Assembly: GCF_009901955.1 (NCBI RefSeq)
Contig: NZ_WUTS01000001.1
Location: 1,806,817-1,870,816 of the forward strand
Reading direction: 5' to 3'
Length of the DNA stretch: 64,000 nt
Source: Halomonas icarae
GTDB taxonomy: Bacteria; Pseudomonadota; Gammaproteobacteria; Pseudomonadales; Halomonadaceae
Below the pieces are notes generated by a model. The model was not told the origin of the DNA. It worked only from the letters and a program-made list of their open reading frames with translations, and searched no databases. The translations under genes were made by a program, and so were the position numbers. Positions 1 to 64,000 of the stretch are shown here, in pieces. Numbering within the stretch: the stretch's first letter is position 1; each line of letters starts with the position of its first letter.

Positions 1-225
1 CAGCTCCACGAGCTCCTGCCCCATCACTGGCAGCACACTGCCTGATTACTCGCAAGCGGTGATGCCCGTTCGCTTACTCCAGTACGCTCAGCGCACTCAT
101 TCCATATGCGCCATTCGGCATCAGCCTTACCCAATCACACGCAATAGCATGCTTGAGGTCTTCACGTGCCTGGAACACTCCGCCACGGCTGAGCTGGCAC
201 TGATGCCACTCATATATCAGGCATA
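1..225. other. Left-edge stretch with no supported gene
   Basis: No convincing coding frame is seen here. A minus-strand ATG at 24 could begin a gene running off the left edge, but only eight codons are visible and there is no clear ribosome binding site, so I do not call it. Confidence 0.4.
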
Positions 226-251
226 AGAAAGCCGGCCCTCAAGGGGCCGGC
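226..251 (-). terminator. Rho-independent terminator of the porin gene
   Basis: An 8-bp stem, GCCGGCCC (231-238) with GGGCCGGC (244-251), has a five-base loop. Read on the minus strand it is followed by TTTCTTA. It lies about 40 bases after the porin stop codon. Confidence 0.85.
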
Positions 252-293
252 CTCGTTCATACTACGCTCGCTAGTGGCGAGGGACAGCGTCGC

Positions 294-1364
294 TTAGAAG
301 AAGTAGCGAGCGCCGACCAGGTAGTAGACGTCGTCGTTCAGCTCTTTGATCTTGGAATCTTTCAGATCGGCATCTGCATCGTTCAGCTCCAGGAACGTCT
401 GGAAGCTGTCGCTGACATTGTAGTACGCGCCGGCGGCCCAAGCATCACGCTTACTGTCGCGCTTATCCTCATCAACCTTGTAGTAGTCGAGGGCAAAGGC
501 CCACTGGTTGACGGCGTAGCTCATACCGACACCCCAAGTGTCAAAGCCGTCTTTAGCGCCATTACCGCTGTCATCTTGGGTCTCGTAGCCCAGACGACCG
601 GAGAAGCCCGGCATAAACTCATAGGAAGCAGTAGCACCGTAGAGCATCTCGTCGTTGCCGCCACCTTCGACGACGTCATCGACGGCACCCAGCGCCAGGC
701 GCAGGTTATCGATTTCGTACTTCAGCGCACCCTGGAAGGCCACTTCGGTGCTCTTATCGACATCTGCTTGGGTAGCACCATCTTCACCAAGTTCTGCACC
801 GCGGTTGCTGTAATGCTTACCCTGCAGTGCGACGCTGAAGCCGGCCAGATTCGGGGTCATATAGGCGACGGAGTCCCCACGTGACTGAATCGTGTGGCCA
901 GCGAACTCCAGGCCGCGGTCGATGTAGACATCGAACGGCAGAGAGACATACTGGTTATAGATGGAGTCGAAGTTACCCGCCTGCACGGTACCCCAACTAT
1001 CGCTGCGCAGACCGATGTAGGCCTGGCGGGTCTCACTGAAGGCATCAAAGTCGTTGCCGAACTTGTTACCTGACTCGTCCGCGCGGAAACGCCACTCGAC
1101 GCGACCGAAGGCGGTCAAGTCGGAGGTGACTTCATGACTCATGCGCAGGCCGAGACGCGAGTAGACATCAACGAAATCTGCATCGTTGTTGATTTCAGCG
1201 CCAGTATCTTCGTTACGGTCAACACCACCGCCGGCGACGCCCATGGCGATACGGCCATAGACGTCCAGTTTGGTGCCGTCCTGGTCATAAACGGTAGCAG
1301 CCTGAGCGCCGGTGGCGATCATGGCGCCAGCAATAGCAGTCGCTAACAGTGTCTTCTTCATCAT
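294..1364 (-). CDS. Gram-negative general porin
   Basis: This is an outer-membrane beta-barrel porin for diffusion of small hydrophilic solutes. The protein of about 356 residues starts with a typical signal peptide (MKKTLLATAIAGAMIATGAQA) followed by ATVYDQDGTKLDVYGR, the usual first strand of the OmpC/OmpF-like family. It has alternating strand patterns throughout and ends in YYLVGARYFF, with the terminal Phe needed for Bam-dependent insertion. The frame is open further upstream, but the ATGATG at 1364/1361 is preceded by AAAGGAA at good spacing, so the upstream extension is rejected. It is a single-gene unit with its own terminator. Substrate preference cannot be told from sequence. Confidence 0.93.
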   Translation of the reverse strand: MMKKTLLATAIAGAMIATGAQAATVYDQDGTKLDVYGRIAMGVAGGGVDRNEDTGAEINNDADFVDVYSRLGLRMSHEVTSDLTAFGRVEWRFRADESGNKFGNDFDAFSETRQAYIGLRSDSWGTVQAGNFDSIYNQYVSLPFDVYIDRGLEFAGHTIQSRGDSVAYMTPNLAGFSVALQGKHYSNRGAELGEDGATQADVDKSTEVAFQGALKYEIDNLRLALGAVDDVVEGGGNDEMLYGATASYEFMPGFSGRLGYETQDDSGNGAKDGFDTWGVGMSYAVNQWAFALDYYKVDEDKRDSKRDAWAAGAYYNVSDSFQTFLELNDADADLKDSKIKELNDDVYYLVGARYFF

Positions 1365-1769
1365 GATGATGTTCCTTTGACTAGCAGTCTGTTTCGATCG
1401 TTTGTTGCCGACCACTCTTGGGCGGTTCGGCAGGCCTGGCCGGTCTGCGCCGGCTCGTCTCGGCTAACCTTCTCGCGAAGGGTGAGTGCCGGTGCGAGCC
1501 ACACTTCGGCAAAGCCTTAGTTATATTCCAATGCTCGCAGGAGCAACCTTATACCGGGTCATGAGGGAACGCAAGAAGAAAAAACACTGTTTTCCTATGT
1601 GCCGCCCTCACCACGCGGAACTTTCCACCAAAAATGCAAACACGCGCCTCACGGCGGTTGCTGCATAATGCCCTGCCGATATGACGAACACAAGTCAACG
1701 CCTGCCAACGCGCCATATCGTTAGCACCAAAAAATTAATAATCAGTTAAATCAATCGATTAAGAGATAG
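1365..1769. other. Intergenic region upstream of the porin
   Basis: This 405-base gap has more AT than its neighbours, especially at 1540-1770. It should hold the porin promoter and the 3' end of the FinO-domain transcript. An AT-rich TATAAC-like segment near 1519-1524 (minus strand) is a possible -10 element, but no clear -35 is seen. No gene is supported here. Confidence 0.4.
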
Positions 1770-3068
1770 TCAGCGACCATTATGCTTGGCCATCAGGGCC
1801 GAGAGTTTCTCTTCCATGGTGCTCGGTGATGACGCGACATCGGCCTGGTGGGGGGCCGAATCGGCAATAGCGCCCTGCCCTTTCGAGGCGACTTGCCTGG
1901 CATCGCCCTTCACCTTGGCATTCGGCTGACTCTTGCCCTTGGCCGACTCCTTGGTCGCCTTGCCACGGCGCTGTTGCTGTCGGGCCTGGCTGTTGCGCCC
2001 CTTCCCGGCACGCTTCTCACCCTGCAGGCGGTCGAGCTTGCGGTGAGCGTAGTCGGCGGCCTGGGCATCCACCTTGCCGGTGGGCTGGCCGTCGAGATCG
2101 ATGCGCTCAGCGTTCTCGCGCATCGCCTTGAGGTAGCGCGGCAGATTGACGTAGCAGGCCAGGGCGCGCCGCACCAGCTTCTCGGGCCAGGGCTCGCGGC
2201 TGGCCAGCAGCTCGTGGATACCGACCATCAAGGGGCGGGTATGGCCCTTGAAGAAGGCATTGGGGTAGCGCGTATACCACTCGCCGAGCAGCGCCTGGGG
2301 TGAGGGTGGCCCCTCCTCTCGCCCGATAAATCGGGCTCCTACAGGGTGGGAAGCATCGGACACCTCCGCCTGGTAGGAGCCGGATTTATCCGTGGTCCGA
2401 CATATCGGCGATTGCGGTGTTTCCGATACGCCCGCCTGGTAGGAGCCGGATGTATCCGGCGATTGCGGCGACTCTTCAGGCGATTGCGGGGCATCCATCG
2501 CGCGATAAATCGCGCTCCTACGAGGCGGGTGGCCTAAATCATCGCTGTGGGGAACGGATTGATCCGCCGGTGCCGATGCTGCGGTATTTGTCTGAGCCGC
2601 CGGACGGTGGCCGATCAGCGCGGAGAGCCCCTGGGAGCGTCGACCGGGGCGGAAGCCGCCCTCGGCAGGTTGGCCGCTGGTCAAACGTTCGTGAAGATGG
2701 CGGTTATGGGCCTCCAGCTCGCTGTTCTGCTCGTCGAGCTCGCGGCACTCCTCCTCCAGCTCACGACACTGCTCCTCCAGCCTGCGCCGCTCACCCTCCA
2801 GGATGCGGTATGTCTCTTCCAGCCCGCGGTGCGCTTCGGCGAGCTCCCGGTGGGCGGCTTGCGCCTCGGCCAGGCGGCGTTCCAGCTCACCGAGCCGCTG
2901 GGCGAGCTCACCCTGCACGCTCTCGGCGTGGCGGCGAGCCCCTCGCTCATTTGCCAGGCGCTCCAGCAGCGATCGGGTGCGCCCATCCAGGGCGTCCAGC
3001 AGCGAGTGTACGCGTTGCTCGGCCAAACCGTTCTCCTTCCACAGACTCTGAGATACAGGCGGTGTCAT
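1770..3068 (-). CDS. FinO/ProQ-domain RNA-binding protein with long coiled coil
   Basis: This is a predicted RNA chaperone of about 432 residues. From the ATG at 3068, residues 25-130 form an Arg/Glu-rich coiled coil. Residues 180-253 are a low-complexity linker. Residues 255-350 match the ProQ/FinO fold (LLGEWYTRYPNAFF, then ALACYVNLPRYLKAM). The remainder is a Lys/Arg/Gln-rich tail like other ProQ proteins. ProQ-family proteins bind structured sRNAs and 3' UTRs. The linker is encoded by four REP-like repeats kept in frame. The open frame extends to 3248, but that part lies inside folA and is rejected. It follows folA by 37 bases and is probably cotranscribed. The coiled-coil N-terminus is not that of classical ProQ, so no symbol is given. 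Confidence 0.82.
   Translation of the reverse strand: MTPPVSQSLWKENGLAEQRVHSLLDALDGRTRSLLERLANERGARRHAESVQGELAQRLGELERRLAEAQAAHRELAEAHRGLEETYRILEGERRRLEEQCRELEEECRELDEQNSELEAHNRHLHERLTSGQPAEGGFRPGRRSQGLSALIGHRPAAQTNTAASAPADQSVPHSDDLGHPPRRSAIYRAMDAPQSPEESPQSPDTSGSYQAGVSETPQSPICRTTDKSGSYQAEVSDASHPVGARFIGREEGPPSPQALLGEWYTRYPNAFFKGHTRPLMVGIHELLASREPWPEKLVRRALACYVNLPRYLKAMRENAERIDLDGQPTGKVDAQAADYAHRKLDRLQGEKRAGKGRNSQARQQQRRGKATKESAKGKSQPNAKVKGDARQVASKGQGAIADSAPHQADVASSPSTMEEKLSALMAKHNGR
2321..2521. repeat. Four REP-like repeats inside a coding sequence
   Basis: The copies are at 2321-2342 (minus), 2373-2414 (plus), 2439-2466 (plus) and 2497-2521 (minus). Each is a variant of GTAGGAGCGCGATTTATCGC. 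Translated in the host gene they give GARFIGRE, DKSGSYQA, DTSGSYQA and [10 protein letters not shown]. None breaks the reading frame. Confidence 0.9.
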
Positions 3069-3105
3069 CAAGTCTGTGCCAGATGCGCGCCCATGACAAA
3101 TGTCG

Positions 3106-3687
3106 TTAGGCGCCGACGCTCTCCCGGTGCTGATCTTCGCGACGACGGTACTCGACGAAGTCGTAGGCGGGCTGCCCTTCGGCGGGGCTACCGGCCACCC
3201 GCTGGACCTCCACCCATTCGTCAGAATCGATCTCGGGGAAGCGGGCATCGCCCTCCACCTCGATATCCACTTCGGTCAGGTAGAGGCGGCTGGCGTGGGG
3301 CAACGCCTGGGCATAGATCTCGGCGCCCCCCATCACCATGATCTCCTCCGCCCCATCGATGGTCGCCTGCTGGTCGGCCAGGGTCAGCGCCGAGGCGATA
3401 TCGTGGCAGACGCGGATGCCGTCATGCTGAAAGCTCTCGTCACGAGTCACCACGATATTCAGCCGCCCGGGCAGCGGCCGGCCGATGGACTGAAAGGTCT
3501 TGCGCCCCATCACCAGCGGTTTGGCCTGGGTCATGCGCTTGAAGAACTTGAGGTCCTCGGGCAGGTACCACGGCAGCGCGTTGTCGACGCCGATCACTCG
3601 ATGGCGATCCATGGCGGCGATCATGGCGATGGGCACCAGGGTGTCATCCATGAACGCCTCGTTGCTCACTGGCTCGGCCTGGCTCAT
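3106..3687 (-). CDS. folA: Dihydrofolate reductase
   Basis: FolA reduces dihydrofolate to tetrahydrofolate with NADPH, regenerating the cofactor used up by thymidylate synthase. The 193-residue protein shows [18 protein letters not shown], the catalytic acid in LPEDLKFFK, the NADPH-binding [17 protein letters not shown] and the VMGGAEIY motif near the C-terminus. The start ATG overlaps the thyA stop (ATGA, 3684-3687), which suggests translational coupling. A second in-frame ATG at 3651 is closer to the usual family N-terminus and could also be used. Confidence 0.95.
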
Positions 3688-4520
3688 ACGGCAACCTCCG
3701 CCTTGATGTGTGGATGAGGGTCATAGCCCTCGATGGCGATATGCTCGATGCGAAAGTCGAACAGATCGGACACATCAGGGTCGAGCACCAGCCGGGGCGC
3801 CGGGCGCGGGGCACGTGACAGCTGCTCCTCGGCCTGCTCGAGATGATTCAGATAGAGATGGGCATCGCCCAGGGTGTGGATAAATTCGCCGGGCGCCAAC
3901 CCCGCCACCTGGGCGATCATCTGGGTCAGCAGCGCATAGCTGGCGATATTGAAGGGCACGCCCAGGAAGATATCGGCGCTGCGCTGGTAGAGCTGGCAGG
4001 AGAGTCGCCCCTCGGCCACGTAGAACTGGAACAGGCAGTGACAAGGGGGCAGCTGCATCTCGTCGACCTGGGCGGGGTTCCAGGCGGAGACGATCAGGCG
4101 CCGTGAGCGCGGATTGACCCGCAGCTGCTCGAGCAGGCCCGCGATCTGGTCGACATGGCCACCGCGGGGGTCGGGCCAGCTGCGCCATTGGTAGCCATAG
4201 ATCGGCCCCAGGTCGCCGTTGGTATCGGCCCACTCGTCCCAGATGCGAACGCCATGCTCCTTGAGGTAGCCAATATTGGTGTCGCCGGCCAGGAACCACA
4301 GCAGCTCGTGGAAGATCGAGCGGGTGTGGAGCTTCTTGGTGGTCAGCAGCGGAAAGCCGCGGGCCAGGTCGAAGCGCATCTGGTGGCCGAAGATCGAACG
4401 GGTCCCTACCCCGGTGCGATCGTCACGCTCCACACCATGGTCTAGCACCTGGCGCATCAGGTCGAGGTAGGGCTGCTCGAGAGCGGGCTGTTCGAGGGCG
4501 GGCTGAGTATCGTCGGTCAC
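3684..4520 (-). CDS. thyA: Thymidylate synthase
   Basis: ThyA methylates dUMP to dTMP using methylene-tetrahydrofolate and releases dihydrofolate, which FolA next door recycles. The 278-residue protein has [18 protein letters not shown], the catalytic Cys160 in [13 protein letters not shown], the [19 protein letters not shown] substrate motif and the typical C-terminal [10 protein letters not shown]. It is about 14 residues longer than the E. coli enzyme. The extra part includes a small tandem duplication at the N-terminus ([10 protein letters not shown]). It is coupled to folA by a 4-base overlap, and REP-like repeats separate it from lgt upstream. Confidence 0.97.
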
Positions 4521-4589
4521 GGTATCGTCAGGGGCGGATGGCTGGAAGGCGGATTCTACACGTCCAACGGTGGCGATGGGAGGCCGGGC

Positions 4590-4679
4590 ATCGCGCGATA
4601 AATCGCGCTCCTACGAGATCGGTGGCTTGCAACCATTCTGTAGGAGCCCGACTCACCGGGCGATAAATCGCGCCTCTAC
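4590..4679. repeat. REP-like repeats between lgt and thyA
   Basis: A full minus-oriented copy is at 4590-4614. A diverged plus copy at 4641-4664 partly overlaps a minus copy at 4658-4679. The last copy contains the lgt stop codon: TAG of GTAGAGGCGCGATT read on the minus strand. They fill most of the 155-base gap in an otherwise operon-like series. Confidence 0.85.
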
Positions 4680-5467
4680 GCTACCTTGGCATCCACCGGT
4701 TGGCGGCGCGACCAGGCGATCAGTGCCACTCCACCGGCGATCATCGGTAGCGTCAGCAGCATGCCCATGGTGAACCAGCCGAAGGCCAGGTAACCGATAT
4801 GGGCATCCGGCAGGCGGTAGAACTCCACCAGGAAGCGGAAGGCGCCATAGAGCGTGAGGAACAGCCCCGAGGTCAGGCCACGGCGGCGCGGCGTGGCGGT
4901 AACACACCACAGCACGATGAACAGTACCGCCCCTTCGAGGGCCGCTTCATAGAGCGACGAGGGGTGGCGCGGCTCGGGGCCGAGCCCGGGGAATGGCATG
5001 CCCCAGGGCATCTCGGTGATCGCCCCAGGCAGTTCGTGGTTGATGAAGTTGCCGATGCGCCCCGCCCCCAGGCCGATGGGCACCAGCGGGGCCACGAAGT
5101 CGGTCAGAGTGAAGAACGCCAGCCGCTTCTTTCTGGCAAACCACCACATGGCCACCAGCACACCGAGCAGGCCGCCATGGAAGCTCATGCCGCCATCCCA
5201 CACCCGCACGATCCACAGCGGATCGGCCAGCCACTGGTCGAGACCATAGAAGAGCGCATAGCCCAGCCGACCACCCAGCACGACCCCCAGGGCGGCGTAG
5301 AAGATCAGGTCGCCAATATCGTCCTGGCTCAGGTCAATTCGCGCGGCGCGCCGGCGCCCCAGGAACCAGGCGGCGACGAAGCCCACCAAATACATCAGGC
5401 CATACCAGTGCACCTGGAAGGGGCCGAGGGAGATCGCCACGGGGTTGATATCAGGGTAGGAGAGCAT
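4676..5467 (-). CDS. lgt: Prolipoprotein diacylglyceryl transferase
   Basis: Lgt transfers diacylglycerol from phosphatidylglycerol to the lipobox cysteine of prolipoproteins, the first step of lipoprotein maturation in the inner membrane. The 263-residue polytopic protein shows the Lgt signature [14 protein letters not shown], the conserved [11 protein letters not shown] segment, and C-terminal [17 protein letters not shown]. The lgt-thyA-folA order is common in related bacteria. Its stop codon lies inside a REP-like repeat, and a seven-base tandem repeat sits just upstream of the start. Confidence 0.96.
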
Positions 5468-5498
5468 GGAAATCCTTAAACACTGGAAGACGTAAGCT

Positions 5499-5561
5499 GT
5501 GAGTCGTGAGTCGTGAGTCGTGAGTCGTGAGTCGTGAGTCGTGAGTCGTGAGTCGTGAGCC
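5499..5561. repeat. Seven-base tandem repeat (GTGAGTC)8
   Basis: Eight perfect copies of GTGAGTC run from 5499 to 5554. A degenerate copy, GTGAGCC, follows at 5555-5561, and GTAAGCT precedes at 5492-5498. The array lies in the 176-base gap between the TSUP gene and lgt, starting 31 bases upstream of the lgt start codon. Confidence 0.97.
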
Positions 5562-5643
5562 AGTCTATGGCCATCAAGCCTACGCTAAAGGCCTTCTTGC
5601 AGCGTAAAGCGTATGGCTTATAGCTCTCGGCGAAGCCGAGTCG

Positions 5644-6438
5644 CTATAGCACGAAGGTAAGACCGACCGAGGCCAACAGGGCAGCGAAGGCCAGGCGCAG
5701 CACTCGGGCAGGCAGGCGATGGGCCAGCCTGACACCGAGGCGTGCGCAGGGCACGCTGGCGAGCACGATGCCCAGCAGTGCCGGCCACATCACGAAGCCG
5801 GTGGCACCGGCGGGAAGCAGGGCATTGCCCCAGCCGAGTACCGCAAAGGTGGCCGCGCCAAACAGGGCAATGGGAATTCCGCAGGCGGCCGAGGTGCCTA
5901 CGGCCTGGGTCAGCGTTGCACCACAGCGCGTCAGCCAGGGCACGCAGAGGGTGCCACCACCGATGCCGAACAGCGCGGAGATACCACCGATCACCCCACC
6001 GGCGGCGGCCATGGTGGCCCGCCCCGGTGCCACACTGCCAGGGCGTGGCCCGCGCGACAGCGCCATGCGCGCCGCCATCACCAGCACGAATATCCCGAAC
6101 AGGGTACCCAGGCTGCCGGCGGAGAGGCCATCGGCGACGAACACGCCGGCGATGGCGCCTAGCAGCAGCCCGGGCAGCAGGGCCACAAACCACGGCTGAT
6201 GGATGCTGCCGCGCCGGTAGTGACCCCAGGCCGACGAGGCGCCGGTCACCACGATGGTGGCGAGCGATGTGCCCACCGCCAGGTGCATGGTGATCTCGGG
6301 AGACACTCCCTGAACGCCAAACGCCACGACCAGGGCGGGCACGATGATCAACCCTCCTCCGACCCCGAACAGGCCGGCCAGGGTCCCGGCAACGGCGCCC
6401 AGCGCCAGGTAGCCGACGAAGACCAGCAGTAGCGTCAT
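5644..6438 (-). CDS. TSUP-family (TauE/SafE) membrane transporter
   Basis: This is a 264-residue inner-membrane protein with about eight hydrophobic segments in two repeated halves. Each half begins with the family motif: GTLAGLFGVGGGLIIVPAL near residue 20 and GGVIGGISALFGIGGGTLCVP near residue 148. TSUP members export sulfite, sulfoacetate or related small organic anions, but the substrate cannot be assigned here. Its ATG overlaps the stop of the upstream receiver gene (ATGA, 6435-6438), so the two are probably translated together. Confidence 0.88.
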   Translation of the reverse strand: MTLLLVFVGYLALGAVAGTLAGLFGVGGGLIIVPALVVAFGVQGVSPEITMHLAVGTSLATIVVTGASSAWGHYRRGSIHQPWFVALLPGLLLGAIAGVFVADGLSAGSLGTLFGIFVLVMAARMALSRGPRPGSVAPGRATMAAAGGVIGGISALFGIGGGTLCVPWLTRCGATLTQAVGTSAACGIPIALFGAATFAVLGWGNALLPAGATGFVMWPALLGIVLASVPCARLGVRLAHRLPARVLRLAFAALLASVGLTFVL

Positions 6439-7430
6439 GCGTCGGGCTCCACGAGGCGCTCGGGCAGCCAGCGGATGACCCGCTCGACCAGCTCCTGGGG
6501 GCGATAGGGCTTGGCGAGGAAGTCATCCAGCCCCGCTTCGCTGAAACGCCGCCGATCATCGTCGCCCACGTTGGCGGTCAGCGCGACCAGCACACTGCCA
6601 TTCCCCCCGTGCCCGGCTCGCTCCTGTTCACGCCAGCGGCGGCTGGTTTCCATGCCGTCCATGCCTTCCATAAAGATATCCATCAGCACCAGATCGAAGT
6701 GTTCCTGTTTCTGAAGCGCCAGGGCCTCGCTCCCCGAGGTGACCGCGGTGACATCGAGCCCTTCACGCTCCAGTACCTGACGGGCCAGCATCAGATTGAC
6801 CGGGCCGTCGTCGACGATCAGCACGCGCCCCTGGCGAGTGGATGGCCGCGTCGACGCCTCTTCACCTCCGGTCAGCCCCTTGAGCAGTTCACCCAGGTCG
6901 ACGAGGCGCTCGCGCAGCTCGTTGACGAGAGTCGTCTCGGCGCGGGGGGCTGATGCCGGATCGCCGGCGAGTTCGTCGAGCCGCTGGCGCAGGCGCTGCA
7001 GCTCGCGGCCCATCAGGCTCAGATAATCGGATTTAAGCCGCGATGCCTCGCGGGCCCGCTCGCGGCCCGCCATCAATCGGGAAAGCTTCTGCTTGCCTTG
7101 GGCGAGATCATCCTGAAGGTCGCGCACCTGACGGCGCAGCCGCGCTTCGGCCAACGACGCCCCGGCATCAACCACCGGCTTGTTGCGAGGCGTAGCCGGC
7201 TCCTCGACCGGCGCTGGGTCCCGTTGACCCCGCGGCCAGCGGCAGGGCTGCAGCACCAGCAGCATCAGGTTAAGGCTCGAACCCAACAGCAGGGCCATCA
7301 GCCAGGCCGAGGCTTCGCCACCGGCATACAGCAGAAGGCCGGCACCGCCCACCAGCAGGGCCAGCTGGATCAGCAGCGCCACCATGATAAGGGGAGAAGG
7401 GCGCCGTGCGCCGCGCAACTCGTTTCGCAT
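6435..7430 (-). CDS. Membrane-anchored orphan receiver protein, degenerate kinase remnant
   Basis: This 331-residue protein has two N-terminal membrane segments (about 13-35 and 41-62), a coiled region (95-160) and a complete receiver domain (202-320). The receiver has the acidic pair DD (207-208), phospho-acceptor Asp251 (LVLMDIFMEGMDG), the conserved Thr in ALTAN and Lys307 (LAKPYR). No ATPase domain lies between coil and receiver. The segment LKSDYLSLMGRELQRLRQRL (132-151) aligns with a histidine-kinase H-box (KSEFLANMSHELRTPL), but the phospho-accepting His is Arg142. It looks like a hybrid kinase reduced to anchor, dimerisation helix and receiver. The kinase that phosphorylates it must be elsewhere. 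Confidence 0.8.
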   Translation of the reverse strand: MRNELRGARRPSPLIMVALLIQLALLVGGAGLLLYAGGEASAWLMALLLGSSLNLMLLVLQPCRWPRGQRDPAPVEEPATPRNKPVVDAGASLAEARLRRQVRDLQDDLAQGKQKLSRLMAGRERAREASRLKSDYLSLMGRELQRLRQRLDELAGDPASAPRAETTLVNELRERLVDLGELLKGLTGGEEASTRPSTRQGRVLIVDDGPVNLMLARQVLEREGLDVTAVTSGSEALALQKQEHFDLVLMDIFMEGMDGMETSRRWREQERAGHGGNGSVLVALTANVGDDDRRRFSEAGLDDFLAKPYRPQELVERVIRWLPERLVEPDA

Positions 7431-7534
7431 CCGTCATGTTAGCCGTTAACGAGGTGTGGGCCGAGTGTACGCCGCCACGCGGCGGCTGTCATCGCGGGCT
7501 TCCCCGCTTGATCTCGAGCCGCTAAGCTGGCCGT

Positions 7535-8314
7535 ATGTGTCTGATTGCCTTCGACCATCGTCCAGGCGACACCTGGCCCTTGCGCCTGGTCGCCAATCGC
7601 GACGAATTTCACGCCCGCCCCGCCGCTGCGCTGGCCGCCTGGTGCGACGCCCCCGAGATTGTCGGCGGTCGCGACCTGGAAGCCGGCGGCACCTGGCTGG
7701 CGATCCACCGCGGTGGCCGCTTCGCGGCGGTCACCAATGTGCGCGACCCACGCCTGCGGGTACCCGATGGCGCGCCGAGCCGTGGTGGCCTGGTCCATGA
7801 TGCCTTGACTCACCCCGAGCTGGAGGGCTGGCTGGCGCATCTGGAGCGGGGCGAGGCGCTGCGTTATGCCGGCTTCAATCTGCTGGCCGGTGATGGCGAA
7901 CGGCTGTGGCACCTGCATCGCGGCCTCGACGGGGTCTGGCTGCGCCAAGTGCCACCCGGCCTCCACGGACTCTCCAATGCCGCCCTCAATACTCCCTGGC
8001 CGAAGCTGATCGAGGCCCGCCGGGGGCTCGGCCACGCCATTCAGCATGGCCGCTGGCCGGAGGACGCCCTGGCGGCGATGGCCGACTCACGCCCCGCCGA
8101 CGATCACGCCCTGCCGGATACCGGCGTGGGTTTCGATCTGGAGCGCACCCTCTCCTCGCCCTTTATCGTCGGCGACACCTATGGCACTCGCGCGATGACC
8201 TGGTTGAACTGGCACGCCAGCGGGCGCATGGAGATCGGGGAGAAACGCTTCGGGCCGGGGGGAGTAGCGGAGGGGGAGACCTTTTTGATCGCCGAAATGT
8301 CGGACCACCGATAA
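7535..8314 (+). CDS. NRDE-family protein (TANGO2-like)
   Basis: This 259-residue protein begins MCLIAF and has the family-defining NRDE motif at residues 21-24, then GGRDLEAGGTWLAIHRGGRFAAVTNVR. The family (Ser/Thr-rich protein T10 / TANGO2) resembles Ntn-type hydrolases. Its bacterial function is unknown, although eukaryotic members are linked to heme and lipid handling. It reads away from the receiver gene and towards ptsP. The final codons run into a REP-like repeat that supplies the TAA stop (8312-8314), so the C-terminus may have been set by the repeat. Confidence 0.88.
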   Translation: MCLIAFDHRPGDTWPLRLVANRDEFHARPAAALAAWCDAPEIVGGRDLEAGGTWLAIHRGGRFAAVTNVRDPRLRVPDGAPSRGGLVHDALTHPELEGWLAHLERGEALRYAGFNLLAGDGERLWHLHRGLDGVWLRQVPPGLHGLSNAALNTPWPKLIEARRGLGHAIQHGRWPEDALAAMADSRPADDHALPDTGVGFDLERTLSSPFIVGDTYGTRAMTWLNWHASGRMEIGEKRFGPGGVAEGETFLIAEMSDHR

Positions 8315-8328
8315 ATCGCGCTCCTACG
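8309..8328 (-). repeat. REP-like repeat at the NRDE gene stop
   Basis: The minus-oriented copy ACCGATAAATCGCGCTCCTAC contains the TAA stop of the NRDE gene (8312-8314). It lies in the 30-base gap between two convergent genes. Confidence 0.88.
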
Positions 8329-8344
8329 TCCTACGGCTTAGCGC

Positions 8345-10603
8345 TCAATCCCGCGGCGGCATCAGGTGGGCGAGCTCCCATTCGCCAATGCGCTGATTGA
8401 GATGGCGGCGCACCTCGTCGGGGCTATCGAGGCGCAGGGTCTGGTCGACCAGTTCCTGGGCATCTTTCAGCGGCACCCGACGAATGGCGGCGCGTACTCG
8501 CGGCAGGCTGGGGGCGTTCATGGAGAGCGCGCCGAAGCCCATGCCCATCAGCAGCAGCGCACCTGCCGGGTCACCGGCCAGTTCGCCGCACACCGAGATG
8601 GGCATCTCGAGACGGCGCGATTCGCTGGCCAGCAGGGCCAGGGCGGAGAGCACCGCGGGGTGGCAGGCGTCGTAGAGGTCGGCGACCCGCGGATTGTTGC
8701 GATCCACTGCCAGCAGATACTGGGTCAGGTCGTTGCTGCCGACCGAGAAGAAGTCGACCCGCGCGGCCAGGGCGTCGAGCTGATAGAGGGTCGCCGGCAC
8801 CTCGATCATCACTCCCACTCGGGGCTTGGGCACCACCACGCCCTCCTCGCCCAGCTCGACGATGGCACGCTCGAGCAGGCGCTGGGCGGTGTCGACCTCG
8901 TCGACATTGGTGATCATGGGCAGCAGCACCTGCAGATTGTCCAACCCCTGGGAGGCGCGCAACATCGCACGCAGCTGGACCATCAAGACCTCGGGATGGT
9001 CGAGGGTGACACGGATCCCGCGCCAGCCGAGGAAGGGGTTGGCCTCCTCGATGGGAAAGTAGGGCAGGTCCTTGTCGCCACCGATATCCAGGGTGCGCAT
9101 GACCACCGGCAGGGGGGCAAAGCTCTCGAGCTGGTCGCGATAGAGGCGTGTCTGCTCCTGTTCGCCGGGGAAGCGCTCGGTGACCATGAAGGGCACCTCG
9201 GTGCGGTAGAGCCCTACTCCGCTGATGCGCGGCTTGAGCGACGCCACCGCGTCCACCGCCAGGCCGGTGTTGACCATCAGCGGCATGGTGTGGCCGTCGG
9301 GGGTGCAGCTGGGCAGGTGCTGCTCGTGCTCGAGCACCTCGGCCAGCGCCGCCTCCTCACTGATCATGCCCTCATAGTGGGTCAGAAGATCGGCACCGGG
9401 GCGCATGTAGAGTCGTCCTCGATGGCCATCGAGGATCAGCCGCTCGCCGGAAAGTCGCGGCAGTGGCAGATCGACCATGCCCAGCACCGTGGGAATCCCC
9501 ATCGCGCGCGCCAGGATCGCCACATGGGAGGTGCTCGAGCCACGCACCGAGACCAGGCCGACGAGCTTGTCACGCGGCACCTCGCCGAGCAGCGCCACGC
9601 TCAGTTCATCTCCCACCAGGATGGTGCGCTCGGGATAGACACTGGGGGTCTGGGGACTCTCCTCCTGCAGATGGGCCAGCACCCGACGCCCCAGGTCACG
9701 CACATCCGCTGCGCGCTCGCGCAGATAGTCGTCATCGACCCGCTCCAGATACTGGACGTGTCGCTTGACCACATCGGCCAGGGCACCCGGGGCCCACTGC
9801 CCCTCGCGGATGCGCTTCTCTACCTCCTGGGAGAGCGCGGCCTCGCTGAGCATCTGCTGATAGACCTCGAACAGTGCCAGCTCCTGGGCCGAGATGCGGC
9901 TGGCCAGGCGCGCCCCCGCGGCGCGAATCTCCTCACGCACGCCTCCGATCGCCTCCTTGAGGCGGGTAATCTCGTACTCGACATCGGTCGGTATCAGGTC
10001 GGGCACGCTGTCGAGGTCGGCGGGTGCCGCGATCACCACCGCCTCGCCGATCGCCATGCCCGGCGAGGCGGCCACGCCCTTGAATTGCACCTGCCCCTGC
10101 CGGCCGGGCCGGGTCAGATTGCCGGTGACCAGCGCGTGGGCCAGCACGCCACCCAGCTGGGCGGCCATGGTGACCAGGAACGCCTCGTCCTCCTCACCGT
10201 AGCGCCGCTTCTCGGCCTGCTGCACCACCAGCACGCCGAGCATGCGCCGCTGGTGAATGATGGGCACACCGAGAAAGCTCGAGTAACGCTCCTCGCCGGT
10301 GGATTCGAAGTAGCGAAACTGTGGATGCGCCTGGGCATCCTCGAGGTTGAGCGGCTCTTCCCGCATGGCGACCAGGCCCACCAGGCCCTCGCCGACGGGC
10401 AGACTCACCCGCCCGACCGCCTGGCTGCGCAGCCCGATGGTCTCCATGAGCACCAGGCTATCCACCTCCTCATCGAAGAGATAGAAGGAGCAAACATCGG
10501 TCTGCATCGCCTTGCGAATGCGCCGCACCATGGTAGAGAGCGCCGCATCCAGGCTGCGGGCCCCGTTGACTTCCTGGATGATGCGGCGCAAGACCTCGAG
10601 CAT
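8345..10603 (-). CDS. ptsP: PTS-Ntr enzyme I (PEP-protein phosphotransferase)
   Basis: PtsP takes phosphate from PEP and passes it to NPr, then EIIA-Ntr, in the nitrogen-related PTS that regulates potassium handling, polymer storage and stress. The 752-residue protein has an N-terminal GAF domain (about 15-160), the N-terminal PEP-utiliser domain, the phospho-accepting His360 in SSTSHVAILARAMGIPTVLG, and the C-terminal PEP-binding barrel (RTLDIGGDKDLPYF; SVCGELAGDP). The GAF domain separates it from sugar-PTS enzyme I. rppH follows upstream by 86 bases, the same order as in pseudomonads and E. coli. Confidence 0.96.
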   Translation of the reverse strand: MLEVLRRIIQEVNGARSLDAALSTMVRRIRKAMQTDVCSFYLFDEEVDSLVLMETIGLRSQAVGRVSLPVGEGLVGLVAMREEPLNLEDAQAHPQFRYFESTGEERYSSFLGVPIIHQRRMLGVLVVQQAEKRRYGEEDEAFLVTMAAQLGGVLAHALVTGNLTRPGRQGQVQFKGVAASPGMAIGEAVVIAAPADLDSVPDLIPTDVEYEITRLKEAIGGVREEIRAAGARLASRISAQELALFEVYQQMLSEAALSQEVEKRIREGQWAPGALADVVKRHVQYLERVDDDYLRERAADVRDLGRRVLAHLQEESPQTPSVYPERTILVGDELSVALLGEVPRDKLVGLVSVRGSSTSHVAILARAMGIPTVLGMVDLPLPRLSGERLILDGHRGRLYMRPGADLLTHYEGMISEEAALAEVLEHEQHLPSCTPDGHTMPLMVNTGLAVDAVASLKPRISGVGLYRTEVPFMVTERFPGEQEQTRLYRDQLESFAPLPVVMRTLDIGGDKDLPYFPIEEANPFLGWRGIRVTLDHPEVLMVQLRAMLRASQGLDNLQVLLPMITNVDEVDTAQRLLERAIVELGEEGVVVPKPRVGVMIEVPATLYQLDALAARVDFFSVGSNDLTQYLLAVDRNNPRVADLYDACHPAVLSALALLASESRRLEMPISVCGELAGDPAGALLLMGMGFGALSMNAPSLPRVRAAIRRVPLKDAQELVDQTLRLDSPDEVRRHLNQRIGEWELAHLMPPRD

Positions 10604-10689
10604 GTCGAGTGGGTACCCCTGTTGTCGGTTAGCGCTGTCGTATCGCGCTGTTATCGTGTGTTGCGGTCGGGGCTCAGCCCTCCAGGTGG

Positions 10690-11181
10690 CTAACCATGGC
10701 CCAACGCCAGGCGCTGGGCCCGTGGCGAGAGCTCCTTCAAGGCGCGGCGGTACACCTCACGCTTGAAGGGCACCACCTGGGCCAGCGGGTGCCAGTAGCT
10801 GACCCAGCGCCAACCGTCGAACTCCGGCTTCTCGGAGAGATCCATGCAGATCTGGCTCTCCTGACAGCGAATCCGGAGCAGGAACCACTTCTGTTTCTGG
10901 CCGATACAGACCGGCCGGGAATGCGTGCGAATCATGCGTCGCGGCAGGCGATAGCGCAGCCAACCCCGGGTGCAGGCAAGGATCTCGACGTCTTCGGCCG
11001 TCAGGCCGATCTCCTCATGGAGCTCTCGAAATAGCGCCTGTTTGGGTGTCTCGTCAGCCTTGATGCCTCCCTGGGGAAACTGCCACGCATTCTGCCCTAC
11101 ACGACGCGCCCAAAGCAGCTGCCCCTGGTCGTTGGCGATGATGATGCCAACGTTGGGGCGAAAGCCGTCAGCGTCGATCAC
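10690..11181 (-). CDS. rppH: RNA pyrophosphohydrolase
   Basis: RppH removes pyrophosphate from the 5' end of mRNAs and so starts RNase E-dependent decay. The protein of about 163 residues carries a perfect Nudix box ([20 protein letters not shown]), the RppH-specific WQFPQGG and the GQKQKWFLL segment. The frame is open to 11244 with an ATG there, but the family N-terminus (M-I-D-x-D-G-[FY]-R-P-N-V-G) starts at the GTG at 11181. That codon has AAGGTGAA upstream, so I choose it. It is probably cotranscribed with ptsP. Confidence 0.94.
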
Positions 11182-11335
11182 GGACTTCACCTTGTTGAAA
11201 CCAGTATTGCAGCCATTCTTCCACAAGGCCGTGAAGCGCATCAATACGCCTTGTGCCGCAAGATGCAGCGGAACACGGCATCTGCCATAATCGCCGGCTT
11301 TGCTTCCATCCCGTCAGCAACCCTGGAGAGTCTCT

Positions 11336-11992
11336 GTGAGTCTGGCCATCTTCGACCTGGACAACACGCTGCTGTCGATCGACAGCGACCATGCCTGGGG
11401 CGAGTTCCTGCTCGAGCAGGGCGCCGTCGACCCTGTGGCCTACCGTGAGGCCAACGACCGCTTCCTGGCCGATTACGAGGCCGGCAATCTGGACATGCAG
11501 GCGTTTCTCGAGGTGGCGCTCAGGCCCCTGGCCGAGAACAGCCCGGAGCAGCTCGCCGCCTGGCACCAACAGTTCATGGTCAGCAAGATTGAGCCGAATA
11601 TCCTGCCCAAGGGGGAGGAGTTGCTGGCCCGCCACCGCTCACGGGGCGATACCCTGCTGATCATCACCGCCACCAACCGCTTTATCACCGGCCCCATCGC
11701 CGAGCGTCTGGGGGTCGATGACCTGATCGCGGTGGAGCCCGAGATCATCGACGGCCACTACACCGGCAGGGTGAGCGGCACGCCCAGCTATCGCGAGGGC
11801 AAGGTGAAGCGCCTGGATGAGTGGCTGAGCGACAAGGACCTGACCCTCGACGAGGCCTGGTTCTACAGCGACTCTCACAATGATCTGCCGCTGCTGGAGG
11901 TGGTGGAGTACCCGGTGGCCGTCGACCCCGACGACACCCTGCGCGAGGCCGCCGAGGCCCGTGGCTGGCGGATCATGAGCCTGCGCGATTGA
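11336..11992 (+). CDS. HAD-superfamily phosphatase (SerB-like, subfamily IB)
   Basis: This protein of about 218 residues is divergent from rppH. HAD motif I is FDLDNTLLSIDSD (nucleophile Asp and the +2 Asp), motif II is ITATNR, a Lys follows in YREGKVKRL, and motif IV is YSDSHNDLPLL. These define a type IB phosphatase like SerB or histidinol-phosphate phosphatases. The substrate is uncertain. A GTG start at 11336 is preferred because GGAGAG lies six bases upstream and the family N-terminus begins there. The longer frame from 11300 has no ribosome site. Confidence 0.88.
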   Translation: MSLAIFDLDNTLLSIDSDHAWGEFLLEQGAVDPVAYREANDRFLADYEAGNLDMQAFLEVALRPLAENSPEQLAAWHQQFMVSKIEPNILPKGEELLARHRSRGDTLLIITATNRFITGPIAERLGVDDLIAVEPEIIDGHYTGRVSGTPSYREGKVKRLDEWLSDKDLTLDEAWFYSDSHNDLPLLEVVEYPVAVDPDDTLREAAEARGWRIMSLRD

Positions 11993-12033
11993 TCCGGCTG
12001 CGCCGGATCAGACGTAGAGATCAGAAAAACACG

Positions 12034-12068
12034 AAGCCCCGCCAGGAAAAGAACCTGGCGGGGCTTTT
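12034..12068. terminator. Bidirectional terminator between the HAD gene and mdh
   Basis: A perfect 13-bp stem, AAGCCCCGCCAGG (12034-12046) and CCTGGCGGGGCTT (12054-12066), ends in TTTT on the plus strand. On the minus strand it is followed by CGTGTTTTT. It serves both convergent genes. Confidence 0.92.
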
Positions 12069-12090
12069 CGCGCGATAAATTGCGCACCTG
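12069..12090 (-). repeat. Diverged REP-like repeat
   Basis: The sequence GCGCGATAAATTGCGCACCTGC is a degraded copy of the family, directly after the terminator and before the mdh stop. Confidence 0.6.
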
Positions 12091-12120
12091 CGGCTTACCG
12101 CGTAAGGCGTATGGCTGGAT

Positions 12121-13095
12121 TTAGCCCAGCAGGTGCTCCACGGCGGCACGCTCTTCACGCAGCTCCTGCTCGGTGGCGTTCATGCGCTCGCGGCTGAACT
12201 CACCGATCTCCAGGCCCTGCACGATCTCGTACTGACCGTTCTTGCACACCACCGGGTAGGAGTACATGATGCCCGGCTCGACACCGTAGCTGCCGTCGGC
12301 GGGGATACCCATGCTGACGATACCGTCGCTGCCCAGCGCCCAGTCACGCATGTGGTCGATGGCCGCCGAGGCTGCGGAGGCCGCGGAGGAGGCACCACGG
12401 GCCTTGATGATGGCGGCGCCGCGCTGCTGCACGGTGGGGATGAAGTCGTTCTCGTACCACGCCTGATCGACCAGCTCCAGGGCCGCCTTGCCGTCCACCT
12501 TGCAGTGGGCCAGGTCCGGGTACTGGGTGGCGCTGTGGTTGCCCCACACGATCATCGACTCCACGTCGGTGACATGCTTGCCGACCTTCTGGGCCAGCTG
12601 GGTCTTGGCGCGGTTGTGGTCCAGACGCATCATCGCGGTGAACTGACCCGGGTTCAGGTCCGGCGCGTTGCAGGAGGCGATCAGCGCGTTGGTGTTGGCC
12701 GGGTTGCCCACCACCAGCACCCGCACATCACGGCTGGCATTATCGTTCAGGGCCTTGCCCTGCACGGAGAAGATCGCGGCGTTGGCTTCCAGCAGGTCCT
12801 TGCGCTCCATGCCCGGACCACGCGGACGCGCTCCCACCAGCAGGGCGAAATCGGCGTCCTTGAAGGCAACATTGGGGTCGTCGGTGGCGACGATCTCCTG
12901 CACCAGCGGGAAGGCACAGTCGTTGAGCTCCATGACCACGCCGTTCAGGGCGTCCATGGCCGGGGTGATCTCGAGCAGCTGCAGGATGACCGGCTGGTCC
13001 TTGCCCAGCATGTCGCCGGAGGCGATGCGGAAGGCCAGGGAGTAGCTGATCTGGCCGGCGGCGCCGGTAATGGCAATGCGAACGGGTTCTTTCAT
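12121..13095 (-). CDS. mdh: Malate dehydrogenase (cytosolic, NAD type)
   Basis: Mdh interconverts malate and oxaloacetate in the TCA cycle. The protein of about 324 residues begins [20 protein letters not shown] (Rossmann glycines). It has substrate Arg residues in [17 protein letters not shown], the NAD-binding [12 protein letters not shown], the LDHNRAK segment and catalytic His in [12 protein letters not shown]. This is the type-2 MDH found in Pseudomonas relatives and plants rather than the E. coli type. The frame is open to 13305, but AAGGAG upstream of the ATG at 13095 and family alignment fix the start. Confidence 0.96.
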
Positions 13096-13326
13096 GGTGG
13101 CTCCTTGGGTTGTCAACGCGCGGGTTGTCGCCGTGAGGACGAGCCGGGCGGGCAACGAGCCCGCTCTGGCCTGAAAACAAACCGCCAAGATGGTATGCCT
13201 GCAGTGCACAAAACTCAATGCACCAAAGGTGAGGAGTGAGCAAGCAGTGTGCGACAAACGAGTGTATGAGAATAGCTCCCGGGAATAGTATGCTGGCGGC
13301 TTCATGCTCGTTGATGGACCACCCGC

Positions 13327-14457
13327 ATGCCCCGCGACCGCCTTCCGCCACTCCCCGCCCTGCTCGCCATCGGACTGGTCATCCTGCTGCTAGCCTGGTT
13401 GCTGCTGGGTGACATTCAGGGCTTTCGTGATGCGCCGCCGGAGCCCCCTTCGGCCGCCGAGGCAGACGCCGAGCCGCCCCGGGTGGAGGTGGCGCTCCGT
13501 GAGGCCGAGACCCATGCCCCCACCCTGGTGCTGCAGGGCGAGCTGGAGGCGCACCGCACGCTGGAGCTGCGCGCGCGCCACACCGGGCGCGTGGCCGCCT
13601 TGCCGGTGGCGGAGGTCAGTTCGGTCGAGGCAGGAGAGCTGCTGCTCGAACAGGCCCAGGAGGAACTGCCCGCGCGGCTGGCCCAGGCCGAGGATGCCCT
13701 GACGCTGGCGCGGGCCGAACTGGCCGGCGCCGACTCCCTGCGCCAGCGCGGGTTGATCTCGCGCACCGACTACCTGCGCCTGAAGGCCAATGTCAGCGCT
13801 GCCGCCGCGGAGCTGGCCGTCCTGCGACGCCAGCGCGACGACACCCGCCTCACCGCGCCCTTCTCCGGCACCCTGGACCGGCTCGATGTTGAGCCCGGCG
13901 AGTTGCTGCAAGCGGGCGAGCACTGGGGGCGACTGGTAGACGACTCGCGGCTCACCGCGGTGGCGTCGGCGCCGCAGCAGGACGCCCTGGCCCTCGAGGC
14001 GGGCCAGCCCGCCGAGCTGCGGCTGCTGGATGGCTCGCGGTTGAGTGGGGAGGTGAGCATGGTAGCCCGCCGCGCCGATGAGGCCACACGCAGCTTCCGG
14101 GTCGAGGTCAACGCCGACAATCCCGAGGGACGCCGCCTGGCCGGCGCCAGCGCCACCCTGGCGATCACCCTGCCCGAGCGTCGCGTGCATCGCCTCTCGC
14201 CGGCCCTGCTGGCGCTCAATCCCGACGGGGAGTTGGCCGTCAAGCACCTCGACGCCGATGATCGGGTGGTGCAGACCCCGGTCACGCTGGTGGACGCCGA
14301 TCTCGAGAGCGCCCGGGTGGCCGGGCTGCCCGATACCGTTCGGCTGATCACCCTGGGGGCCGGCATGGTGGAGGTCGGCGAGCCCGTCACCCCGGTCACG
14401 CCCGATGCCTCTGAGGGTAACGGCGAAAAGCCCACCAGCGGCACAAGGAATCGCTAA
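13327..14457 (+). CDS. RND efflux periplasmic adaptor (membrane fusion protein)
   Basis: This 376-residue AcrA/HlyD-type adaptor links an inner-membrane RND pump to an outer-membrane channel. An N-terminal membrane anchor (about 11-29) precedes an acidic Pro-rich stretch. Then come the split barrel-sandwich ([21 protein letters not shown] and [20 protein letters not shown]), a short helical hairpin and a beta-barrel. It is divergent from mdh and followed after one base by the pump gene. No outer-membrane channel gene is nearby, so the pump probably shares a TolC-like partner. Confidence 0.9.
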
Positions 14458-14458
14458 G

Positions 14459-17400
14459 ATGCGCCAGCTGATCGCGGCCGCTCAAGCACGTGCCCGCACG
14501 ACCCTGATGCTGTTGAGCGTCCTGCTGCTGGCGGGCCTGGCCGCCTGGCAGGCGATCCCCAAGGAGGCCAACCCCGACGTCGCCATCCCGATCATCTATG
14601 TCGCCATGAGCCTGGAAGGGGTCAGCCCCGAGGATGGCGAGCGGCTGCTGGTGCGCCCCATGGAGCAGGAGCTGCGCAGCATCGAGGGACTACGCAAGAT
14701 GACCTCCCAGTCCAGCGAGGGCCATGCCTCGGTGACCCTGGAGTTCGACGCCGGCTTCGATGCCGACCAGGCCCTCACCGATGTGCGCGAAAAGGTCGAT
14801 ATTGCCAAGGCGGAGCTGCCCTCAGAGGCGGACGAGCCCCGCGTCGTGGAGGTCAATGTCAGCCAGTTCCCGGTACTCTCCATCGGCATCTCGGGATCCG
14901 TAGCCGAGACTGAGCGCGTGGCCATCGCCCGACGCATCCAGGAGGAGATCGAGGGCATCGCCGAGGTGCTGGAGGTGGATATCGGCGGCGACCGCGAGGA
15001 GCTGCTCGAGATCGTGGTCGATCCCCTGGTGCTGGAGAGCTATGGCGTCGACTTTGCCACGCTGTTCAATCTGGTCAGCCGCAACAATCGCCTGGTGGCC
15101 GCCGGTAGCCTGGACACCGGCGCCGGCCGGCTGGGCATCAAGGTGCCCGGGGTGATCGAGACCCTGGAGGATGTGATGGCCATGCCGGTGAAGGTGGATG
15201 GCGACCGGGTGGTCACCTTCGGCGACGTGGCCATCATCCGCCCCACCTTCAAGGACCCCGAGGGCTATGCCCGCATCGATGGTCAACCGGCGCTGGTGCT
15301 CGAGATCTCCAAGCGCGCCGGCGCCAATATCATCGCCACCGTGGAGCAGGTACAGGCCCTGTTCGCCCAGGCCGAGGGGCTGATCCCCGAGGGCCTCGAG
15401 ATCACCACCATCACCGACCAGTCCGAGTTCGTCGAGGACATGCTCTCGGAGCTGCTCAACAATGTGGTCACCGCCGTGGTGCTGGTGCTGATCGTGATCC
15501 TGGCCGCCATGGGGGCGCGCAGCGCCATGCTGGTGGGCCTGACGATTCCCGGCGCCTTCCTCAGCGGTATCCTGATGATCTGGGCGGTGGGCTACACCCT
15601 CAATATCGTGGTGCTGTTCGCGCTGATCCTGGTGGCCGGCATGCTGGTCGATGGTGCCATCGTCGTGAGCGAGCTGGCGGACCGGCATTTGCACCAGGGC
15701 ATGGCGCCCCGCCAGGCCTGGCTGGAGGCGGCGAGTCGCATGAGCTGGCCGGTGATCGCCTCCACCGCCACCACCCTGGCGGTCTTCATGCCCCTCCTGT
15801 TCTGGCCGGGCCTCGTCGGCGAGTTCATGAAGTATCTGCCGGCCACGGTGATTCTGTGCCTGCTCGCCTCCCTGGCCATGGCCCTGGTGTTTCTGCCAAC
15901 GCTGGGCGGCGTGTTCGGCGCCCGCCAGGCCTCGTCTCATGCCGCACCGCTTGGAGCCACCGCCGGCGGCCGCCTCTACCGCAGTGCCCTGTCGCGGCTG
16001 CTCGCCCACCCGGCACTGACCCTGCTGTTCACGCTGCTGTTGATGGCGCTGATCTATACCGCCTATGCACGCTTCAATCATGGCGTGGAGTTCTTTCCCA
16101 GCGTGGAACCCGACTCCGCCCAGGTGGTGGTGCGCACCCGCGGCGACTTTTCCATCGAGGAGAAGGACGCCATGGTGCGGCGGGTAGAGGCCCGGCTGGC
16201 CGGCATGAGCGAGGTCGAGGCGCTCTATGCGCGCTCCTTCGCCAACCCCGGCACGCAGCTCGGCGCCGACGTCATCGGCATGCTGCAGTTCCAGCTGATC
16301 GACTGGCACCGCCGCCGCCCGCTGACCGAGATCTTCGCCGAGATGCGTGAGCGCACCGCCGGCCTGCCCGGCCTGGCACTGGAGTTCCGCGAACAGCAGA
16401 TGGGCCCCGGCGAGGGCAAGCCGATCGTGCTGGAAATCAGCGGCCAGACGCCGAAGCTGGCCGACCAGGCGGTGGAGCGGCTACGCCAGCTGATGAACGA
16501 GCTGGGGGGCTTTCGCGATATCGAGGATAATCGCAGCCTGCCCGGAGTGGAGTGGCGGGTCATGGTCGACCGCGAGGCGGCGGCACGCTTCGGTACCGAC
16601 GTCAGCAGCGTGGGCAGCGCGGTGCAGCTGCTGACCACCGGCGTTCAGGTCGCCAGCTACCGCCCCGAGGGGGTCGACGACGAGGTCGATATCCGGATCC
16701 GGTTGCCGGAAGGCGACCGCACCCTCGACCAGCTGAGCCGGCTGAGCCTGAATACCTCCCGGGGCCAGGTGCCACTGTCGCACTTCGTTTCGGTGGAGCC
16801 GGCACCCAAGGTGGGCACCCTGCACCGCATCGATGGGCGTCGCGCCATTACTCTCGAGGCCGATGTGACGCCCGATGCCGGCGCCGACGAGCGCCTGGGC
16901 GCCCTGCTCGAGGCCGCGGGTGAGCCGCCCGAGGGGGTGCAGGTGAATGTTGCCGGAGAGAAGGAGGATCAGCAGGAGGCCAGCCGCTTCCTGGCGGGCG
17001 CCTTCATGGTCGCCATCGGGCTGATGGCGCTGATCCTGGTGACCCAGTTCAACAGTTTCTATCAGGCGGGACTGGTGCTTTCGGCGATCATCTTCTCCAC
17101 CGCAGGCGTGCTGCTGGGGCTGCTGGCCAACGCCCAGCCCTTTGGCATCGTGATGGTGGGGATGGGCATCATTGCCCTGGCGGGGATCGTGGTGAACAAC
17201 AATATCGTGCTGATCGACACCTACAACCAGCTGCGCGACGAGGGGCTGGCGCCCTTCGATGCCGCCCTGGAGGCGGGTAGCTTGCGCCTGCGACCGGTAC
17301 TGCTGACCGCGGTCACCACGGTGCTGGGCCTTCTGCCCATGGTACTGGGGATCAACGTCGACCTGTTCGCCCCCAGCCTGGGGATCGGCGCCCCCTCCAC

Positions 17401-17536
17401 CCAGTGGTGGACCCAGCTCTCCAGCGCCATCGCCGGCGGACTGACCTTCGCCACCGGGCTGACGCTGCTGCTGACGCCGTGCATGCTGGTGCTTGGCGGA
17501 CGCTTCGAGCACCGAACGAAAACTATCGCGCGATAA
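14459..17536 (+). CDS. RND efflux permease
   Basis: This is a proton-driven inner-membrane pump of about 1025 residues. It has the usual TM1 - periplasmic loop - TM2-6 - TM7 - loop - TM8-12 arrangement. TM4 reads ILVAGMLVDGAIVVSEL: the first proton-relay Asp is present, but the second Asp seen in AcrB-type pumps is Gly, as in several other RND subfamilies. TM10-11 has GIVVNNNIVLIDTYNQLRDEG. The start at 14459 has AAGGAA upstream and follows the adaptor stop by one base, so the unit is a tight two-gene operon. The substrate is unknown. Its TAA stop is inside a REP-like repeat shared with rsd. Confidence 0.92.
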   Translation: MRQLIAAAQARARTTLMLLSVLLLAGLAAWQAIPKEANPDVAIPIIYVAMSLEGVSPEDGERLLVRPMEQELRSIEGLRKMTSQSSEGHASVTLEFDAGFDADQALTDVREKVDIAKAELPSEADEPRVVEVNVSQFPVLSIGISGSVAETERVAIARRIQEEIEGIAEVLEVDIGGDREELLEIVVDPLVLESYGVDFATLFNLVSRNNRLVAAGSLDTGAGRLGIKVPGVIETLEDVMAMPVKVDGDRVVTFGDVAIIRPTFKDPEGYARIDGQPALVLEISKRAGANIIATVEQVQALFAQAEGLIPEGLEITTITDQSEFVEDMLSELLNNVVTAVVLVLIVILAAMGARSAMLVGLTIPGAFLSGILMIWAVGYTLNIVVLFALILVAGMLVDGAIVVSELADRHLHQGMAPRQAWLEAASRMSWPVIASTATTLAVFMPLLFWPGLVGEFMKYLPATVILCLLASLAMALVFLPTLGGVFGARQASSHAAPLGATAGGRLYRSALSRLLAHPALTLLFTLLLMALIYTAYARFNHGVEFFPSVEPDSAQVVVRTRGDFSIEEKDAMVRRVEARLAGMSEVEALYARSFANPGTQLGADVIGMLQFQLIDWHRRRPLTEIFAEMRERTAGLPGLALEFREQQMGPGEGKPIVLEISGQTPKLADQAVERLRQLMNELGGFRDIEDNRSLPGVEWRVMVDREAAARFGTDVSSVGSAVQLLTTGVQVASYRPEGVDDEVDIRIRLPEGDRTLDQLSRLSLNTSRGQVPLSHFVSVEPAPKVGTLHRIDGRRAITLEADVTPDAGADERLGALLEAAGEPPEGVQVNVAGEKEDQQEASRFLAGAFMVAIGLMALILVTQFNSFYQAGLVLSAIIFSTAGVLLGLLANAQPFGIVMVGMGIIALAGIVVNNNIVLIDTYNQLRDEGLAPFDAALEAGSLRLRPVLLTAVTTVLGLLPMVLGINVDLFAPSLGIGAPSTQWWTQLSSAIAGGLTFATGLTLLLTPCMLVLGGRFEHRTKTIAR

Positions 17537-17548
17537 ATCGCGCTCCTA
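17526..17548 (-). repeat. REP-like repeat supplying two convergent stop codons
   Basis: The sequence from 17526 contains ATCGCGCGATAAATCGCG and ends CTCCTA. The plus-strand TAA (17534-17536) ends the RND permease. The minus-strand TAG (17548-17546, from TTAGGAGCGCG) ends rsd. Confidence 0.9.
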
Positions 17549-18046
17549 AGGGCGGGAGGCGGCCTCGGCCCGGGCCGCATCCGGCGCATGGCGGGCGTGA
17601 ATCCGGCCGATCAGCTCATCCTCCAGGGCGAAGCGTTCGCTCAGGCCGTGGGCCAGGCGTTCCAGCCAGGCGGGCAGGCGCCCGAGATTCTGGCGGACAC
17701 GGCCCGGGCTGGCATATTCTGCATCGAAGTCGAGCACCAGTCCGGTGGACATCTCGAGACGTTCCAGCAGGCGATCGGCCAGGTCCAGCGCCGAGTCATC
17801 CTCGAAGGCACGGGCTTCCTCGCGCAACTGAGGGTAGATCTCGAAGTGGCCGGCGCTGATATAGTCCATCAGCAGTTCGCTGAAGACATCGATGCGCTCC
17901 TTGGTGACCGCTTCCAGCTCGGCATCACTGATCTCCTTGAGCTCGACGAAGTCGACCAGCAGCTCACGACGCTGATCCAGCCAGCGATCGATCAACTTGT
18001 GTACACCACCCCAGCGCTCAAGAGCGCTCTTGCAGTCTTCCAGCAT
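17546..18046 (-). CDS. rsd: Rsd/AlgQ-family regulator of sigma-70
   Basis: This 166-residue helical protein has the family's conserved opening, LEDCKSALERWGGVHKLIDRWL, close to Pseudomonas AlgQ. SAGHFEIYPQL and ERFALEDELI follow. Rsd binds domain 4 of the housekeeping sigma factor and favours alternative sigma factors in stationary phase. In Pseudomonas, AlgQ also affects alginate and siderophore genes. The C-terminal tail of about 15 residues is Ala/Arg-rich and ends inside a REP-like repeat, so it may be an acquired extension. Confidence 0.9.
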   Translation of the reverse strand: MLEDCKSALERWGGVHKLIDRWLDQRRELLVDFVELKEISDAELEAVTKERIDVFSELLMDYISAGHFEIYPQLREEARAFEDDSALDLADRLLERLEMSTGLVLDFDAEYASPGRVRQNLGRLPAWLERLAHGLSERFALEDELIGRIHARHAPDAARAEAASRP

Positions 18047-18274
18047 GGGGGCCTCCGTTCGTTGGGTCGAGCAAGGTACCGAGGGCGTCCAGCGCCCGGC
18101 CGGGTCAGCAACAGAGTCGCGCTACCGAGGTGGGCTGTCAATCCTGTCGGAATAAACGCGCAGGGCCCTCATCGTCAAGAGGACCATTGCGACCATATTC
18201 CATTGCCTTACGATCATGTTTCCTTGGTAGTCTATGTCGATGCCAACAACACCACGCTACTCCTGAGGTTCTTC

Positions 18275-19417
18275 ATGAAACAGCTCGCTCGCCTGGGTCT
18301 CGGCCTGCTGCTCTCCACCGGCCTTGCCACCGCCCACGCCGAAGAGGTCAAGATCGGCATGATCACCACCCTTTCCGGGGGCGGCTCGCACCTGGGTGTC
18401 GATGTGCGCGATGCCTTCCTGCTGGCCATCGAGCAGTCGGGGCGCGACGATATCGAGGTGCTGGTAAAGGACGATGCCCGCAAGCCCGACCTGGCGCGCA
18501 ACCTGGCCAACGAGTTCATGCAGCGCGACGAAGTGGACCTGATGACCGGTATCATCTGGTCCAATCTGGCCATGGCCGTGGTGCCCTCCGTGGTGCGCCA
18601 GGGAACGTTCTACCTGTCGCCCAATGCCGGCCCCTCGGCCCTCGCTGGCCGGATGTGCCACGAGAACTACTTCAACGTCGCCTATCAGAACGACAACCTG
18701 CATGGTGCCATGGGGGCCTGGATGAAGGAGCAGGGCTATGAGCGACCGCTGATCATGGCCCCCAACTATCCGGCAGGCACCGATGCCCTGGCCGGCTTCA
18801 AGCACCTCTACGAAGGGGAGGTCGCCGACGAGCTCTACACCCAGATGGGCCAGACCGACTACGCCGCCGAGATCGCCCAGATCCGCGCCAGCGATGCCGA
18901 CAGCCTGTTCTTCTTCCTGCCCGGCGGCATGGGCATCTCCTTCATGAAGCAGTGGCAGAACGCCGGGGTAGACCTGCCGGTATTCGGCGCCGCCTTCTCC
19001 TTCGACGAGACCCTGATCAAGGCGGTGGGCGAGGCCGCCATCGGCGCCAGGAATACGTCGCTGTGGGCCTACGACCTGGATAACGACACCAGCCGCGCCT
19101 TCGTCGAGAGCTTCCAGCAAGCCTACGATCGCATGCCGACCCTGTATGCCGCCCAGGGCTTCGATACCGCCAACCTGATCCTCTCTGCCCTGGAGCAGGC
19201 CCACCCCGACGACCAGGACGCCTTCCGCGAGGCGCTGCGTGAGGCGGACTTCGACTCGGTGCGCGGTGAATTCCGCTTCGGCCCCAATCAGCACCCCATC
19301 CAGGATATCTATGTGCGTGAGGTGGTCGCCGGCGAGGATGGCGAGCCGACCAACCGCCTGCTCGGTATCGCCGTCGAGGATATCCAGGATATCTACCACG
19401 TCGACTGCAAGATGTGA
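18275..19417 (+). CDS. Liv-type ABC transporter substrate-binding protein
   Basis: This periplasmic binding protein of about 380 residues has a signal peptide (MKQLARLGLGLLLSTGLATAHA) and the type-I fold of the LivJ/LivK family (EEVKIGMITTLSGGGSHLGVDVRDAFLLAI; NYFNVAYQNDNLHGAMG). It starts a five-gene importer operon. The start at 18275 has GAGG nine bases upstream. The same frame is open back to 17588, but that stretch is antisense to rsd and rejected. The family includes binders of branched-chain amino acids, amides, urea and aromatic acids, so the ligand is not assigned. Confidence 0.9.
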   Translation: MKQLARLGLGLLLSTGLATAHAEEVKIGMITTLSGGGSHLGVDVRDAFLLAIEQSGRDDIEVLVKDDARKPDLARNLANEFMQRDEVDLMTGIIWSNLAMAVVPSVVRQGTFYLSPNAGPSALAGRMCHENYFNVAYQNDNLHGAMGAWMKEQGYERPLIMAPNYPAGTDALAGFKHLYEGEVADELYTQMGQTDYAAEIAQIRASDADSLFFFLPGGMGISFMKQWQNAGVDLPVFGAAFSFDETLIKAVGEAAIGARNTSLWAYDLDNDTSRAFVESFQQAYDRMPTLYAAQGFDTANLILSALEQAHPDDQDAFREALREADFDSVRGEFRFGPNQHPIQDIYVREVVAGEDGEPTNRLLGIAVEDIQDIYHVDCKM

Positions 19418-19429
19418 CGGGACCCTGAC

Positions 19430-20350
19430 GTGTCGGCGACCCTGTTTCTCGAACAACTGATCAACGGCCTGCAGCTGGGCACCATGCTGTTTTTGATGGC
19501 CAGTGGCCTGACCCTGGTGTTCGGGGTCATGGGGCTGATCAACCTGGCCCACGGCTCCTTCTACATGGTGGGAGCCTACCTGACCGCCGCGGTCACCGCC
19601 GCCAGCGGCTCCTTTATGCTCGGCCTGGGGGCGGGGCTGCTCGGGGCCGCCGCGGCGGGGGCACTGGTGGAACTGATCGTGATCCGCCGCCTCTACCACC
19701 GCTCGCATCTCGATCAGGTACTCGCCACCTTCGCCCTGATCCTGATCTTCTCCGAGGGCACCCGCTGGCTGTTCGGTGCCTCGCCCCTGTGGCTGAGCAC
19801 GCCGGAGTGGCTTTCGGGCTATGTCACCCTCCCCGGCGACGCCCGCTACCCGCTCTACCGGCTGGTGATCATCGGCGTGGGCATCACGGTGGCCGTGGGG
19901 CTCTATCTGCTGATCTCGCGGACCCGGCTGGGCATGCGCGTGCGCGCCGGGGAGAGCGACCGCGAGATGATCGGCGCTCTGGGCATCGATATCTCACGCC
20001 TCTACACCGCGGTCTTCGCCCTCGGGGCGGGACTCGCCGGCCTGGCCGGGGCCATGGTCGGAGCGCTGCAGTCGGTGCAGGTGGGCATGGGCGAGCCGGT
20101 GCTGATCCTCGCCTTCGTGGTGATCGTGATCGGCGGTATCGGCTCCATCAAGGGCGCGCTGCTGGGCGCCCTGTTGGTCGGGGTAGTGGATACCCTGGGC
20201 CGTGTATTCCTGCCGCTGTTCTTCCGCGGCTTCCTGCCCCCCTCCGAGGCCACCGATGTGGGTGCCGCTCTCGCCTCGATGCTGATCTATATCCTTATGG
20301 CCGTCATCCTGGCCTTCAAGCCCAAGGGACTCTTCACCGTCAATGACTGA
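19430..20350 (+). CDS. livH: Branched-chain amino acid-type ABC permease (LivH family)
   Basis: This inner-membrane permease of about 306 residues has eight or so hydrophobic segments. Family motifs are INGLQLGTMLFLMASGLTLV, GLINLAHGSFYMVGAY and the EAA-like loop RAGESDREMIGALGIDISRLY. The start is GTG at 19430, 12 bases after the binding-protein stop. It overlaps livM by eight bases. Liv by family only; the substrate may differ. Confidence 0.93.
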   Translation: MSATLFLEQLINGLQLGTMLFLMASGLTLVFGVMGLINLAHGSFYMVGAYLTAAVTAASGSFMLGLGAGLLGAAAAGALVELIVIRRLYHRSHLDQVLATFALILIFSEGTRWLFGASPLWLSTPEWLSGYVTLPGDARYPLYRLVIIGVGITVAVGLYLLISRTRLGMRVRAGESDREMIGALGIDISRLYTAVFALGAGLAGLAGAMVGALQSVQVGMGEPVLILAFVVIVIGGIGSIKGALLGALLVGVVDTLGRVFLPLFFRGFLPPSEATDVGAALASMLIYILMAVILAFKPKGLFTVND

Positions 20351-21392
20351 CCCGACACCTTCCGGCATCGCTCTCGAGGCCCCGTCCCCCTCCTCGCCTC
20401 GCCGCCTCGGCCGACGAGGCGTGGTGCAACTCCTTATGCTCGCCCTGCTGCTGGTACTGCCGGTGGCCGCCGACCTGCTGGGGCACCCCTATTATGTGAG
20501 CCTCGCCTCACGCCTGACGCTGATCGCCATGGCCGCGGTAGGCCTCAACCTGGCACTGGGTTATGGCGGCATGATCAGCTTCGGTCACGCCGCCTACTTC
20601 GGCCTCGGCGGCTATATCGCCGGCATCGGCGCCTACCACGCCTTCGATGCCACCGCCTTCATGGGCCTGCTGCCCGGCAGCGACAACCTGCTGGTGCTGT
20701 GGCCGCTGGCGATGCTCGCCTGTGGCCTGCTGGCGCTGCTGATCGGTGCCGTCTCGCTGCGCACTTCCGGGGTCTACTTCATCATGATCACCCTGGCCTT
20801 CGCCCAGATGGTCTACTACTTCGCCAACTCCTGGCCCACCTACGGCGGTCAGGATGGCCTGCCCATCTACCTGCGCAACCAACTGCCTGGACTCGACACC
20901 CAGGACCCGCTGACCTTCTTCCTGATCTGCTTCACCGGCCTGGTGCTGGCAATGGCGCTCACCTCGCGGCTGATGGGCTCACGCTTCGGTGCGGCCCTGA
21001 CCATGGCACGGCTCAACGAGACCCGCCTGGCCACCGCCGGCATCTCCCCCTACCCCATCCGCCTGCTGGCCTTCGTGGTCTCGGCGGTGATCACCGGCCT
21101 GGCCGGTGCGCTGTATGCCGATCTCAACGGCTTCGTCAGCCCCAGCATGCTCAGCTGGCACATGTCCGGCGAGCTGATGGTGATCGTCATCCTCGGCGGG
21201 GTCGGCCGTCTCTACGGCCCCCTGGCCGGGGCCGTGCTGTTTATCAGCATGGAGACCCTGCTCGGTGGAGTGACCGAGTACTGGCAGCTGTTTCTCGGCC
21301 TGGTGCTGCTCGGCGTGGTGCTGTTCGCCCGACACGGCGTGATGGGCTGGCTGGCCGGGAGAGAGAGCCCTGGGAGAGAGCCCCATGAGTGA
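20343..21392 (+). CDS. livM: Branched-chain amino acid-type ABC permease (LivM family)
   Basis: This is the second permease of the importer, 349 residues. It has a cytoplasmic N-terminus of about 28 residues and then the family core (LIAMAAVGLNLALGYGGMISFGHAAYFGLGGYIAG). The conserved MARLNETRLATAGISPYPIRL coupling loop and GGVGRLYGPLAGAVLF follow. It overlaps its neighbours on both sides by eight bases, showing tight translational coupling. Confidence 0.93.
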   Translation: MTDPTPSGIALEAPSPSSPRRLGRRGVVQLLMLALLLVLPVAADLLGHPYYVSLASRLTLIAMAAVGLNLALGYGGMISFGHAAYFGLGGYIAGIGAYHAFDATAFMGLLPGSDNLLVLWPLAMLACGLLALLIGAVSLRTSGVYFIMITLAFAQMVYYFANSWPTYGGQDGLPIYLRNQLPGLDTQDPLTFFLICFTGLVLAMALTSRLMGSRFGAALTMARLNETRLATAGISPYPIRLLAFVVSAVITGLAGALYADLNGFVSPSMLSWHMSGELMVIVILGGVGRLYGPLAGAVLFISMETLLGGVTEYWQLFLGLVLLGVVLFARHGVMGWLAGRESPGREPHE

Positions 21393-22128
21393 GGCGGTAC
21401 TGGCTCTCGAGGGGCTGCACAAGCGCTTCGGCGCCCTGACGGCCACCGATGATGTCTCGCTCACCCTGCGGCGCGGCGAGATCCATGCCCTGATCGGCCC
21501 CAATGGTGCCGGCAAGTCGACGCTGATCGCACAGATCACCGGCAACCTGCGCCCCGACGCCGGGCGAGTGCTGCTCGACGGCGAGGAGATCACCGAACTG
21601 AGCGTCGCCGCCCGTGCCCGACGCGGGCTGGGCCGCAGCTTCCAGGTCTCGTCGCTGGCCGAGCCGTTGACGGTGATCCGTAACGTGATGATCGGCGTAC
21701 AGGCGGTGAGTGGCCATAGTTTCCGGTTCTGGACGCCGGTTCACCGCGACCGTCGCCTGCTGGAGCCGGCCATGGCGGCCCTCGCCCGCATGGGGCTTGA
21801 GCATCGCGCCTGGACGCCGGTGGCGGCGCTGTCTCACGGGGAACGCCGCGCCCTGGAGGTCGCCTGCGCCCTGGCCCTCGAGCCCCGCGCCCTGCTGCTG
21901 GACGAGCCCATGGCCGGCCTGGGACCCGAGGGCTCGGCCCGGCTCACCGAACTACTCGAGTCGTTGAAGCAGGAGGTGCCCATCCTCTTGATCGAGCATG
22001 ATATGCAGGCGGTATTTCGGCTCGCCGAACGCCTCTCGGTGCTGGTCGCGGGCCGGGTCATCGCCCATGGCGATGTCGATACCATCCGTCGCGACCCGCG
22101 CGTCCGCGACGCCTATCTGGGAGAGTGA
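21385..22128 (+). CDS. livG: ABC importer ATPase (LivG family)
   Basis: This 247-residue ATP-binding subunit has Walker A GPNGAGKST, the signature LSHGERRALEVA (variant of LSGGQ) and Walker B ALLLDEPMAGLG. It pairs with the LivF-type subunit to drive the LivH/LivM permease. It overlaps livM by eight bases and livF by four. Confidence 0.94.
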   Translation: MSEAVLALEGLHKRFGALTATDDVSLTLRRGEIHALIGPNGAGKSTLIAQITGNLRPDAGRVLLDGEEITELSVAARARRGLGRSFQVSSLAEPLTVIRNVMIGVQAVSGHSFRFWTPVHRDRRLLEPAMAALARMGLEHRAWTPVAALSHGERRALEVACALALEPRALLLDEPMAGLGPEGSARLTELLESLKQEVPILLIEHDMQAVFRLAERLSVLVAGRVIAHGDVDTIRRDPRVRDAYLGE

Positions 22129-22814
22129 CCCTGATGCTCAAGATGGAGGCCATCGAGACCCGTTACGGCCCCGCCCAGGCCCTGTTCGGCGTGGACCTGG
22201 AGGTTCGGGCCGGCCAGATGGTAGCGCTGATGGGGCGCAACGGCATGGGCAAGACCACCACCATCCGTTCGCTCTTCGGCCTGACCCCGGCCCATGCCGG
22301 GAGCATCCTGTTCGAGGGGCATGATCTGCGCCGGCTACCGCCCCAGCGGATCGCTCGCCTGGGGCTGGGGCTGGTGCCGGAGGGGCGACGCTGCTTTCCC
22401 AACCTGACGGTGCGCGAAAATCTGCTGGTGGCCGCGCGCCCCGGTGAGTGGACGCTGGCGAGGGCCGAAGAGCTCTTCCCGCGCCTGGGCGAACGCGACC
22501 GTCAATCCGCCGCGACCCTCTCCGGTGGCGAGCAGCAGATGCTGGCCATTGGCCGAGCGTTGATGACCAACCCACGCCTGCTGGTGCTCGACGAGGCCAC
22601 CGAGGGGCTCGCCCCGGTGATTCGTCAGGAGATCTGGCACGCCATCCGGCGCCTCAAGGCTCAGGGCCAGGCGATCCTGATCGTCGACAAGACACTGTCG
22701 GAGCTGCTGCCAATGGCCGATCACTGCGTGCTGCTGGAGAAGGGGCGCAGCGCCTGGAGTGGCGCGCCCGAAGCACTCACCGAGTCGCTTCGCGACCGCT
22801 ATCTGGGGGTGTGA
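22125..22814 (+). CDS. livF: ABC importer ATPase (LivF family)
   Basis: This 229-residue second ATPase has Walker A GRNGMGKTTT, signature LSGGEQQMLAIGRAL and Walker B LLVLDEATEGLAP. The GTG start overlaps the livG stop (GTGA, 22125-22128). An ATG three codons later is an alternative. It is the last gene of the importer operon. The next gene is on the opposite strand. Confidence 0.94.
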   Translation: MTLMLKMEAIETRYGPAQALFGVDLEVRAGQMVALMGRNGMGKTTTIRSLFGLTPAHAGSILFEGHDLRRLPPQRIARLGLGLVPEGRRCFPNLTVRENLLVAARPGEWTLARAEELFPRLGERDRQSAATLSGGEQQMLAIGRALMTNPRLLVLDEATEGLAPVIRQEIWHAIRRLKAQGQAILIVDKTLSELLPMADHCVLLEKGRSAWSGAPEALTESLRDRYLGV

Positions 22815-22899
22815 TAACTCGCACACCCTTTCTCGGGTCCATCGCATCGCGCCGTGAAACCGTTCGGCAGTGAGCATTGGGAGGCACCCCTTGCACCCG

Positions 22900-23760
22900 C
22901 TAACGATGGAATCTCTTGATCATCTCGGCCAGGCACCCGCCATCGAGATAGTGCTCGAGGATCGAGAAGTGGTCGTTGCCGGTCAGCACGGCATGCTCCA
23001 CACCGATGCCCTGTCTCTCCAGATGGGTGGCATACGCTTCCATCTGGCGGGCAAACTCGGTGGACTCCTCGCCGCCCGCGATGAGGCTGACCCGTGTGGG
23101 TACCCGGCAGAGCAGGAAGGTGGGGCTGAATTCCGCGACGTCGCGCCCATCGAGCTGTAGCTTGGGCTGCAACCACGACCAGGGAAATGGCCTCAAATCA
23201 TAGAGACCACTGATGCAGAGTGCCCCGCGCAGCGGGCTTTCCGACAGGCCATACTCCCCTGCCCAGTCGGTGGCCAGCAGCATGGCACTGAGGTGGCCAC
23301 CGGCGGAGTGGCCGGAGACGCTGATCTCGGCGGGGTCACAGTTCAATTCATCCGCATGGCGCCAGGCCCAGACCAGCGCGGCCCGTGCCTGGCGCACCAG
23401 CTCGCCGAAGCGCACCGTCGGGCAGAGCGCGTAGTTGACCACGCCGACCGTGATGCCGGACGCCACCAGGTCATCGACGATAAAGCCGAACTCATGGCTG
23501 TCGAGCGAGCGCCAGTAGCCACCGTGGAAGAAGAGATGCAGCGGCGCCCTCTCGCCCTGCCTGAGCCCCTCGGCATGGTAGATATCCAGCCGTTCGGCCA
23601 GGCTCGGCCCATAGGGCACATCGAGGGAGACGCGGTGGCGGACCCGTGAAGCCTCGCTGCGCGCCCGCCAGTCGGCGACCAGCGCCGCCCCGTCGCGACC
23701 ACGCATGGGATCATAGGCGGCGTCGATGGCTTCCTGGGTGGCGAAGTCCCGGTAGAGCAT
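22900..23760 (-). CDS. Alpha/beta hydrolase, kynurenine formamidase-like
   Basis: This enzyme of about 286 residues carries the HGGYW oxyanion motif typical of arylformamidase/BD-FAE-like esterases (here FFHGGYWRSLDSHEF). It also has nucleophile SGHSAGGH and a C-terminal His in TGNDHFSILE. The family hydrolyses N-formyl-kynurenine, carbamates or esters. No kynurenine pathway gene is next to it, so the substrate is open. It converges on the Liv-type importer, and a shared substrate is possible but unproven. ATG at 23760 is chosen. A GTG at 23772 would add four residues, and neither has a strong ribosome site. Confidence 0.82.
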   Translation of the reverse strand: MLYRDFATQEAIDAAYDPMRGRDGAALVADWRARSEASRVRHRVSLDVPYGPSLAERLDIYHAEGLRQGERAPLHLFFHGGYWRSLDSHEFGFIVDDLVASGITVGVVNYALCPTVRFGELVRQARAALVWAWRHADELNCDPAEISVSGHSAGGHLSAMLLATDWAGEYGLSESPLRGALCISGLYDLRPFPWSWLQPKLQLDGRDVAEFSPTFLLCRVPTRVSLIAGGEESTEFARQMEAYATHLERQGIGVEHAVLTGNDHFSILEHYLDGGCLAEMIKRFHR

Positions 23761-23791
23761 GACGGTTCTCACTGAAGGTTATCGCTGAGGA

Positions 23792-24304
23792 TTATCGCTC
23801 GCGGAAGGCCCTGAACAGCAGGCCGAGTGGCGCCAGCGCCAGCACGATAAAGCCCACCAGCGTCCAGCCCGGCAGCGAGACGCCCAGGAACAGGAAGTCG
23901 ATATCGGCGCACTCACCGGAGCCCGAGAGCACCATGTTGACCACCTCCTGCAGCGGCAGGATATCCAGCATGTAGTCGAGGCCCGGGCCGCAGCTGGGCA
24001 CCTCATCGGCAGGCAGCGACTGCAGCCAGAGATGTCGCCAGGCCACCCCGATGCCGGCGCCGACCGCCCCCAAGCCCAGCAGGCCGTAGAGTGCCGCCCC
24101 GAGGCGACCGGCGGGGTTATGGATGGCCGCCACGGCGAACACCAGCCCTGCGGCAATGACCGCCACCCGCTGGAAGATGCACAACGGGCAGGGCTCGAGA
24201 CCGACAAGATGCTCGAGGCCCAGCGCCACCAACATCATCACTACACAGAAGGCCAGCCCGGCGAGGCTCCAGTGGCGTACCTCGAGCCGTGAAAGTGCGC
24301 TCAT
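23792..24304 (-). CDS. dsbB: Disulfide bond formation protein B
   Basis: DsbB re-oxidises periplasmic DsbA and passes electrons to quinones. The 170-residue protein has four membrane segments, the Cys39-Pro-Leu-Cys42 pair in the first periplasmic loop with the conserved FQR after it, and the second pair Cys105 and Cys132. Its ATG overlaps the gshA stop by four bases (24301-24304), so these thiol genes are coupled. Confidence 0.94.
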   Translation of the reverse strand: MSALSRLEVRHWSLAGLAFCVVMMLVALGLEHLVGLEPCPLCIFQRVAVIAAGLVFAVAAIHNPAGRLGAALYGLLGLGAVGAGIGVAWRHLWLQSLPADEVPSCGPGLDYMLDILPLQEVVNMVLSGSGECADIDFLFLGVSLPGWTLVGFIVLALAPLGLLFRAFRER

Positions 24305-25911
24305 CGGCCGGCCCCATCGGTCACCCGTGATTCTCGCGCCCGCTTGAAATAGCCGCTCAGGAAGTCGGCGAAGGAGACGCGGTCCGCGGCTTCGATCTGG
24401 GCCTGCTGTTGATGGGAGGTCTCGATCAGCTCGGCAAGGAGTCTTTCACGACCGGAGGCCATGGGTTCATGGCGCAGCTGCTCGGCCTGATCCCGAGCGA
24501 TCGCCAGGATGACATCGGAGAGCTCCTCGCCACTCTCCTCCAGGCGCGCCAGCAGCTGGCCGGAAGGGGTCAGCGTCGGGTCAGCCAGGCGTGGGGCCAT
24601 GGCGGCTACGGCGTCGGCATGCGGCGTGCCCTCTTCCAAGCGATCGAGCAGCTCGGCGACCCCGCGCATCTCATCGAGAATCTCACCCCCCCAGTCGGCC
24701 ACGCTGCGCGGCTTGCCGGCGTGACAGAGGCGTAGCGCAGGATCACGGCCGCGTTCCACCACCAGCTGTCGATTATCGTCGAGCGCCTCGCACTCGGCAT
24801 CGGGGATCCATGGGCTCTCGGAGAGCAGGCACCACATCACAAAGGTATCGATGAAGTGGATCTGTGTCTCGTCCACGCCCAGGGTCAGCAGCGGGTTGAG
24901 GTCGAGGCAGCGAACCTCGATATACTCCACGCCACGGGCCTCCAGGGCCTGACTCGGGGTCTCGTCGTGACGGGCCACCCGCTTGGGGCGGATATCGCTG
25001 TAGTACTCGTTCTCGATCTGCAGGATATTGGCGTTGAGCTGGCGCCACTCGCCATTTTCATTGACGCCAAGGGCCTCGTAGGCGGGCCATGGCGTGGAGA
25101 TGGCATGGCGCAGGGTGTTGACGTAGTTGGAGAGGGAGTTGAAACAGATCTTGAGCTGCTGCTGCACCTTGTTCTGGTACCCCAGATCCGACATGCGCAG
25201 GCTGGTCGCGTAGCGCGAGATCAGCGTCTCCTGGCCATGGGCCGAGAGCTTGTCGGGTACCCTGCCGTCGGGCAGGAAGCTGCGGTCGATGGCCGGCGAG
25301 GCGCCGAACAGATAGAGCAGCAGCCAGCTGTGGCGCCGAAAGTTGCGAATCAGGCCGAAGTAGCGCTGCGAGCGATAGTCGTTGAACGGGGTGTCTCCGG
25401 CACCGTCGATATCACGCAGCAGCGTCCAGAGGTCGTCGGGCAGCGAGACGTTGTAGTGCACCCCGGCGATGGCCTGCATGATGCGCCCGTAACGTACGTC
25501 GAGCCCCTGACGATAGACCCGCTTCATGGTGCCCACATTGGAGCTGCCGTAGTCGGCGATCGGGATGCTGTCGTTGCCTTCGAGACGCGCCGGCATGCTG
25601 GCCGGCCAGATCAGCTCGTCGCCCAGGTAGCGATAGCTGAAGCGGTGCAGGTCGCCGAGAAACGCCATGGCATCGGCGGGCCGGCTGGTCACCGGCGTGA
25701 TGTACTCCAGCAGCGCCTCGGAGTAGTCCGTGGTGATATGCGGATGAGTCAGCTTGGAGCCCAGCGCATGGGGGTGCTGCGACTGGGCGACGTGCCCCTC
25801 GCGGTCGACGCGCAGCCCCTCCTTCTCGAGGCCACGGCGCAGTCGGCTGAACTCACCCTGGCGGGCGGGACCCTCCAGGCGGGAAACGAGACTGGTGAGT
25901 GTATCGGACAA
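24301..25911 (-). CDS. gshA: Glutamate-cysteine ligase
   Basis: GshA makes gamma-glutamylcysteine, the first step of glutathione synthesis. The protein of about 536 residues has the gammaproteobacterial GshA core: RRGLEKEGLRV, SKLTHPHITTDYSEALLEYITP, FLGDLHRFSYRYLGDELIWPASMP, the long YGRIMQAIAGVHYNVSLPD, and RGVEYIEVRCLDLNP. No ATG fits the family N-terminus. A TTG at 25911 with AAGGGG seven bases upstream does, and a GTG at 25917 is the alternative. The frame is open to 25962. It also supplies glutathione relevant to the hydroquinone reductase and chaC elsewhere in the window. Confidence 0.94.
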   Translation of the reverse strand: MSDTLTSLVSRLEGPARQGEFSRLRRGLEKEGLRVDREGHVAQSQHPHALGSKLTHPHITTDYSEALLEYITPVTSRPADAMAFLGDLHRFSYRYLGDELIWPASMPARLEGNDSIPIADYGSSNVGTMKRVYRQGLDVRYGRIMQAIAGVHYNVSLPDDLWTLLRDIDGAGDTPFNDYRSQRYFGLIRNFRRHSWLLLYLFGASPAIDRSFLPDGRVPDKLSAHGQETLISRYATSLRMSDLGYQNKVQQQLKICFNSLSNYVNTLRHAISTPWPAYEALGVNENGEWRQLNANILQIENEYYSDIRPKRVARHDETPSQALEARGVEYIEVRCLDLNPLLTLGVDETQIHFIDTFVMWCLLSESPWIPDAECEALDDNRQLVVERGRDPALRLCHAGKPRSVADWGGEILDEMRGVAELLDRLEEGTPHADAVAAMAPRLADPTLTPSGQLLARLEESGEELSDVILAIARDQAEQLRHEPMASGRERLLAELIETSHQQQAQIEAADRVSFADFLSGYFKRARESRVTDGAGR

Positions 25912-26088
25912 GGTAACACCCCTTGTGTTGGAAAGGCGCGGTGGAAGGCGCCGAGGCGGCATGCCACGCGGATAGTAACGCGGATAGTGAGACGGGCGCC
26001 CGTACGGCGCCCGTCAATATGCTGATTATGGTACCTGATAGCCGCCATGCAAAGGTTAGCCGGCTTCAGAATCGGGCACGGTGGGCAG

Positions 26089-28461
26089 TCATTGCTTCTG
26101 CTTGGCCTTGAGCAGCGCAGCCCCCAGAGCCCCCATCTGCCCCTTGTCGTCGTCCCGGGAGTGCCGCCCCTTGCCGTGCCCGCCCTTGCGGGGCGGCTTC
26201 TGGCCTGGCGGCTGCCGCCCCTCCTGACGAGCTCGCTCACCGCCGCGGCGGCCGGCGCCCTGCTCATCCGGCTGGTCATCGAGGCGCATGGTGAGGCCGA
26301 TGCGTGCGCGCTCCAGATCGACGCTCATCACCTTGACCTTGACGATATCGCCGGCCTTGACCACCGTGCGCGGGTCCTCGACAAACTTGTCGGAAAGCGC
26401 CGAGATATGCACCAGGCCATCCTGGTGGACGCCGATATCCACGAAGGCACCGAAGTGGGTCACGTTGGTGACACTGCCCTCGAGCACCATGCCGGGCTCC
26501 AGGTCCTTGAGGGTCTCCACCCCCTCGCGAAACTCGGCGGCCTTGAACTCGGGCCGCGGGTCACGGCCAGGCTTGTCGAGTTCAACGAGAATATCGGTGA
26601 CCGTGGGCAGCCCGAAGCGCTCGTCGGCGAAGTCGGCAGGCCTGACGGCCTTCAGGGTAGCGCTGTCACCGATCAGGCTGCCGAGCTCGCGGCCGCTTCT
26701 TTCGGCGATGCGCTCGACCAGGGGATAGGCCTCAGGGTGCACGGCGCTGGCATCCAGCGGGTTGTCGCCGTTCATGATGCGCAGGAAGCCGGCGCACTGC
26801 TCGAAGGTCTTGGGACCCAGGCGGCTGACATCGAGCAACTGCTTGCGGCTGGCGAAGGGACCCTCGGCATTACGCCGCGCGACGATGGCCTCGGCCAATG
26901 CCGGCGAGAGACCCGCCACCCGGGAGAGCAGCGCACTGGAGGCGGTATTGAGATCGACCCCGATGGCGTTGACGCAGTCCTCGATCACCGCCTCCAGACT
27001 GCGCGACAGCTGCACCTGGGAGACATCGTGCTGGTACTGGCCCACCCCGATGGACTTGGGTTCGATCTTGACCAGCTCGGCCAGGGGGTCCTGCAGGCGC
27101 CGGGCGATGGAGACCGCACCGCGGATGGTGACATCCAGATCGGGCAGCTCCCGGGCGGCATACTCCGAGGCCGAATAGACCGAGGCACCGGCCTCACTGA
27201 CCATCACCTTGGCGAGTGAGCGCCTGCCGGCCAGCTGCTTGACCAGGTCGCCCGCCAGACGGTCGGTCTCGCGGCTGGCAGTACCGTTGCCCACGGCAAT
27301 CAGCGACACATCGTGACGCTCCACCAGCTGGGCCAGCTCGGCCAGCGAGGCGTCCCAGGCATTACGGGGCGCATGGGGATAGATGGTGGTGTGAGCCAGG
27401 AACTGACCGGTGGCATCCACCACCGCCACCTTGCAGCCGGTACGCAGGCCGGGGTCGATGGCAAGGGTGGCCTTCTGGCCCGCCGGAGCCGCCAGCAACA
27501 GATCCTTGAGGTTGGCCGCGAAGACCTCGATGGCCTCGAGCTCGGCCCGCTCGCGCAGTCGGCCCAGCAGCTCGGTCTCGAGATGGGTATAGAGCTTGAC
27601 CCGCCAGGTCCAGCGCACCACGTCGCGCAGCCACTTGTCGGCGGCACGCCCCTCGTCATGGATGGAAAAGTGTTTGGCAATGGCCACCTGGGCGGGATGG
27701 ATCGGTGCCTCCTCCTCACCCGGCAGGCGGATCGCCAGCGTCAACACGCCCTCGTTGCGGCCGCGGAACATGGCCAGGGCCCGGTGCGACGGCACCTTGG
27801 CCAACCGCTCATCATGCTCGAAGTAGTCGGAGAACTTGGCGCCCTCACGCTCCTTGCCCGGAATCACTCGGGCACTGAGCTCGCCTTCGCTCCACAGCCG
27901 CTCGCGCAGTCGGCCGACCAGTTCGGCATCCTCGGCGAAGCGCTCCATCAGGATCTGGCGGGCGCCGTCCAGGGCTGCCTTGGTGTCCTCCACTGCAGGG
28001 GTATCACCCTCCGCGGGGCGCAGATAGCCCGCCGCCTCGGCCTCGGGGTCGAGGGTCGGGTCACTCAGCAGGGTATCGGCCAGTGGCTCGAGCCCGGCCT
28101 CCCGAGCGATCTGGGCCTTGGTGCGGCGCTTCTTCTTGTAGGGCAGGTAGAGGTCTTCGAGGCGCTGCTTGGTATCGGCGGCCTCGATCAACCCGGCCAG
28201 CTCGTCGGTCAGCTTGCCCTGCTCGTCGATGGTCGCCAGCACCGTGGCTCGGCGCTCCTCCAGCTCGCGCAGATAACTCAGACGCTCATGGAGGTGGCGC
28301 AGCTGGGTATCGTCGAGACCACCGGTGACCTCCTTGCGATAGCGGGCAATGAAGGGCACGGTCGCCCCGCCGTCGAGCAGCTCCAGCGTGGCGGAGACCT
28401 GCTGTGGACGAATGGATAACTCTTCGGCGAGGCGCGCGGTAATGCGTTTGGTGGCGTCCAT
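26089..28461 (-). CDS. tex: Tex-family transcription accessory protein
   Basis: This 790-residue nucleic-acid-binding protein is of the Tex/YhgF family. It has a helical N-terminus with [17 protein letters not shown], a YqgF-like core ([17 protein letters not shown]), tandem helix-hairpin-helix segments ([20 protein letters not shown]) and a C-terminal S1 domain ([22 protein letters not shown]). Tex is related to eukaryotic Spt6 and affects transcription and stress tolerance. The last 70 residues are a basic Gly/Arg/Lys-rich tail. The ATG at 28461 has AAGGGG upstream. Confidence 0.95.
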
Positions 28462-28552
28462 GTAACCCCTTCACTAATGCTCGATAATCAATCGCGACAA
28501 GGTATCACAAACGCCGAAGCGAGCCACGCACGGGTCGCCCAACGACTTTAGT

Positions 28553-28568
28553 CCAAGCGTTCGCTTGG
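28553..28568. promoter_or_regulatory. Perfect palindrome, candidate operator
   Basis: CCAAGCGTTCGCTTGG is a perfect 16-base inverted repeat in the 287-base gap between divergent tex and the acyl-CoA synthetase gene. Its form suits a TetR-type repressor dimer. A second inverted repeat, AGCCGG (28578-28583) with CCGGCT (28592-28597), lies ten bases on. The binding protein is unknown. Confidence 0.5.
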
Positions 28569-28748
28569 TTCTTGGACAGCCGGCATCGAATCCGGCTAGA
28601 TTCTTGAGACGCCTGAGGAAAGCAACGACTCACCGCGGGGGAGCCCCCTTCGACGGACCAGAAAAACGATAAACGCCAACGTCCACGCCAACACCACAAC
28701 AGCTCAACCATCACTGCATCTCAACCATCACAATAAAGGAGCCGTGCC

Positions 28749-30458
28749 ATGCCGACCGCCGACAGCGCGTCCAACCTTGCCAGCTTTCTTGCCGCCCGCG
28801 ACTTCCTGATCGAGCACCGCGAGGACTACACCACCGCCTGCCGCGATTTTCGCTGGCCACGCTTCACCGAATTCAACTGGGCGCTGGACTACTTCGATGT
28901 CATGGCCCGCGACAACGATGCCCCGGCGCTGTGGATCGTCGAGGAGGATGGCCGCGAGGCACGCCTGAGCTTCGCCGAACTGGCCAGCCGCTCCAACCAG
29001 GTCGCCAACTGGCTGCGTTCGCTTGGGGTGAGGCGCGGCGAGCGGGCGTTGCTGATGCTGGGCAACGAGGTGCCGCTATGGGAGGTGATGCTGGCCGCCA
29101 TCAAGCTGGGCGCCGTGATCATTCCCGCCACCCCCATGCTGACCGCCGAGGATCTCGACGACCGTATCGTCCGCGGCGAGGTCAAGCACCTGGTCATCGG
29201 CACCGAGCACCTCGCCAAGTTCGAGGGCCGGCATCGGGATCTGACGCGTATTGCGGTGGGTGGCGCCGAACCCGGCTGGCATGATTTCGCCGACTCGCAC
29301 CAGAGCAGTGACGCCTTCACGCCCGACGGCCCGACGCCGGCCGACGACCCCATGCTGCTCTACTTCACCTCCGGCACCACCTCGCAGCCCAAGCTGGTCA
29401 CCCATACGCACCAGTCCTATCCGGTAGGCCACCTCTCGACCCTCTACTGGATCGGCCTGCAGCCGGGGGATCGTCATCTCAATATCAGCTCGCCGGGCTG
29501 GGCCAAGCACGCCTGGAGCTGTTTCTTCGCGCCCTGGAACGCCGGCGCCTGCGTCTTCCTGTACAACTACAGCCGCTTCGATGCCCCCGCCCTGCTCGAT
29601 GTGCTGGCGCGCTACGAGATCACCACCCTGTGCGCCCCGCCCACCGTCTGGCGCCTGTTGATCCAGCAGGACCTGGCGGCCCATCGGGTCGCCCTGCGCG
29701 AAGCGGTCGCCGCCGGTGAGCCGCTCAACCCCGAGGTCATCGAGCAGGTGCGTCGGGCCTGGGGGCTGACCATCCGCGACGGCTTCGGCCAGACCGAGAC
29801 CACCGCCCAGATCGGCAACTCGCCCGGCCAGCCCCTCAAGTCTGGCTCCATGGGGCGCCCGCTTCCCGGTTACCGGGTGGCAATGCTCGACGCCGAGGGC
29901 AAGCCGGCCGGCGAAGGGGAAGTCGCCCTGGCGCTGGGCGAGGATCGCCCCGCCGGCCTGATGGTGGGCTATGCCAACGACCCGGAGCGCACCGCCGCCG
30001 CCATGCAGGGGGGCTACTACCGCACCGGCGATGTCGCCAGCATCGATGAGCAGGGCTATATCACCTACGTGGGCCGGGCCGATGATGTCTTCAAGGCCTC
30101 CGACTACCGTATCAGCCCCTTCGAGCTGGAGAGTGTGCTGATCGAGCATCCGGCGGTGGGGGAAGCGGCCATCGTGCCGAGTCCGGACCCGGTGCGCACC
30201 TCGATACCCAAGGCCTATATCATTCCCGCCGCCGGCCATGAGCCCAGTGCCGAGCTGGCCCGGGATATCTTCGCCTTCACCCGTGAGCGCCTGGCGCCCT
30301 ACAAGCGTATCCGGCGCCTGGAGTTTGCCGATCTGCCCAAGACGATCTCGGGCAAGATCCGGCGTGTGGAGCTGCGTCAGGCCGAAGCCGACAAGGCCAG
30401 CGATCAGCGAGGTGAACTGGAATTCTTCGAGGATGATTTTCCGGACTTGAAGGGCTAG
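28749..30458 (+). CDS. AMP-binding acyl-CoA synthetase (medium-chain/ACSM-like)
   Basis: This 569-residue ligase activates a carboxylic acid through an acyl-adenylate and transfers it to CoA. The ATP-binding loop is LLYFTSGTTSQPKLVTHTH. Motif A5 is DGFGQTETT, the hinge region is YRTGDVASIDEQGYITYVGRADDV, and the acylation Lys is in LPKTISGKIRR. Similarity is to acetyl-CoA synthetase-like medium-chain enzymes (SPGWAKHAWSCFFAPWNAGA). A long 5' region with palindromes suggests substrate-responsive control. AAGGAG precedes the ATG. Confidence 0.9.
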   Translation: MPTADSASNLASFLAARDFLIEHREDYTTACRDFRWPRFTEFNWALDYFDVMARDNDAPALWIVEEDGREARLSFAELASRSNQVANWLRSLGVRRGERALLMLGNEVPLWEVMLAAIKLGAVIIPATPMLTAEDLDDRIVRGEVKHLVIGTEHLAKFEGRHRDLTRIAVGGAEPGWHDFADSHQSSDAFTPDGPTPADDPMLLYFTSGTTSQPKLVTHTHQSYPVGHLSTLYWIGLQPGDRHLNISSPGWAKHAWSCFFAPWNAGACVFLYNYSRFDAPALLDVLARYEITTLCAPPTVWRLLIQQDLAAHRVALREAVAAGEPLNPEVIEQVRRAWGLTIRDGFGQTETTAQIGNSPGQPLKSGSMGRPLPGYRVAMLDAEGKPAGEGEVALALGEDRPAGLMVGYANDPERTAAAMQGGYYRTGDVASIDEQGYITYVGRADDVFKASDYRISPFELESVLIEHPAVGEAAIVPSPDPVRTSIPKAYIIPAAGHEPSAELARDIFAFTRERLAPYKRIRRLEFADLPKTISGKIRRVELRQAEADKASDQRGELEFFEDDFPDLKG

Positions 30459-30478
30459 CGGAAGGTGTGAGCCCGCCG

Positions 30479-30582
30479 TAGGGGCCGGGTTTATGCGTGG
30501 TCCGGCATACCGGCGATGGAAGCCATCGCGCACCGTAGAACGGATGCCATCGCACACCGTAGGAGCGCGATTTATCGGGCGA
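30479..30582 (+). repeat. REP-like repeats downstream of the acyl-CoA synthetase
   Basis: A diverged copy starts at 30479 (GTAGGGGCCGGGTTTATGCG). A clear plus-oriented copy follows at 30559-30582 (GTAGGAGCGCGATTTATCGG). Between them the phrase GCCATCGCRCACCGTAG is repeated twice in tandem. Confidence 0.8.
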
Positions 30583-30586
30583 TTCA

Positions 30587-30622
30587 AAGAACCCGGCACC
30601 GCCTTGGCGGTGCCGGGTTCTT
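30587..30622. terminator. Bidirectional terminator between acyl-CoA synthetase and pckA
   Basis: A 17-bp perfect stem has arms at 30587-30603 and 30606-30622 with a TT loop. It is A-rich before and T-containing after in both orientations. It serves the convergent acyl-CoA synthetase and pckA genes. Confidence 0.92.
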
Positions 30623-30665
30623 GTTGGTCATGACATTGAGCCGGAAGCAGGCCCTGCCAAGGCGA

Positions 30666-32219
30666 TCAGGTCAGGCTGGGACCGGCCTTGACGATCTCAT
30701 CGCTGACGCCATCAAACTTCTTGAAGTTGTCGACAAACTTGGCGGCCAGCTCCTGGCGCTGACGATCGTAGGCATCCTTGTCTTCCCAGGTGTCGCGCGG
30801 GTTGAGCAGGCTGGAGTCGACACCCGGCACCGCGGTGGGCACATCGAGGTTGAGACCGTCGAGATGCTGGGTCTCGACCTCGCGCAGGATACCGGACTGA
30901 ATGGCGCTGATGATGGCGCGGGTCGTCGGAATCGAGAAACGCGCACCACCCTCGCCATAGGCACCCCCGGTCCAGCCGGTGTTCACCAGATAGACCTGGG
31001 CATCCTTCTCGGCCACACGCTTGATCAGCAGATCGGCATACTCGCGAGCCGGACGCGGGAAGAAGGGGGCACCGAAGCAGGTGGAGAAGGTGGCGGACAG
31101 CCCCTCGGAGGAGCCCATCTCAGTGGAGCCTACCTTGGCGGTGTATCCGGAGAGGAAGTGATAGGCCGCCGCCTCTTTGGAGAGTACCGAGACCGGGGGC
31201 AGCACGCCGGACATGTCGCAGGTCAGGAAGACGATGGCATTGGGCTCGCCGGCGCGATTCTCGGGCACGCGCTTATCGACGTGCTCCAGCGGGTAGGCGG
31301 CACGCGAGTTCTGGGTCAGGCTGTCGTCGGCGTAGTCGGGCTCGCGACGGTCGTCGAGCACCACATTTTCCAGCACGGTGCCGAACTTGATGGCGTTCCA
31401 GATCACCGGCTCGTTCTTCTCGGAGAGGTCGATGCACTTGGCGTAGCAGCCCCCCTCGATGTTGAAGACGGTGCCCGGCCCCCAGGCATGTTCGTCATCA
31501 CCGATCAGGTAGCGCGCCTGGTCGGCGGAGAGCGTGGTCTTGCCGGTGCCGGAGAGACCGAAGAACAGGCAGGTCTCGCCATCCTCGCCGACGTTGGCGG
31601 AGCAGTGCATCGGCAGCACGTCGAAGCCCGGCAGCAGGAAGTTCTGTACCGAGAACATCGCCTTCTTCATCTCGCCGGCGTAACGCATGCCGGCGATCAG
31701 CACCTTCTTCTCGGCGAAGTTGATGATCACGCAGCCATCGGAGTTGGTGCCGTCACGAGCCGGGTCACACTCGAAGCCGGCGGCATTGAGGATGGTCCAC
31801 TCCTCCTTAGCGGAGGGGTTATAGGCCTCGGGGCGAACGAACATGGTGCGGCCAAAGAGGTTCTGCCAGGCGGTCTCGGTCTGCACACGAACCGGCAGAT
31901 AGTAGTCCGGATCGCTGCCCACATGCAGTTCGGAGACATAGTGCTCCTTGCCGGTCAGGTAGGTTTCGACGCGCTCCCAGAGCGCGGCAAACTTCTCGGC
32001 GTCGAAGGGGCGATTGACGCTACCCCAGTCGATCTTCGCGCTGGTGGTCGGCTCGTCAACGATATAGCGATCCTTGGGCGAGCGACCGGTGCGGACGCCG
32101 GTGCTCACCACCAGGGCACCGTTGGCGGCCAGCCGGCCTTCGCCGCTGGCCACCGACCGTTCGATCAGTTCGGCGCTGCTGAGGTTGACGTGGGCGTGAG
32201 AAGCTTGGGGTGTGGTCAT
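30666..32219 (-). CDS. pckA: Phosphoenolpyruvate carboxykinase (ATP)
   Basis: PckA converts oxaloacetate and ATP to PEP, the entry to gluconeogenesis. The 517-residue protein shows the kinase loop [13 protein letters not shown], the PCK-specific [15 protein letters not shown] region and [12 protein letters not shown]. The ATG at 32219 has AGGAAA upstream. A palindrome resembling a HexR site lies about 190 bases upstream, which would fit control by the state of sugar catabolism. With mdh in the same window it covers the malate-oxaloacetate-PEP route. Confidence 0.97.
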
Positions 32220-32404
32220 GTCGTTTCCTGGGCCGTCGGCCGATTCTCTCGTGTGCCTGGCGTCGGCGGTGACGCGAAGAGCAAGGGGGCTGTGGCGATC
32301 ATGACGTGCGGTTACCCGACTACTGGTCTTGATCGCCTCTGAAAGGCGGCGCCATTATGGCAAAAAGCACCTCGGCGGGGAACGCCCTTTTTAGGCGAAA
32401 TTCA

Positions 32405-32419
32405 TGTAGTTTTTCTACA
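32405..32419. promoter_or_regulatory. Candidate HexR operator upstream of pckA
   Basis: TGTAGTTTTTCTACA is a 15-base palindrome in the 341-base gap between hslO and pckA. It matches the gammaproteobacterial HexR consensus as I recall it (TGTARTNNNAYTACA), with one inner mismatch. Wider dyad symmetry (TTCA before, ATGAA after) surrounds it. I saw no other gene or element in this gap. Confidence 0.5.
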
Positions 32420-32560
32420 ACATGAAGAAAATTCGCTACACACCAACACTGCATCGCAACATCGCATCGCAACATCACCACACCAAGGGAAGTTCAGAAT
32501 CCTCCAGGCATGAGCCGCTGCCGACGTATCCTTGTCGCGAGCAGCGGCCTCATCGAGCGG

Positions 32561-33436
32561 CTAGTGCACTACCGGGGGCGGCTCGTCACCCTCCGTCAGC
32601 AGCGCCTCGACCTCCGCGATGGAGAAGGCGTAGCGGGTATGACAGAAGTGGCACTGGGTCTCGATGCCGCCCTGCTCCGCCAGTACCTCGCGCAGCTCCT
32701 GGGCGCCCAGGCCCACCAGGGCGTCGGCGATACGCTCTCGGGAGCAGGTGCAGCCGAAGCGCAGCGCCTTGGGATCAAAGACCCGCACCGTCTCCTCATG
32801 ATAGAGACGCTGAAGAAGCTCGTGAGGGTCAAGATGCAGCAGCTCTGCGTCCTTGACGGTCGCGGCCAGATGCACGGTGCGCTCCCAGGCGTCGACATCC
32901 TGGTTCTGCGACTCGTCGGGCATGCGCTGCAGCAAAAGGCCACCGGCGCACCGACCATCGGCGGCCAGCCACAGTCGAGTAGGCAGCTGCTCGGACTGGG
33001 CGAAGTAGTCGGCCAGGCAGTCGGCCAGGCTATCGCGATCCAGGGCGACGATGCCCTGGTAGCGGTGCCCTTCGCGAGGGTCCAGGGTGATCATGATCTG
33101 ACCCTCTCCCACCAACTCGCGAAATCCGGCCTGCTCGTCGACGGCCGTCGCGCCCTCGGCCATGCGGGCAATGGCACGCAGCTCACCACCCGGATTGGAC
33201 TCGGCCATCAGCAGGGCCAGGGCGCCGTTGCCGCGCACCTCGATGCTCAGGGTGCCGTCGAGCTTGACGGTATCGGTCAGCAGGGCCACCGCGGCGAGCA
33301 GCTCGCCAAGCAGGCGATTCACCGCGGCGGGGTAATCGTGGCGGTCGAGAACCTCGGCGTAGGCCTGCTCGAGGGTCACGAGCTCGCCGCGCACATTGGT
33401 GTTGTCGAACAGGAAGCGCTGGATCTGGTCGGTCAT
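32561..33436 (-). CDS. hslO: Redox-regulated chaperone Hsp33
   Basis: Hsp33 is a holdase activated when its zinc cysteines are oxidised. The protein of about 291 residues has the N-terminal chaperone fold ([30 protein letters not shown]; a segment running [23 protein letters not shown] is split here by family alignment). The redox switch is Cys-Thr-Cys in FGCTCSRER plus CHFC near the C-terminus. The ATG at 33436 begins the family N-terminus ([11 protein letters not shown]), so the open frame to 33469 is not used. Confidence 0.95.
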
Positions 33437-33598
33437 GGGTCTCGTATCGGGTCGGGAAATTGGGGGCATTCTAGCAAAAAGGCTCGCCGCTTTTCCGACG
33501 AGGAAGAGAGCTATCGAAGATAGTTTGTAGCTCGGGGCTTGTCCCCAGCGCCCCTTAACTCCGAAAACTGCGATAGTCCTGCGGCGCAGGCCTTCTCC

Positions 33599-34606
33599 TC
33601 AAGAGTGCTTGATCCACACACCCTGCCCCGGCAGGCGCTCACGGTCGTGAGGGCGCTCCAGGTCCAGAATGGGGCCATGGGGCACGATTCGGGTGGGGTT
33701 GATGGTCTCGTGACTGCAGTAGTAGTGACGCTTGATATGATCGAAATCCACCGTCTCCTTCACTCCCGGCCACTGGTAGATCTCGCGCAGATAGTGGGAG
33801 AGATTGGGGTAGTCCTCGATGCGCCGCAGGTTGCACTTGAAGTGGCCGTGATAGACGGCATCGAAACGCACCAGGGTGGTGAACAGCCGGATATCGGCCT
33901 CGGTCAGCCACTCACCGGCCACATAGCGGTGCTCTGCCAGGCGTGCCTCCATGCGATCCAGCGCTTCGAACAGAGCCACCACGTGCTTCTCATAGACCCG
34001 CTGATCGGTGGCGAAGCCCGACTTGTAGACGCCGTTGTTGATATGGTCATAGACATCGGCATTGATCGCATCGATGGTCTCGCGCAGCTCGGCCGGATAG
34101 AAGTCCAGACGGTTGCCGGTGAGCTCATCGAAGGCCCCGTTGAACATCCGCAGCAACTCGGCCGACTCGTTGTTGACGATTCGCCCTGCCTGCTTGTCCC
34201 ACAGCGCTGGCACCGTGACTCGTCCGGTGTAGTGGGGGTCGGTCAGGGTGTAGAGCTCACGATGATAGGTCACGCCGTTGACCGGATCGCCGCTCGACCC
34301 CTCGTCCTGATGATAGCTCCAACCCTGATCGAGCATTAGCGGACTGACATGGGAGAGGCCGAGAAGATCCTCGAGGCCCTTCAGCTTGCGCATGATCATT
34401 ACCCGATGAGCCCAGGGGCAAGCCAGAGAGACGTAGAGATGGTAGCGTCCGGCCTCGGCAGGCAGACCCGGCTGGCCATCGGGACCGTTCTCCCCCTCAC
34501 GGGTGACCCAGTCGCGAAGCTGCGCGGACTCGCGCACGAACTCGCCGCCATGCTTGTCGGTGTCGTACCACTGGTCGTGCCATCTGCCGTCGATCAACAG
34601 CCCCAT
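33599..34606 (-). CDS. Glutathionyl-hydroquinone reductase (GST Xi/omega-like)
   Basis: This protein of about 335 residues is similar to E. coli YqjG and PcpF. The catalytic Cys63 lies in YVSLACPWAHRVMIMR, and the C-terminal helical domain contains WLTEADIRLFTTLVRFDAVYHGHFKCNL. The family removes glutathione from glutathionyl-hydroquinones during quinone detoxification. The ATG at 34606 has GGAGGA upstream. It sits downstream of a LysR regulator on the same strand, with a perfect palindrome in the gap between them. Confidence 0.93.
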   Translation of the reverse strand: MGLLIDGRWHDQWYDTDKHGGEFVRESAQLRDWVTREGENGPDGQPGLPAEAGRYHLYVSLACPWAHRVMIMRKLKGLEDLLGLSHVSPLMLDQGWSYHQDEGSSGDPVNGVTYHRELYTLTDPHYTGRVTVPALWDKQAGRIVNNESAELLRMFNGAFDELTGNRLDFYPAELRETIDAINADVYDHINNGVYKSGFATDQRVYEKHVVALFEALDRMEARLAEHRYVAGEWLTEADIRLFTTLVRFDAVYHGHFKCNLRRIEDYPNLSHYLREIYQWPGVKETVDFDHIKRHYYCSHETINPTRIVPHGPILDLERPHDRERLPGQGVWIKHS

Positions 34607-34709
34607 GGAAGTCCTCCTCGAAAAGGCGGGCGACACCGCCGATTGATAAATTCGCCCCCAGCGTAATATTAAGCTGTCGATTCTTCAGCGCATATTATGG
34701 GCAGTTTAA

Positions 34710-34724
34710 TTCGATAAAATCGAA
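34710..34724. promoter_or_regulatory. Palindromic candidate LysR-type operator
   Basis: TTCGATAAAATCGAA is a perfect dyad (6-3-6) containing the T-N11-A form typical of LysR-family sites. It is in the AT-rich 134-base gap directly upstream of the hydroquinone reductase and just after the LysR gene. Confidence 0.5.
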
Positions 34725-34740
34725 ATAATCTTTAATTGGG

Positions 34741-35652
34741 TCACCCTGCTCCTCTGTCACCCTCCACCTCTGCCGCCAGGGCCTCTGTCGCCAGGGCCTG
34801 GGCCAGCACCCGAGTCGCCGGTCCGGCGCGGTCGCGGTCACGATGGATCAGCTGCACAGGCGTCTCACGGATGCCGCCGGCGGTGAGGGGCAGCGGCACA
34901 AGACGCTTGGCGTCGAGTGCCTGACGAATCCGTGTCTCGGGCAGCCAGGCGAAACCGAGACCACGCTCTACCATGTCGATGGAGGTCTCCAGATGGCTCA
35001 GGGTCCAACGCTGCTCGGCCTTGAGCCACCCCTCGTCCATGGTCTGTCGTAGTGCCGAGTCACGCACCACCAGTTGGCGGTGCTGCACCAGGTCGCGTAG
35101 ATCCAGCGGCCGTTCCAGCCGATGCAGCGGGTGGTCAGGATGGGCCACTGCCACGAAGCGTACGCTGGCCAGTGGCTCGCCCAGGAAGCCCCGAGCGGCG
35201 ACCCCCGAGATCACCAGGTCGGCGCTGCCGTCGTAAAGCATCTCAACGCCGCCATTGAGCACCGTCTCATGAAGCTGCACGCGCACATGGGGGTAGGTCT
35301 CGGAGAAGGTCGCCAGGGCACTGGCCAGGGCGTCGGGAGGAAATACCTGGTCCACCGCCAGCACCACCTCGGCCTCGAGTCCTTCAGCAAGGCTACCCGC
35401 CACCTCCTCCAGGGCTTCGGCACTCTCGATCAGCTGTCGCGCTCGCCGCAACAGCATCGCGCCGGCCTCGGTCAAGCGCACCCGGCGTCCGGCCGGCTCC
35501 AGGACCTGGACCCCCAGCTGCTCCTCAAGCTTGTGGACCGCATGATTGAGGGTTGAGGGACTCTTGTGGATAGCGTCGGCGGCACGGGCGAAACCGCCAT
35601 GATCGACAACTGCCGCCAACATCTGCCATTGATTCAGGGTGACACGAGACAT
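34741..35652 (-). CDS. LysR-family transcriptional regulator
   Basis: This regulator of about 303 residues has an N-terminal winged helix-turn-helix (LNQWQMLAAVVDHGGFARAADAIHKSPSTLNHAVHKLEEQLG is the domain region; the recognition helix is around SPSTLNHAVHKLE) and a C-terminal periplasmic-binding-like effector domain. It probably controls the adjacent glutathionyl-hydroquinone reductase, with a quinone or thiol conjugate as a possible effector. That is inferred from position only. ATG at 35652 is preferred. A GTG at 35670 would add six residues. Confidence 0.9.
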   Translation of the reverse strand: MSRVTLNQWQMLAAVVDHGGFARAADAIHKSPSTLNHAVHKLEEQLGVQVLEPAGRRVRLTEAGAMLLRRARQLIESAEALEEVAGSLAEGLEAEVVLAVDQVFPPDALASALATFSETYPHVRVQLHETVLNGGVEMLYDGSADLVISGVAARGFLGEPLASVRFVAVAHPDHPLHRLERPLDLRDLVQHRQLVVRDSALRQTMDEGWLKAEQRWTLSHLETSIDMVERGLGFAWLPETRIRQALDAKRLVPLPLTAGGIRETPVQLIHRDRDRAGPATRVLAQALATEALAAEVEGDRGAG

Positions 35653-36089
35653 TTCGAAACCCTCGAACACAGAACGCTAGTAAGCGGTCTAATATCCGAA
35701 AAAATCGCACAAAATACCACCCTTCCTCCGAAGCAGGTGAGCGAGGGAAAGATGCCATAAACAGGGTCAGCAGGGCCAGGCAGGGAGCTTCTATCGCGGC
35801 AAGCTTCTCTCGCTTGGGGGAGGCGAAACAGTGAAATAGCGTCGGCGAGGACAGGGGCAATCCATGTGACCCTCAAGCCCCAGGGGTTGAAATCCCACGG
35901 CGTCTTGGTTCCAATAGACAAACTGTTACCAAACAGCGTTCACCTATCTCCCACCTACCCTGCGATACTGGTAAAAGGTCGCTCGGGGTTGCGATGCTGT
36001 GCATCCATACAGCCTAGGCAACATCCTGGTCTTGCGCTATCGTTCGTACGACTTTATTCGCCTTTCTTTTTTTCATCGGCCTTTTACCC
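35653..36089. other. Intergenic region between divergent lysR and M23 peptidase genes
   Basis: This 437-base region contains no supported gene. It holds the promoters of both divergent genes. The last 60 bases before the peptidase start are T-rich (TTCTTTTTTTCATCGG). Confidence 0.4.
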
Positions 36090-37889
36090 ATGCTGCGAGT
36101 CCTACATTCGCTGCCCCGCGCGCACAAGCTATTGCTGTTACCGGTCGCCACCATGGTCACCGTGCTGGGCACTCAGAAGATCGTCACCACCTATCACGAT
36201 ATCCAGCGCGATTCTCGATCGCTGGAAACTGTCGTCATTCCCCTCGACGCCGAGGCCACCTCCCGACTGCCTTCGTTGAATCTTCAGCGAGGGCCCGTCG
36301 GAGATGCCATCGAGATGGCTAACCAGGCGCTGGACGCCACACGACAGCGTGTACCTATCACCCAGCTGAAGGTCAGCGAAGTGGTCGACCTGGAGCTGGT
36401 CGACAAGGCCAATGCCGACAGCGCCGAGGCGGCACCGCCCCTGTTGGCTCGTCTCAACGACGGCACAACGCCACCAGGCGAGCGGCCACCGCTGATGGCC
36501 AAGAACCCGGCCAGCAGCTCCTTGAATGAACAGGCAATAACGGTGGCTACGGAGATCACGGCCCCTGACGCCAAGACGCTGAACCGTGGCGCCGTACACA
36601 TCGCCACACTTATCGGCACCATCGGCAGCGGCATGCTCGATCACGACGGCAGCCTGGTAGCGGATGCCACCTCCTATGAGGATATTCCCGAAAGTGAGCT
36701 GGCTCTGCTAGACGATGGCCCGGTGCTGCTCGAGCGAGAGATCGCCGCTCGCGACCCCTATGTGCCTGAGTGGGAAACCTACACCGTGGAGCCGGGAGAT
36801 GCCTTCACACGTATGGCCCAGGAGCACCTGGGACTGGGCTACAGCGAGGCCCTGGCACTGCTTGAGCAACTACCCGACCGTGACATGCTCGAGCGCTGGC
36901 AAGTTGGCAGCCGGCTAGACTACAAGCTGGATGAAGATGGCAAGCTGATCTCGCTGCGCATGATGCGCAACGCCCGTAGCGGCTTCGTGGCAGAACGCGA
37001 CGGTGGCGCCTTCGAAGTCGCCAGCATCGAGTATACCGGTGAGGCCGCCCAGAGGCTGTTTGCCGGCACCGTCAGCGGCAGCTTCACCCGCTCGGCTCAG
37101 GCTACCGGCCTCTCCAGTGCCGAAGTTTCGCGACTGGTACACGTGCTCGGCAAGAAACTCGACTTTCGCCGCGACACCCGTCGCGGCGATCGCTTTCAGG
37201 TGCTGGTCGAGTCCGACGTGATCAATGGGGAAAGCTTCGACCCGCGTGTTCTTGCGGTGCAGTATGAGGGAGAGCGCGCCAGCCTGACCCTGGTCCGCAA
37301 CAGTGCGGACAACAACTTCTACACCCCGGAGGGGGAAAGCCTCGACCCCGCCTTCAATCGTTATCCCTTCGAGGGGCGTTATCGACTGAGTTCCAATTTC
37401 AACCCCCGCCGCAAGCACCCGGTGACCGGGCGCATCAGTCCACACAAGGGGACCGATTTCGCAATGCCGATCGGCACGCCGATCACCGCCCCCTCCGACG
37501 GTGTGGTCGAGTCGGTGCGCAGCCACTACGCGGCTGGCCGCTACATCGTGATCCGCCACGACAACGGCTACCGCACTCGCTATCTACACCTTTCCAGACC
37601 GCTGGTCAGCCGTGGCGAGCGCGTGACCATGGGGCAACGAATCGCTCTCTCCGGCAATACCGGCCGCAGTACCGGGCCTCATCTGCATTACGAGGTGCTG
37701 GTCAACGACAACCAGGTCGACGCCATGCAGGTCAAGCTGCCCGAAAACAAGAGCCTCTCGGGCGACCGACTGGTGGCGTTTCAGCGCGAAGCCGAACCGC
37801 TCTTGGCCGCTCTGCAGTCCGGCGAGGTCGGTCCGGTCGTCGCCAGCACCGGCGAGCGTGATGCCAAGCAGGAGTCAAACGAGGGCTGA
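36090..37889 (+). CDS. M23 peptidoglycan DD-endopeptidase (MepM-like)
   Basis: This 599-residue periplasmic enzyme is inner-membrane anchored by one hydrophobic segment (about 13-28). A disordered stretch precedes an OapA/LysM-like domain (YTVEPGDAFTRMAQEHLGL, near 230), a helical/beta linker domain and the C-terminal M23 domain. Zinc ligands are His452 and Asp456 in SPHKGTDFAMP and His533 in GPHLHYEV. The catalytic His is in RYLHL. All are intact. The architecture is that of MepM/YebA, which cuts D-Ala-mDAP crosslinks for wall growth. Confidence 0.92.
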   Translation: MLRVLHSLPRAHKLLLLPVATMVTVLGTQKIVTTYHDIQRDSRSLETVVIPLDAEATSRLPSLNLQRGPVGDAIEMANQALDATRQRVPITQLKVSEVVDLELVDKANADSAEAAPPLLARLNDGTTPPGERPPLMAKNPASSSLNEQAITVATEITAPDAKTLNRGAVHIATLIGTIGSGMLDHDGSLVADATSYEDIPESELALLDDGPVLLEREIAARDPYVPEWETYTVEPGDAFTRMAQEHLGLGYSEALALLEQLPDRDMLERWQVGSRLDYKLDEDGKLISLRMMRNARSGFVAERDGGAFEVASIEYTGEAAQRLFAGTVSGSFTRSAQATGLSSAEVSRLVHVLGKKLDFRRDTRRGDRFQVLVESDVINGESFDPRVLAVQYEGERASLTLVRNSADNNFYTPEGESLDPAFNRYPFEGRYRLSSNFNPRRKHPVTGRISPHKGTDFAMPIGTPITAPSDGVVESVRSHYAAGRYIVIRHDNGYRTRYLHLSRPLVSRGERVTMGQRIALSGNTGRSTGPHLHYEVLVNDNQVDAMQVKLPENKSLSGDRLVAFQREAEPLLAALQSGEVGPVVASTGERDAKQESNEG

Positions 37890-37921
37890 CCACGCCTGGT
37901 TCTTCCATCTTGACGACACTG

Positions 37922-37946
37922 CGCCCCGCCATTGTGCGGGGCGTCT
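37922..37946 (+). terminator. Hairpin after the M23 peptidase gene
   Basis: Stem CGCCCCGC (37922-37929) with GCGGGGCG (37936-37943), then TCTCGATTCTG. The T-run is weak. It lies 33 bases after the stop and 30 bases before the next GTG start. Confidence 0.6.
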
Positions 37947-37973
37947 CGATTCTGTTCCCTGACGGAGAGCCTC

Positions 37974-39821
37974 GTGTCATCGCGCTCACCCCAACCCGCC
38001 CCTCCTCCTGAAAACCGCCTGACGGCCTTTCTGAACGTATTTCGCTATAGCCGTCGCGCACTTGCTCTGGTGTGGCAGACCTCGCGAGCCCTCACCGTGG
38101 GCCTGGCGATTGCCACTCTGGTCGCCGGCGTACTGCCGGCGGTGGCGGCCTGGCTCGGTCAGCTGATCGTCGATGCCGTGGTGGCCGCCATGGAGCAGCA
38201 CGCCGAGACGGGCAGCGTGGCATGGTGGCCGGTGCTGCGCTACGTGATTGCCGAAGGCGGAGTGATCGCCGCCATCGCCCTGGCGCAACGCGCGCTCTCC
38301 GCTCAGCAGTCACTGCTGAGAGCCCTGCTCGGTCAGAAGGTCAACGTGATGATCCTCGAGAAGGCCGGCACCCTGAGCCTGGCCCAGTTCGAGGACTCCG
38401 AGTTCTACGACAAGCTCACCCGGGCCCGTCGCGAGGCATCGACCCGTCCCCTGGGGCTGGTCAACAAGACCTTCGCCCTGGCCCAGAATGGCATTTCGCT
38501 GATCAGCTTCGGCGTCCTGCTGGTGCAGTTTTCCCCCTGGGCATTGCTGGTGCTGGTGATCGGGGCCCTGCCGGTGTTTATCTCCGAGGCCAAGTTCTCC
38601 GGCGATGCCTTCCGGCTGTTCCGCTGGCGCTCGCCCCAGACCCGCATGCAGATGTACCTGGAGACCGTGCTGGCCCGCGAGGACAGCATCAAGGAGGTCA
38701 AGCTGTTCGGCCTGGAGCCGCTGCTGCTGGAGCGCTATCGGAGGATCTTCGACACCCTCTACGCGGAGGACCGTCGCCTTACCCTGCGCCGAGAGAGCTG
38801 GGGCTTCGCGCTCGGTCTGCTCGGTACTCTGGCCTTTTACGGCGCCTACGCCTGGGTCGTGGTGGAGACCATCACTGGCACCCTGAGCCTGGGCCAGATG
38901 ACCATGTACCTGATGGTCTTCAAACAAGGACAGGCGGCGCTCTCGGCGAGTCTGACCTCGATCAGCGGCATGTACGAGGACAACCTCTACCTCTCCAACC
39001 TCTACGAGTACCTCGAGCAGCCGGTGGCACCGGAGGCGGGCAGCATGACCACAGGCTCCCGCCCTGGCGACGGCATTCGCTTCGAGGGCGTGAGCTTCAC
39101 CTACCCCGGTGCGAAAACGCCCGCCCTCTCGAACATTTCGCTGCACCTATGCCCTAGCCAGAGTCTGGCGCTGGTGGGCGCCAACGGCTCGGGCAAGACC
39201 ACCCTGATCAAGCTGTTGACCCGCCTCTATGAACCGAGCGCGGGGCGGATCCTGCTCGATGGCAACGACCTGCGCGACTGGGATATCCGGACGCTGCGCC
39301 GCCGCATCGGAGTGATCTTCCAGGACTTCGTGCGCTACCAGATGAAGGTCGGCGAGAACCTGGGGGCCGGTGACGTGACCGCCTTCGAGGATGAGATTCG
39401 CTGGCAGGAAGCCGCCCGCCGCGGACTGGCCGACGACTTCATCACCACCATGCCAGACGGCTATCACACCCAGCTGGGACGCTGGTTCAAGGGGGGGCAG
39501 GAGCTCTCCGGTGGCCAGTGGCAGAAGGTCGCGCTAGCGCGTGCCTATATGCGCCAGAGTGCCGACATCCTGGTACTCGACGAGCCCACCGCGGCTATGG
39601 ATGCCGCTGCCGAAGCAGCCGTATACGCCGACTTTCGCGATCATAGCCAGGGCAAGATGACCATCCTCATCTCACATCGCTTCTCCACGGTGCGCGCCGC
39701 CGACCAGATTCTGGTGATTGATGGCGGCGAGATCCTCGAACAGGGCGATCATTCCAGTCTGATGGCCGCCAACGGCCGTTATGCCAGGTTGTTCAGGCTC
39801 CAGGCCAAGGGATACGAATAG
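37974..39821 (+). CDS. ABC exporter, fused permease and ATPase
   Basis: This half-transporter of about 615 residues has six membrane segments in the N-terminal 330 residues and an ATPase after residue 365. The ATPase has Walker A GANGSGKTT, signature LSGGQWQKVALARA, Walker B ILVLDEPTAAMD and H-loop ISHRFS. The GTG start at 37974 is preceded by GGAGAG. The signature differs from the usual lipid flippase (MsbA) sequence and is closer to exporters of peptides or multidrug substrates. The substrate is unknown. It could act on the neighbouring envelope or secretion cluster, but nothing in the sequence shows this. Confidence 0.88.
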   Translation: MSSRSPQPAPPPENRLTAFLNVFRYSRRALALVWQTSRALTVGLAIATLVAGVLPAVAAWLGQLIVDAVVAAMEQHAETGSVAWWPVLRYVIAEGGVIAAIALAQRALSAQQSLLRALLGQKVNVMILEKAGTLSLAQFEDSEFYDKLTRARREASTRPLGLVNKTFALAQNGISLISFGVLLVQFSPWALLVLVIGALPVFISEAKFSGDAFRLFRWRSPQTRMQMYLETVLAREDSIKEVKLFGLEPLLLERYRRIFDTLYAEDRRLTLRRESWGFALGLLGTLAFYGAYAWVVVETITGTLSLGQMTMYLMVFKQGQAALSASLTSISGMYEDNLYLSNLYEYLEQPVAPEAGSMTTGSRPGDGIRFEGVSFTYPGAKTPALSNISLHLCPSQSLALVGANGSGKTTLIKLLTRLYEPSAGRILLDGNDLRDWDIRTLRRRIGVIFQDFVRYQMKVGENLGAGDVTAFEDEIRWQEAARRGLADDFITTMPDGYHTQLGRWFKGGQELSGGQWQKVALARAYMRQSADILVLDEPTAAMDAAAEAAVYADFRDHSQGKMTILISHRFSTVRAADQILVIDGGEILEQGDHSSLMAANGRYARLFRLQAKGYE

Positions 39822-39835
39822 TCCAGATCGCGCAC

Positions 39836-41449
39836 CTACAAGGATGCCAGCGGACGGTCCAGTGCACGCAGCAGGGCGTCGTCACGCGCGTAGATATCGG
39901 GGCGGAAGACCAGTCGACCGCCGGCACCCGGATGCACCGTCCAGTAGTGCAGGATGACCGGCATCGGCTCGACCAGCGACACATTTCGAGTACGACCACC
40001 CGCCAGCAAAGAGCGAAGATCGCGATCGCTGCCAGTATCATCCAGGAGAAGCTGGGCGAGCTCCAGCACCCCCTGCACTCGAATACACCCCGAGCTGAAG
40101 GCGCGACGCTGACGAGCGAATAGCCCCTGAGCCGGAGTATCGTGCAGGTAGACAAGATGGTCGTTGGGAAAGCGGATCACCACCTGACCCAGGGCATTGC
40201 CCGGCCCCGCGGCCTGACGAATCATCACATTACCCGGGTTTGACCAGTTGACCTGGCCCGGGCTGAGGCGCTGACCCGACGGCGTCAGCACCTGCATATT
40301 GCGCCTATCCAGGTAGTTCGGGTCTCGACGCACACTGGGAATCACATCTTCACGCAGGATGGTCGGCGGCACCGTCCAGGTCGGGTTGACGGTCAGGTGA
40401 GTGATCTCAGAGCGCAGCGAGGGCGTCCGTCGATAGGGCTGACCCACCACGATGCGTGACCGCCAGACATCACCATTGGGACGAAAGTAACTGACACGGT
40501 AGCCGGCGATATCCACCAGCACAAATGCCTCGGGCAAGCCATGCATCAGCCAGCGAGCGCGCTCAAGATTAAGACGAATCTGGTCGATGCGCCTGTCCAC
40601 CGGCACATTCAACGCTTCACGGGTACGCGGACCGACAATGCCATCCATCTCAAGCAGATGATGATCCTGGAAACGCCTTACCGCCGCCTCGAGACTGGCA
40701 TCGAAATACTGCGGATCAGGCGCCTCAAGCTTGGCCTCCGGCAGGATCGTGATATCCGCCGCCATGACCTCCAGTTCGCCTATCTGGGCCAGTCGTTTAC
40801 GCAGAATCGCCACATCCGGATGAGTCACACCACGTTCGAGGACGGGCCCAGTATCGGGAAGCATGGGCCACCCCCCCAGGCGCTGGATGTTCCGATAGCG
40901 GGTCAGCCCCTGGCGCAGCCGCTGATAGGGGGCATAGGCCGGACGCACCGAGTCGAACAGTGCCGCCAACTGCCCTGTTTCCACCGCCTGGATGATCCTG
41001 TCCAGAGTAGGAAGCCGCTCATTGATGGGCACCTTCCATTGCGGGTCGATGCTGTGCGGGTCCACCTTGCCATGATGGAGGTGACGCAACGCCGTATATA
41101 GGGCGCGGGTCGCCCGGATATCGAAGCGTGCCTGTGCATGCTCATCGCTGATCAGAGCCTGGCGATACCCTGCCAGCAGACGGTCGGCACCATAGTCGCC
41201 GGGATTCAGGCCATCACTGGCCACCCCCTTCAACGCCTCGACCAGCCCCTGCACCTGCTCCTCTCGCATCCAGGCCACCTGGAATGCGCGCGCCGCATAG
41301 AAAGCCTCCAAGCTTCCCCCCCGCGGCACCAGGACCTGCTCCACCGCGGTCATGCTGCGCTCCTGCGGCGCCGACGGCTGTCCGATGGCCGTGCCAGACA
41401 TCGACAAGATAATCAGCATCAACCCAGCTATCGCGACAGATCGCCGCAT
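39836..41449 (-). CDS. L,D-transpeptidase, YcbB/LdtD-like
   Basis: This exported enzyme of about 537 residues forms 3-3 crosslinks in peptidoglycan. A signal peptide (about 1-23) is followed by a helical scaffold domain, a peptidoglycan-binding type 1 domain (about 205-282) and a YkuD catalytic domain with His436 and nucleophile Cys455 in SSGCIRV. The order is that of E. coli LdtD. The start at 41449 has a perfect GGAGGTG upstream, better than the ATG at 41461. It is divergent from a second L,D-transpeptidase-like gene. Confidence 0.93.
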   Translation of the reverse strand: MRRSVAIAGLMLIILSMSGTAIGQPSAPQERSMTAVEQVLVPRGGSLEAFYAARAFQVAWMREEQVQGLVEALKGVASDGLNPGDYGADRLLAGYRQALISDEHAQARFDIRATRALYTALRHLHHGKVDPHSIDPQWKVPINERLPTLDRIIQAVETGQLAALFDSVRPAYAPYQRLRQGLTRYRNIQRLGGWPMLPDTGPVLERGVTHPDVAILRKRLAQIGELEVMAADITILPEAKLEAPDPQYFDASLEAAVRRFQDHHLLEMDGIVGPRTREALNVPVDRRIDQIRLNLERARWLMHGLPEAFVLVDIAGYRVSYFRPNGDVWRSRIVVGQPYRRTPSLRSEITHLTVNPTWTVPPTILREDVIPSVRRDPNYLDRRNMQVLTPSGQRLSPGQVNWSNPGNVMIRQAAGPGNALGQVVIRFPNDHLVYLHDTPAQGLFARQRRAFSSGCIRVQGVLELAQLLLDDTGSDRDLRSLLAGGRTRNVSLVEPMPVILHYWTVHPGAGGRLVFRPDIYARDDALLRALDRPLASL

Positions 41450-41518
41450 GTTCACCTCCATTATCGCTAATTGCTAACTTGATCAAGCTGGCTCGTCCTT
41501 ACATCATAGCGAGAAACC

Positions 41519-42265
41519 ATGAGACTCGATGTGATGATGCGATCAACCCTTACCGTCTGGTTGCTCTGCGCGAGCGGCCTGTTAGCCAGCGCCTGCGCCG
41601 ACACTCCCGCCACCCAGGATGCAAGCCCACGCATGGTGGATGGGGTCCCCCTGGCCCGGGTCCTGACGCGCCTGGCACCGAATGCCAATCGCGAGATGCT
41701 TACACTGGCCGCCAATGCTCTATCGTGTGCCGATCCTGATGCCGAGCGTCTGGCGGTGATCGATTATTCGCTGCCCTCAAACGAGCCACGCCTGTGGGTC
41801 TTCGATCTGCGTCGCAAGCAGTTGCTCTTCGAGGAACTGGTCTCCCATGGCCGGGGATCTGGCGATGCACTGGCCACGCATTTCTCAAATACACCGGAGA
41901 GCCACCAATCGAGCCTCGGTCTATTTCGCACCATGAACACCTATTACGGGAGCAACGGCTATTCGCTTCGACTCGAGGGCCTCGAGCCAGGCGTCAACCA
42001 CCTGGCCTTTGAACGCGCCATCGTGATGCACGGCGCTGACTATGTTAGCGAGTCCTTTATCGAACAGACCGGCCGACTAGGGCGTAGCCTTGGTTGCCCG
42101 GCCGTACGCCAGGAAGTTACCTACCCACTGATCGACAGCCTCAAGGAGGAGCAGTACCTGTTCGCCTACTATCCCGATCCGGAGTGGTTAACGAGCTCCG
42201 CCTACCTCAGCTGCGACCGCGATCAAGGACGACAGCTGGCCATGCAGTCATATGACAAGCGTTAG
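41519..42265 (+). CDS. YkuD-type murein L,D-transpeptidase domain protein, possible lipoprotein
   Basis: This 248-residue protein has a hydrophobic N-terminus ending LLASAC (Cys26), a weak lipobox. The domain has SHGRGSGDAL near 110, His171 (VMHGADYV) and the catalytic Cys193 in GRLGRSLGCPAVR. This is the murein L,D-transpeptidase catalytic-domain family, distinct from LdtD. It may act as a transpeptidase or carboxypeptidase. The divergent arrangement with the LdtD-like gene suggests joint control of wall crosslinking. The start is uncertain; ATGs at 41534 and 41537 are also possible. Confidence 0.82.
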   Translation: MRLDVMMRSTLTVWLLCASGLLASACADTPATQDASPRMVDGVPLARVLTRLAPNANREMLTLAANALSCADPDAERLAVIDYSLPSNEPRLWVFDLRRKQLLFEELVSHGRGSGDALATHFSNTPESHQSSLGLFRTMNTYYGSNGYSLRLEGLEPGVNHLAFERAIVMHGADYVSESFIEQTGRLGRSLGCPAVRQEVTYPLIDSLKEEQYLFAYYPDPEWLTSSAYLSCDRDQGRQLAMQSYDKR

Positions 42266-42280
42266 CCGTTGCGGCTAACG
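42260..42280 (+). terminator. Hairpin overlapping the stop of the L,D-transpeptidase-like gene
   Basis: CGTTAGCCG-TTG-CGGCTAACG is a perfect 9-bp stem that includes the TAG stop codon. No T-run follows, so it may block 3' exonucleases rather than end transcription by itself. Confidence 0.5.
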
Positions 42281-42700
42281 AAATTGGAAGACGCAGCAGC
42301 AACGCGGATTGACTAAGCTCTATGGAGCTTGTCGGCCATGGATGATGCTCGGAACATGAGTTGAGGCTAACCCAGCCAGGGCCTGCGACGAATAGAAGGT
42401 AAGCAAGGCGTGAGATCGCCCGAACAAGGGCATCTCGCCATCGCGCTGACAAACACACAAAGCAACCTTTTGGTCCTTATCCTTTACAAAAATCAATCTA
42501 CCAACAACACTTTCTCTATTCTACGATTTCAACGTCATAGGGCCTCACTCCTGTCAGACCAATGATGCCAAATGGCGACATTTTGACAGTACGGAATGCA
42601 GAGAAATGCTGAGTAATACAGAAACATGGTTCCCATGGCGGGTGATATTGATCGTCGAGGCGACCAATATCAAATAATAAGCAACATCTAAAGGGTGATG
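42281..42700. other. AT-rich intergenic region before the sigma-54 activator
   Basis: This 420-base stretch has lower GC than the core genes around it. It should hold the activator promoter. No -24/-12 element with correct spacing was found here, so the activator itself seems not to need sigma-54. No gene is supported. Confidence 0.4.
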
Positions 42701-44071
42701 ATGGATAAATCACGCCATGTTCTAATGATAGGTGACCAGCGCTTTACGGCCAGCGCAGCACTATCACTGAAGCAATATGCATGGCAGTTTCAACGGACCA
42801 GCTGCCCGGTAGAGGCTGAGCAGCTTCTTCTTACATCTCCCCCTCCACTCGGAATCATTCTTATGGAGCCGGCCTATACCAGGCCCTCCCTTGAACTGGA
42901 GAGGCTGGTCTGCCTGGTGCCTTACACCCTCTGGGTAGCACTGTTAAGCACTGACAGCCTGCAGGAATATCAAATACGTGCATTTGTCGCCAGGCACTGC
43001 CATGCCTGTCTCCTGCTGCCCCTGGATCCCGAGAAAGCCAACCATGTGCTGGAGAGCACGCTCACCATTTCGGAGGTGCTTTCAGCCCATTTTGGGGACT
43101 GTAACTCCCCTGCAGTGCCCGGTCATAGGGCGCAAATGATCGGCAGGTCCCATGCTATCCAGAAACTGCTCAAGGATATCGAGAAAATTGCCTTGGTAGA
43201 TGCACCGGTACTTATTACTGGTGAATCTGGTACTGGGAAGGAGCTGACGGCTAGACTAATTCATGAGAATTCGCCCAGGCATGGAGGCCCCTTCAACGCC
43301 GTTAACTGCGGCGCCTTACCTTCCGGTCTTATCCAGTCTGAGCTCTTCGGCCATGAGAAAGGAGCTTTCACCGGCGCAGGCAAGTGCAAGGTAGGAATCA
43401 TCGAGTCGACATCGGGTGGCACCCTGTTTCTCGACGAGATCGGCGACCTCCCGCTGGAACTTCAGGTCAACCTGCTACGCTTCCTGGAAGATCACCGTAT
43501 CCAACGGCTCGGCAGTCTGCGCGAAATAGCGGTGGATGTCAGGATACTCACTGCGACCCATGTCGACCTGGAGCACGCCATACAGTCGGGCGACTTTCGA
43601 GAGGACCTCTATCATCGCATCAACGTTCTGCAAGCCAGAATGCCACCACTACGTGAAAGGCCAGAGGATATCGAGGCCCTGGCCTCTCACTACTTTCAGA
43701 AGTTTCGAGCCGAGTCACCCTGCCGGGTACGCGGCTTCAGCCATGACAGTCTTGTCACCATGCGTCAGCATCACTGGCCAGGCAATGTGCGAGAGCTGGT
43801 CAACCGAATCCGTCGTGCCATGGTGATGTGTGAGGAGCGACTGATCACGCCTGATGACCTTGGCCTGGAAAGACGCAAGGACCTCGTCAGAACACGCCCT
43901 TCCCTGGAGGATATTCGGAACTGCGCCGAACGTGAGGCCATTGCTGCCGCACTGGCTCGCAACAGGAACCATGCGCTGCACGCTGCACAGGATCTCGGCA
44001 TCTCTCGAGCCACCCTGTACCGCCTGATAGACAAGCACTGCGTTCCTCGACCGCTCGATAGCCGAGCCTAA
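42701..44071 (+). CDS. Sigma-54 activator with degenerate receiver (VpsR-like architecture)
   Basis: This enhancer-binding protein is about 456 residues. Residues 1-130 look like a response-regulator fold whose phosphorylation pocket is lost: the site after beta-3 reads GIILMEPAY (Glu for Asp). The AAA+ domain is complete, with Walker A GESGTGKE (about 174-181), the sigma-54 contact loop GAFTGA (221-226), Walker B GGTLFLDEIGD and the Arg-finger region. A Fis-type helix-turn-helix ends the protein (AAQDLGISRATLYRLIDKH). VpsR of Vibrio, a c-di-GMP-binding biofilm regulator, has a comparable layout. The ATG at 42701 has AAAGGG upstream. It is probably cotranscribed with the outer-membrane gene 20 bases on. 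Confidence 0.85.
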   Translation: MDKSRHVLMIGDQRFTASAALSLKQYAWQFQRTSCPVEAEQLLLTSPPPLGIILMEPAYTRPSLELERLVCLVPYTLWVALLSTDSLQEYQIRAFVARHCHACLLLPLDPEKANHVLESTLTISEVLSAHFGDCNSPAVPGHRAQMIGRSHAIQKLLKDIEKIALVDAPVLITGESGTGKELTARLIHENSPRHGGPFNAVNCGALPSGLIQSELFGHEKGAFTGAGKCKVGIIESTSGGTLFLDEIGDLPLELQVNLLRFLEDHRIQRLGSLREIAVDVRILTATHVDLEHAIQSGDFREDLYHRINVLQARMPPLRERPEDIEALASHYFQKFRAESPCRVRGFSHDSLVTMRQHHWPGNVRELVNRIRRAMVMCEERLITPDDLGLERRKDLVRTRPSLEDIRNCAEREAIAAALARNRNHALHAAQDLGISRATLYRLIDKHCVPRPLDSRA

Positions 44072-44091
44072 CCACCACAGGAAATGCACCC

Positions 44092-45195
44092 ATGACTTCA
44101 TATCAGCGTGTACTTATTGGTATTACAACCCCCTTTCTGTTCATCAGCGTCTCGCCTCTCATGGCCCAGGAAGCCACTCAGCCCGTCGGCCAGCAGCCAC
44201 CGGAAGCCGAGCCGCAGTTCAATGTTCAGTCAATGGCGGAGTATGGCGGTGTCCTCACCCCGCGTGGACGCCTGATACTCGAGCCCGAGTTCCAATACTC
44301 CCACGAAAGCATCAACCGAATGACCTTCGAAGGGGTCAGTGTACTCAGTACACTGCTGATCGGCGTATTCACGGCTCAGGATGTCGATCGCGACAACTAC
44401 ACCGCCTCACTGACCGGCCGCCTCGGCGTTACCGATCGCCTGGAGCTCGAGATGAAGGTGCCCTATGTCTATCGAGACGAGAACGAGAGGATCAACGTTC
44501 CCATCGAGGATGGCGAGGACGGTGTCTTCAGCCTCGACCGAGAGCTCTCCGGCGACAGTCTGGGGGACATCGAACTGGCCGCTCACTATCAGCTGAATCG
44601 TGGGCAGAACGGCATGCCCTTCTTTATCGGCAACCTGCGCTACAAGACCACCACCGGCAAGGGTCCCTTCGATATTGACCGCAATAGCGAAGGTAACCCA
44701 CTGGAACTCTCGACGGGTACGGGCTTCCACTCGATCGAGCCCAGCATCACCATGCTGCTGCCCTCGGCGCCGGCGGTCTACTTCGCCAATCTTGGCTATG
44801 TCTTTCACCTGGAAGATAGTGTGAATCAGAGCCTATCCAACGTTGATGATGATAGAGGAAACCCACTCAATGTCGTTGTCGGCGATGTCGATCCGGGCGA
44901 TGCCGTGCGTCTCAGCTTCGGCATGGCATATTCGATCAACCCGCGCACCTCCTTTACCCTGGGGTACAAGAACGACTTTATCGGCAAGACCAAGACCGAC
45001 TATGTCAATGTCGATACTGGCACCACCACCTCCGTGCAGTCGCAGACATTGAACGTCGGCTCCCTGCTGCTGGGCTGGAATTACTCGCTAAACCCGGATG
45101 TCAATATCAACGTGGGGCTCGAGCTTGGTATCACCGAGGACGCCCCGGACACCACCTTGACCTTTCGCATGCCTATCGGAATGAATGTTTTCTAG
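44092..45195 (+). CDS. Outer-membrane beta-barrel protein, possible secretion channel
   Basis: This 367-residue exported protein has a signal peptide ending PLMAQ/E. A short Gln/Pro/Glu-rich segment and MAEYGGVLTPRGRLILEPEFQYSHES follow, typical of the transporter/MetA-pathway phenol-degradation barrel family. Amphipathic strands run to the C-terminal MPIGMNVF with terminal Phe. FapF, the Fap amyloid secretion pore, is a barrel I believe is placed in or near this family. With a C39 peptidase and secreted Gly-rich proteins facing it, a secretion role is plausible. Uptake of a small hydrophobic compound is the alternative. AGGAAA precedes the ATG. Confidence 0.72.
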   Translation: MTSYQRVLIGITTPFLFISVSPLMAQEATQPVGQQPPEAEPQFNVQSMAEYGGVLTPRGRLILEPEFQYSHESINRMTFEGVSVLSTLLIGVFTAQDVDRDNYTASLTGRLGVTDRLELEMKVPYVYRDENERINVPIEDGEDGVFSLDRELSGDSLGDIELAAHYQLNRGQNGMPFFIGNLRYKTTTGKGPFDIDRNSEGNPLELSTGTGFHSIEPSITMLLPSAPAVYFANLGYVFHLEDSVNQSLSNVDDDRGNPLNVVVGDVDPGDAVRLSFGMAYSINPRTSFTLGYKNDFIGKTKTDYVNVDTGTTTSVQSQTLNVGSLLLGWNYSLNPDVNINVGLELGITEDAPDTTLTFRMPIGMNVF

Positions 45196-45253
45196 GCTGA
45201 CGCGTGTGGCACGACGCCAAGAGACCAGAGACACGTAACAGGTATAAAAGAGT

Positions 45254-45285
45254 GAGGCTGCCACTTACAGGCAGCCTCTCTCTTT
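45254..45285. terminator. Bidirectional terminator between the two arms of the cluster
   Basis: Stem GAGGCTGCC (45254-45262) with GGCAGCCTC (45270-45278), followed by TCTCTTT on the plus strand and by ACTCTTTTAT on the minus strand. Confidence 0.9.
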
Positions 45286-45344
45286 ATGGTTTATGATTTC
45301 CAGTTATGGAGATGATCGATGCGAGAGCGGTGGAAAAACCGGTG

Positions 45345-46058
45345 TCAGCGCAGAATACCGGAGAATGAATCCAGGATCGCGGCCCGTTTTCTGGCCGCAT
45401 CCAGGGCACCGATATTGTTGAGTCGAACACTGATATCGATTCTCTGCTGGATGTTCCGGTTCGATGCATTACTGACCACGCCGCTGACGATGGCCCCCCT
45501 GGTAATATTATGCAGGGCGGAGGTAAAACCCTTGGCATCGTTCAAGGCAATACCCGAAAAGTCGGCGAGGCCTGCCAGGTCTACACCACCCGGTGTCACG
45601 TCGGTCACCGATAACGTACCGTTACCAACCTGAGCCGCCATCCCGCCGGGGTCGCGCAGGGTCTGCGAGACGAGATTGGGGCCTGCCGGAGTGAAGTTGA
45701 CCACTGAGACCAGCTCTACCCTGTCGTCGATCTGTGTCTGCAGGCGGGCGCCGAAGTCCACATCGAGCCCACCAATATTGAAGCCGGCGCGCATCTGGCC
45801 CATTTCCCCATCCGCGATCACGTCACCGCGATAAAATCCGTCGTGAGCGGCACGGGACTGCGATACCTCGGCATAGAGCCTGTCCCCATCGAGGAGTGAT
45901 GCAGATTCGAGGCGCTGATAGGCAGTCGTCTCGGAGGCCTCTGCCAGCACCTCTGTAGAAAGCGTTGCGGCCTGAGAGCCAGCCGCCAGGAATAGAGCGG
46001 CCGCACACCCCCACCCAAGCCGGCTTGCCGTACCTTGTCGAAAAGCCCGAGAGTTCAT
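45345..46058 (-). CDS. Exported protein of the Gly-rich operon, function unknown
   Basis: This 237-residue protein is not recognised as a named family. It has a signal peptide (cleavage near AAGSQA/ATLS). The mature part is beta-prone and rich in Asn, Ser, Asp and Gly, with no Cys after the signal, and ends RAAILDSFSGILR. The segment NRNIQQRIDISVRLNNIGALD has the Asn/Ile/Gln pattern seen in amyloid-type repeats, but only once. GAGGAG precedes the ATG, 15 bases after the peptidase stop, so it is the last gene of the operon. By position and size it could be a FapE-like accessory component; that is inference. Confidence 0.7.
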   Translation of the reverse strand: MNSRAFRQGTASRLGWGCAAALFLAAGSQAATLSTEVLAEASETTAYQRLESASLLDGDRLYAEVSQSRAAHDGFYRGDVIADGEMGQMRAGFNIGGLDVDFGARLQTQIDDRVELVSVVNFTPAGPNLVSQTLRDPGGMAAQVGNGTLSVTDVTPGGVDLAGLADFSGIALNDAKGFTSALHNITRGAIVSGVVSNASNRNIQQRIDISVRLNNIGALDAARKRAAILDSFSGILR

Positions 46059-46073
46059 CGTATTATCTCCTCG

Positions 46074-46778
46074 CTACCGACCCAGCTCATTATAGGCGGG
46101 CAGGGTCAGCAGGCTGGCACCGACGCTCGAGCGGTTCACGCCTCTGGAGAGCGGAGATTCGGGGCGCACGGCCCAGTCCTGATCATGGTTGAAGTGCTGG
46201 CGGGCCACTTCGAGCTCGGCGCGGGCACCGAGGACCGTGCCGCTCCACAACTGCTCGAACTGCTCACGAGTCACCACCAGGGTACCGGCGGCAGGGTCTC
46301 CCACCAGGATATTATCGTCATCTATCCCCTTGACGACGACGAAGTGCTTGTAGCCGGCGGTGTTCACCATGGTGATGGCCGGAACACCGATGCGAATGAA
46401 GTCATCCAGCGTGATCCGAAACCCGTCGGCATTGAGTCCACGTCCATCCAGATAGTGTTTCATATCCAGCATGGAAAAGCCGTAACGCTGAATCTTCTCT
46501 GCGTCACCGGCGCGAATCATGGTCTCGAAGACTTCGGCCTCTGTCGTGTCACGCTGGTAGTGATAGGTCAGTAGCGTTGCCACGGCGGCCGATCCGCAAC
46601 TGAAGTCATACTCTTGCCGGACCACCCTGTCCCAGCCTTTCTCCTGAAGACTCTTGGCCTCTACCTGGAAGTTTCCAAATCGACTGGCGATGGTCACCTG
46701 GCCGGCGATGACGTTCATGCTGCTCAGGATGAGCAACAGTGATGCCATACCACAGCAGAGGTTCCGAAACACGTTCAT
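46074..46778 (-). CDS. Periplasmic C39-type cysteine peptidase (FapD-like)
   Basis: This 234-residue protein has an N-terminal signal peptide and a C39 (bacteriocin-processing type) peptidase domain. The Cys61 nucleophile lies in QEYDFSCGSAAVATLL, His145 in AGYKHFVVVKGI and Asp161 in ILVGDPAAG, so the catalytic set looks intact. C39 domains usually sit at the N-terminus of ABC exporters that trim double-Gly leaders. Here it is free, exported and lacks any ABC partner in the operon, as FapD does in the Pseudomonas Fap system. AAGGGATG precedes the ATG. It probably processes or gates secretion of the two upstream-encoded exported proteins. Confidence 0.83.
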   Translation of the reverse strand: MNVFRNLCCGMASLLLILSSMNVIAGQVTIASRFGNFQVEAKSLQEKGWDRVVRQEYDFSCGSAAVATLLTYHYQRDTTEAEVFETMIRAGDAEKIQRYGFSMLDMKHYLDGRGLNADGFRITLDDFIRIGVPAITMVNTAGYKHFVVVKGIDDDNILVGDPAAGTLVVTREQFEQLWSGTVLGARAELEVARQHFNHDQDWAVRPESPLSRGVNRSSVGASLLTLPAYNELGR

Positions 46779-46828
46779 GGCGAATCATCCCTTGATGGGC
46801 GTGTCATATGACGGTTTATTTCATTGCG

Positions 46829-47302
46829 TCAATTAGCGATGAACACGCTGATCCCCACCGCGTTATTGATAGAGTTTCCGTTGCCGGACACGGCACTGAA
46901 GATGCCCGTACCGCTATAGCTGCCCAGCGCGTCCGGCGCGAAGGTAATGTTTCCCGACACCATGTTGCCTCCGATATCGAAGGAGGTGTCGTTTACCGAT
47001 GCCTTCATCTTCTGAACGCTCTTGACCGTGTTGACGTTGACGGTCATCTGCCCTTCACGGGCCCTGGCCTGCTCCATTGTTGTGCGATCCAGATGTTCCA
47101 TGGCGGAAAAGCCCTGTGACAGGCTCTGACTAACGTCCCCACCAGAACCAGACACAAAGATCTCTTGATAGATATTGATGCCTGTCTCCGCGTGGCTGTT
47201 CGGCGCACCCACCACCAACAGCACCGAAAGGAGTAATGGTGCTGTGACCATATGGCGATGACGCCACCTGCCGGGGTATGAACTGACAATCAAGCTTTTC
47301 AT
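46829..47302 (-). CDS. Small exported protein, candidate minor fibre component
   Basis: This protein of about 157 residues has a long N-region and then a signal segment (MVTAPLLLSVLLVVGAPNSHA/ET). The mature part is Ser/Gly/Asn-rich, with VNVNTVKSVQKMKASVNDTSFDIGGN and a C-terminal NGNSINNAVGISVFIAN that recalls beta-strand repeats of secreted amyloids. It is not recognised as a known family. The frame is open to 47419, but the ATG at 47302, with GGGAG upstream, gives a proper signal peptide. It lies 127 bases after the Gly-rich gene and 50 bases before the peptidase gene. Confidence 0.7.
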   Translation of the reverse strand: MKSLIVSSYPGRWRHRHMVTAPLLLSVLLVVGAPNSHAETGINIYQEIFVSGSGGDVSQSLSQGFSAMEHLDRTTMEQARAREGQMTVNVNTVKSVQKMKASVNDTSFDIGGNMVSGNITFAPDALGSYSGTGIFSAVSGNGNSINNAVGISVFIAN

Positions 47303-47361
47303 GGTGCGAACTCCCGAACTCCGTGAACTCTCGAACTCCAATCCCCAGGGCGCTTCATCAA

Positions 47362-47391
47362 GGAGCCAGTGGAGGTTCCTCCACCGGCTCC
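47362..47391 (-). promoter_or_regulatory. Strong hairpin between the first two operon genes
   Basis: Arms GGAGCCAGTGGAGG (47362-47375) and CCTCCACCGGCTCC (47378-47391) pair with one mismatch across a TT loop. No T-run follows on the minus strand. This suits an mRNA 3'-protecting or partial-termination element that would keep the first transcript abundant relative to the rest. Confidence 0.6.
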
Positions 47392-47429
47392 CGACTCTTG
47401 CGTCGTTGCAGCGCGTCACGCGCTCCGGA

Positions 47430-48629
47430 TCAGTTGCCGATGCTCACGTTGCTGTGAGCCGCCACGCTGGTACCGGACAGCTGCGAGTTATAGAGGCCGG
47501 TGGACACGTTCATGTTGTTGATGCCACCGAACACCCCGCCTCCCACGGCGACGTTGGCCGCGCCTGTGGTCAGGAATGCCGCACCGCCGTTACCGCCGTT
47601 GCCGCCGGCACCGCCACCACCTGCATAAGCGTAGGCGTCACCTGTGGCAGCACTGCCGCCACCGCCGCCGCCGCCGTAGCCGTCGCCGCCGGCGCCGGCC
47701 ACTGCGCTGGCCCAGCCGGTACCGGTGCCGTCGCCGCCAGCACCGGAACCAGTGCCGCTGCCGCTACCGCTACCGTTGCCGGTGCCGCTGCCTGCACCTC
47801 CAGTGCCGGCCGTCGCCCCGGAAGAGGCACCCGCCGAGGAGTTGGCATTCTGGGAACCACCCGCACCACCGGGAGCGAGGAAGCCGCCTGAGCCGCCATC
47901 ACCGTTCTGGTCGTTGTCGGCATTGGAGGCAGCGAGAGCGCCACTGCCAGCATCGGCACTACCGCCTACGCCGAAGCCAGTGCCGGTTCCTGTTCCGGTA
48001 CCTGTACCGGTACCGGTACCGGCACCACCGGTACCGCCGCCAAGACCTAGCGCACCGGCATTGCCACCGCTAGCGCCATTTCCATTACCGCCATTACCGC
48101 CGACACCCAGCCCGACGTTGAGGGAGAATGCCGCTCCGCCAGCGCCCCCGGCAGCACCGGCAGCACCGGCACCACCATTGATATTGATGCGAGCTCCGGT
48201 AACGGTTGACGTCATATCCTGGCGAGAGATCACACTGGTGGAGGTGTTGTAGGACTCGCTCATGGCCCAGGCGTCGCCGCCGCGGCCGGTAGAGCCGCCC
48301 ATGCCGCCCATGCCGGTACCACTACCATAGCCGCCTGAGCCTGCACCGCCGGTGCCACCGGCCCCACCGGACCCGCCACCGCCCAGCAGGCCGCTGTCGT
48401 TGTCGTCTCCGCCATCGGCACTACCGCCGGTACCAGCACCACCAGCACCAAAGCCGAGTCCTGATCCTCCTGTAGAACTACCGCTAGAGCCTCCCACGGC
48501 AGTGGCGGTAGAGTTCACGTCCTGATCAGCTCCATCAGAGAAGGTGGCGGTCGGGTTGGCATGTGCCGTTGAAATGGCCATTACCAGGGCCAGCAGAGGC
48601 GTACCCGCGAGTACAAGATGCTTTTTCAT
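47430..48629 (-). CDS. Glycine-rich exported protein, candidate major fibre subunit
   Basis: This protein of about 399 residues starts MKKHLVLAGTPLLALVMAISTAHA (signal peptide). The mature part is dominated by Gly with Ala, Ser, Thr and Asn, has no Cys, and contains Gly-Thr and Gly-Ser dipeptide runs. A less simple middle segment (AWAMSESYNTSTSVISRQDMTS region, about 125-150) and the C-terminus stand out. The C-terminal NMNVSTGLYNSQLSGTSVA shares the pattern N-V-x-x-G-x-[YF]-N-x-Q with the Fap amyloid repeat as I remember it. It is the first gene behind a sigma-54 promoter. ATG at 48629 is preferred over 48635 because GGAG is eight bases upstream. It looks like a structural secreted polymer rather than an enzyme. 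Confidence 0.75.
   Translation of the reverse strand: MKKHLVLAGTPLLALVMAISTAHANPTATFSDGADQDVNSTATAVGGSSGSSTGGSGLGFGAGGAGTGGSADGGDDNDSGLLGGGGSGGAGGTGGAGSGGYGSGTGMGGMGGSTGRGGDAWAMSESYNTSTSVISRQDMTSTVTGARININGGAGAAGAAGGAGGAAFSLNVGLGVGGNGGNGNGASGGNAGALGLGGGTGGAGTGTGTGTGTGTGTGFGVGGSADAGSGALAASNADNDQNGDGGSGGFLAPGGAGGSQNANSSAGASSGATAGTGGAGSGTGNGSGSGSGTGSGAGGDGTGTGWASAVAGAGGDGYGGGGGGGSAATGDAYAYAGGGGAGGNGGNGGAAFLTTGAANVAVGGGVFGGINNMNVSTGLYNSQLSGTSVAAHSNVSIGN
47981..48026. repeat. Hexanucleotide repeat (GGTACC/GGTACA type) coding for Gly-Thr
   Basis: A run of six-base units such as GGTACCGGTACCGGTACA (minus strand) encodes (Gly-Thr)n in the Gly-rich protein. Length change by whole units would keep the frame. 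Confidence 0.85.
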
Positions 48630-48743
48630 GATCATGTCTCCATTGGTTGTTGCTGCTGCAGCCTACGAACCCGCGCCACCGCTCTGACCCACATACATTC
48701 CGGTCCCCTGAATGACGCTCGCGTTCGCAGTCACCAATCATTA

Positions 48744-48759
48744 AGCAACCACCATGCCA
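48744..48759 (-). promoter_or_regulatory. Sigma-54 (-24/-12) promoter of the Gly-rich operon
   Basis: On the minus strand TGGCATGGTGGTTGCT matches the consensus TGGCAC-N5-TTGC[AT]. GG and GC are exactly ten bases apart, and the only mismatch is T for C at the sixth position. It lies about 115 bases upstream of the Gly-rich start, giving a leader of about 100 bases. The adjacent activator carries the GAFTGA sigma-54 loop. Confidence 0.8.
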
Positions 48760-48780
48760 TCTAATCGGCCATGACCTGTA

Positions 48781-49022
48781 ACACATGACAACACAAAGAA
48801 ACTTTTCTCTTTTCGTCCTGGCCAATAGCGGCATTGCTCCTGGCCAAGACGAACAGAAACTGTCCAACTGATGAGACAGTCGGAGGCTACATTGGCCTAT
48901 ATCTGGATACTTCCCGCACCACTTAGGGTTCAGGGAGACTCTGAAAAGTGCCGCATTTATAAGACAATTAGGCAGTATCACTAACTTTTCAGTCGATCTC
49001 ATTTACCACTACACATGACAAC
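48781..49022. promoter_or_regulatory. Repeated elements upstream of the sigma-54 promoter (candidate enhancers)
   Basis: Three kinds of repeat lie here. TCCTGGCCAA occurs at 48816-48825 and 48838-48847, 22 bases or two helical turns apart, with a related inverted TTGGCC near 48892. The inverted repeat ACTGTC (48859-48864) / GACAGT (48875-48880) has a ten-base centre. The direct repeat ACACATGACAAC occurs at 48781-48792 and 49011-49022. Sites 60-120 bases upstream are where enhancer-binding proteins usually bind. The rest of this 535-base gap holds no supported gene. Confidence 0.5.
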
Positions 49023-49164
49023 GTTCCGGCTTCCGAAGACTGGTCACCAGATCGGGATTCAACTTCGTACACAGACCATGTCGTAGCCGCCTGTTCCTCG
49101 CCGATCGCTACCGCTATGCTGCGGCGATACATCGCCGCATTATCGACACCCGACGAGGAGAAGC

Positions 49165-50193
49165 ATGAAAGAGACCAAACGCATCGATCTGGCACTACAG
49201 GGTGGCGGCGCCCATGGCGCCTTTACCTGGGGCGTCATGGACCGCCTGCTGGAGGATCCCCGCATCGAGATTGAGGGGATCAGTGGTACCAGCGCCGGTG
49301 CCATGAACGGTGTGGTCATGGCCGACGCCCTGACCCGCGGCGACCGTGACACCGCCCGCCAGGCACTGCATGACTTCTGGCAGGCGGTCAGCCGAGCCGG
49401 CATGGCCAGCCCTATCCGCCGCGGCCCACTGAACATATTGACCGACAACTGGAGCCTGGACCACTCGCCGGGCTATGTGGCCATGGATCTGATGAGCCGG
49501 CTGCTCTCGCCCTATCAGCTCAATCCCTTCGACCTCAACCCTCTGCGTGACATCGTCGCCGAGCGCGTCGACTTCGAGCGAGTACGCCGCTGCCAGGATC
49601 TCTATCTCTTCGTCACCGCCACCAATGTGCGTAGCGGCAAGCAGCGCATCTTCAAGCGCGAGGAGATGAGTCTCGATGCGGTGATGGCCTCGGCCTGCCT
49701 GCCCACGGTCTTCAAGGCCGTGGAGATCGACGGTGAGGCCTACTGGGATGGTGGCTACATGGGCAATCCCTCGCTGATGCCACTGATGGAGAACTGCAAA
49801 TCCCGGGATATCGTCATCGTGCAGATCAACCCGATCTATCGCGAGGCACTTCCCACCAGCGCCGCGGCAATAATGAACCGTCTCAACGAGATCACCTTCA
49901 ACGCCTCGCTGATCAAGGAGGTGCGAATGATCGCCATGCTCCAACGCCTGCTGGGCGACCAGGGGGTGGATATCGGCTGCTATGCCGGCACCCTCTTTCA
50001 CCGCATCATCGGCGATGAGGTGCTGGACGAGCTCTCCGTCTCGAGCAAGATGAATGCGGAGTGGCCCTTTCTCTGTCATCTGCGTGACGCGGGACGCAAG
50101 ACCGCCGAGGCGTGGCTTGCAGAGCACTTTTCAGCCCTCGGGCACCACTCCACCCTGGACGTGGAGCAGGTCTATCAGACTGAGGAGCCGTGA
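49165..50193 (+). CDS. Patatin-like phospholipase
   Basis: This 342-residue cytoplasmic-looking acyl hydrolase has the patatin oxyanion motif GGGAHG (near residue 14), nucleophile elbow GTSAG and catalytic Asp in DGGYMGNPS, so the Ser-Asp dyad is intact. No signal peptide is seen. The family deacylates phospholipids or neutral lipids. It is divergent from the Gly-rich operon across a 535-base gap. The start has GAGGAG upstream. Confidence 0.93.
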   Translation: MKETKRIDLALQGGGAHGAFTWGVMDRLLEDPRIEIEGISGTSAGAMNGVVMADALTRGDRDTARQALHDFWQAVSRAGMASPIRRGPLNILTDNWSLDHSPGYVAMDLMSRLLSPYQLNPFDLNPLRDIVAERVDFERVRRCQDLYLFVTATNVRSGKQRIFKREEMSLDAVMASACLPTVFKAVEIDGEAYWDGGYMGNPSLMPLMENCKSRDIVIVQINPIYREALPTSAAAIMNRLNEITFNASLIKEVRMIAMLQRLLGDQGVDIGCYAGTLFHRIIGDEVLDELSVSSKMNAEWPFLCHLRDAGRKTAEAWLAEHFSALGHHSTLDVEQVYQTEEP

Positions 50194-50316
50194 CCTGCGT
50201 TGACACTCCGCAAGCCCCCCACCTTGCCAGCACCGGAACGGCCCACCATGCTCAGCAATGCGGGGGCACCACTCGCCCCGCCACAGTCCAGGCCAGAGGA
50301 GGGGTATCTCAGCGCT

Positions 50317-50398
50317 ACTGACACCGTCAGTCCGCTGTCACCTTCCTGACATCGCGAGCTGACAGTGTCGACATCGGGGTGTCACATGACGCCCGTCT
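50317..50398 (+). promoter_or_regulatory. Cluster of TGACA/TGTCA half-sites upstream of phoH
   Basis: A perfect dyad ACTGACACCGTCAGT (50317-50331) is followed by five or more TGACA or TGTCA pentamers up to the region just before the start. The density suggests a regulator array. Pho boxes are built from CTGTCA-type repeats, but the 11-base direct spacing is not clearly met. Confidence 0.4.
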
Positions 50399-50423
50399 AG
50401 CGACATTCAGGAGAGCTGCGCCG

Positions 50424-51818
50424 ATGGTACGCATCGACAAGAAGGCCACCCGGCTGTACGTGCTGGACACCAACGTGCTGCTGCACGACCCCGCCTCCAT
50501 CTACCAATTCGATGAGCATGAAGTCGTCATCCCCATGACCGTGCTCGAAGAGCTCGACAAGCACAAGAACGGCATCCGCGAGATCGCCCGCTCGGCCCGT
50601 CAGGTCAGTCGCACCCTGTCAGAGCTCACCGCCAATGTCGGTCTCGACCAGATCCGCGATGGCATCCCCATACCGCGCCTCAATGGCCCCGAAGGCCGCC
50701 TGCGCCTGCTCTGCTATACCGACCTGACCACCCTCGAAACACTGGACGACAGCCCCGACAACCGCATCCTCGCCGAAACCTGCCGACTACATGGCGAACG
50801 CAGTGACGCCTCGGTGATCCTGATCACCAAGGACATCAACCTGCGGGTCAAGGCCGCTGCCCTCGGCGTACCAGTGGAGGATTACCTCACCGATCGCGTC
50901 TTCACCGATAGCGACGCTATGCTGGAAGGGGTCAAGATCTACTCCAATACCGGAAGTGAACTATGGAACGACCTCGCCCTTGATGTCACGGTGGAGCGCG
51001 ACCACCAACACCTCACCTACCACCTGAACGGCCAGATCCCCGTCGTCTGGCATCCGGGGATGCTGGTCGCCGACGACGAGGCCGGCTTCGAGGCCGTGGT
51101 GCGCGAGGTAGGCGACAAACACGCTCGCCTGGAGCTGTTGACCAACTATCGACACGGCGCCAGCGTCTGGGGAGTGCATGCCAGTGATTGCCGCCAGAAC
51201 TTCGCCTTCAACCTGCTGATGGACGATGACATCGACCTCGTCACCATCGCCGGAAGCGCCGGCACCGGCAAGACCTTCATGACCCTGGCCGCGGCCTTTC
51301 AACAGACCCTGGACAGCAAGCGGTTCGAGCGCATGGTCTTTACCCGCGCCCCCATCTCGATGAGCGAAGATATCGGTTTCCTGCCGGGCACAGAGGAGGA
51401 GAAGATGTCGCCCTGGATGGGGGCCTTCCATGACAACATGGATAACCTGCTGCGCAATGAAGACGGCGAGTCCAGCTGGGACAACGGCGCCACTCGCCAG
51501 CTGCTTGGCGCCCGTGTCCAGATACGGGCTCCCGGCTTCATGCGCGGTCGCACCCTCAACGACACCTTCCTGATCATCGACGAGGCACAGAACTTTACGC
51601 CCAAGCAGCTCAAGTCACTGGTTACTCGAGCCGGGCGCAACACCAAGATTGTCTGCCTGGGCAACGTGGGACAGATCGATACGCCTTATCTCACCGCCAA
51701 TACCTGTGGCATGGCGGCGCTGGTGCAGCGCTTCCGCGACTGGCCCCATGCGGGCCACGTAACCCTCAAGAGCGTGGAGCGCTCTCGCCTGGCACTGGCC
51801 GGGGAGGAGCTGCTTTAA
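50424..51818 (+). CDS. PIN domain-PhoH ATPase fusion protein
   Basis: This protein of about 464 residues has an N-terminal PIN nuclease-like domain (YVLDTNVLLHDP; ELDKHK; ASVILITKDINLRVKAAALG) and a C-terminal PhoH helicase-like ATPase. The ATPase has Walker A AGSAGTGKT, Walker B TFLIIDEAQNFTP and a sensor region GNVGQID. PIN-PhoH proteins are linked to RNA unwinding and cleavage. The ATG at 50424 has AGGAGAG upstream; the open frame from 50379 is not used. A short inverted-repeat-rich leader precedes it. Confidence 0.93.
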   Translation: MVRIDKKATRLYVLDTNVLLHDPASIYQFDEHEVVIPMTVLEELDKHKNGIREIARSARQVSRTLSELTANVGLDQIRDGIPIPRLNGPEGRLRLLCYTDLTTLETLDDSPDNRILAETCRLHGERSDASVILITKDINLRVKAAALGVPVEDYLTDRVFTDSDAMLEGVKIYSNTGSELWNDLALDVTVERDHQHLTYHLNGQIPVVWHPGMLVADDEAGFEAVVREVGDKHARLELLTNYRHGASVWGVHASDCRQNFAFNLLMDDDIDLVTIAGSAGTGKTFMTLAAAFQQTLDSKRFERMVFTRAPISMSEDIGFLPGTEEEKMSPWMGAFHDNMDNLLRNEDGESSWDNGATRQLLGARVQIRAPGFMRGRTLNDTFLIIDEAQNFTPKQLKSLVTRAGRNTKIVCLGNVGQIDTPYLTANTCGMAALVQRFRDWPHAGHVTLKSVERSRLALAGEELL

Positions 51819-51866
51819 CCCGGCTATGCCGGAAACTGTAAGCCGTGATCTGTAAATAAGTGCCTG

Positions 51867-51898
51867 CTCTCTCCGCGAATTCAAGTTCGCGGAGGGAG
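51867..51898 (+). terminator. Hairpin downstream of phoH
   Basis: A 13-bp stem with one G-U pair (51867-51879 with 51886-51898) and loop TTCAAG. No T-run follows, so it may act with Rho or protect the 3' end. Confidence 0.5.
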
Positions 51899-51997
51899 GG
51901 GCAATAAGGGCGGGAGATCTAACCTTCGTGCAGCAAGCCACGCTTCCACTTCATAGTGGAGTGACCATGGAAGCTGTGCTTTTATCAAGAGCAGTGT

Positions 51998-52219
51998 TCA
52001 GCGGTTGCGATTGACGGCTGATTCGATCAGCGCCTCGCTCTGGCTGCCGGGTCCTTGCCGGAGTACCGTCTGGGCCTCATGCCATAGACAGATCATCTTG
52101 CCGCAGGAAGCACAATGCACCTTGTCATCGGGATTCTTTACCCGAGAGACACGCATCAGATGGCTGCCGCAGCTCGGACAGGGCACCGGCAGGCGCAGAT
52201 CTTCGGATAGTCCGGTCAT
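51998..52219 (-). CDS. Small zinc-ribbon protein
   Basis: This 73-residue protein of unknown function has two Cys pairs, CPSCG (near 14) and CASCG (near 36), that should hold one zinc. KMICLWHE follows. GGGAGAG precedes the ATG at good spacing, which supports a real gene despite its size. It lies downstream of the diguanylate cyclase on the same strand, 83 bases from it. Proteins like this often bind nucleic acid or act as small adaptors, but no role is claimed. Confidence 0.72.
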   Translation of the reverse strand: MTGLSEDLRLPVPCPSCGSHLMRVSRVKNPDDKVHCASCGKMICLWHEAQTVLRQGPGSQSEALIESAVNRNR

Positions 52220-52302
52220 GCTAATGCTCTCCCTCTATCTGGGACTGGTGTAATGCCACCGTGTCCAGGTGGCATTCGCATTGCCAACTCTCCTTCGTTT
52301 TC

Positions 52303-53640
52303 TTACTGAGCTTCGGGAGCCTGTACGAGCGTCTCTGGTCCGCAGATTCGATTTCGACCGGCACGCTTGGCGCGGTAAAGCGCGCGATCCGCCTGGGCGA
52401 GTCCCGACTCCAGCGAGGTATCGCCACCGAACACCGCAAGCCCCACGCTGACGGTAAAGCGTACCGTCTCGCTCTCCGTCTCCAGCGCAATGGCGGCCAC
52501 CGCTTGCCGCACGCGCTCCAGCATGTTCCAGGCCTCTTTCGGCTGACTATCCACCAGAACCACGGCAAACTCCTCTCCACCGATACGGGCAAAAAGGTCA
52601 TAGGGGCGCAGCGATTCACGACAGGTCGTGGCGAAGGCCTGCAGCGCCAGGTCCCCCAGACCATGACCGTAGGTGTCGTTCAGGTTCTTGAAATGATCGA
52701 TATCAAGCATGGCCAGCGAGAGCGTCTCACCGTGGCGGGCGACACGGGCCAGCGCCGCCTCGCCCTGCTCGAAAAAGGCACGCCGGTTGAGGGCTCCGGT
52801 CAACATATCGGTAGCCACCAGCCGCTGCACACGATGCTCGACCTGCTTGCGCTCATCGATATCGATCAGCAGACCATCCCACATCACGTCGCCATCGCCA
52901 CGTACCTGGGGCGTAGCACGAGCCTCAACCCAACGCTCCCCATGGGGTAACGTAATGCGAAATTCAAGTTGCCAGGGCTTAAGTGATACCGTGGACTGGG
53001 CCAGACTGGTCTCCAGGCGCTGTCGATCATCCACAGGCAAACGGCCGAGCAGGGATTCGGGGTCGTCCAGGCACTGTTCCGGTATCAAGCCGAACTGTAC
53101 ACGAAGTGCCGCACTGAAGTAGAGGAACTCGAGCCGACCATCGCTATCCTGTCGAAGACGAAACAGCACGCCCGGCACCCTGGAGGCAGTACCTTCAAGG
53201 CGCTCCAGCAGCTGACGATCATAAAAAGCCCGCTGGCGCATGCCGGTGACATCATACTGAATGACCAGCAGACGCAGGGGGGCATGATCGCGCACCAGTG
53301 GTTGGATCAGCGTAGTCTGATGACGCAGTGAACCATCGGCACGCCGACACAGCAGCAGGCCTCGCCAAGGCTTCAGAGTCGTCATGCTCTGCTCGATGGC
53401 CTGTGCAAAATCACCATGCAATGGATCGAGGTCGAGCGTCACGGCGCGCCTGCCGAGAAGCTGCCTGGGAGGGAAGCCGGCATGGCGCTCGAAGTCAGGG
53501 TTGACCTGGCGCACCACTCCCTGCTCGTCGAGTAGCATGACGCTTCCCGGATAGTACTCCAGTAGTAGAGCATCAATCGCAGGCTCCCTGCCGCGTCTGT
53601 CACGCCACCACTTCCGCCATCTCGACCCAGTTGCTGCCAT
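52303..53640 (-). CDS. PAS-PAS-GGDEF diguanylate cyclase
   Basis: This soluble enzyme of about 445 residues is predicted to make c-di-GMP. PAS domain 1 is about 25-135 and PAS domain 2 about 150-268. The GGDEF domain is 275-435, with an active site Gly-Gly-Glu-Glu-Phe at 354-358 and a product-inhibition site RPYD at 345-348 placed exactly five residues before it. It should be active and feedback-inhibited. It lies about 4 kb from the sigma-54/Gly-rich cluster, whose activator resembles a c-di-GMP receptor, so a functional link is possible. Confidence 0.93.
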   Translation of the reverse strand: MAATGSRWRKWWRDRRGREPAIDALLLEYYPGSVMLLDEQGVVRQVNPDFERHAGFPPRQLLGRRAVTLDLDPLHGDFAQAIEQSMTTLKPWRGLLLCRRADGSLRHQTTLIQPLVRDHAPLRLLVIQYDVTGMRQRAFYDRQLLERLEGTASRVPGVLFRLRQDSDGRLEFLYFSAALRVQFGLIPEQCLDDPESLLGRLPVDDRQRLETSLAQSTVSLKPWQLEFRITLPHGERWVEARATPQVRGDGDVMWDGLLIDIDERKQVEHRVQRLVATDMLTGALNRRAFFEQGEAALARVARHGETLSLAMLDIDHFKNLNDTYGHGLGDLALQAFATTCRESLRPYDLFARIGGEEFAVVLVDSQPKEAWNMLERVRQAVAAIALETESETVRFTVSVGLAVFGGDTSLESGLAQADRALYRAKRAGRNRICGPETLVQAPEAQ

Positions 53641-53780
53641 CTCATCACCCCACGATGTTCCTTGTACGCTAAACGGGCTTTTCCATGCCCTTTACCAGCC
53701 TAGCCCAGTTTCCCCTGGGCAGGCACGCCCCTTGCCATATCGGCAAGCATGGCGCCCCCTCTCGGCGATGCTTAATGTGG

Positions 53781-54983
53781 CTAGAGCCCTAGCCGCCCGG
53801 CCACATAGTCGGCATCCTTGTCTCCCCGACCGGAGAGATTCACCAGGATATGTTGATCGGCCGGCAGGCTCGGTGCCACACGCATGGCCCAGGCTACCGC
53901 ATGAGCACTCTCCAGTGCGGGAATGATGCCCTCCACTCGAGAAAGCGTCAGGAAGGCCTCCAGGCACTCGTCGTCGCTGACGCTCTGGTAGTCGACGCGC
54001 CCCAGCTCCTTGAGGTAGCTGTGCTGGGGCCCTACCCCGGGGTAGTCGAGGCCCGAGGCGATGGAGTGGACCGGCATCGGGTTGCCCGTCTCGTCCTCCA
54101 GCACATAGCAGGCCATGCCATGCAGCTCACCCGGCTTGCCCAGGGTCAGGGTGGCCGAGTGGCGCTGGGTGTCGAGTCCTTCACCGGCGGGCTCCACGCC
54201 TACCAGATGCACCCCTTCATCCTCGAGAAAGGCGGTGAACATGCCGATGGCATTGGAGCCACCGCCCACGCAGGCCACTACATGCTCGGGCAGGTGACCA
54301 TGCCGCTGGAGGAACTGGTCACGCGCCTCGCGGCCGATGATCGACTGGAAATCACGTACCATCTTCGGGAAGGGGTGCGGCCCCACCACCGAACCGATGG
54401 CGTAGATGAAATTCTGAGGATCCTTGAGGTACTCCTCGAAGGCGCTGTCCACGGCATCCTTGAGAGTCGCCGTACCGCGCGTCACCGGAACCAGGGTGGC
54501 CCCAAGAATCTTCATCTTGGTGACGTTGGGGTGCTCCTTCTCGATATCCACCTGTCCCATGTGGATCTCGCAGGGAATCCCCACCAGGGCACAGGCGGTG
54601 GCCAGGGCCACGCCATGCTGACCGGCACCGGTCTCGGCAATCACCTTGGTCTTGCCCATGAACCTGGCAAGCAGCGCCTCACCCAGGCAGTGATTGATCT
54701 TGTGGGCGCCGGTGTGATTTAGATCCTCACGCTTGAGGTGTACCTGGGCACCGCCCAGCGTGGCGGAGAGTCGTCGGGCATGGAAGATCGGGCTAGGTCG
54801 CCCCACATAATCGGCGAAGAGCTCGGCCAGCTCCTGGCGAAAATCATCGCGCAGGCGGATCTCCTCGTAGGCCGCATCGATCTCGTCCATCACGACCTTG
54901 AGATCCGGCGGAATCAGCTGACCGCCGAAGCGACCGAAATAACCCTGTGCATCGGGAAGGTTGGCATAGGGGGAAGCATTCAT
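53781..54983 (-). CDS. trpB: Tryptophan synthase beta chain, not next to trpA
   Basis: This 400-residue PLP enzyme condenses indole and serine to tryptophan. The PLP Lys95 lies in [18 protein letters not shown], and [31 protein letters not shown] and [10 protein letters not shown] are all present. The sequence differs from the usual partner-bound enzyme (for example [15 protein letters not shown] in place of the E. coli IYMGAKDVERQSPNV). trpA is not adjacent. It may be a stand-alone TrpB working on free indole, or trpA may lie elsewhere. AGGACC precedes the ATG. Confidence 0.93.
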
Positions 54984-55086
54984 GGTGTGGGTCCTGCGGG
55001 CATGGGAATCGTTACCGATATCCTGCCCGCAGGGGATCAGGCTGTCGAGGCGACCTTTGGCGACGCCCGATGTGAGAGAGTGGCTC

Positions 55087-55755
55087 TCAGTTCACCAGCC
55101 GCTTGCTTAGCCAGTGGCCAATATCCGTCACCTGCTGAGGGCAGACGGCATGCGCCATGGGGTACTGACGGTAATGGGCGGGATAGCCCAGTGACTTGAC
55201 CTTCTCGAAGCCTGCGCGCCCCAGCGCCTCGGGCACCACCGGGTCGAAACTGCCGTGATGCACCTCAATGGCCAGCTCGCGGTTGGCCTCGGCCAGGGAG
55301 ATGCTCTCGGCGGTCGCGAAGTAGGTGGAGAGCGCCAGTAGCCCCCCTAGAGGCCGCTCGAAGGAGAGCGCCGCCTGATAGGCGACCGCGCCCCCCTGGG
55401 AGAAGCCGGCCAGGATGATGCGCCGACTCTCGATACCGAGATCGATCTGCTCACGCACCAGCCCCTGAATGCGCTCGGCCGAATGTATCAACTGCGCCTC
55501 GTCGACACGACGGTCGAGGCTCATCTCCTTGATGTCATACCAGGCCGGCATCACCATGCCACCATTGATGGTCACCGGGAGGCGTGGTGCGTGGGGCAGA
55601 ATAAAACGCACACTGGCATCGGCCGGCAACGACAGCGCCGGCACCAGCGGCTCGAAGTCGCGCCCATCGGCGCCCAGGCCGTGCAGGATAAAGACGCAGG
55701 CGTCGGCGGGCTTGCCGCCCTTGGGGTCGATGATCAGCTCACCGGGCTCGCTCAT
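55087..55755 (-). CDS. Carboxylesterase/phospholipase family hydrolase
   Basis: This alpha/beta hydrolase of 222 residues is of the carboxylesterase 2 / acyl-protein thioesterase type. It has the oxyanion segment [17 protein letters not shown], nucleophile [10 protein letters not shown] near residue 118, acid in GSFDPVVP and His in [11 protein letters not shown]. It is cytoplasmic, with no signal. It hydrolyses short-chain esters. The natural substrate is unknown. Confidence 0.9.
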
Positions 55756-55840
55756 GGTCAGGGGTCTCCAGCGGAAAAAGGCTCACCCTAGCGCAATGTG
55801 CACGGGCTGGCCATGGTGGGGCCGGTGCCCCAGACAGCAG

Positions 55841-55864
55841 AAAGGCCCGCCGAGGCGAGCCTTT
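55841..55864 (-). terminator. Terminator of the cold-shock gene
   Basis: On the minus strand, AAAGGCTCGCC-TC-GGCGGGCCTTT forms a stem with one mismatch and ends in a T-run, about 40 bases after the cold-shock stop. Confidence 0.8.
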
Positions 55865-55905
55865 CATCGTACTGCAGGCATCTCTGCCCGGGCAGTTACA
55901 TCAGA

Positions 55906-56112
55906 TCAGTCGATGACCTTGATGTTGGAGGCCTGGAGGCCCTTCTTGCCCTGAGTGACCTCGAAGGAGACCTTCTGGCCGTCCTGCAGGGTCTTGAAGC
56001 CGTCGGCCTGGATCTCGGAGAAGTGTGCGAACAGGTCGTCGCCGCTGTCGTCCGGAGAGATGAAGCCGTAGCCCTTGGTGTCATTGAACCACTTGACAGT
56101 ACCGGTAGCCAT
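55906..56112 (-). CDS. CspA-family cold-shock protein
   Basis: This 68-residue single-domain nucleic-acid chaperone has RNP1 KGYGFISPD and RNP2 [10 protein letters not shown], then [21 protein letters not shown]. It melts RNA structure during cold or growth transitions. The 213-base gap upstream could carry a structured leader typical of csp mRNAs. It is monocistronic with its own terminator. Confidence 0.95.
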
Positions 56113-56325
56113 TATCGAATTCCTCTAATAGCACTTTGATTTTGCCGGGTAATACCCGAGTTGCAGTGGGTAAAACAAGAAACGTTCCCGGGAAAATCGA
56201 GTCGCGCTAGAGCGTTCGATGCCTACCTGGGGTGTTACGACTTGCTAACCAACTGCCCCCAGCATGCGCTCTTGGCGAGAGAAGGTCAAACACTATTTGC
56301 CTTGGCTCACCAGAGAGCGGCCCGT

Positions 56326-57972
56326 TTATTCGCCTCTCAGAACCCAGCGGGCGGCCTTCTCGGCAATCATCAGGGTCGGCGAATTGGTGTTACCGCTGGT
56401 AATGGTAGGCATCACGCTGGCATCCACCACCCGTAGCCCGGCCACGCCGCGCACCCGCAGGTGGGCATCCACGACCGCCATGGGGTCGTCGTCACGCCCC
56501 ATCTTCGCGGTGCCCACCGGGTGAAAGATGGTTGTGCCGATATCGCCGGCCAGGCGCACCAGATCATCGTCACTCTGATACTCCACCCCTGGCTTGACCT
56601 CCTCCGGTGAATACCTGGCAAAGGCTGGCTGAGCGGCGATTCGTCGCGTGACACGCAGCGAGTCCGCCGCCACCTTGCGATCCTCGGGTGTGCTCAGGTA
56701 GTTGGGGGCGATGGCCGGTGCCTGACGCGGATCGGCACTCCTGATGCGCACCGTGCCACGGCTGGTGGGATTGAGGTTGCACACACTGGCGGTGATCGCG
56801 GGGAAGTCATCCAGGGGCTGACCGAACGCCGGCAGGCTCAACGGCTGCACATGGTACTCGAGATTGGGGTGCGCGTACTCGTCGCTGCTACGCGTGAAGG
56901 CGCCCAGCTGCGAGGGTGCCATGCTCATGGGGCCAGAGCGCTTGAGCATGTACTCCAACCCGATCTTTGCCTTGCCCATCAGCGAGGTGGCCATGGTGTT
57001 GAGGGTCCTGGCGCCGCTGACGCGATAGACCGAACGGATCTGCAGATGATCCTGCAGGTTCTCGCCCACCCCGGGCAGATCGGCCACTACGGGGATATCG
57101 TGCTCGGCGAGAAGGCTCGCCGGCCCGATACCGGAGAGTTGCAGCAGCTGGGGTGAGCCGATCGCACCGGCACACAGGATCACCTCGCGTGCGGCGCGGG
57201 CCAGCTGCTCCTTGCCGCCCCGCTGCACGCGCACTCCACTGGCCCGCGGCTGCCCCGCGTCGCGGGCAATCTCCAGCTCCAACACCTGACTGGAGTGCCA
57301 GACGCTCAGATTGCTGCGCTTCTCGACCCCGTGCAGGAAGGCCTTGGCGGTGTTCCAGCGCCAGCCTCGGCGCTGATTGACGTCGAAGTAGGCGACACCC
57401 TCATTGTCACCCCGGTTGAAGTCCCGGGTGCGGGGGATGCCGGCCTCCACCGCCGCGGTCGCGAAGTCGTCCAGTACCTGCCAGCTCAAGCGCTGCTTCT
57501 CCACACGCCACTCACCACCATGGCCATGATAATCGGCATGTTCGGCATCGGCGTCGCCGCCACTGTCCAGGCGGTAGTGGTGTTCGTGGCGCTTGAAGTC
57601 CTCCAGGCAGCTCTCCCAGCTCCACTCTGGCTCGCCGGTCAGCTCGGCCCAGCCATCATAGTCTCGGGCCTGGCCGCGCATATAAATCATGCCGTTGATG
57701 CTCGAGCAGCCGCCCAGTGTCCTGCCGCGCGGATAGATCAGTGAACGGCCATTGAGGCCGGCATCGGGCTCGGTGCGAAAACGCCAGTCGGTTCGCGGGT
57801 TGTCGATACAGTAGAGATAGCCCACCGGGATATGGATCCAGTGGTAGTTGTCGCGCCCTCCCGCTTCGATCAACAGCACCCGGTTGGTGGGGTCAGCGCT
57901 CAGGCGGTTGGCCATCAGGCATCCGGCGGTGCCGGCGCCTACTACGATATAGTCGAATTCTTGTTCAGCCAT
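56326..57972 (-). CDS. GMC-family FAD oxidoreductase (choline/alcohol dehydrogenase-like)
   Basis: This 548-residue flavoenzyme starts with the FAD-binding GAGTAGCLMANRLS. It has GMC signature 1 (GRTLGGCSSINGMIYMRG), signature 2 (GAIGSPQLLQLSGIGP) and the C-terminal active-site FHPVGTAKMG. It resembles BetA and alcohol dehydrogenases. No betaine-synthesis gene is next to it, so choline is not assumed and a long-chain or polyethylene-glycol-type alcohol is possible. It is divergent from chaC across 64 bases. Confidence 0.9.
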   Translation of the reverse strand: MAEQEFDYIVVGAGTAGCLMANRLSADPTNRVLLIEAGGRDNYHWIHIPVGYLYCIDNPRTDWRFRTEPDAGLNGRSLIYPRGRTLGGCSSINGMIYMRGQARDYDGWAELTGEPEWSWESCLEDFKRHEHHYRLDSGGDADAEHADYHGHGGEWRVEKQRLSWQVLDDFATAAVEAGIPRTRDFNRGDNEGVAYFDVNQRRGWRWNTAKAFLHGVEKRSNLSVWHSSQVLELEIARDAGQPRASGVRVQRGGKEQLARAAREVILCAGAIGSPQLLQLSGIGPASLLAEHDIPVVADLPGVGENLQDHLQIRSVYRVSGARTLNTMATSLMGKAKIGLEYMLKRSGPMSMAPSQLGAFTRSSDEYAHPNLEYHVQPLSLPAFGQPLDDFPAITASVCNLNPTSRGTVRIRSADPRQAPAIAPNYLSTPEDRKVAADSLRVTRRIAAQPAFARYSPEEVKPGVEYQSDDDLVRLAGDIGTTIFHPVGTAKMGRDDDPMAVVDAHLRVRGVAGLRVVDASVMPTITSGNTNSPTLMIAEKAARWVLRGE

Positions 57973-58036
57973 GGCGTGAGTTGTCGCAATATGTTGTGGT
58001 CATTGTTAGGCAATTAAGCAAACCATAAGGAGCGCA

Positions 58037-58606
58037 ATGAGTCACGACACCACCCGACTTAACCGCGAACGAAACCACTTCGCCGGCCACGAGGCCATCT
58101 GGCTGTTTGGCTATGGCTCACTGATCTGGAAGGCCGGCTTCCCCTATCTGGAGCGGCGCCCGGCACATATTCACGGCTGGGTGCGACGCTTCTGGCAAGG
58201 CTCCCACGACCATCGCGGTACCCAGGCGGCCCCGGGCCGCGTGGCCACCCTGGTGCGCGAACCGGAGGCGGTCTGCCACGGCATGGCCTACCGCATCACC
58301 CCGGAGGTGCTCGCGCCGCTCGATGTGCGCGAGAAGAACGGCTACCTGCGCGAGGTCACCACGCTGTGCTTCGACGATGAGCTCGGCGGCAGCACCCAGG
58401 GGCTGGTCTACCTGGCCGGCGCCGACAACGCCGCCTATCTCGGCGAGGCGCCACTGGATGCCATCGCCGAACAGATCGCCGCCTCTCATGGCCCCAGTGG
58501 CCCCAACCGCGACTACCTGGTCAACCTGGCCGCGGCACTGCGCGAGCTCGAGGTCGAGGATGAGCACGTCTTCGCCCTGGCCGCTCGTCTGCCTCCGGCC
58601 GATTGA
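58037..58606 (+). CDS. chaC: ChaC-family gamma-glutamylcyclotransferase
   Basis: This 189-residue enzyme should cleave glutathione to 5-oxoproline and Cys-Gly. The gamma-glutamyl binding loop is FGYGSLIW (near residue 23). RRFWQGSHDHRGTQAAPGRV and the catalytic Glu region REKNGYLREV follow. AAGGAG is well placed before the ATG. It may balance glutathione made through gshA in the same window. Confidence 0.92.
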   Translation: MSHDTTRLNRERNHFAGHEAIWLFGYGSLIWKAGFPYLERRPAHIHGWVRRFWQGSHDHRGTQAAPGRVATLVREPEAVCHGMAYRITPEVLAPLDVREKNGYLREVTTLCFDDELGGSTQGLVYLAGADNAAYLGEAPLDAIAEQIAASHGPSGPNRDYLVNLAAALRELEVEDEHVFALAARLPPAD

Positions 58607-58681
58607 CGCTGCCCTTAATGTTGCCCTGCACGCCCCCTGCAGTGAGCTCCCTCACCGAATCACCGAAAACCGGAGTGCGTC

Positions 58682-60337
58682 ATGTTCCGCCTGTCACCTC
58701 TCGCATCGTTTCCCCTGCGTTTCAGCGCCTACGCACTCAGCCTGCTTGGCCTGATCGTCAGCCTGATCGGCCTTACCTTCGCCGACGCCGACTGGGGATG
58801 GGGCGTGCTCGTCTTCGGTCTGCTCACGGCGCTGGGCACCTATGATGTGTGCCAGCGCGGCCGCACGGTCAGCCGTAACTACCCGATCCTGGCCCATCTG
58901 CGCTACAACCTGGAGTCGTTCGGCCCCGAGATACGCCAGTACTTTATCCAGAGTGATACCGAGGAGGTGCCCTTCTCTCGCGAACAGCGCCGGCTGATCT
59001 ACCAGCGCGCCAAGAATGTCAGCGACAAGCGCCCCTTCGGCTCGCTTCACCATATGCGCCACCCCGGCTACGAATGGATGAGTCCCTCCCTGGCGCCGGC
59101 TCATATCGATCCTTCCAGCCTGCGTCTCACCGTGGGAGCAGAACGCGCCAAACCCTACTCGGCCAGCGTGTTCAATATCTCGGCGATGAGCTTCGGCGCG
59201 CTGTCCGCCAACGCCATCAGTGCCCTCAACGATGGCGCCTGCGAAGGCGGCTTCTATCACGACACCGGCGAAGGGGCCATCTCGCCCTATCATCGTCGCG
59301 GCGGCGACCTGGTGTGGGAGATTGGATCGGGTTACTTCGGCTGCCGCAACGAGGCCGGCGACTTCGACCCCGAGCGCTTCCGCGAGAACGCCCGAGACAA
59401 CGCCGTCAGGATGATCGAGATCAAGCTTTCCCAGGGCGCCAAGCCGGGTCACGGCGGTATCCTGCCCGGCGCCAAGGTCACCGAGGAGATCGCCAGCACC
59501 CGTGGCGTCCCCCCGGGGCGCGACGTCATCTCCCCGGCGGCTCACACTGCCTTCACCACCCCTCGCGAGCTGATCGACTTTATCGTGCGGTTGCGTGAAC
59601 TGGCCGGCGACAAGCCGGTGGGCATCAAGCTGGCCATCGGCCCCCCCTGGGAGTGGTTCGCCATCGTCAAGGCGATGCTCGACACCGGCGAGCACCCCGA
59701 CTTCGTGGTGGTCGACGGCGGTGAAGGCGGCACCGGCGCCGCCCCCCTGGAGTTCATCAACCGCCTGGGAATGCCGCTGGACGAGGCCCTGCTGCTGGTC
59801 CACAACACCCTGGTGGGGGCCGGCCTGAGAGATCGCGTATGCCTGGCCGCGGCCGGCAAGCTGGTCAATGCCTTCGATATCGCCCGCGCCATGGCGCTGG
59901 GAGCCGACTGGTGCAACGCTGCCCGGGGCTTCATATTTGCCCTGGGCTGCATCCAGGCCCGCAGCTGCCACACCGACCGCTGCCCCAGCGGCGTGGCCAC
60001 CCAGGATACCCTGCGCGGCAGCCGCCTGGACGTGCCGACCAAGGCGCACCGGGTAGCAAGCTTCCATGCCAACACCGTTGCCGCCCTGGCCGAGATGCTC
60101 GGCGCCGCGGGGCTTCACCACTCCTCCGAGCTGGGGCCCGAGCACATCTCACACCGCCTCACTCGCCACGAGGTAAAGAGTTTCGCCGAGCTCCACGACT
60201 TCCTGACCCCGGGCGAGCTGCTGGTGGGCGGTGCCGAACGCCACCCGGTATTTCGCGACTACTGGGAGAGTGCCAGCGCCGACAGCTTCGCCCCACCCGA
60301 GACGCTGGCGAAGCTGCGCGACAGCAAGCTCTACTAG
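58682..60337 (+). CDS. FMN-binding glutamate synthase-like protein
   Basis: This 551-residue protein has two N-terminal membrane segments (about 10-50). A glutamate-synthase large-subunit FMN barrel follows (FNISAMSFGALSANAISALN; KLSQGAKPGHGGILPG; VVDGGEGGTGAAP; ARGFIFALGCIQARSCHTDRCPSGVATQD). The amidotransferase domain of real GltB is absent. It is a membrane-anchored relative of unknown electron donor and substrate, close to the archaeal-type GltS core. The cysteines of the Fe-S region in CIQARSCHTDRC are kept. CGGAG precedes the ATG. Confidence 0.9.
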   Translation: MFRLSPLASFPLRFSAYALSLLGLIVSLIGLTFADADWGWGVLVFGLLTALGTYDVCQRGRTVSRNYPILAHLRYNLESFGPEIRQYFIQSDTEEVPFSREQRRLIYQRAKNVSDKRPFGSLHHMRHPGYEWMSPSLAPAHIDPSSLRLTVGAERAKPYSASVFNISAMSFGALSANAISALNDGACEGGFYHDTGEGAISPYHRRGGDLVWEIGSGYFGCRNEAGDFDPERFRENARDNAVRMIEIKLSQGAKPGHGGILPGAKVTEEIASTRGVPPGRDVISPAAHTAFTTPRELIDFIVRLRELAGDKPVGIKLAIGPPWEWFAIVKAMLDTGEHPDFVVVDGGEGGTGAAPLEFINRLGMPLDEALLLVHNTLVGAGLRDRVCLAAAGKLVNAFDIARAMALGADWCNAARGFIFALGCIQARSCHTDRCPSGVATQDTLRGSRLDVPTKAHRVASFHANTVAALAEMLGAAGLHHSSELGPEHISHRLTRHEVKSFAELHDFLTPGELLVGGAERHPVFRDYWESASADSFAPPETLAKLRDSKLY

Positions 60338-60357
60338 CCCACTCCACCATCCGACAG

Positions 60358-60390
60358 GAGGGCCCGGCGTTTGATGCGCCGGGCCCTCTT
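60358..60390. terminator. Terminator between the glutamate synthase-like gene and nnrU
   Basis: A perfect 12-bp stem, GAGGGCCCGGCG (60358-60369) with CGCCGGGCCCTC (60377-60388), has a seven-base loop and is followed by TTC. It sits between convergent genes. Confidence 0.85.
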
Positions 60391-60445
60391 CAGCATGCCT
60401 GCGTTGTCTGCCGGGCAGCGCGCTGCGCGAAGGCGAGTGAACGCC

Positions 60446-61012
60446 TTACATCACCGGCACGCCGATCAGCCAAGTGTGCAGGTAGAACGCGAACACGAGA
60501 TAGGCCACCAGGCCGACTACCACGGTCGTGACGGTGCCCGCCGCACTTGGGGCCGCCATCTCTACACGTGGACGACGGCGAGCCGACCGAAAATCGAGGA
60601 TCGCCCACACCAGGAAGGCGCCGAACAACACGATATCGCCCAGCCGCCCGTTGGCCAACAGATGAGCGAAGGCCCACAGCTTCACGCCCAGGATCATCGG
60701 ATGACCCAGCCTCGCCTTGAGGTGATTGCGCGGCACATACGCCGCCGCCAGCAGCACGAAGGCGGGTATCATGAACAGCGCCACCACATGACGCAGCGCC
60801 ACCGGCGGCTGCCAGATCCACACTGGATCCAGGCGCGTCTGCCCATAGCCCCAGATCACCAAGGCCAGACCAAGAATCGAAACTACCGAGTAGGCCGCCT
60901 TCCAGGGCAGCTCACCCATTCGCCGTATCCGGGCGCCTCGCCAGTCATCGGCCAGAATGCGCACCGAGTGCGTCCCGAGAAAGATCAACAGGCCGATCAG
61001 CAGCACTGTCAT
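60446..61012 (-). CDS. NnrU-family membrane protein
   Basis: This inner-membrane protein of about 188 residues has five or so segments. The NnrU family features are FLGTHSVRILADDWR near the N-terminus and HPMILGVKLWAFAHLLANG in the middle. NnrU was first noted beside denitrification genes and is distantly related to isoprenylcysteine methyltransferase-like proteins, but its role is unclear. No denitrification gene is nearby. The ATG at 61012 has GGAGA upstream. The open frame beyond it to 61705 is antisense to the PhoD-like gene. Confidence 0.88.
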   Translation of the reverse strand: MTVLLIGLLIFLGTHSVRILADDWRGARIRRMGELPWKAAYSVVSILGLALVIWGYGQTRLDPVWIWQPPVALRHVVALFMIPAFVLLAAAYVPRNHLKARLGHPMILGVKLWAFAHLLANGRLGDIVLFGAFLVWAILDFRSARRRPRVEMAAPSAAGTVTTVVVGLVAYLVFAFYLHTWLIGVPVM

Positions 61013-61146
61013 GGTCGTATCTCCATCAATGAAAAAGGGGCGGCGTGGAACAAAGCCGCAGCCAGCGTAGTCGGTTGACTTGGCTGGGGCCAGGGACATC
61101 GATCGCCGGGGCTCACCGAACAGACTGACATCAGCAAAGGATGGCC

Positions 61147-63078
61147 ATGCCGCAAGATTCGACTCCCCTGCCCGATGTGCTCGCCGGCCCTCTGCTACGC
61201 CGCCTGGCTCCCGACCGCCTGGTACTGTGGCTGGCCACCAGCCGCTCCCTGTCGCTATCGCTCGAGCTGGCTCCAACGAATGAGCCGCCTCGCCGGCTAG
61301 CCATTGCCGAAGAGCATTGCCGCCGAGTGCCGGTGGGGCGACTCGCCTGGCTGTATCTGATCGACCTGCCGCTGGAGGACCCGCTGCCTCGGGATACCCT
61401 GATCGCCTACGACCTTCGCCTGCATAAGGGTGGTCAGGAGCACGGCATTGCCGACTGGGGCCCACAGCTGCTCGATGCCGATGGCGAACTGCCCACCTTC
61501 GTGCTCGCCAGTCGCCACCACCGGCTGCTGCATGGCTCCTGTCGCAAGCCCCACCACGACGGCGGCGACGGCCTGGTGCGCGCCGAGGCCTGGCTGGCCG
61601 AGCGTCTCGCGACACCCGAGGAGCGCCCCGCCTGGCTGCTGATGACCGGCGACCAGGTCTATGCCGATGATGTCGCCGGCCCCATGCTGGTGGCGATTCA
61701 TGCACTGATTCATCGCCTGGAACTGTTCGACGAGCCGCTGAAGGGTGCCGTGGTGGCCGATAGCCGGGCGTTGCATGGCGACGCCGCTTACTACTACGAC
61801 CGCGAGTCGCTGCTGCCCGATGTCGAGAGTTCGGAGAACCTGCGAGAGCGCTTCTTCGGCGGCGTGCGCAAGCCGATATTCACCTCGGCCAATGCTCACA
61901 ACCACCTGGCCACCTTCGCCGAGATGATCGCCATGTATCTGCTGGTGTGGTCGCCGACGCCATGGGAGCTGGTCGAGGTGGGACCGCCGACGCTCGACGT
62001 CGAGCAGACGGCGCTGTTTTGCGAACAACAGACGGTGATCGAGCGCTTTGTAGCGGGACTGCCGGCCTGTGCGCGCCTGCTCGCGCGGCTGCCCACCCTG
62101 ATGATCTTCGATGATCACGATATCACCGACGACTGGAACCTCACCGCCGACTGGGAGCACACCGCCTACGGCCACCCCTTCTCGCGGCGCATCATCGGCA
62201 ACGCCCTGCTGGGCTACCTGCTGTGCCAGGGCTGGGGCAACGACCCCGAACGCCTGGCCGAGCCACTGGATGAGTGCACGCGTGTGCTCAGGGCTGCCAG
62301 GGCGAATGACGGCTGGCTCGACGGCGAGGCCCTGGATGCCCTGATCCAGCGTCTGCTGCGCTTCGAGGGGTGGGAGTACCAGGTGCCGGGGGAGCCACCC
62401 CTGGTGGTGCTCGATACCCGAACCCGGCGCTGGCGCAGCGAGCGCAGTCCCAAACGCCCCTCGGGGCTGATGGACTGGGAGGCGCTCAGCGACTTCCAGC
62501 AGGCGTTACTGGGCCACCCCTCGACGATCATCGTCTCGCCAGCGCCGATGTTCGGCGTCAAGCTGATCGAGGTGATCCAGAAGCTCTTTACCCTGGCCGG
62601 CAAGCCACTGGTGGTCGATGCCGAGAACTGGATGGCCCATCGCGGCGCCGCCAGCGTGCTGCTCAATATCTTCCGCCACTCGCGCACCCCGGGAAACTAC
62701 GTCATCCTCTCCGGCGACGTGCATTACTCGTTCGCCTACGACATCCGCATCCGCCAGCGCAGCCACGGACCGCGGCTCTGGCAGATCACCTCCAGCGGCA
62801 TCAAGAACGCCTTCCCCGATACGCTGCTCGACTGGTTCGACCGCCTGAATCGCTGGCTCTATGCCCCCTGGTCGCCGCTCAACTGGTTCACCAAGCGCAG
62901 GCGTCTGGCGATCACACCACGCGACCCGGATCGCGCCCGCGCCGGCGAGCGGCTCTGGAACGGCAGCGGGATCGGCCTGGTCGACTTCGATGAACGGGGC
63001 CGTCCCCGCGACATCCGCCAGCTCGATGCCCGCGGCTTCGAGGTGCACTTTCCACCGGGATCTCAGCAGGAAGCCTGA
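61147..63078 (+). CDS. PhoD-like metallophosphatase
   Basis: This protein of about 643 residues is of the alkaline phosphatase D family. It has metal-site motifs LLHGSCRKPHHD, LLMTGDQVYADDVAGP, LMIFDDHDITDDWN and VILSGDVHYSFAYDI. No signal peptide is seen, so it is likely cytoplasmic, unlike classical Tat-exported PhoD. The substrate is probably a phosphodiester or phosphoester, not assigned. ATG at 61147 is preferred (AAAGG eight bases upstream) over 61141. Its 3' end overlaps the convergent pgpA by 16 bases. Confidence 0.88.
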   Translation: MPQDSTPLPDVLAGPLLRRLAPDRLVLWLATSRSLSLSLELAPTNEPPRRLAIAEEHCRRVPVGRLAWLYLIDLPLEDPLPRDTLIAYDLRLHKGGQEHGIADWGPQLLDADGELPTFVLASRHHRLLHGSCRKPHHDGGDGLVRAEAWLAERLATPEERPAWLLMTGDQVYADDVAGPMLVAIHALIHRLELFDEPLKGAVVADSRALHGDAAYYYDRESLLPDVESSENLRERFFGGVRKPIFTSANAHNHLATFAEMIAMYLLVWSPTPWELVEVGPPTLDVEQTALFCEQQTVIERFVAGLPACARLLARLPTLMIFDDHDITDDWNLTADWEHTAYGHPFSRRIIGNALLGYLLCQGWGNDPERLAEPLDECTRVLRAARANDGWLDGEALDALIQRLLRFEGWEYQVPGEPPLVVLDTRTRRWRSERSPKRPSGLMDWEALSDFQQALLGHPSTIIVSPAPMFGVKLIEVIQKLFTLAGKPLVVDAENWMAHRGAASVLLNIFRHSRTPGNYVILSGDVHYSFAYDIRIRQRSHGPRLWQITSSGIKNAFPDTLLDWFDRLNRWLYAPWSPLNWFTKRRRLAITPRDPDRARAGERLWNGSGIGLVDFDERGRPRDIRQLDARGFEVHFPPGSQQEA

Positions 63079-63536
63079 CGCCTCCGCCAGAGCATCAAGC
63101 CGCCGGCCATCACCAGCCAGGTCATGGCCGCGGCGATCACGTCGTCGAGCACGATGCCGACACCACCGGGCATGGCCTCGACCAGGCTCACCGGCGGCGG
63201 CTTGGTGGCGTCGAACACACGATAGACCACGAAGGCGGACGCCAGCGCCAGGGGCTGACGCGCCGCCGCCTGACCCACTACCGCCACCGGAAAGGCGACG
63301 ATCTCGTCGAGCACGATACGACCGTCATCCTTGCCGCCCAGCGCCTGCTCGGCCAGGTGACATACCGGCACCGCGGCCAGCAGCAGCGCCAGCGTGACCA
63401 CGACCTGTATCCGCCGAGTGCGTCCCAGCAGCCACCAGGCCAGCGGCAAGCCGAGCAGCGAGCCCAGCGTGCCCGAGGCCCAGGGCGAGAGCCCCAGACC
63501 CAAGCCGGTGGCCAGGGTCATCAAGGGGTCGATCAT
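63063..63536 (-). CDS. pgpA: Phosphatidylglycerophosphatase A
   Basis: This membrane enzyme of about 157 residues should dephosphorylate PGP to phosphatidylglycerol. It has the family N-terminus LATGLGLGLSPWASGTLGSL and the acidic catalytic stretch GRIVLDEIVAFPVAV. A second conserved region is VFDATKPPPVSLVEAMPGG-VGIVLDD. Its ATG overlaps the upstream gene's stop (TGATG at 63538-63534), indicating coupling. It competes at its 3' end with the PhoD-like transcript. Confidence 0.9.
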   Translation of the reverse strand: MIDPLMTLATGLGLGLSPWASGTLGSLLGLPLAWWLLGRTRRIQVVVTLALLLAAVPVCHLAEQALGGKDDGRIVLDEIVAFPVAVVGQAAARQPLALASAFVVYRVFDATKPPPVSLVEAMPGGVGIVLDDVIAAAMTWLVMAGGLMLWRRRQASC

Positions 63537-64000
63537 CAACCGGCCTCCCGGGCCTGGTGCTCGAGCTCCGCGGTCACCTCCCCCGGCAGCGACAGCGCAC
63601 GACCCAGCTGGTCGAGCCAGGCGCGCTCCATGGCGTTCTGCTCGTCGACCACCGCCACGCTGATCAGGTACATCTCACGGGCCGCCTGGGGTGAATCGAC
63701 CTGCGCCGCCAGCGCCTCGGCGTCCAGCGGCGCCTGGAGCTGACGCTCCACCCAGGCATGCAACTCCTGGTCGGCCCCCAGGGCATCGATCTGGCCGGCG
63801 ATCAACTCCCGCTCCTGCTCGTCGATATGACCGTCGGCGCGGGCGGCCATGATCATCGCCTGCAGCAGCTCCAGGCTGCGCCGCTCGCGCGCCTCTCCCC
63901 CCAGCTGCTCCACCGGCTCACCCTCGGCGGGCGCAGCACTGCCCTGCCAGCTCGACGGGGAGGAGCCGTCGCGCGAGCTCTGCCACGCCTTCCAGGCCAG
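63536..64000 (-). CDS. DUF533/YebE-like protein (partial, runs off the right edge)
   Basis: This gene is open to the window end, so its start is not seen. The visible 154 residues begin LAWKAWQSS, typical of the middle of DUF533 proteins. A Ser/Gly/Pro-rich stretch and a TerB-like helical domain follow (LLQAMIMAARADGHIDEQERELI; AREMYLISVAVVDEQNAMERAWLDQL). YebE-type proteins usually have an N-terminal membrane region and unknown function. Cotranscription with pgpA is likely. Confidence 0.82.
   Translation of the reverse strand: MAWKAWQSSRDGSSPSSWQGSAAPAEGEPVEQLGGEARERRSLELLQAMIMAARADGHIDEQERELIAGQIDALGADQELHAWVERQLQAPLDAEALAAQVDSPQAAREMYLISVAVVDEQNAMERAWLDQLGRALSLPGEVTAELEHQAREAG

Follow-up and report, generated by a model that had tools for sequence, protein, structure and literature searches.

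A Halomonas locus with FapF- and FapD-type proteins is supported as a sister system to Fap

An outer-membrane barrel, a free C39 peptidase and a Gly-rich exported protein encoded together in Halomonas icarae raise the question whether they form a Fap operon, a related export system of another kind or an association of unrelated parts. The window, the whole stretch of 64,000 nucleotides that was analysed, had been described in an initial annotation made from the sequence alone, and all features claimed there were found where they had been placed. According to the ORFs of the window, six genes lie between 42701 and 48635 in two converging units. The plus-strand unit consists of a sigma-54 activator followed by the barrel gene, and the minus-strand unit is transcribed in the order GLY (Gly-rich), P5, C39 peptidase, P3. 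Export was called from hydrophobic N-termini. The features are as follows:

42701..44071, plus strand: sigma-54 (enhancer-binding) activator with a VpsR-type N-domain (Pfam domains, GAFTGA, Fis-type HTH)
44092..45195, plus strand: FapF-type outer-membrane barrel without the long periplasmic coiled-coil part (PDB FapF 5o67, NCBIfam FapF)
45254..45278, unstranded: bidirectional terminator-like hairpin between the converging units (9-bp stem, T-rich tail on each strand)
45345..46058, minus strand: P3, FapE-like, with an export-like N-terminus and a double-glycine-type leader ending ...MRAG/F, with the predicted cut before F (leader pattern, FapE profile match)
46074..46778, minus strand: FapD-type exported C39 cysteine peptidase with the triad Cys61/His145/Asp161 (Pfam C39, NCBIfam FapD)
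46829..47302, minus strand: P5, small, with an export-like N-terminus, a leader-like site ...EQARAR/E, with the predicted cut before E, and a G/N-rich C-terminal motif (leader pattern, weak FapB-repeat match)
47430..48635, minus strand: GLY, Gly-rich exported protein with a conserved C-terminus (23-sequence alignment, dN/dS)
48744..48760, minus strand: sigma-54 -24/-12 promoter ATGGCATGGTGGTTGCT, 125 nt upstream of the GLY start codon (matrix score 15.7)

Comparison with relatives gave dN/dS ratios of 0.07-0.22 (six genes against relative L031, five against relative L032), showing that all six are real genes, including GLY with ratios of 0.13 and 0.10. The two converging units that had been proposed, with activator and barrel facing GLY-P5-C39-P3, recur in the same order in relatives. 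As gene order is kept and the dN/dS ratios are low throughout (0.07-0.22), the layout exceeds chance. The hairpin at 45254-45278 is on its own weak evidence, since 8 terminator-like hairpins were observed in the scanned 9.5 kb and 5.3 were expected.

In the first alternative the parts have nothing to do with one another: the barrel would be a hydrophobic uptake channel of the COG4313 type, and the C39 peptidase would belong to a processing system of the bacteriocin type. Bacteriocin ABC exporters are the best-known setting of C39 peptidases, and the barrel matches Pfam Phenol_MetA_deg weakly (E 0.0018, below cut-off). Its best PDB match, in contrast, is FapF (5o67, E 6.6e-31, residues 38-361), and among its PDB matches at E <= 1 there is no uptake channel, which speaks against an unrelated solute-uptake type. 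The peptidase is a stand-alone protein of 234 aa with an export-like N-terminus (Pfam C39, 7.5e-22) and without ABC parts, whereas in bacteriocin type I export the C39 domain is fused to the ABC transporter. Cys61, His145 and Asp161 are invariant across 31 aligned peptidase relatives, which bears out the free exported C39 peptidase with intact triad described earlier. With the gene set also kept as a unit (see below), an association of unrelated parts is extremely improbable.

To place the locus relative to Fap, the window proteins were compared with the NCBIfam models of Fap families. Homology to FapF and FapD was found below the curated cut-offs: the barrel matched FapF (NF058560) with E 4.9e-41 (140.9 bits, model positions 100-417 of 420, cut-off 700) and the peptidase matched FapD (NF058616) with E 8.9e-40 (136.3 bits, cut-off 330). 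No FapB, FapC or FapE match at E <= 1 was obtained in the window proteins. In a Fap locus of the same genus used as control (L054), FapB (2.3e-30), FapC (3.6e-56), FapD, FapE and FapF were all matched, with E between 2.3e-30 and 6.3e-110. All five scored below the curated cut-offs as well, among them FapF with 367.8 bits (cut-off 700) and FapD with 284.3 bits (cut-off 330). The NCBIfam cut-offs therefore do not decide Fap membership here.

The homology to FapD and FapF would also be expected from a diverged Fap operon in which GLY is FapC, P5 is FapB and P3 is FapE, together making an ordinary Fap amyloid. Against this stands the lack of FapB, FapC and FapE matches where the control locus gave strong ones for all five families, and the peptidase phylogeny points in the same direction. 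In a tree of 81 chosen sequences (midpoint-drawn root, long branches, a program warning on one Fil-like row), the 19 Fap peptidases lie on one side of a supported branch (99/93) with the window peptidase outside. The sister-system peptidases of the same tree comprise 58 rows (7 from Halomonadaceae, 51 others; support 95/91), and four C39-barrel pairs, which we labelled Fil-like, form a branch of their own (100/99). Five same-genus genomes with the sister locus (G006, G020, G041, G045, G053) moreover hold one more FapD-like gene, and two of these additional loci, L053 and L054, read as Fap. In the host genome one FapD-family match was obtained and the FapE-family search gave none, so in these searches no canonical Fap was seen beside the sister system. 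Taken together, the FapF/FapD homology, the conserved gene set, the lack of FapB, FapC and FapE families and the position of the peptidase outside the Fap group support the view, already put forward in the initial annotation, that the locus is a related yet distinct export system. We read it as a sister to Fap and not Fap itself. A diverged Fap operon appears improbable.

The Acinetobacter Fil pilus system also has a peptidase and a barrel, FilB and FilC by their NCBIfam names, that resemble the window pair, both below cut-off (FilB 8.7e-37, 127 bits, cut-off 475; FilC 1e-19, 71.2 bits, cut-off 630). The Fil-like pairs nevertheless branch apart from the window peptidase, and no strong site of the leader matrix described below lies near them. 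The six window proteins gave no curlin among their listed Pfam matches with E <= 1.

With Fap of Pseudomonas the locus shares a FapF-type barrel, exported subunits, a periplasmic C39 peptidase whose triad is intact, control by sigma-54 and a leader motif common to FapE and to P3 and P5. It differs in having a Gly-rich main protein where Fap has FapB and FapC subunits with imperfect repeats, in P3, which resembles FapE in the leader region only, and in the barrel, which is without the periplasmic coiled-coil part of FapF. The missing coiled-coil stretch is common to the window barrel and the same-genus Fap barrel of L054, and the FapF-model match begins at position 100 of 420 in the former and at 83 in the latter. 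Barrel and activator sit here on the opposite strand, in contrast to the single fapABCDEF or fapBCDEF operon of Fap. Within Fap itself a detached fapF is reported as a common deviation and occurs in some genera (PMC3792158). The separation of the pore gene from the subunits, which had been noted together with its pairing with a regulator, is therefore not unusual.

The conservation of the gene set was analysed in Halomonadaceae and beyond. The C39 search had matches in 40 of 97 genomes. Counting the host, 24 of 61 genomes of the genus carry a close form (at least 59% identity), and in 24/24 of these loci its neighbours are barrel, P3 and P5 in the same converging order. The 23 loci besides the window contain GLY and P5 without exception (23/23) and the activator in 22/23, the remaining locus being an incomplete stretch. 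A scan of named genomes confirmed at least 566 loci, the best 80 of which comprise 29 from Halomonadaceae, namely Halomonas and allied genera, and 51 others. P5, C39 peptidase, P3, barrel and activator were found in 29/29 of these Halomonadaceae loci; as the loci are kin, counts across them are not independent and are inflated. The gene set that had been proposed is thus kept together in other Halomonadaceae. In one of the 29 loci, L084, P3 and the activator are in pieces. Among the 51 loci outside the family the barrel was found in 47, several of the fetched stretches ending at contig ends. A window-like sigma-54 activator was found within the fetched stretch in 31, at a similarity limit (E <= 1e-30) that other sigma-54 activators could also pass. 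Sister loci among the best 80 of 566 include those of Thioalkalivibrio, Ectothiorhodospira, Marinobacter, Vibrio, Photobacterium, Aromatoleum, Thauera, Desulfopila and Kiloniellaceae. Judged by sequence, the window locus is the Halomonas branch of this wider sister system.

The activator has the domains Sigma54_activat (Pfam, 1.6e-66) and Fis-type HTH_8 (1.7e-07). Its GAFTGA motif is intact, so that use of sigma-54 is expected; among 79 surveyed activators, fragments included, the motif was exact in 55 and absent in 11. Upstream regions of 300 nt were scored with a sigma-54 matrix written from the consensus, with dinucleotide shuffles as reference. Sites scoring at least 11 were found before GLY in 21/23 orthologous upstream regions, compared with 1.6% of shuffles, while 0/21 upstream regions of the activator reached a score of 9. 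In same-genus Fap operons 7/8 upstream regions scored at least 14 and a similar activator lies nearby, which also speaks for a diverged Fap operon. In P. fluorescens, expression of fap is increased by RpoN (PMC8202526). The claim that the locus has its own sigma-54 control therefore stands with regard to the activator and the conserved site before GLY, but such control is not special to it. The promoter at 48744-48760 nearly coincides with the right boundary that the initial annotation had drawn at 48759.

The N-domain of the activator matches VpsR (PF20161) with 29.4 bits, above the Pfam cut-off of 23.7, as in VpsR-type regulators. VpsR binds c-di-GMP. At the alignment position of a possible phospho-acceptor the window activator has E, and D is found there in 17/79 aligned activators, fragments and gaps included. 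Given the VpsR-like N-domain and the unconserved phospho-acceptor, c-di-GMP or a similar ligand of the activator is only a guess.

The sequences behind the export segments suggest what the peptidase may act on. P3 carries [ILM]xxxx[LM]xx[LM]R[GA]G followed by Phe in 24/24 loci, and P5 carries [LIVM]xxxx[LM]xxxx[AG] ending in Arg or Lys, likewise in 24/24 and at the same distance. Leaders of the double-glycine consensus are cut by C39 peptidases in bacteriocin export, and the P3/P5 leader resembles these in sequence. The P5 leader ends in Arg or Lys in place of the canonical Gly. For a leader matrix, 43 different Halomonas 12-mers served as the only training set, and a threshold score of 9 was set alongside. 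The matrix was then run on those ORFs of the 51 non-Halomonadaceae loci (from the best 80 of 566) that begin with a hydrophobic segment. This held-out test was not blind to the pattern, which had been noticed in P3 and P5 and in several sister and Fap loci before the matrix was made. In it, 37/46 ORFs directly downstream of the peptidase scored at least 9. Directly upstream the number was 17/69 (52/69 below), within 3 kb it was 5/73, all small proteins of Photobacterium loci, and neither the farther exported ORFs (0/145) nor shuffled copies (0/333) reached the threshold. Counted by locus, an adjacent leader at or above threshold is present in 43/51 and missing in 8/51. In the model of P3 a helix at residues 83-90 falls on the leader, with a confidence there of about 50 or below.

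The same leader was found in FapE. It is present in 8/8 FapE proteins of same-genus Fap loci, identified by family match in L054 and by position and alignment in the other seven, with scores of 16.9-22.0. Elsewhere, 16 FapE proteins were taken from 15 further genomes, each with a best family match of at most 2.0e-18; 13 of the 16 scored at least 9, compared with 30/3200 shuffles, and [LIV]xxxx[LM]xxxRG[RK][FY] is visible by eye in 16/16. FapB and FapC, among the proteins listed for the same-genus Fap loci, showed no leader outside the signal peptide; two FapC matrix hits (9.2, 14.4) lie inside the signal peptide and were taken as false. Some FapA-position proteins of these loci carry the site, one at 14.2 and others lower. 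FapA of Pseudomonas UK4 gave peptides throughout and was not processed in those data (PMC5557850), a finding at odds with a general role of the FapA-position site.

The catalytic Cys of FapD is required for secretion, and in mass spectrometry only FapE showed complete N-terminal processing, with no peptides in the first ~70 residues (PMC5557850). The leader in FapE fits this finding. FapF has also been discussed as a possible FapD target (PMC5557850), according to a 2018 review of Fap the substrate of FapD had still to be identified (PMC6173800), and a review of 2025 gives FapE and FapF as its presumed substrates (PMC12822426). Since the leader is common to P3, P5 and FapE, the C39 peptidase probably matures FapE-like proteins, and the common leader predicts a substrate of FapD. 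As it names candidate substrates and a residue range, this prediction is directly testable.

GLY is probably the main secreted subunit. Its mean column identity is 60% in an alignment of 23 sequences, and its C-termini are strongly conserved within Halomonas and the nearest sister loci. With no match to FapB or FapC and an E of 0.19 against a same-genus FapC profile, it differs from Fap repeats, in line with what had been claimed for the main subunit. In the leader region the Halomonas P3 profile meets FapE with E 5e-4 (probability 30%). A profile of 22 chosen P3-like proteins meets FapE with E 2.4e-6 (89%) over a 47-column stretch spanning the leader, and Halomonas P3 with 97.6%. On these comparisons P3 appears most like FapE, and the common stretch may be only a processing signal. 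The P3 model is beta-rich at 100-213, and its structural comparison gave no clear relative. A profile of 22 chosen P5-like proteins weakly meets the FapB C-terminal repeat (E 6.9e-4, 27%). Both similarities, of P3-like proteins to FapE and of P5-like proteins to FapB, also count in favour of a diverged Fap operon.

Among sister loci the large subunit varies by lineage, being Gly-rich, built of Asn/Ser/Asp repeats or of other types. A model of the last 50 residues of 39 such subunits matched, at a limit of 1e-3, FapB in 7/7 cases, the chosen P5-like proteins in 14/22 and distant ORFs in 0/504. At the same limit it matched none of Halomonas P5 (0/24), FapC (0/7) and window-type GLY (0/23). The wider system thus has a FapB-like repeat, and Halomonas GLY appears either to have left this pattern or never to have had it. 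A further alternative, which this variability favours, is that barrel and peptidase export a non-fibrous product. GLY would then be a Gly-rich protein, either soluble or attached to the surface, and serve as an adhesin or coat or be of the polyglycine type. In agreement with this, no amyloid repeat is recognisable in GLY, and its model is unstructured (pLDDT 32.6). On the other side, the machinery most similar to that of the locus is an amyloid exporter, and FapB, unlike distant ORFs, is recognised by the C-terminal model of the sister subunits. We regard a non-fibrous product as possible but rather unlikely.

We consider it probable that the locus encodes a sister of Fap that exports and assembles its product with FapF/FapD-type machinery, with an activator-driven operon, maturation of P3 and P5 by the C39 peptidase and release of GLY through the barrel to give a surface fibre or matrix. 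As predicted from promoter and linkage, the activator would turn on the GLY-P5-C39-P3 operon with sigma-54. All five structural proteins are predicted to traverse the inner membrane via Sec, after which the periplasmic peptidase would bind the leader behind the Sec signal in P3 and P5 and cut past its Gly or Arg/Lys end. This maturation may license secretion via the barrel, as FapC secretion needs FapD activity, and unfolded GLY, P5 and P3 would exit through it and assemble outside into the fibre or matrix. The coiled-coil part of FapF is reported to be vital for FapC secretion (PMC6173800), and a barrel without it counts against this explanation. So do several results given above: GLY is not related to FapC by profile, the C-terminal model of the sister subunits matches neither GLY nor Halomonas P5, P3 has no clear structural relative, 8/51 loci and 52/69 upstream ORFs stay below the leader threshold, the P5 leader ends in Arg or Lys, FapA of UK4 was not processed, and FapF is discussed as another FapD target.

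Larger FapD and FapF families have been noted before (PMC3792158), as have pairs of fapD and fapF in five additional phyla (Rouse et al. 2018, PMC6173800), so that the kind of system is known. The latter are homologues co-located outside Fap operons, as here; subunits, leaders and regulator are not given in the sections on them, and the sister system may be one of these pairs. Among the matches listed from open-access titles and abstract openings, none describes the sister system or names a FapE leader. More tentatively, and short of what we would call probable, Fap could be a single branch within a broader class of outer-membrane fibre exporters that is so far undescribed. In helpers of this class the Sec signal would be followed by a leader of the double-glycine type, at which a periplasmic C39 peptidase cuts. 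Cutting of the FapE-type helper would open or prime the FapF-type pore, and the bulk fibre protein would be interchangeable (Gly-rich, Asn/Asp-rich or others). As a second model with another bulk subunit, the sister system would separate the needs of the exporter from those of the fibre, and it is a possible source of halophile Gly-rich secreted materials.

The frequency of these proteins was determined in an even sample of the class comprising 369 genomes. FapE was found in 15 of them, 0 above the curated cut-off, and the Halomonas-type P3 profile in 5. The peptidase profile matched in 45 genomes at 1e-15; in 15 genomes, own included, it scored at least 220 bits, the next score being 150.

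Among the same-genus genomes, one (G006) was found to carry the window-type system besides a tandem pair of Fap-like gene runs (L053:2736-12703). Within this stretch, the order FapE-FapD-FapC-FapB is present twice, while FapF occurs once.

In the more distant Halomonadaceae loci L048-L051, the barrel is adjoined by an activator copy of greater divergence. Another activator, more similar to that of the window, lies approximately 0.4-1.5 kb away. Outside the family, the barrel and activator positions differ in the sister loci of Photobacterium (L117, L119, L125, L127, L129 and L139), which also contain an additional large subunit and one more small protein with a double-glycine-type leader. The large subunits of Aestuariicella and Marinobacter (L115, L130, L140 and L143) are made up of NSD-type repeats, not of Gly-rich runs. 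Judged by eye, a sister barrel (L072:5690-6883) carries a long N-terminal coiled-coil-like stretch, whereas the window barrel does not, suggesting that this part may be gained or lost.

Secreted proteins near Fil-like C39-barrel pairs (L058:10851-13030 and L059:9815-10903) have sites like LDDGILSGVTGQ-DG at their start. Scores for this type of site were low with the leader matrix trained on 43 Halomonas 12-mers, and it may represent a third leader variant.

The peptidase of L147, assigned to a Chloroflexota bin, is nearly identical to that of L137 from an alphaproteobacterial bin, and therefore the phylum label of L147 is probably due to binning contamination. A 2138-aa ORF is located upstream in both loci.

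One further open frame lies opposite the gene for the Gly-rich exported protein (GLY):

47725-48252, + strand, proline-rich open frame antisense to GLY

This frame looks like a by-product of the Gly codons of GLY.
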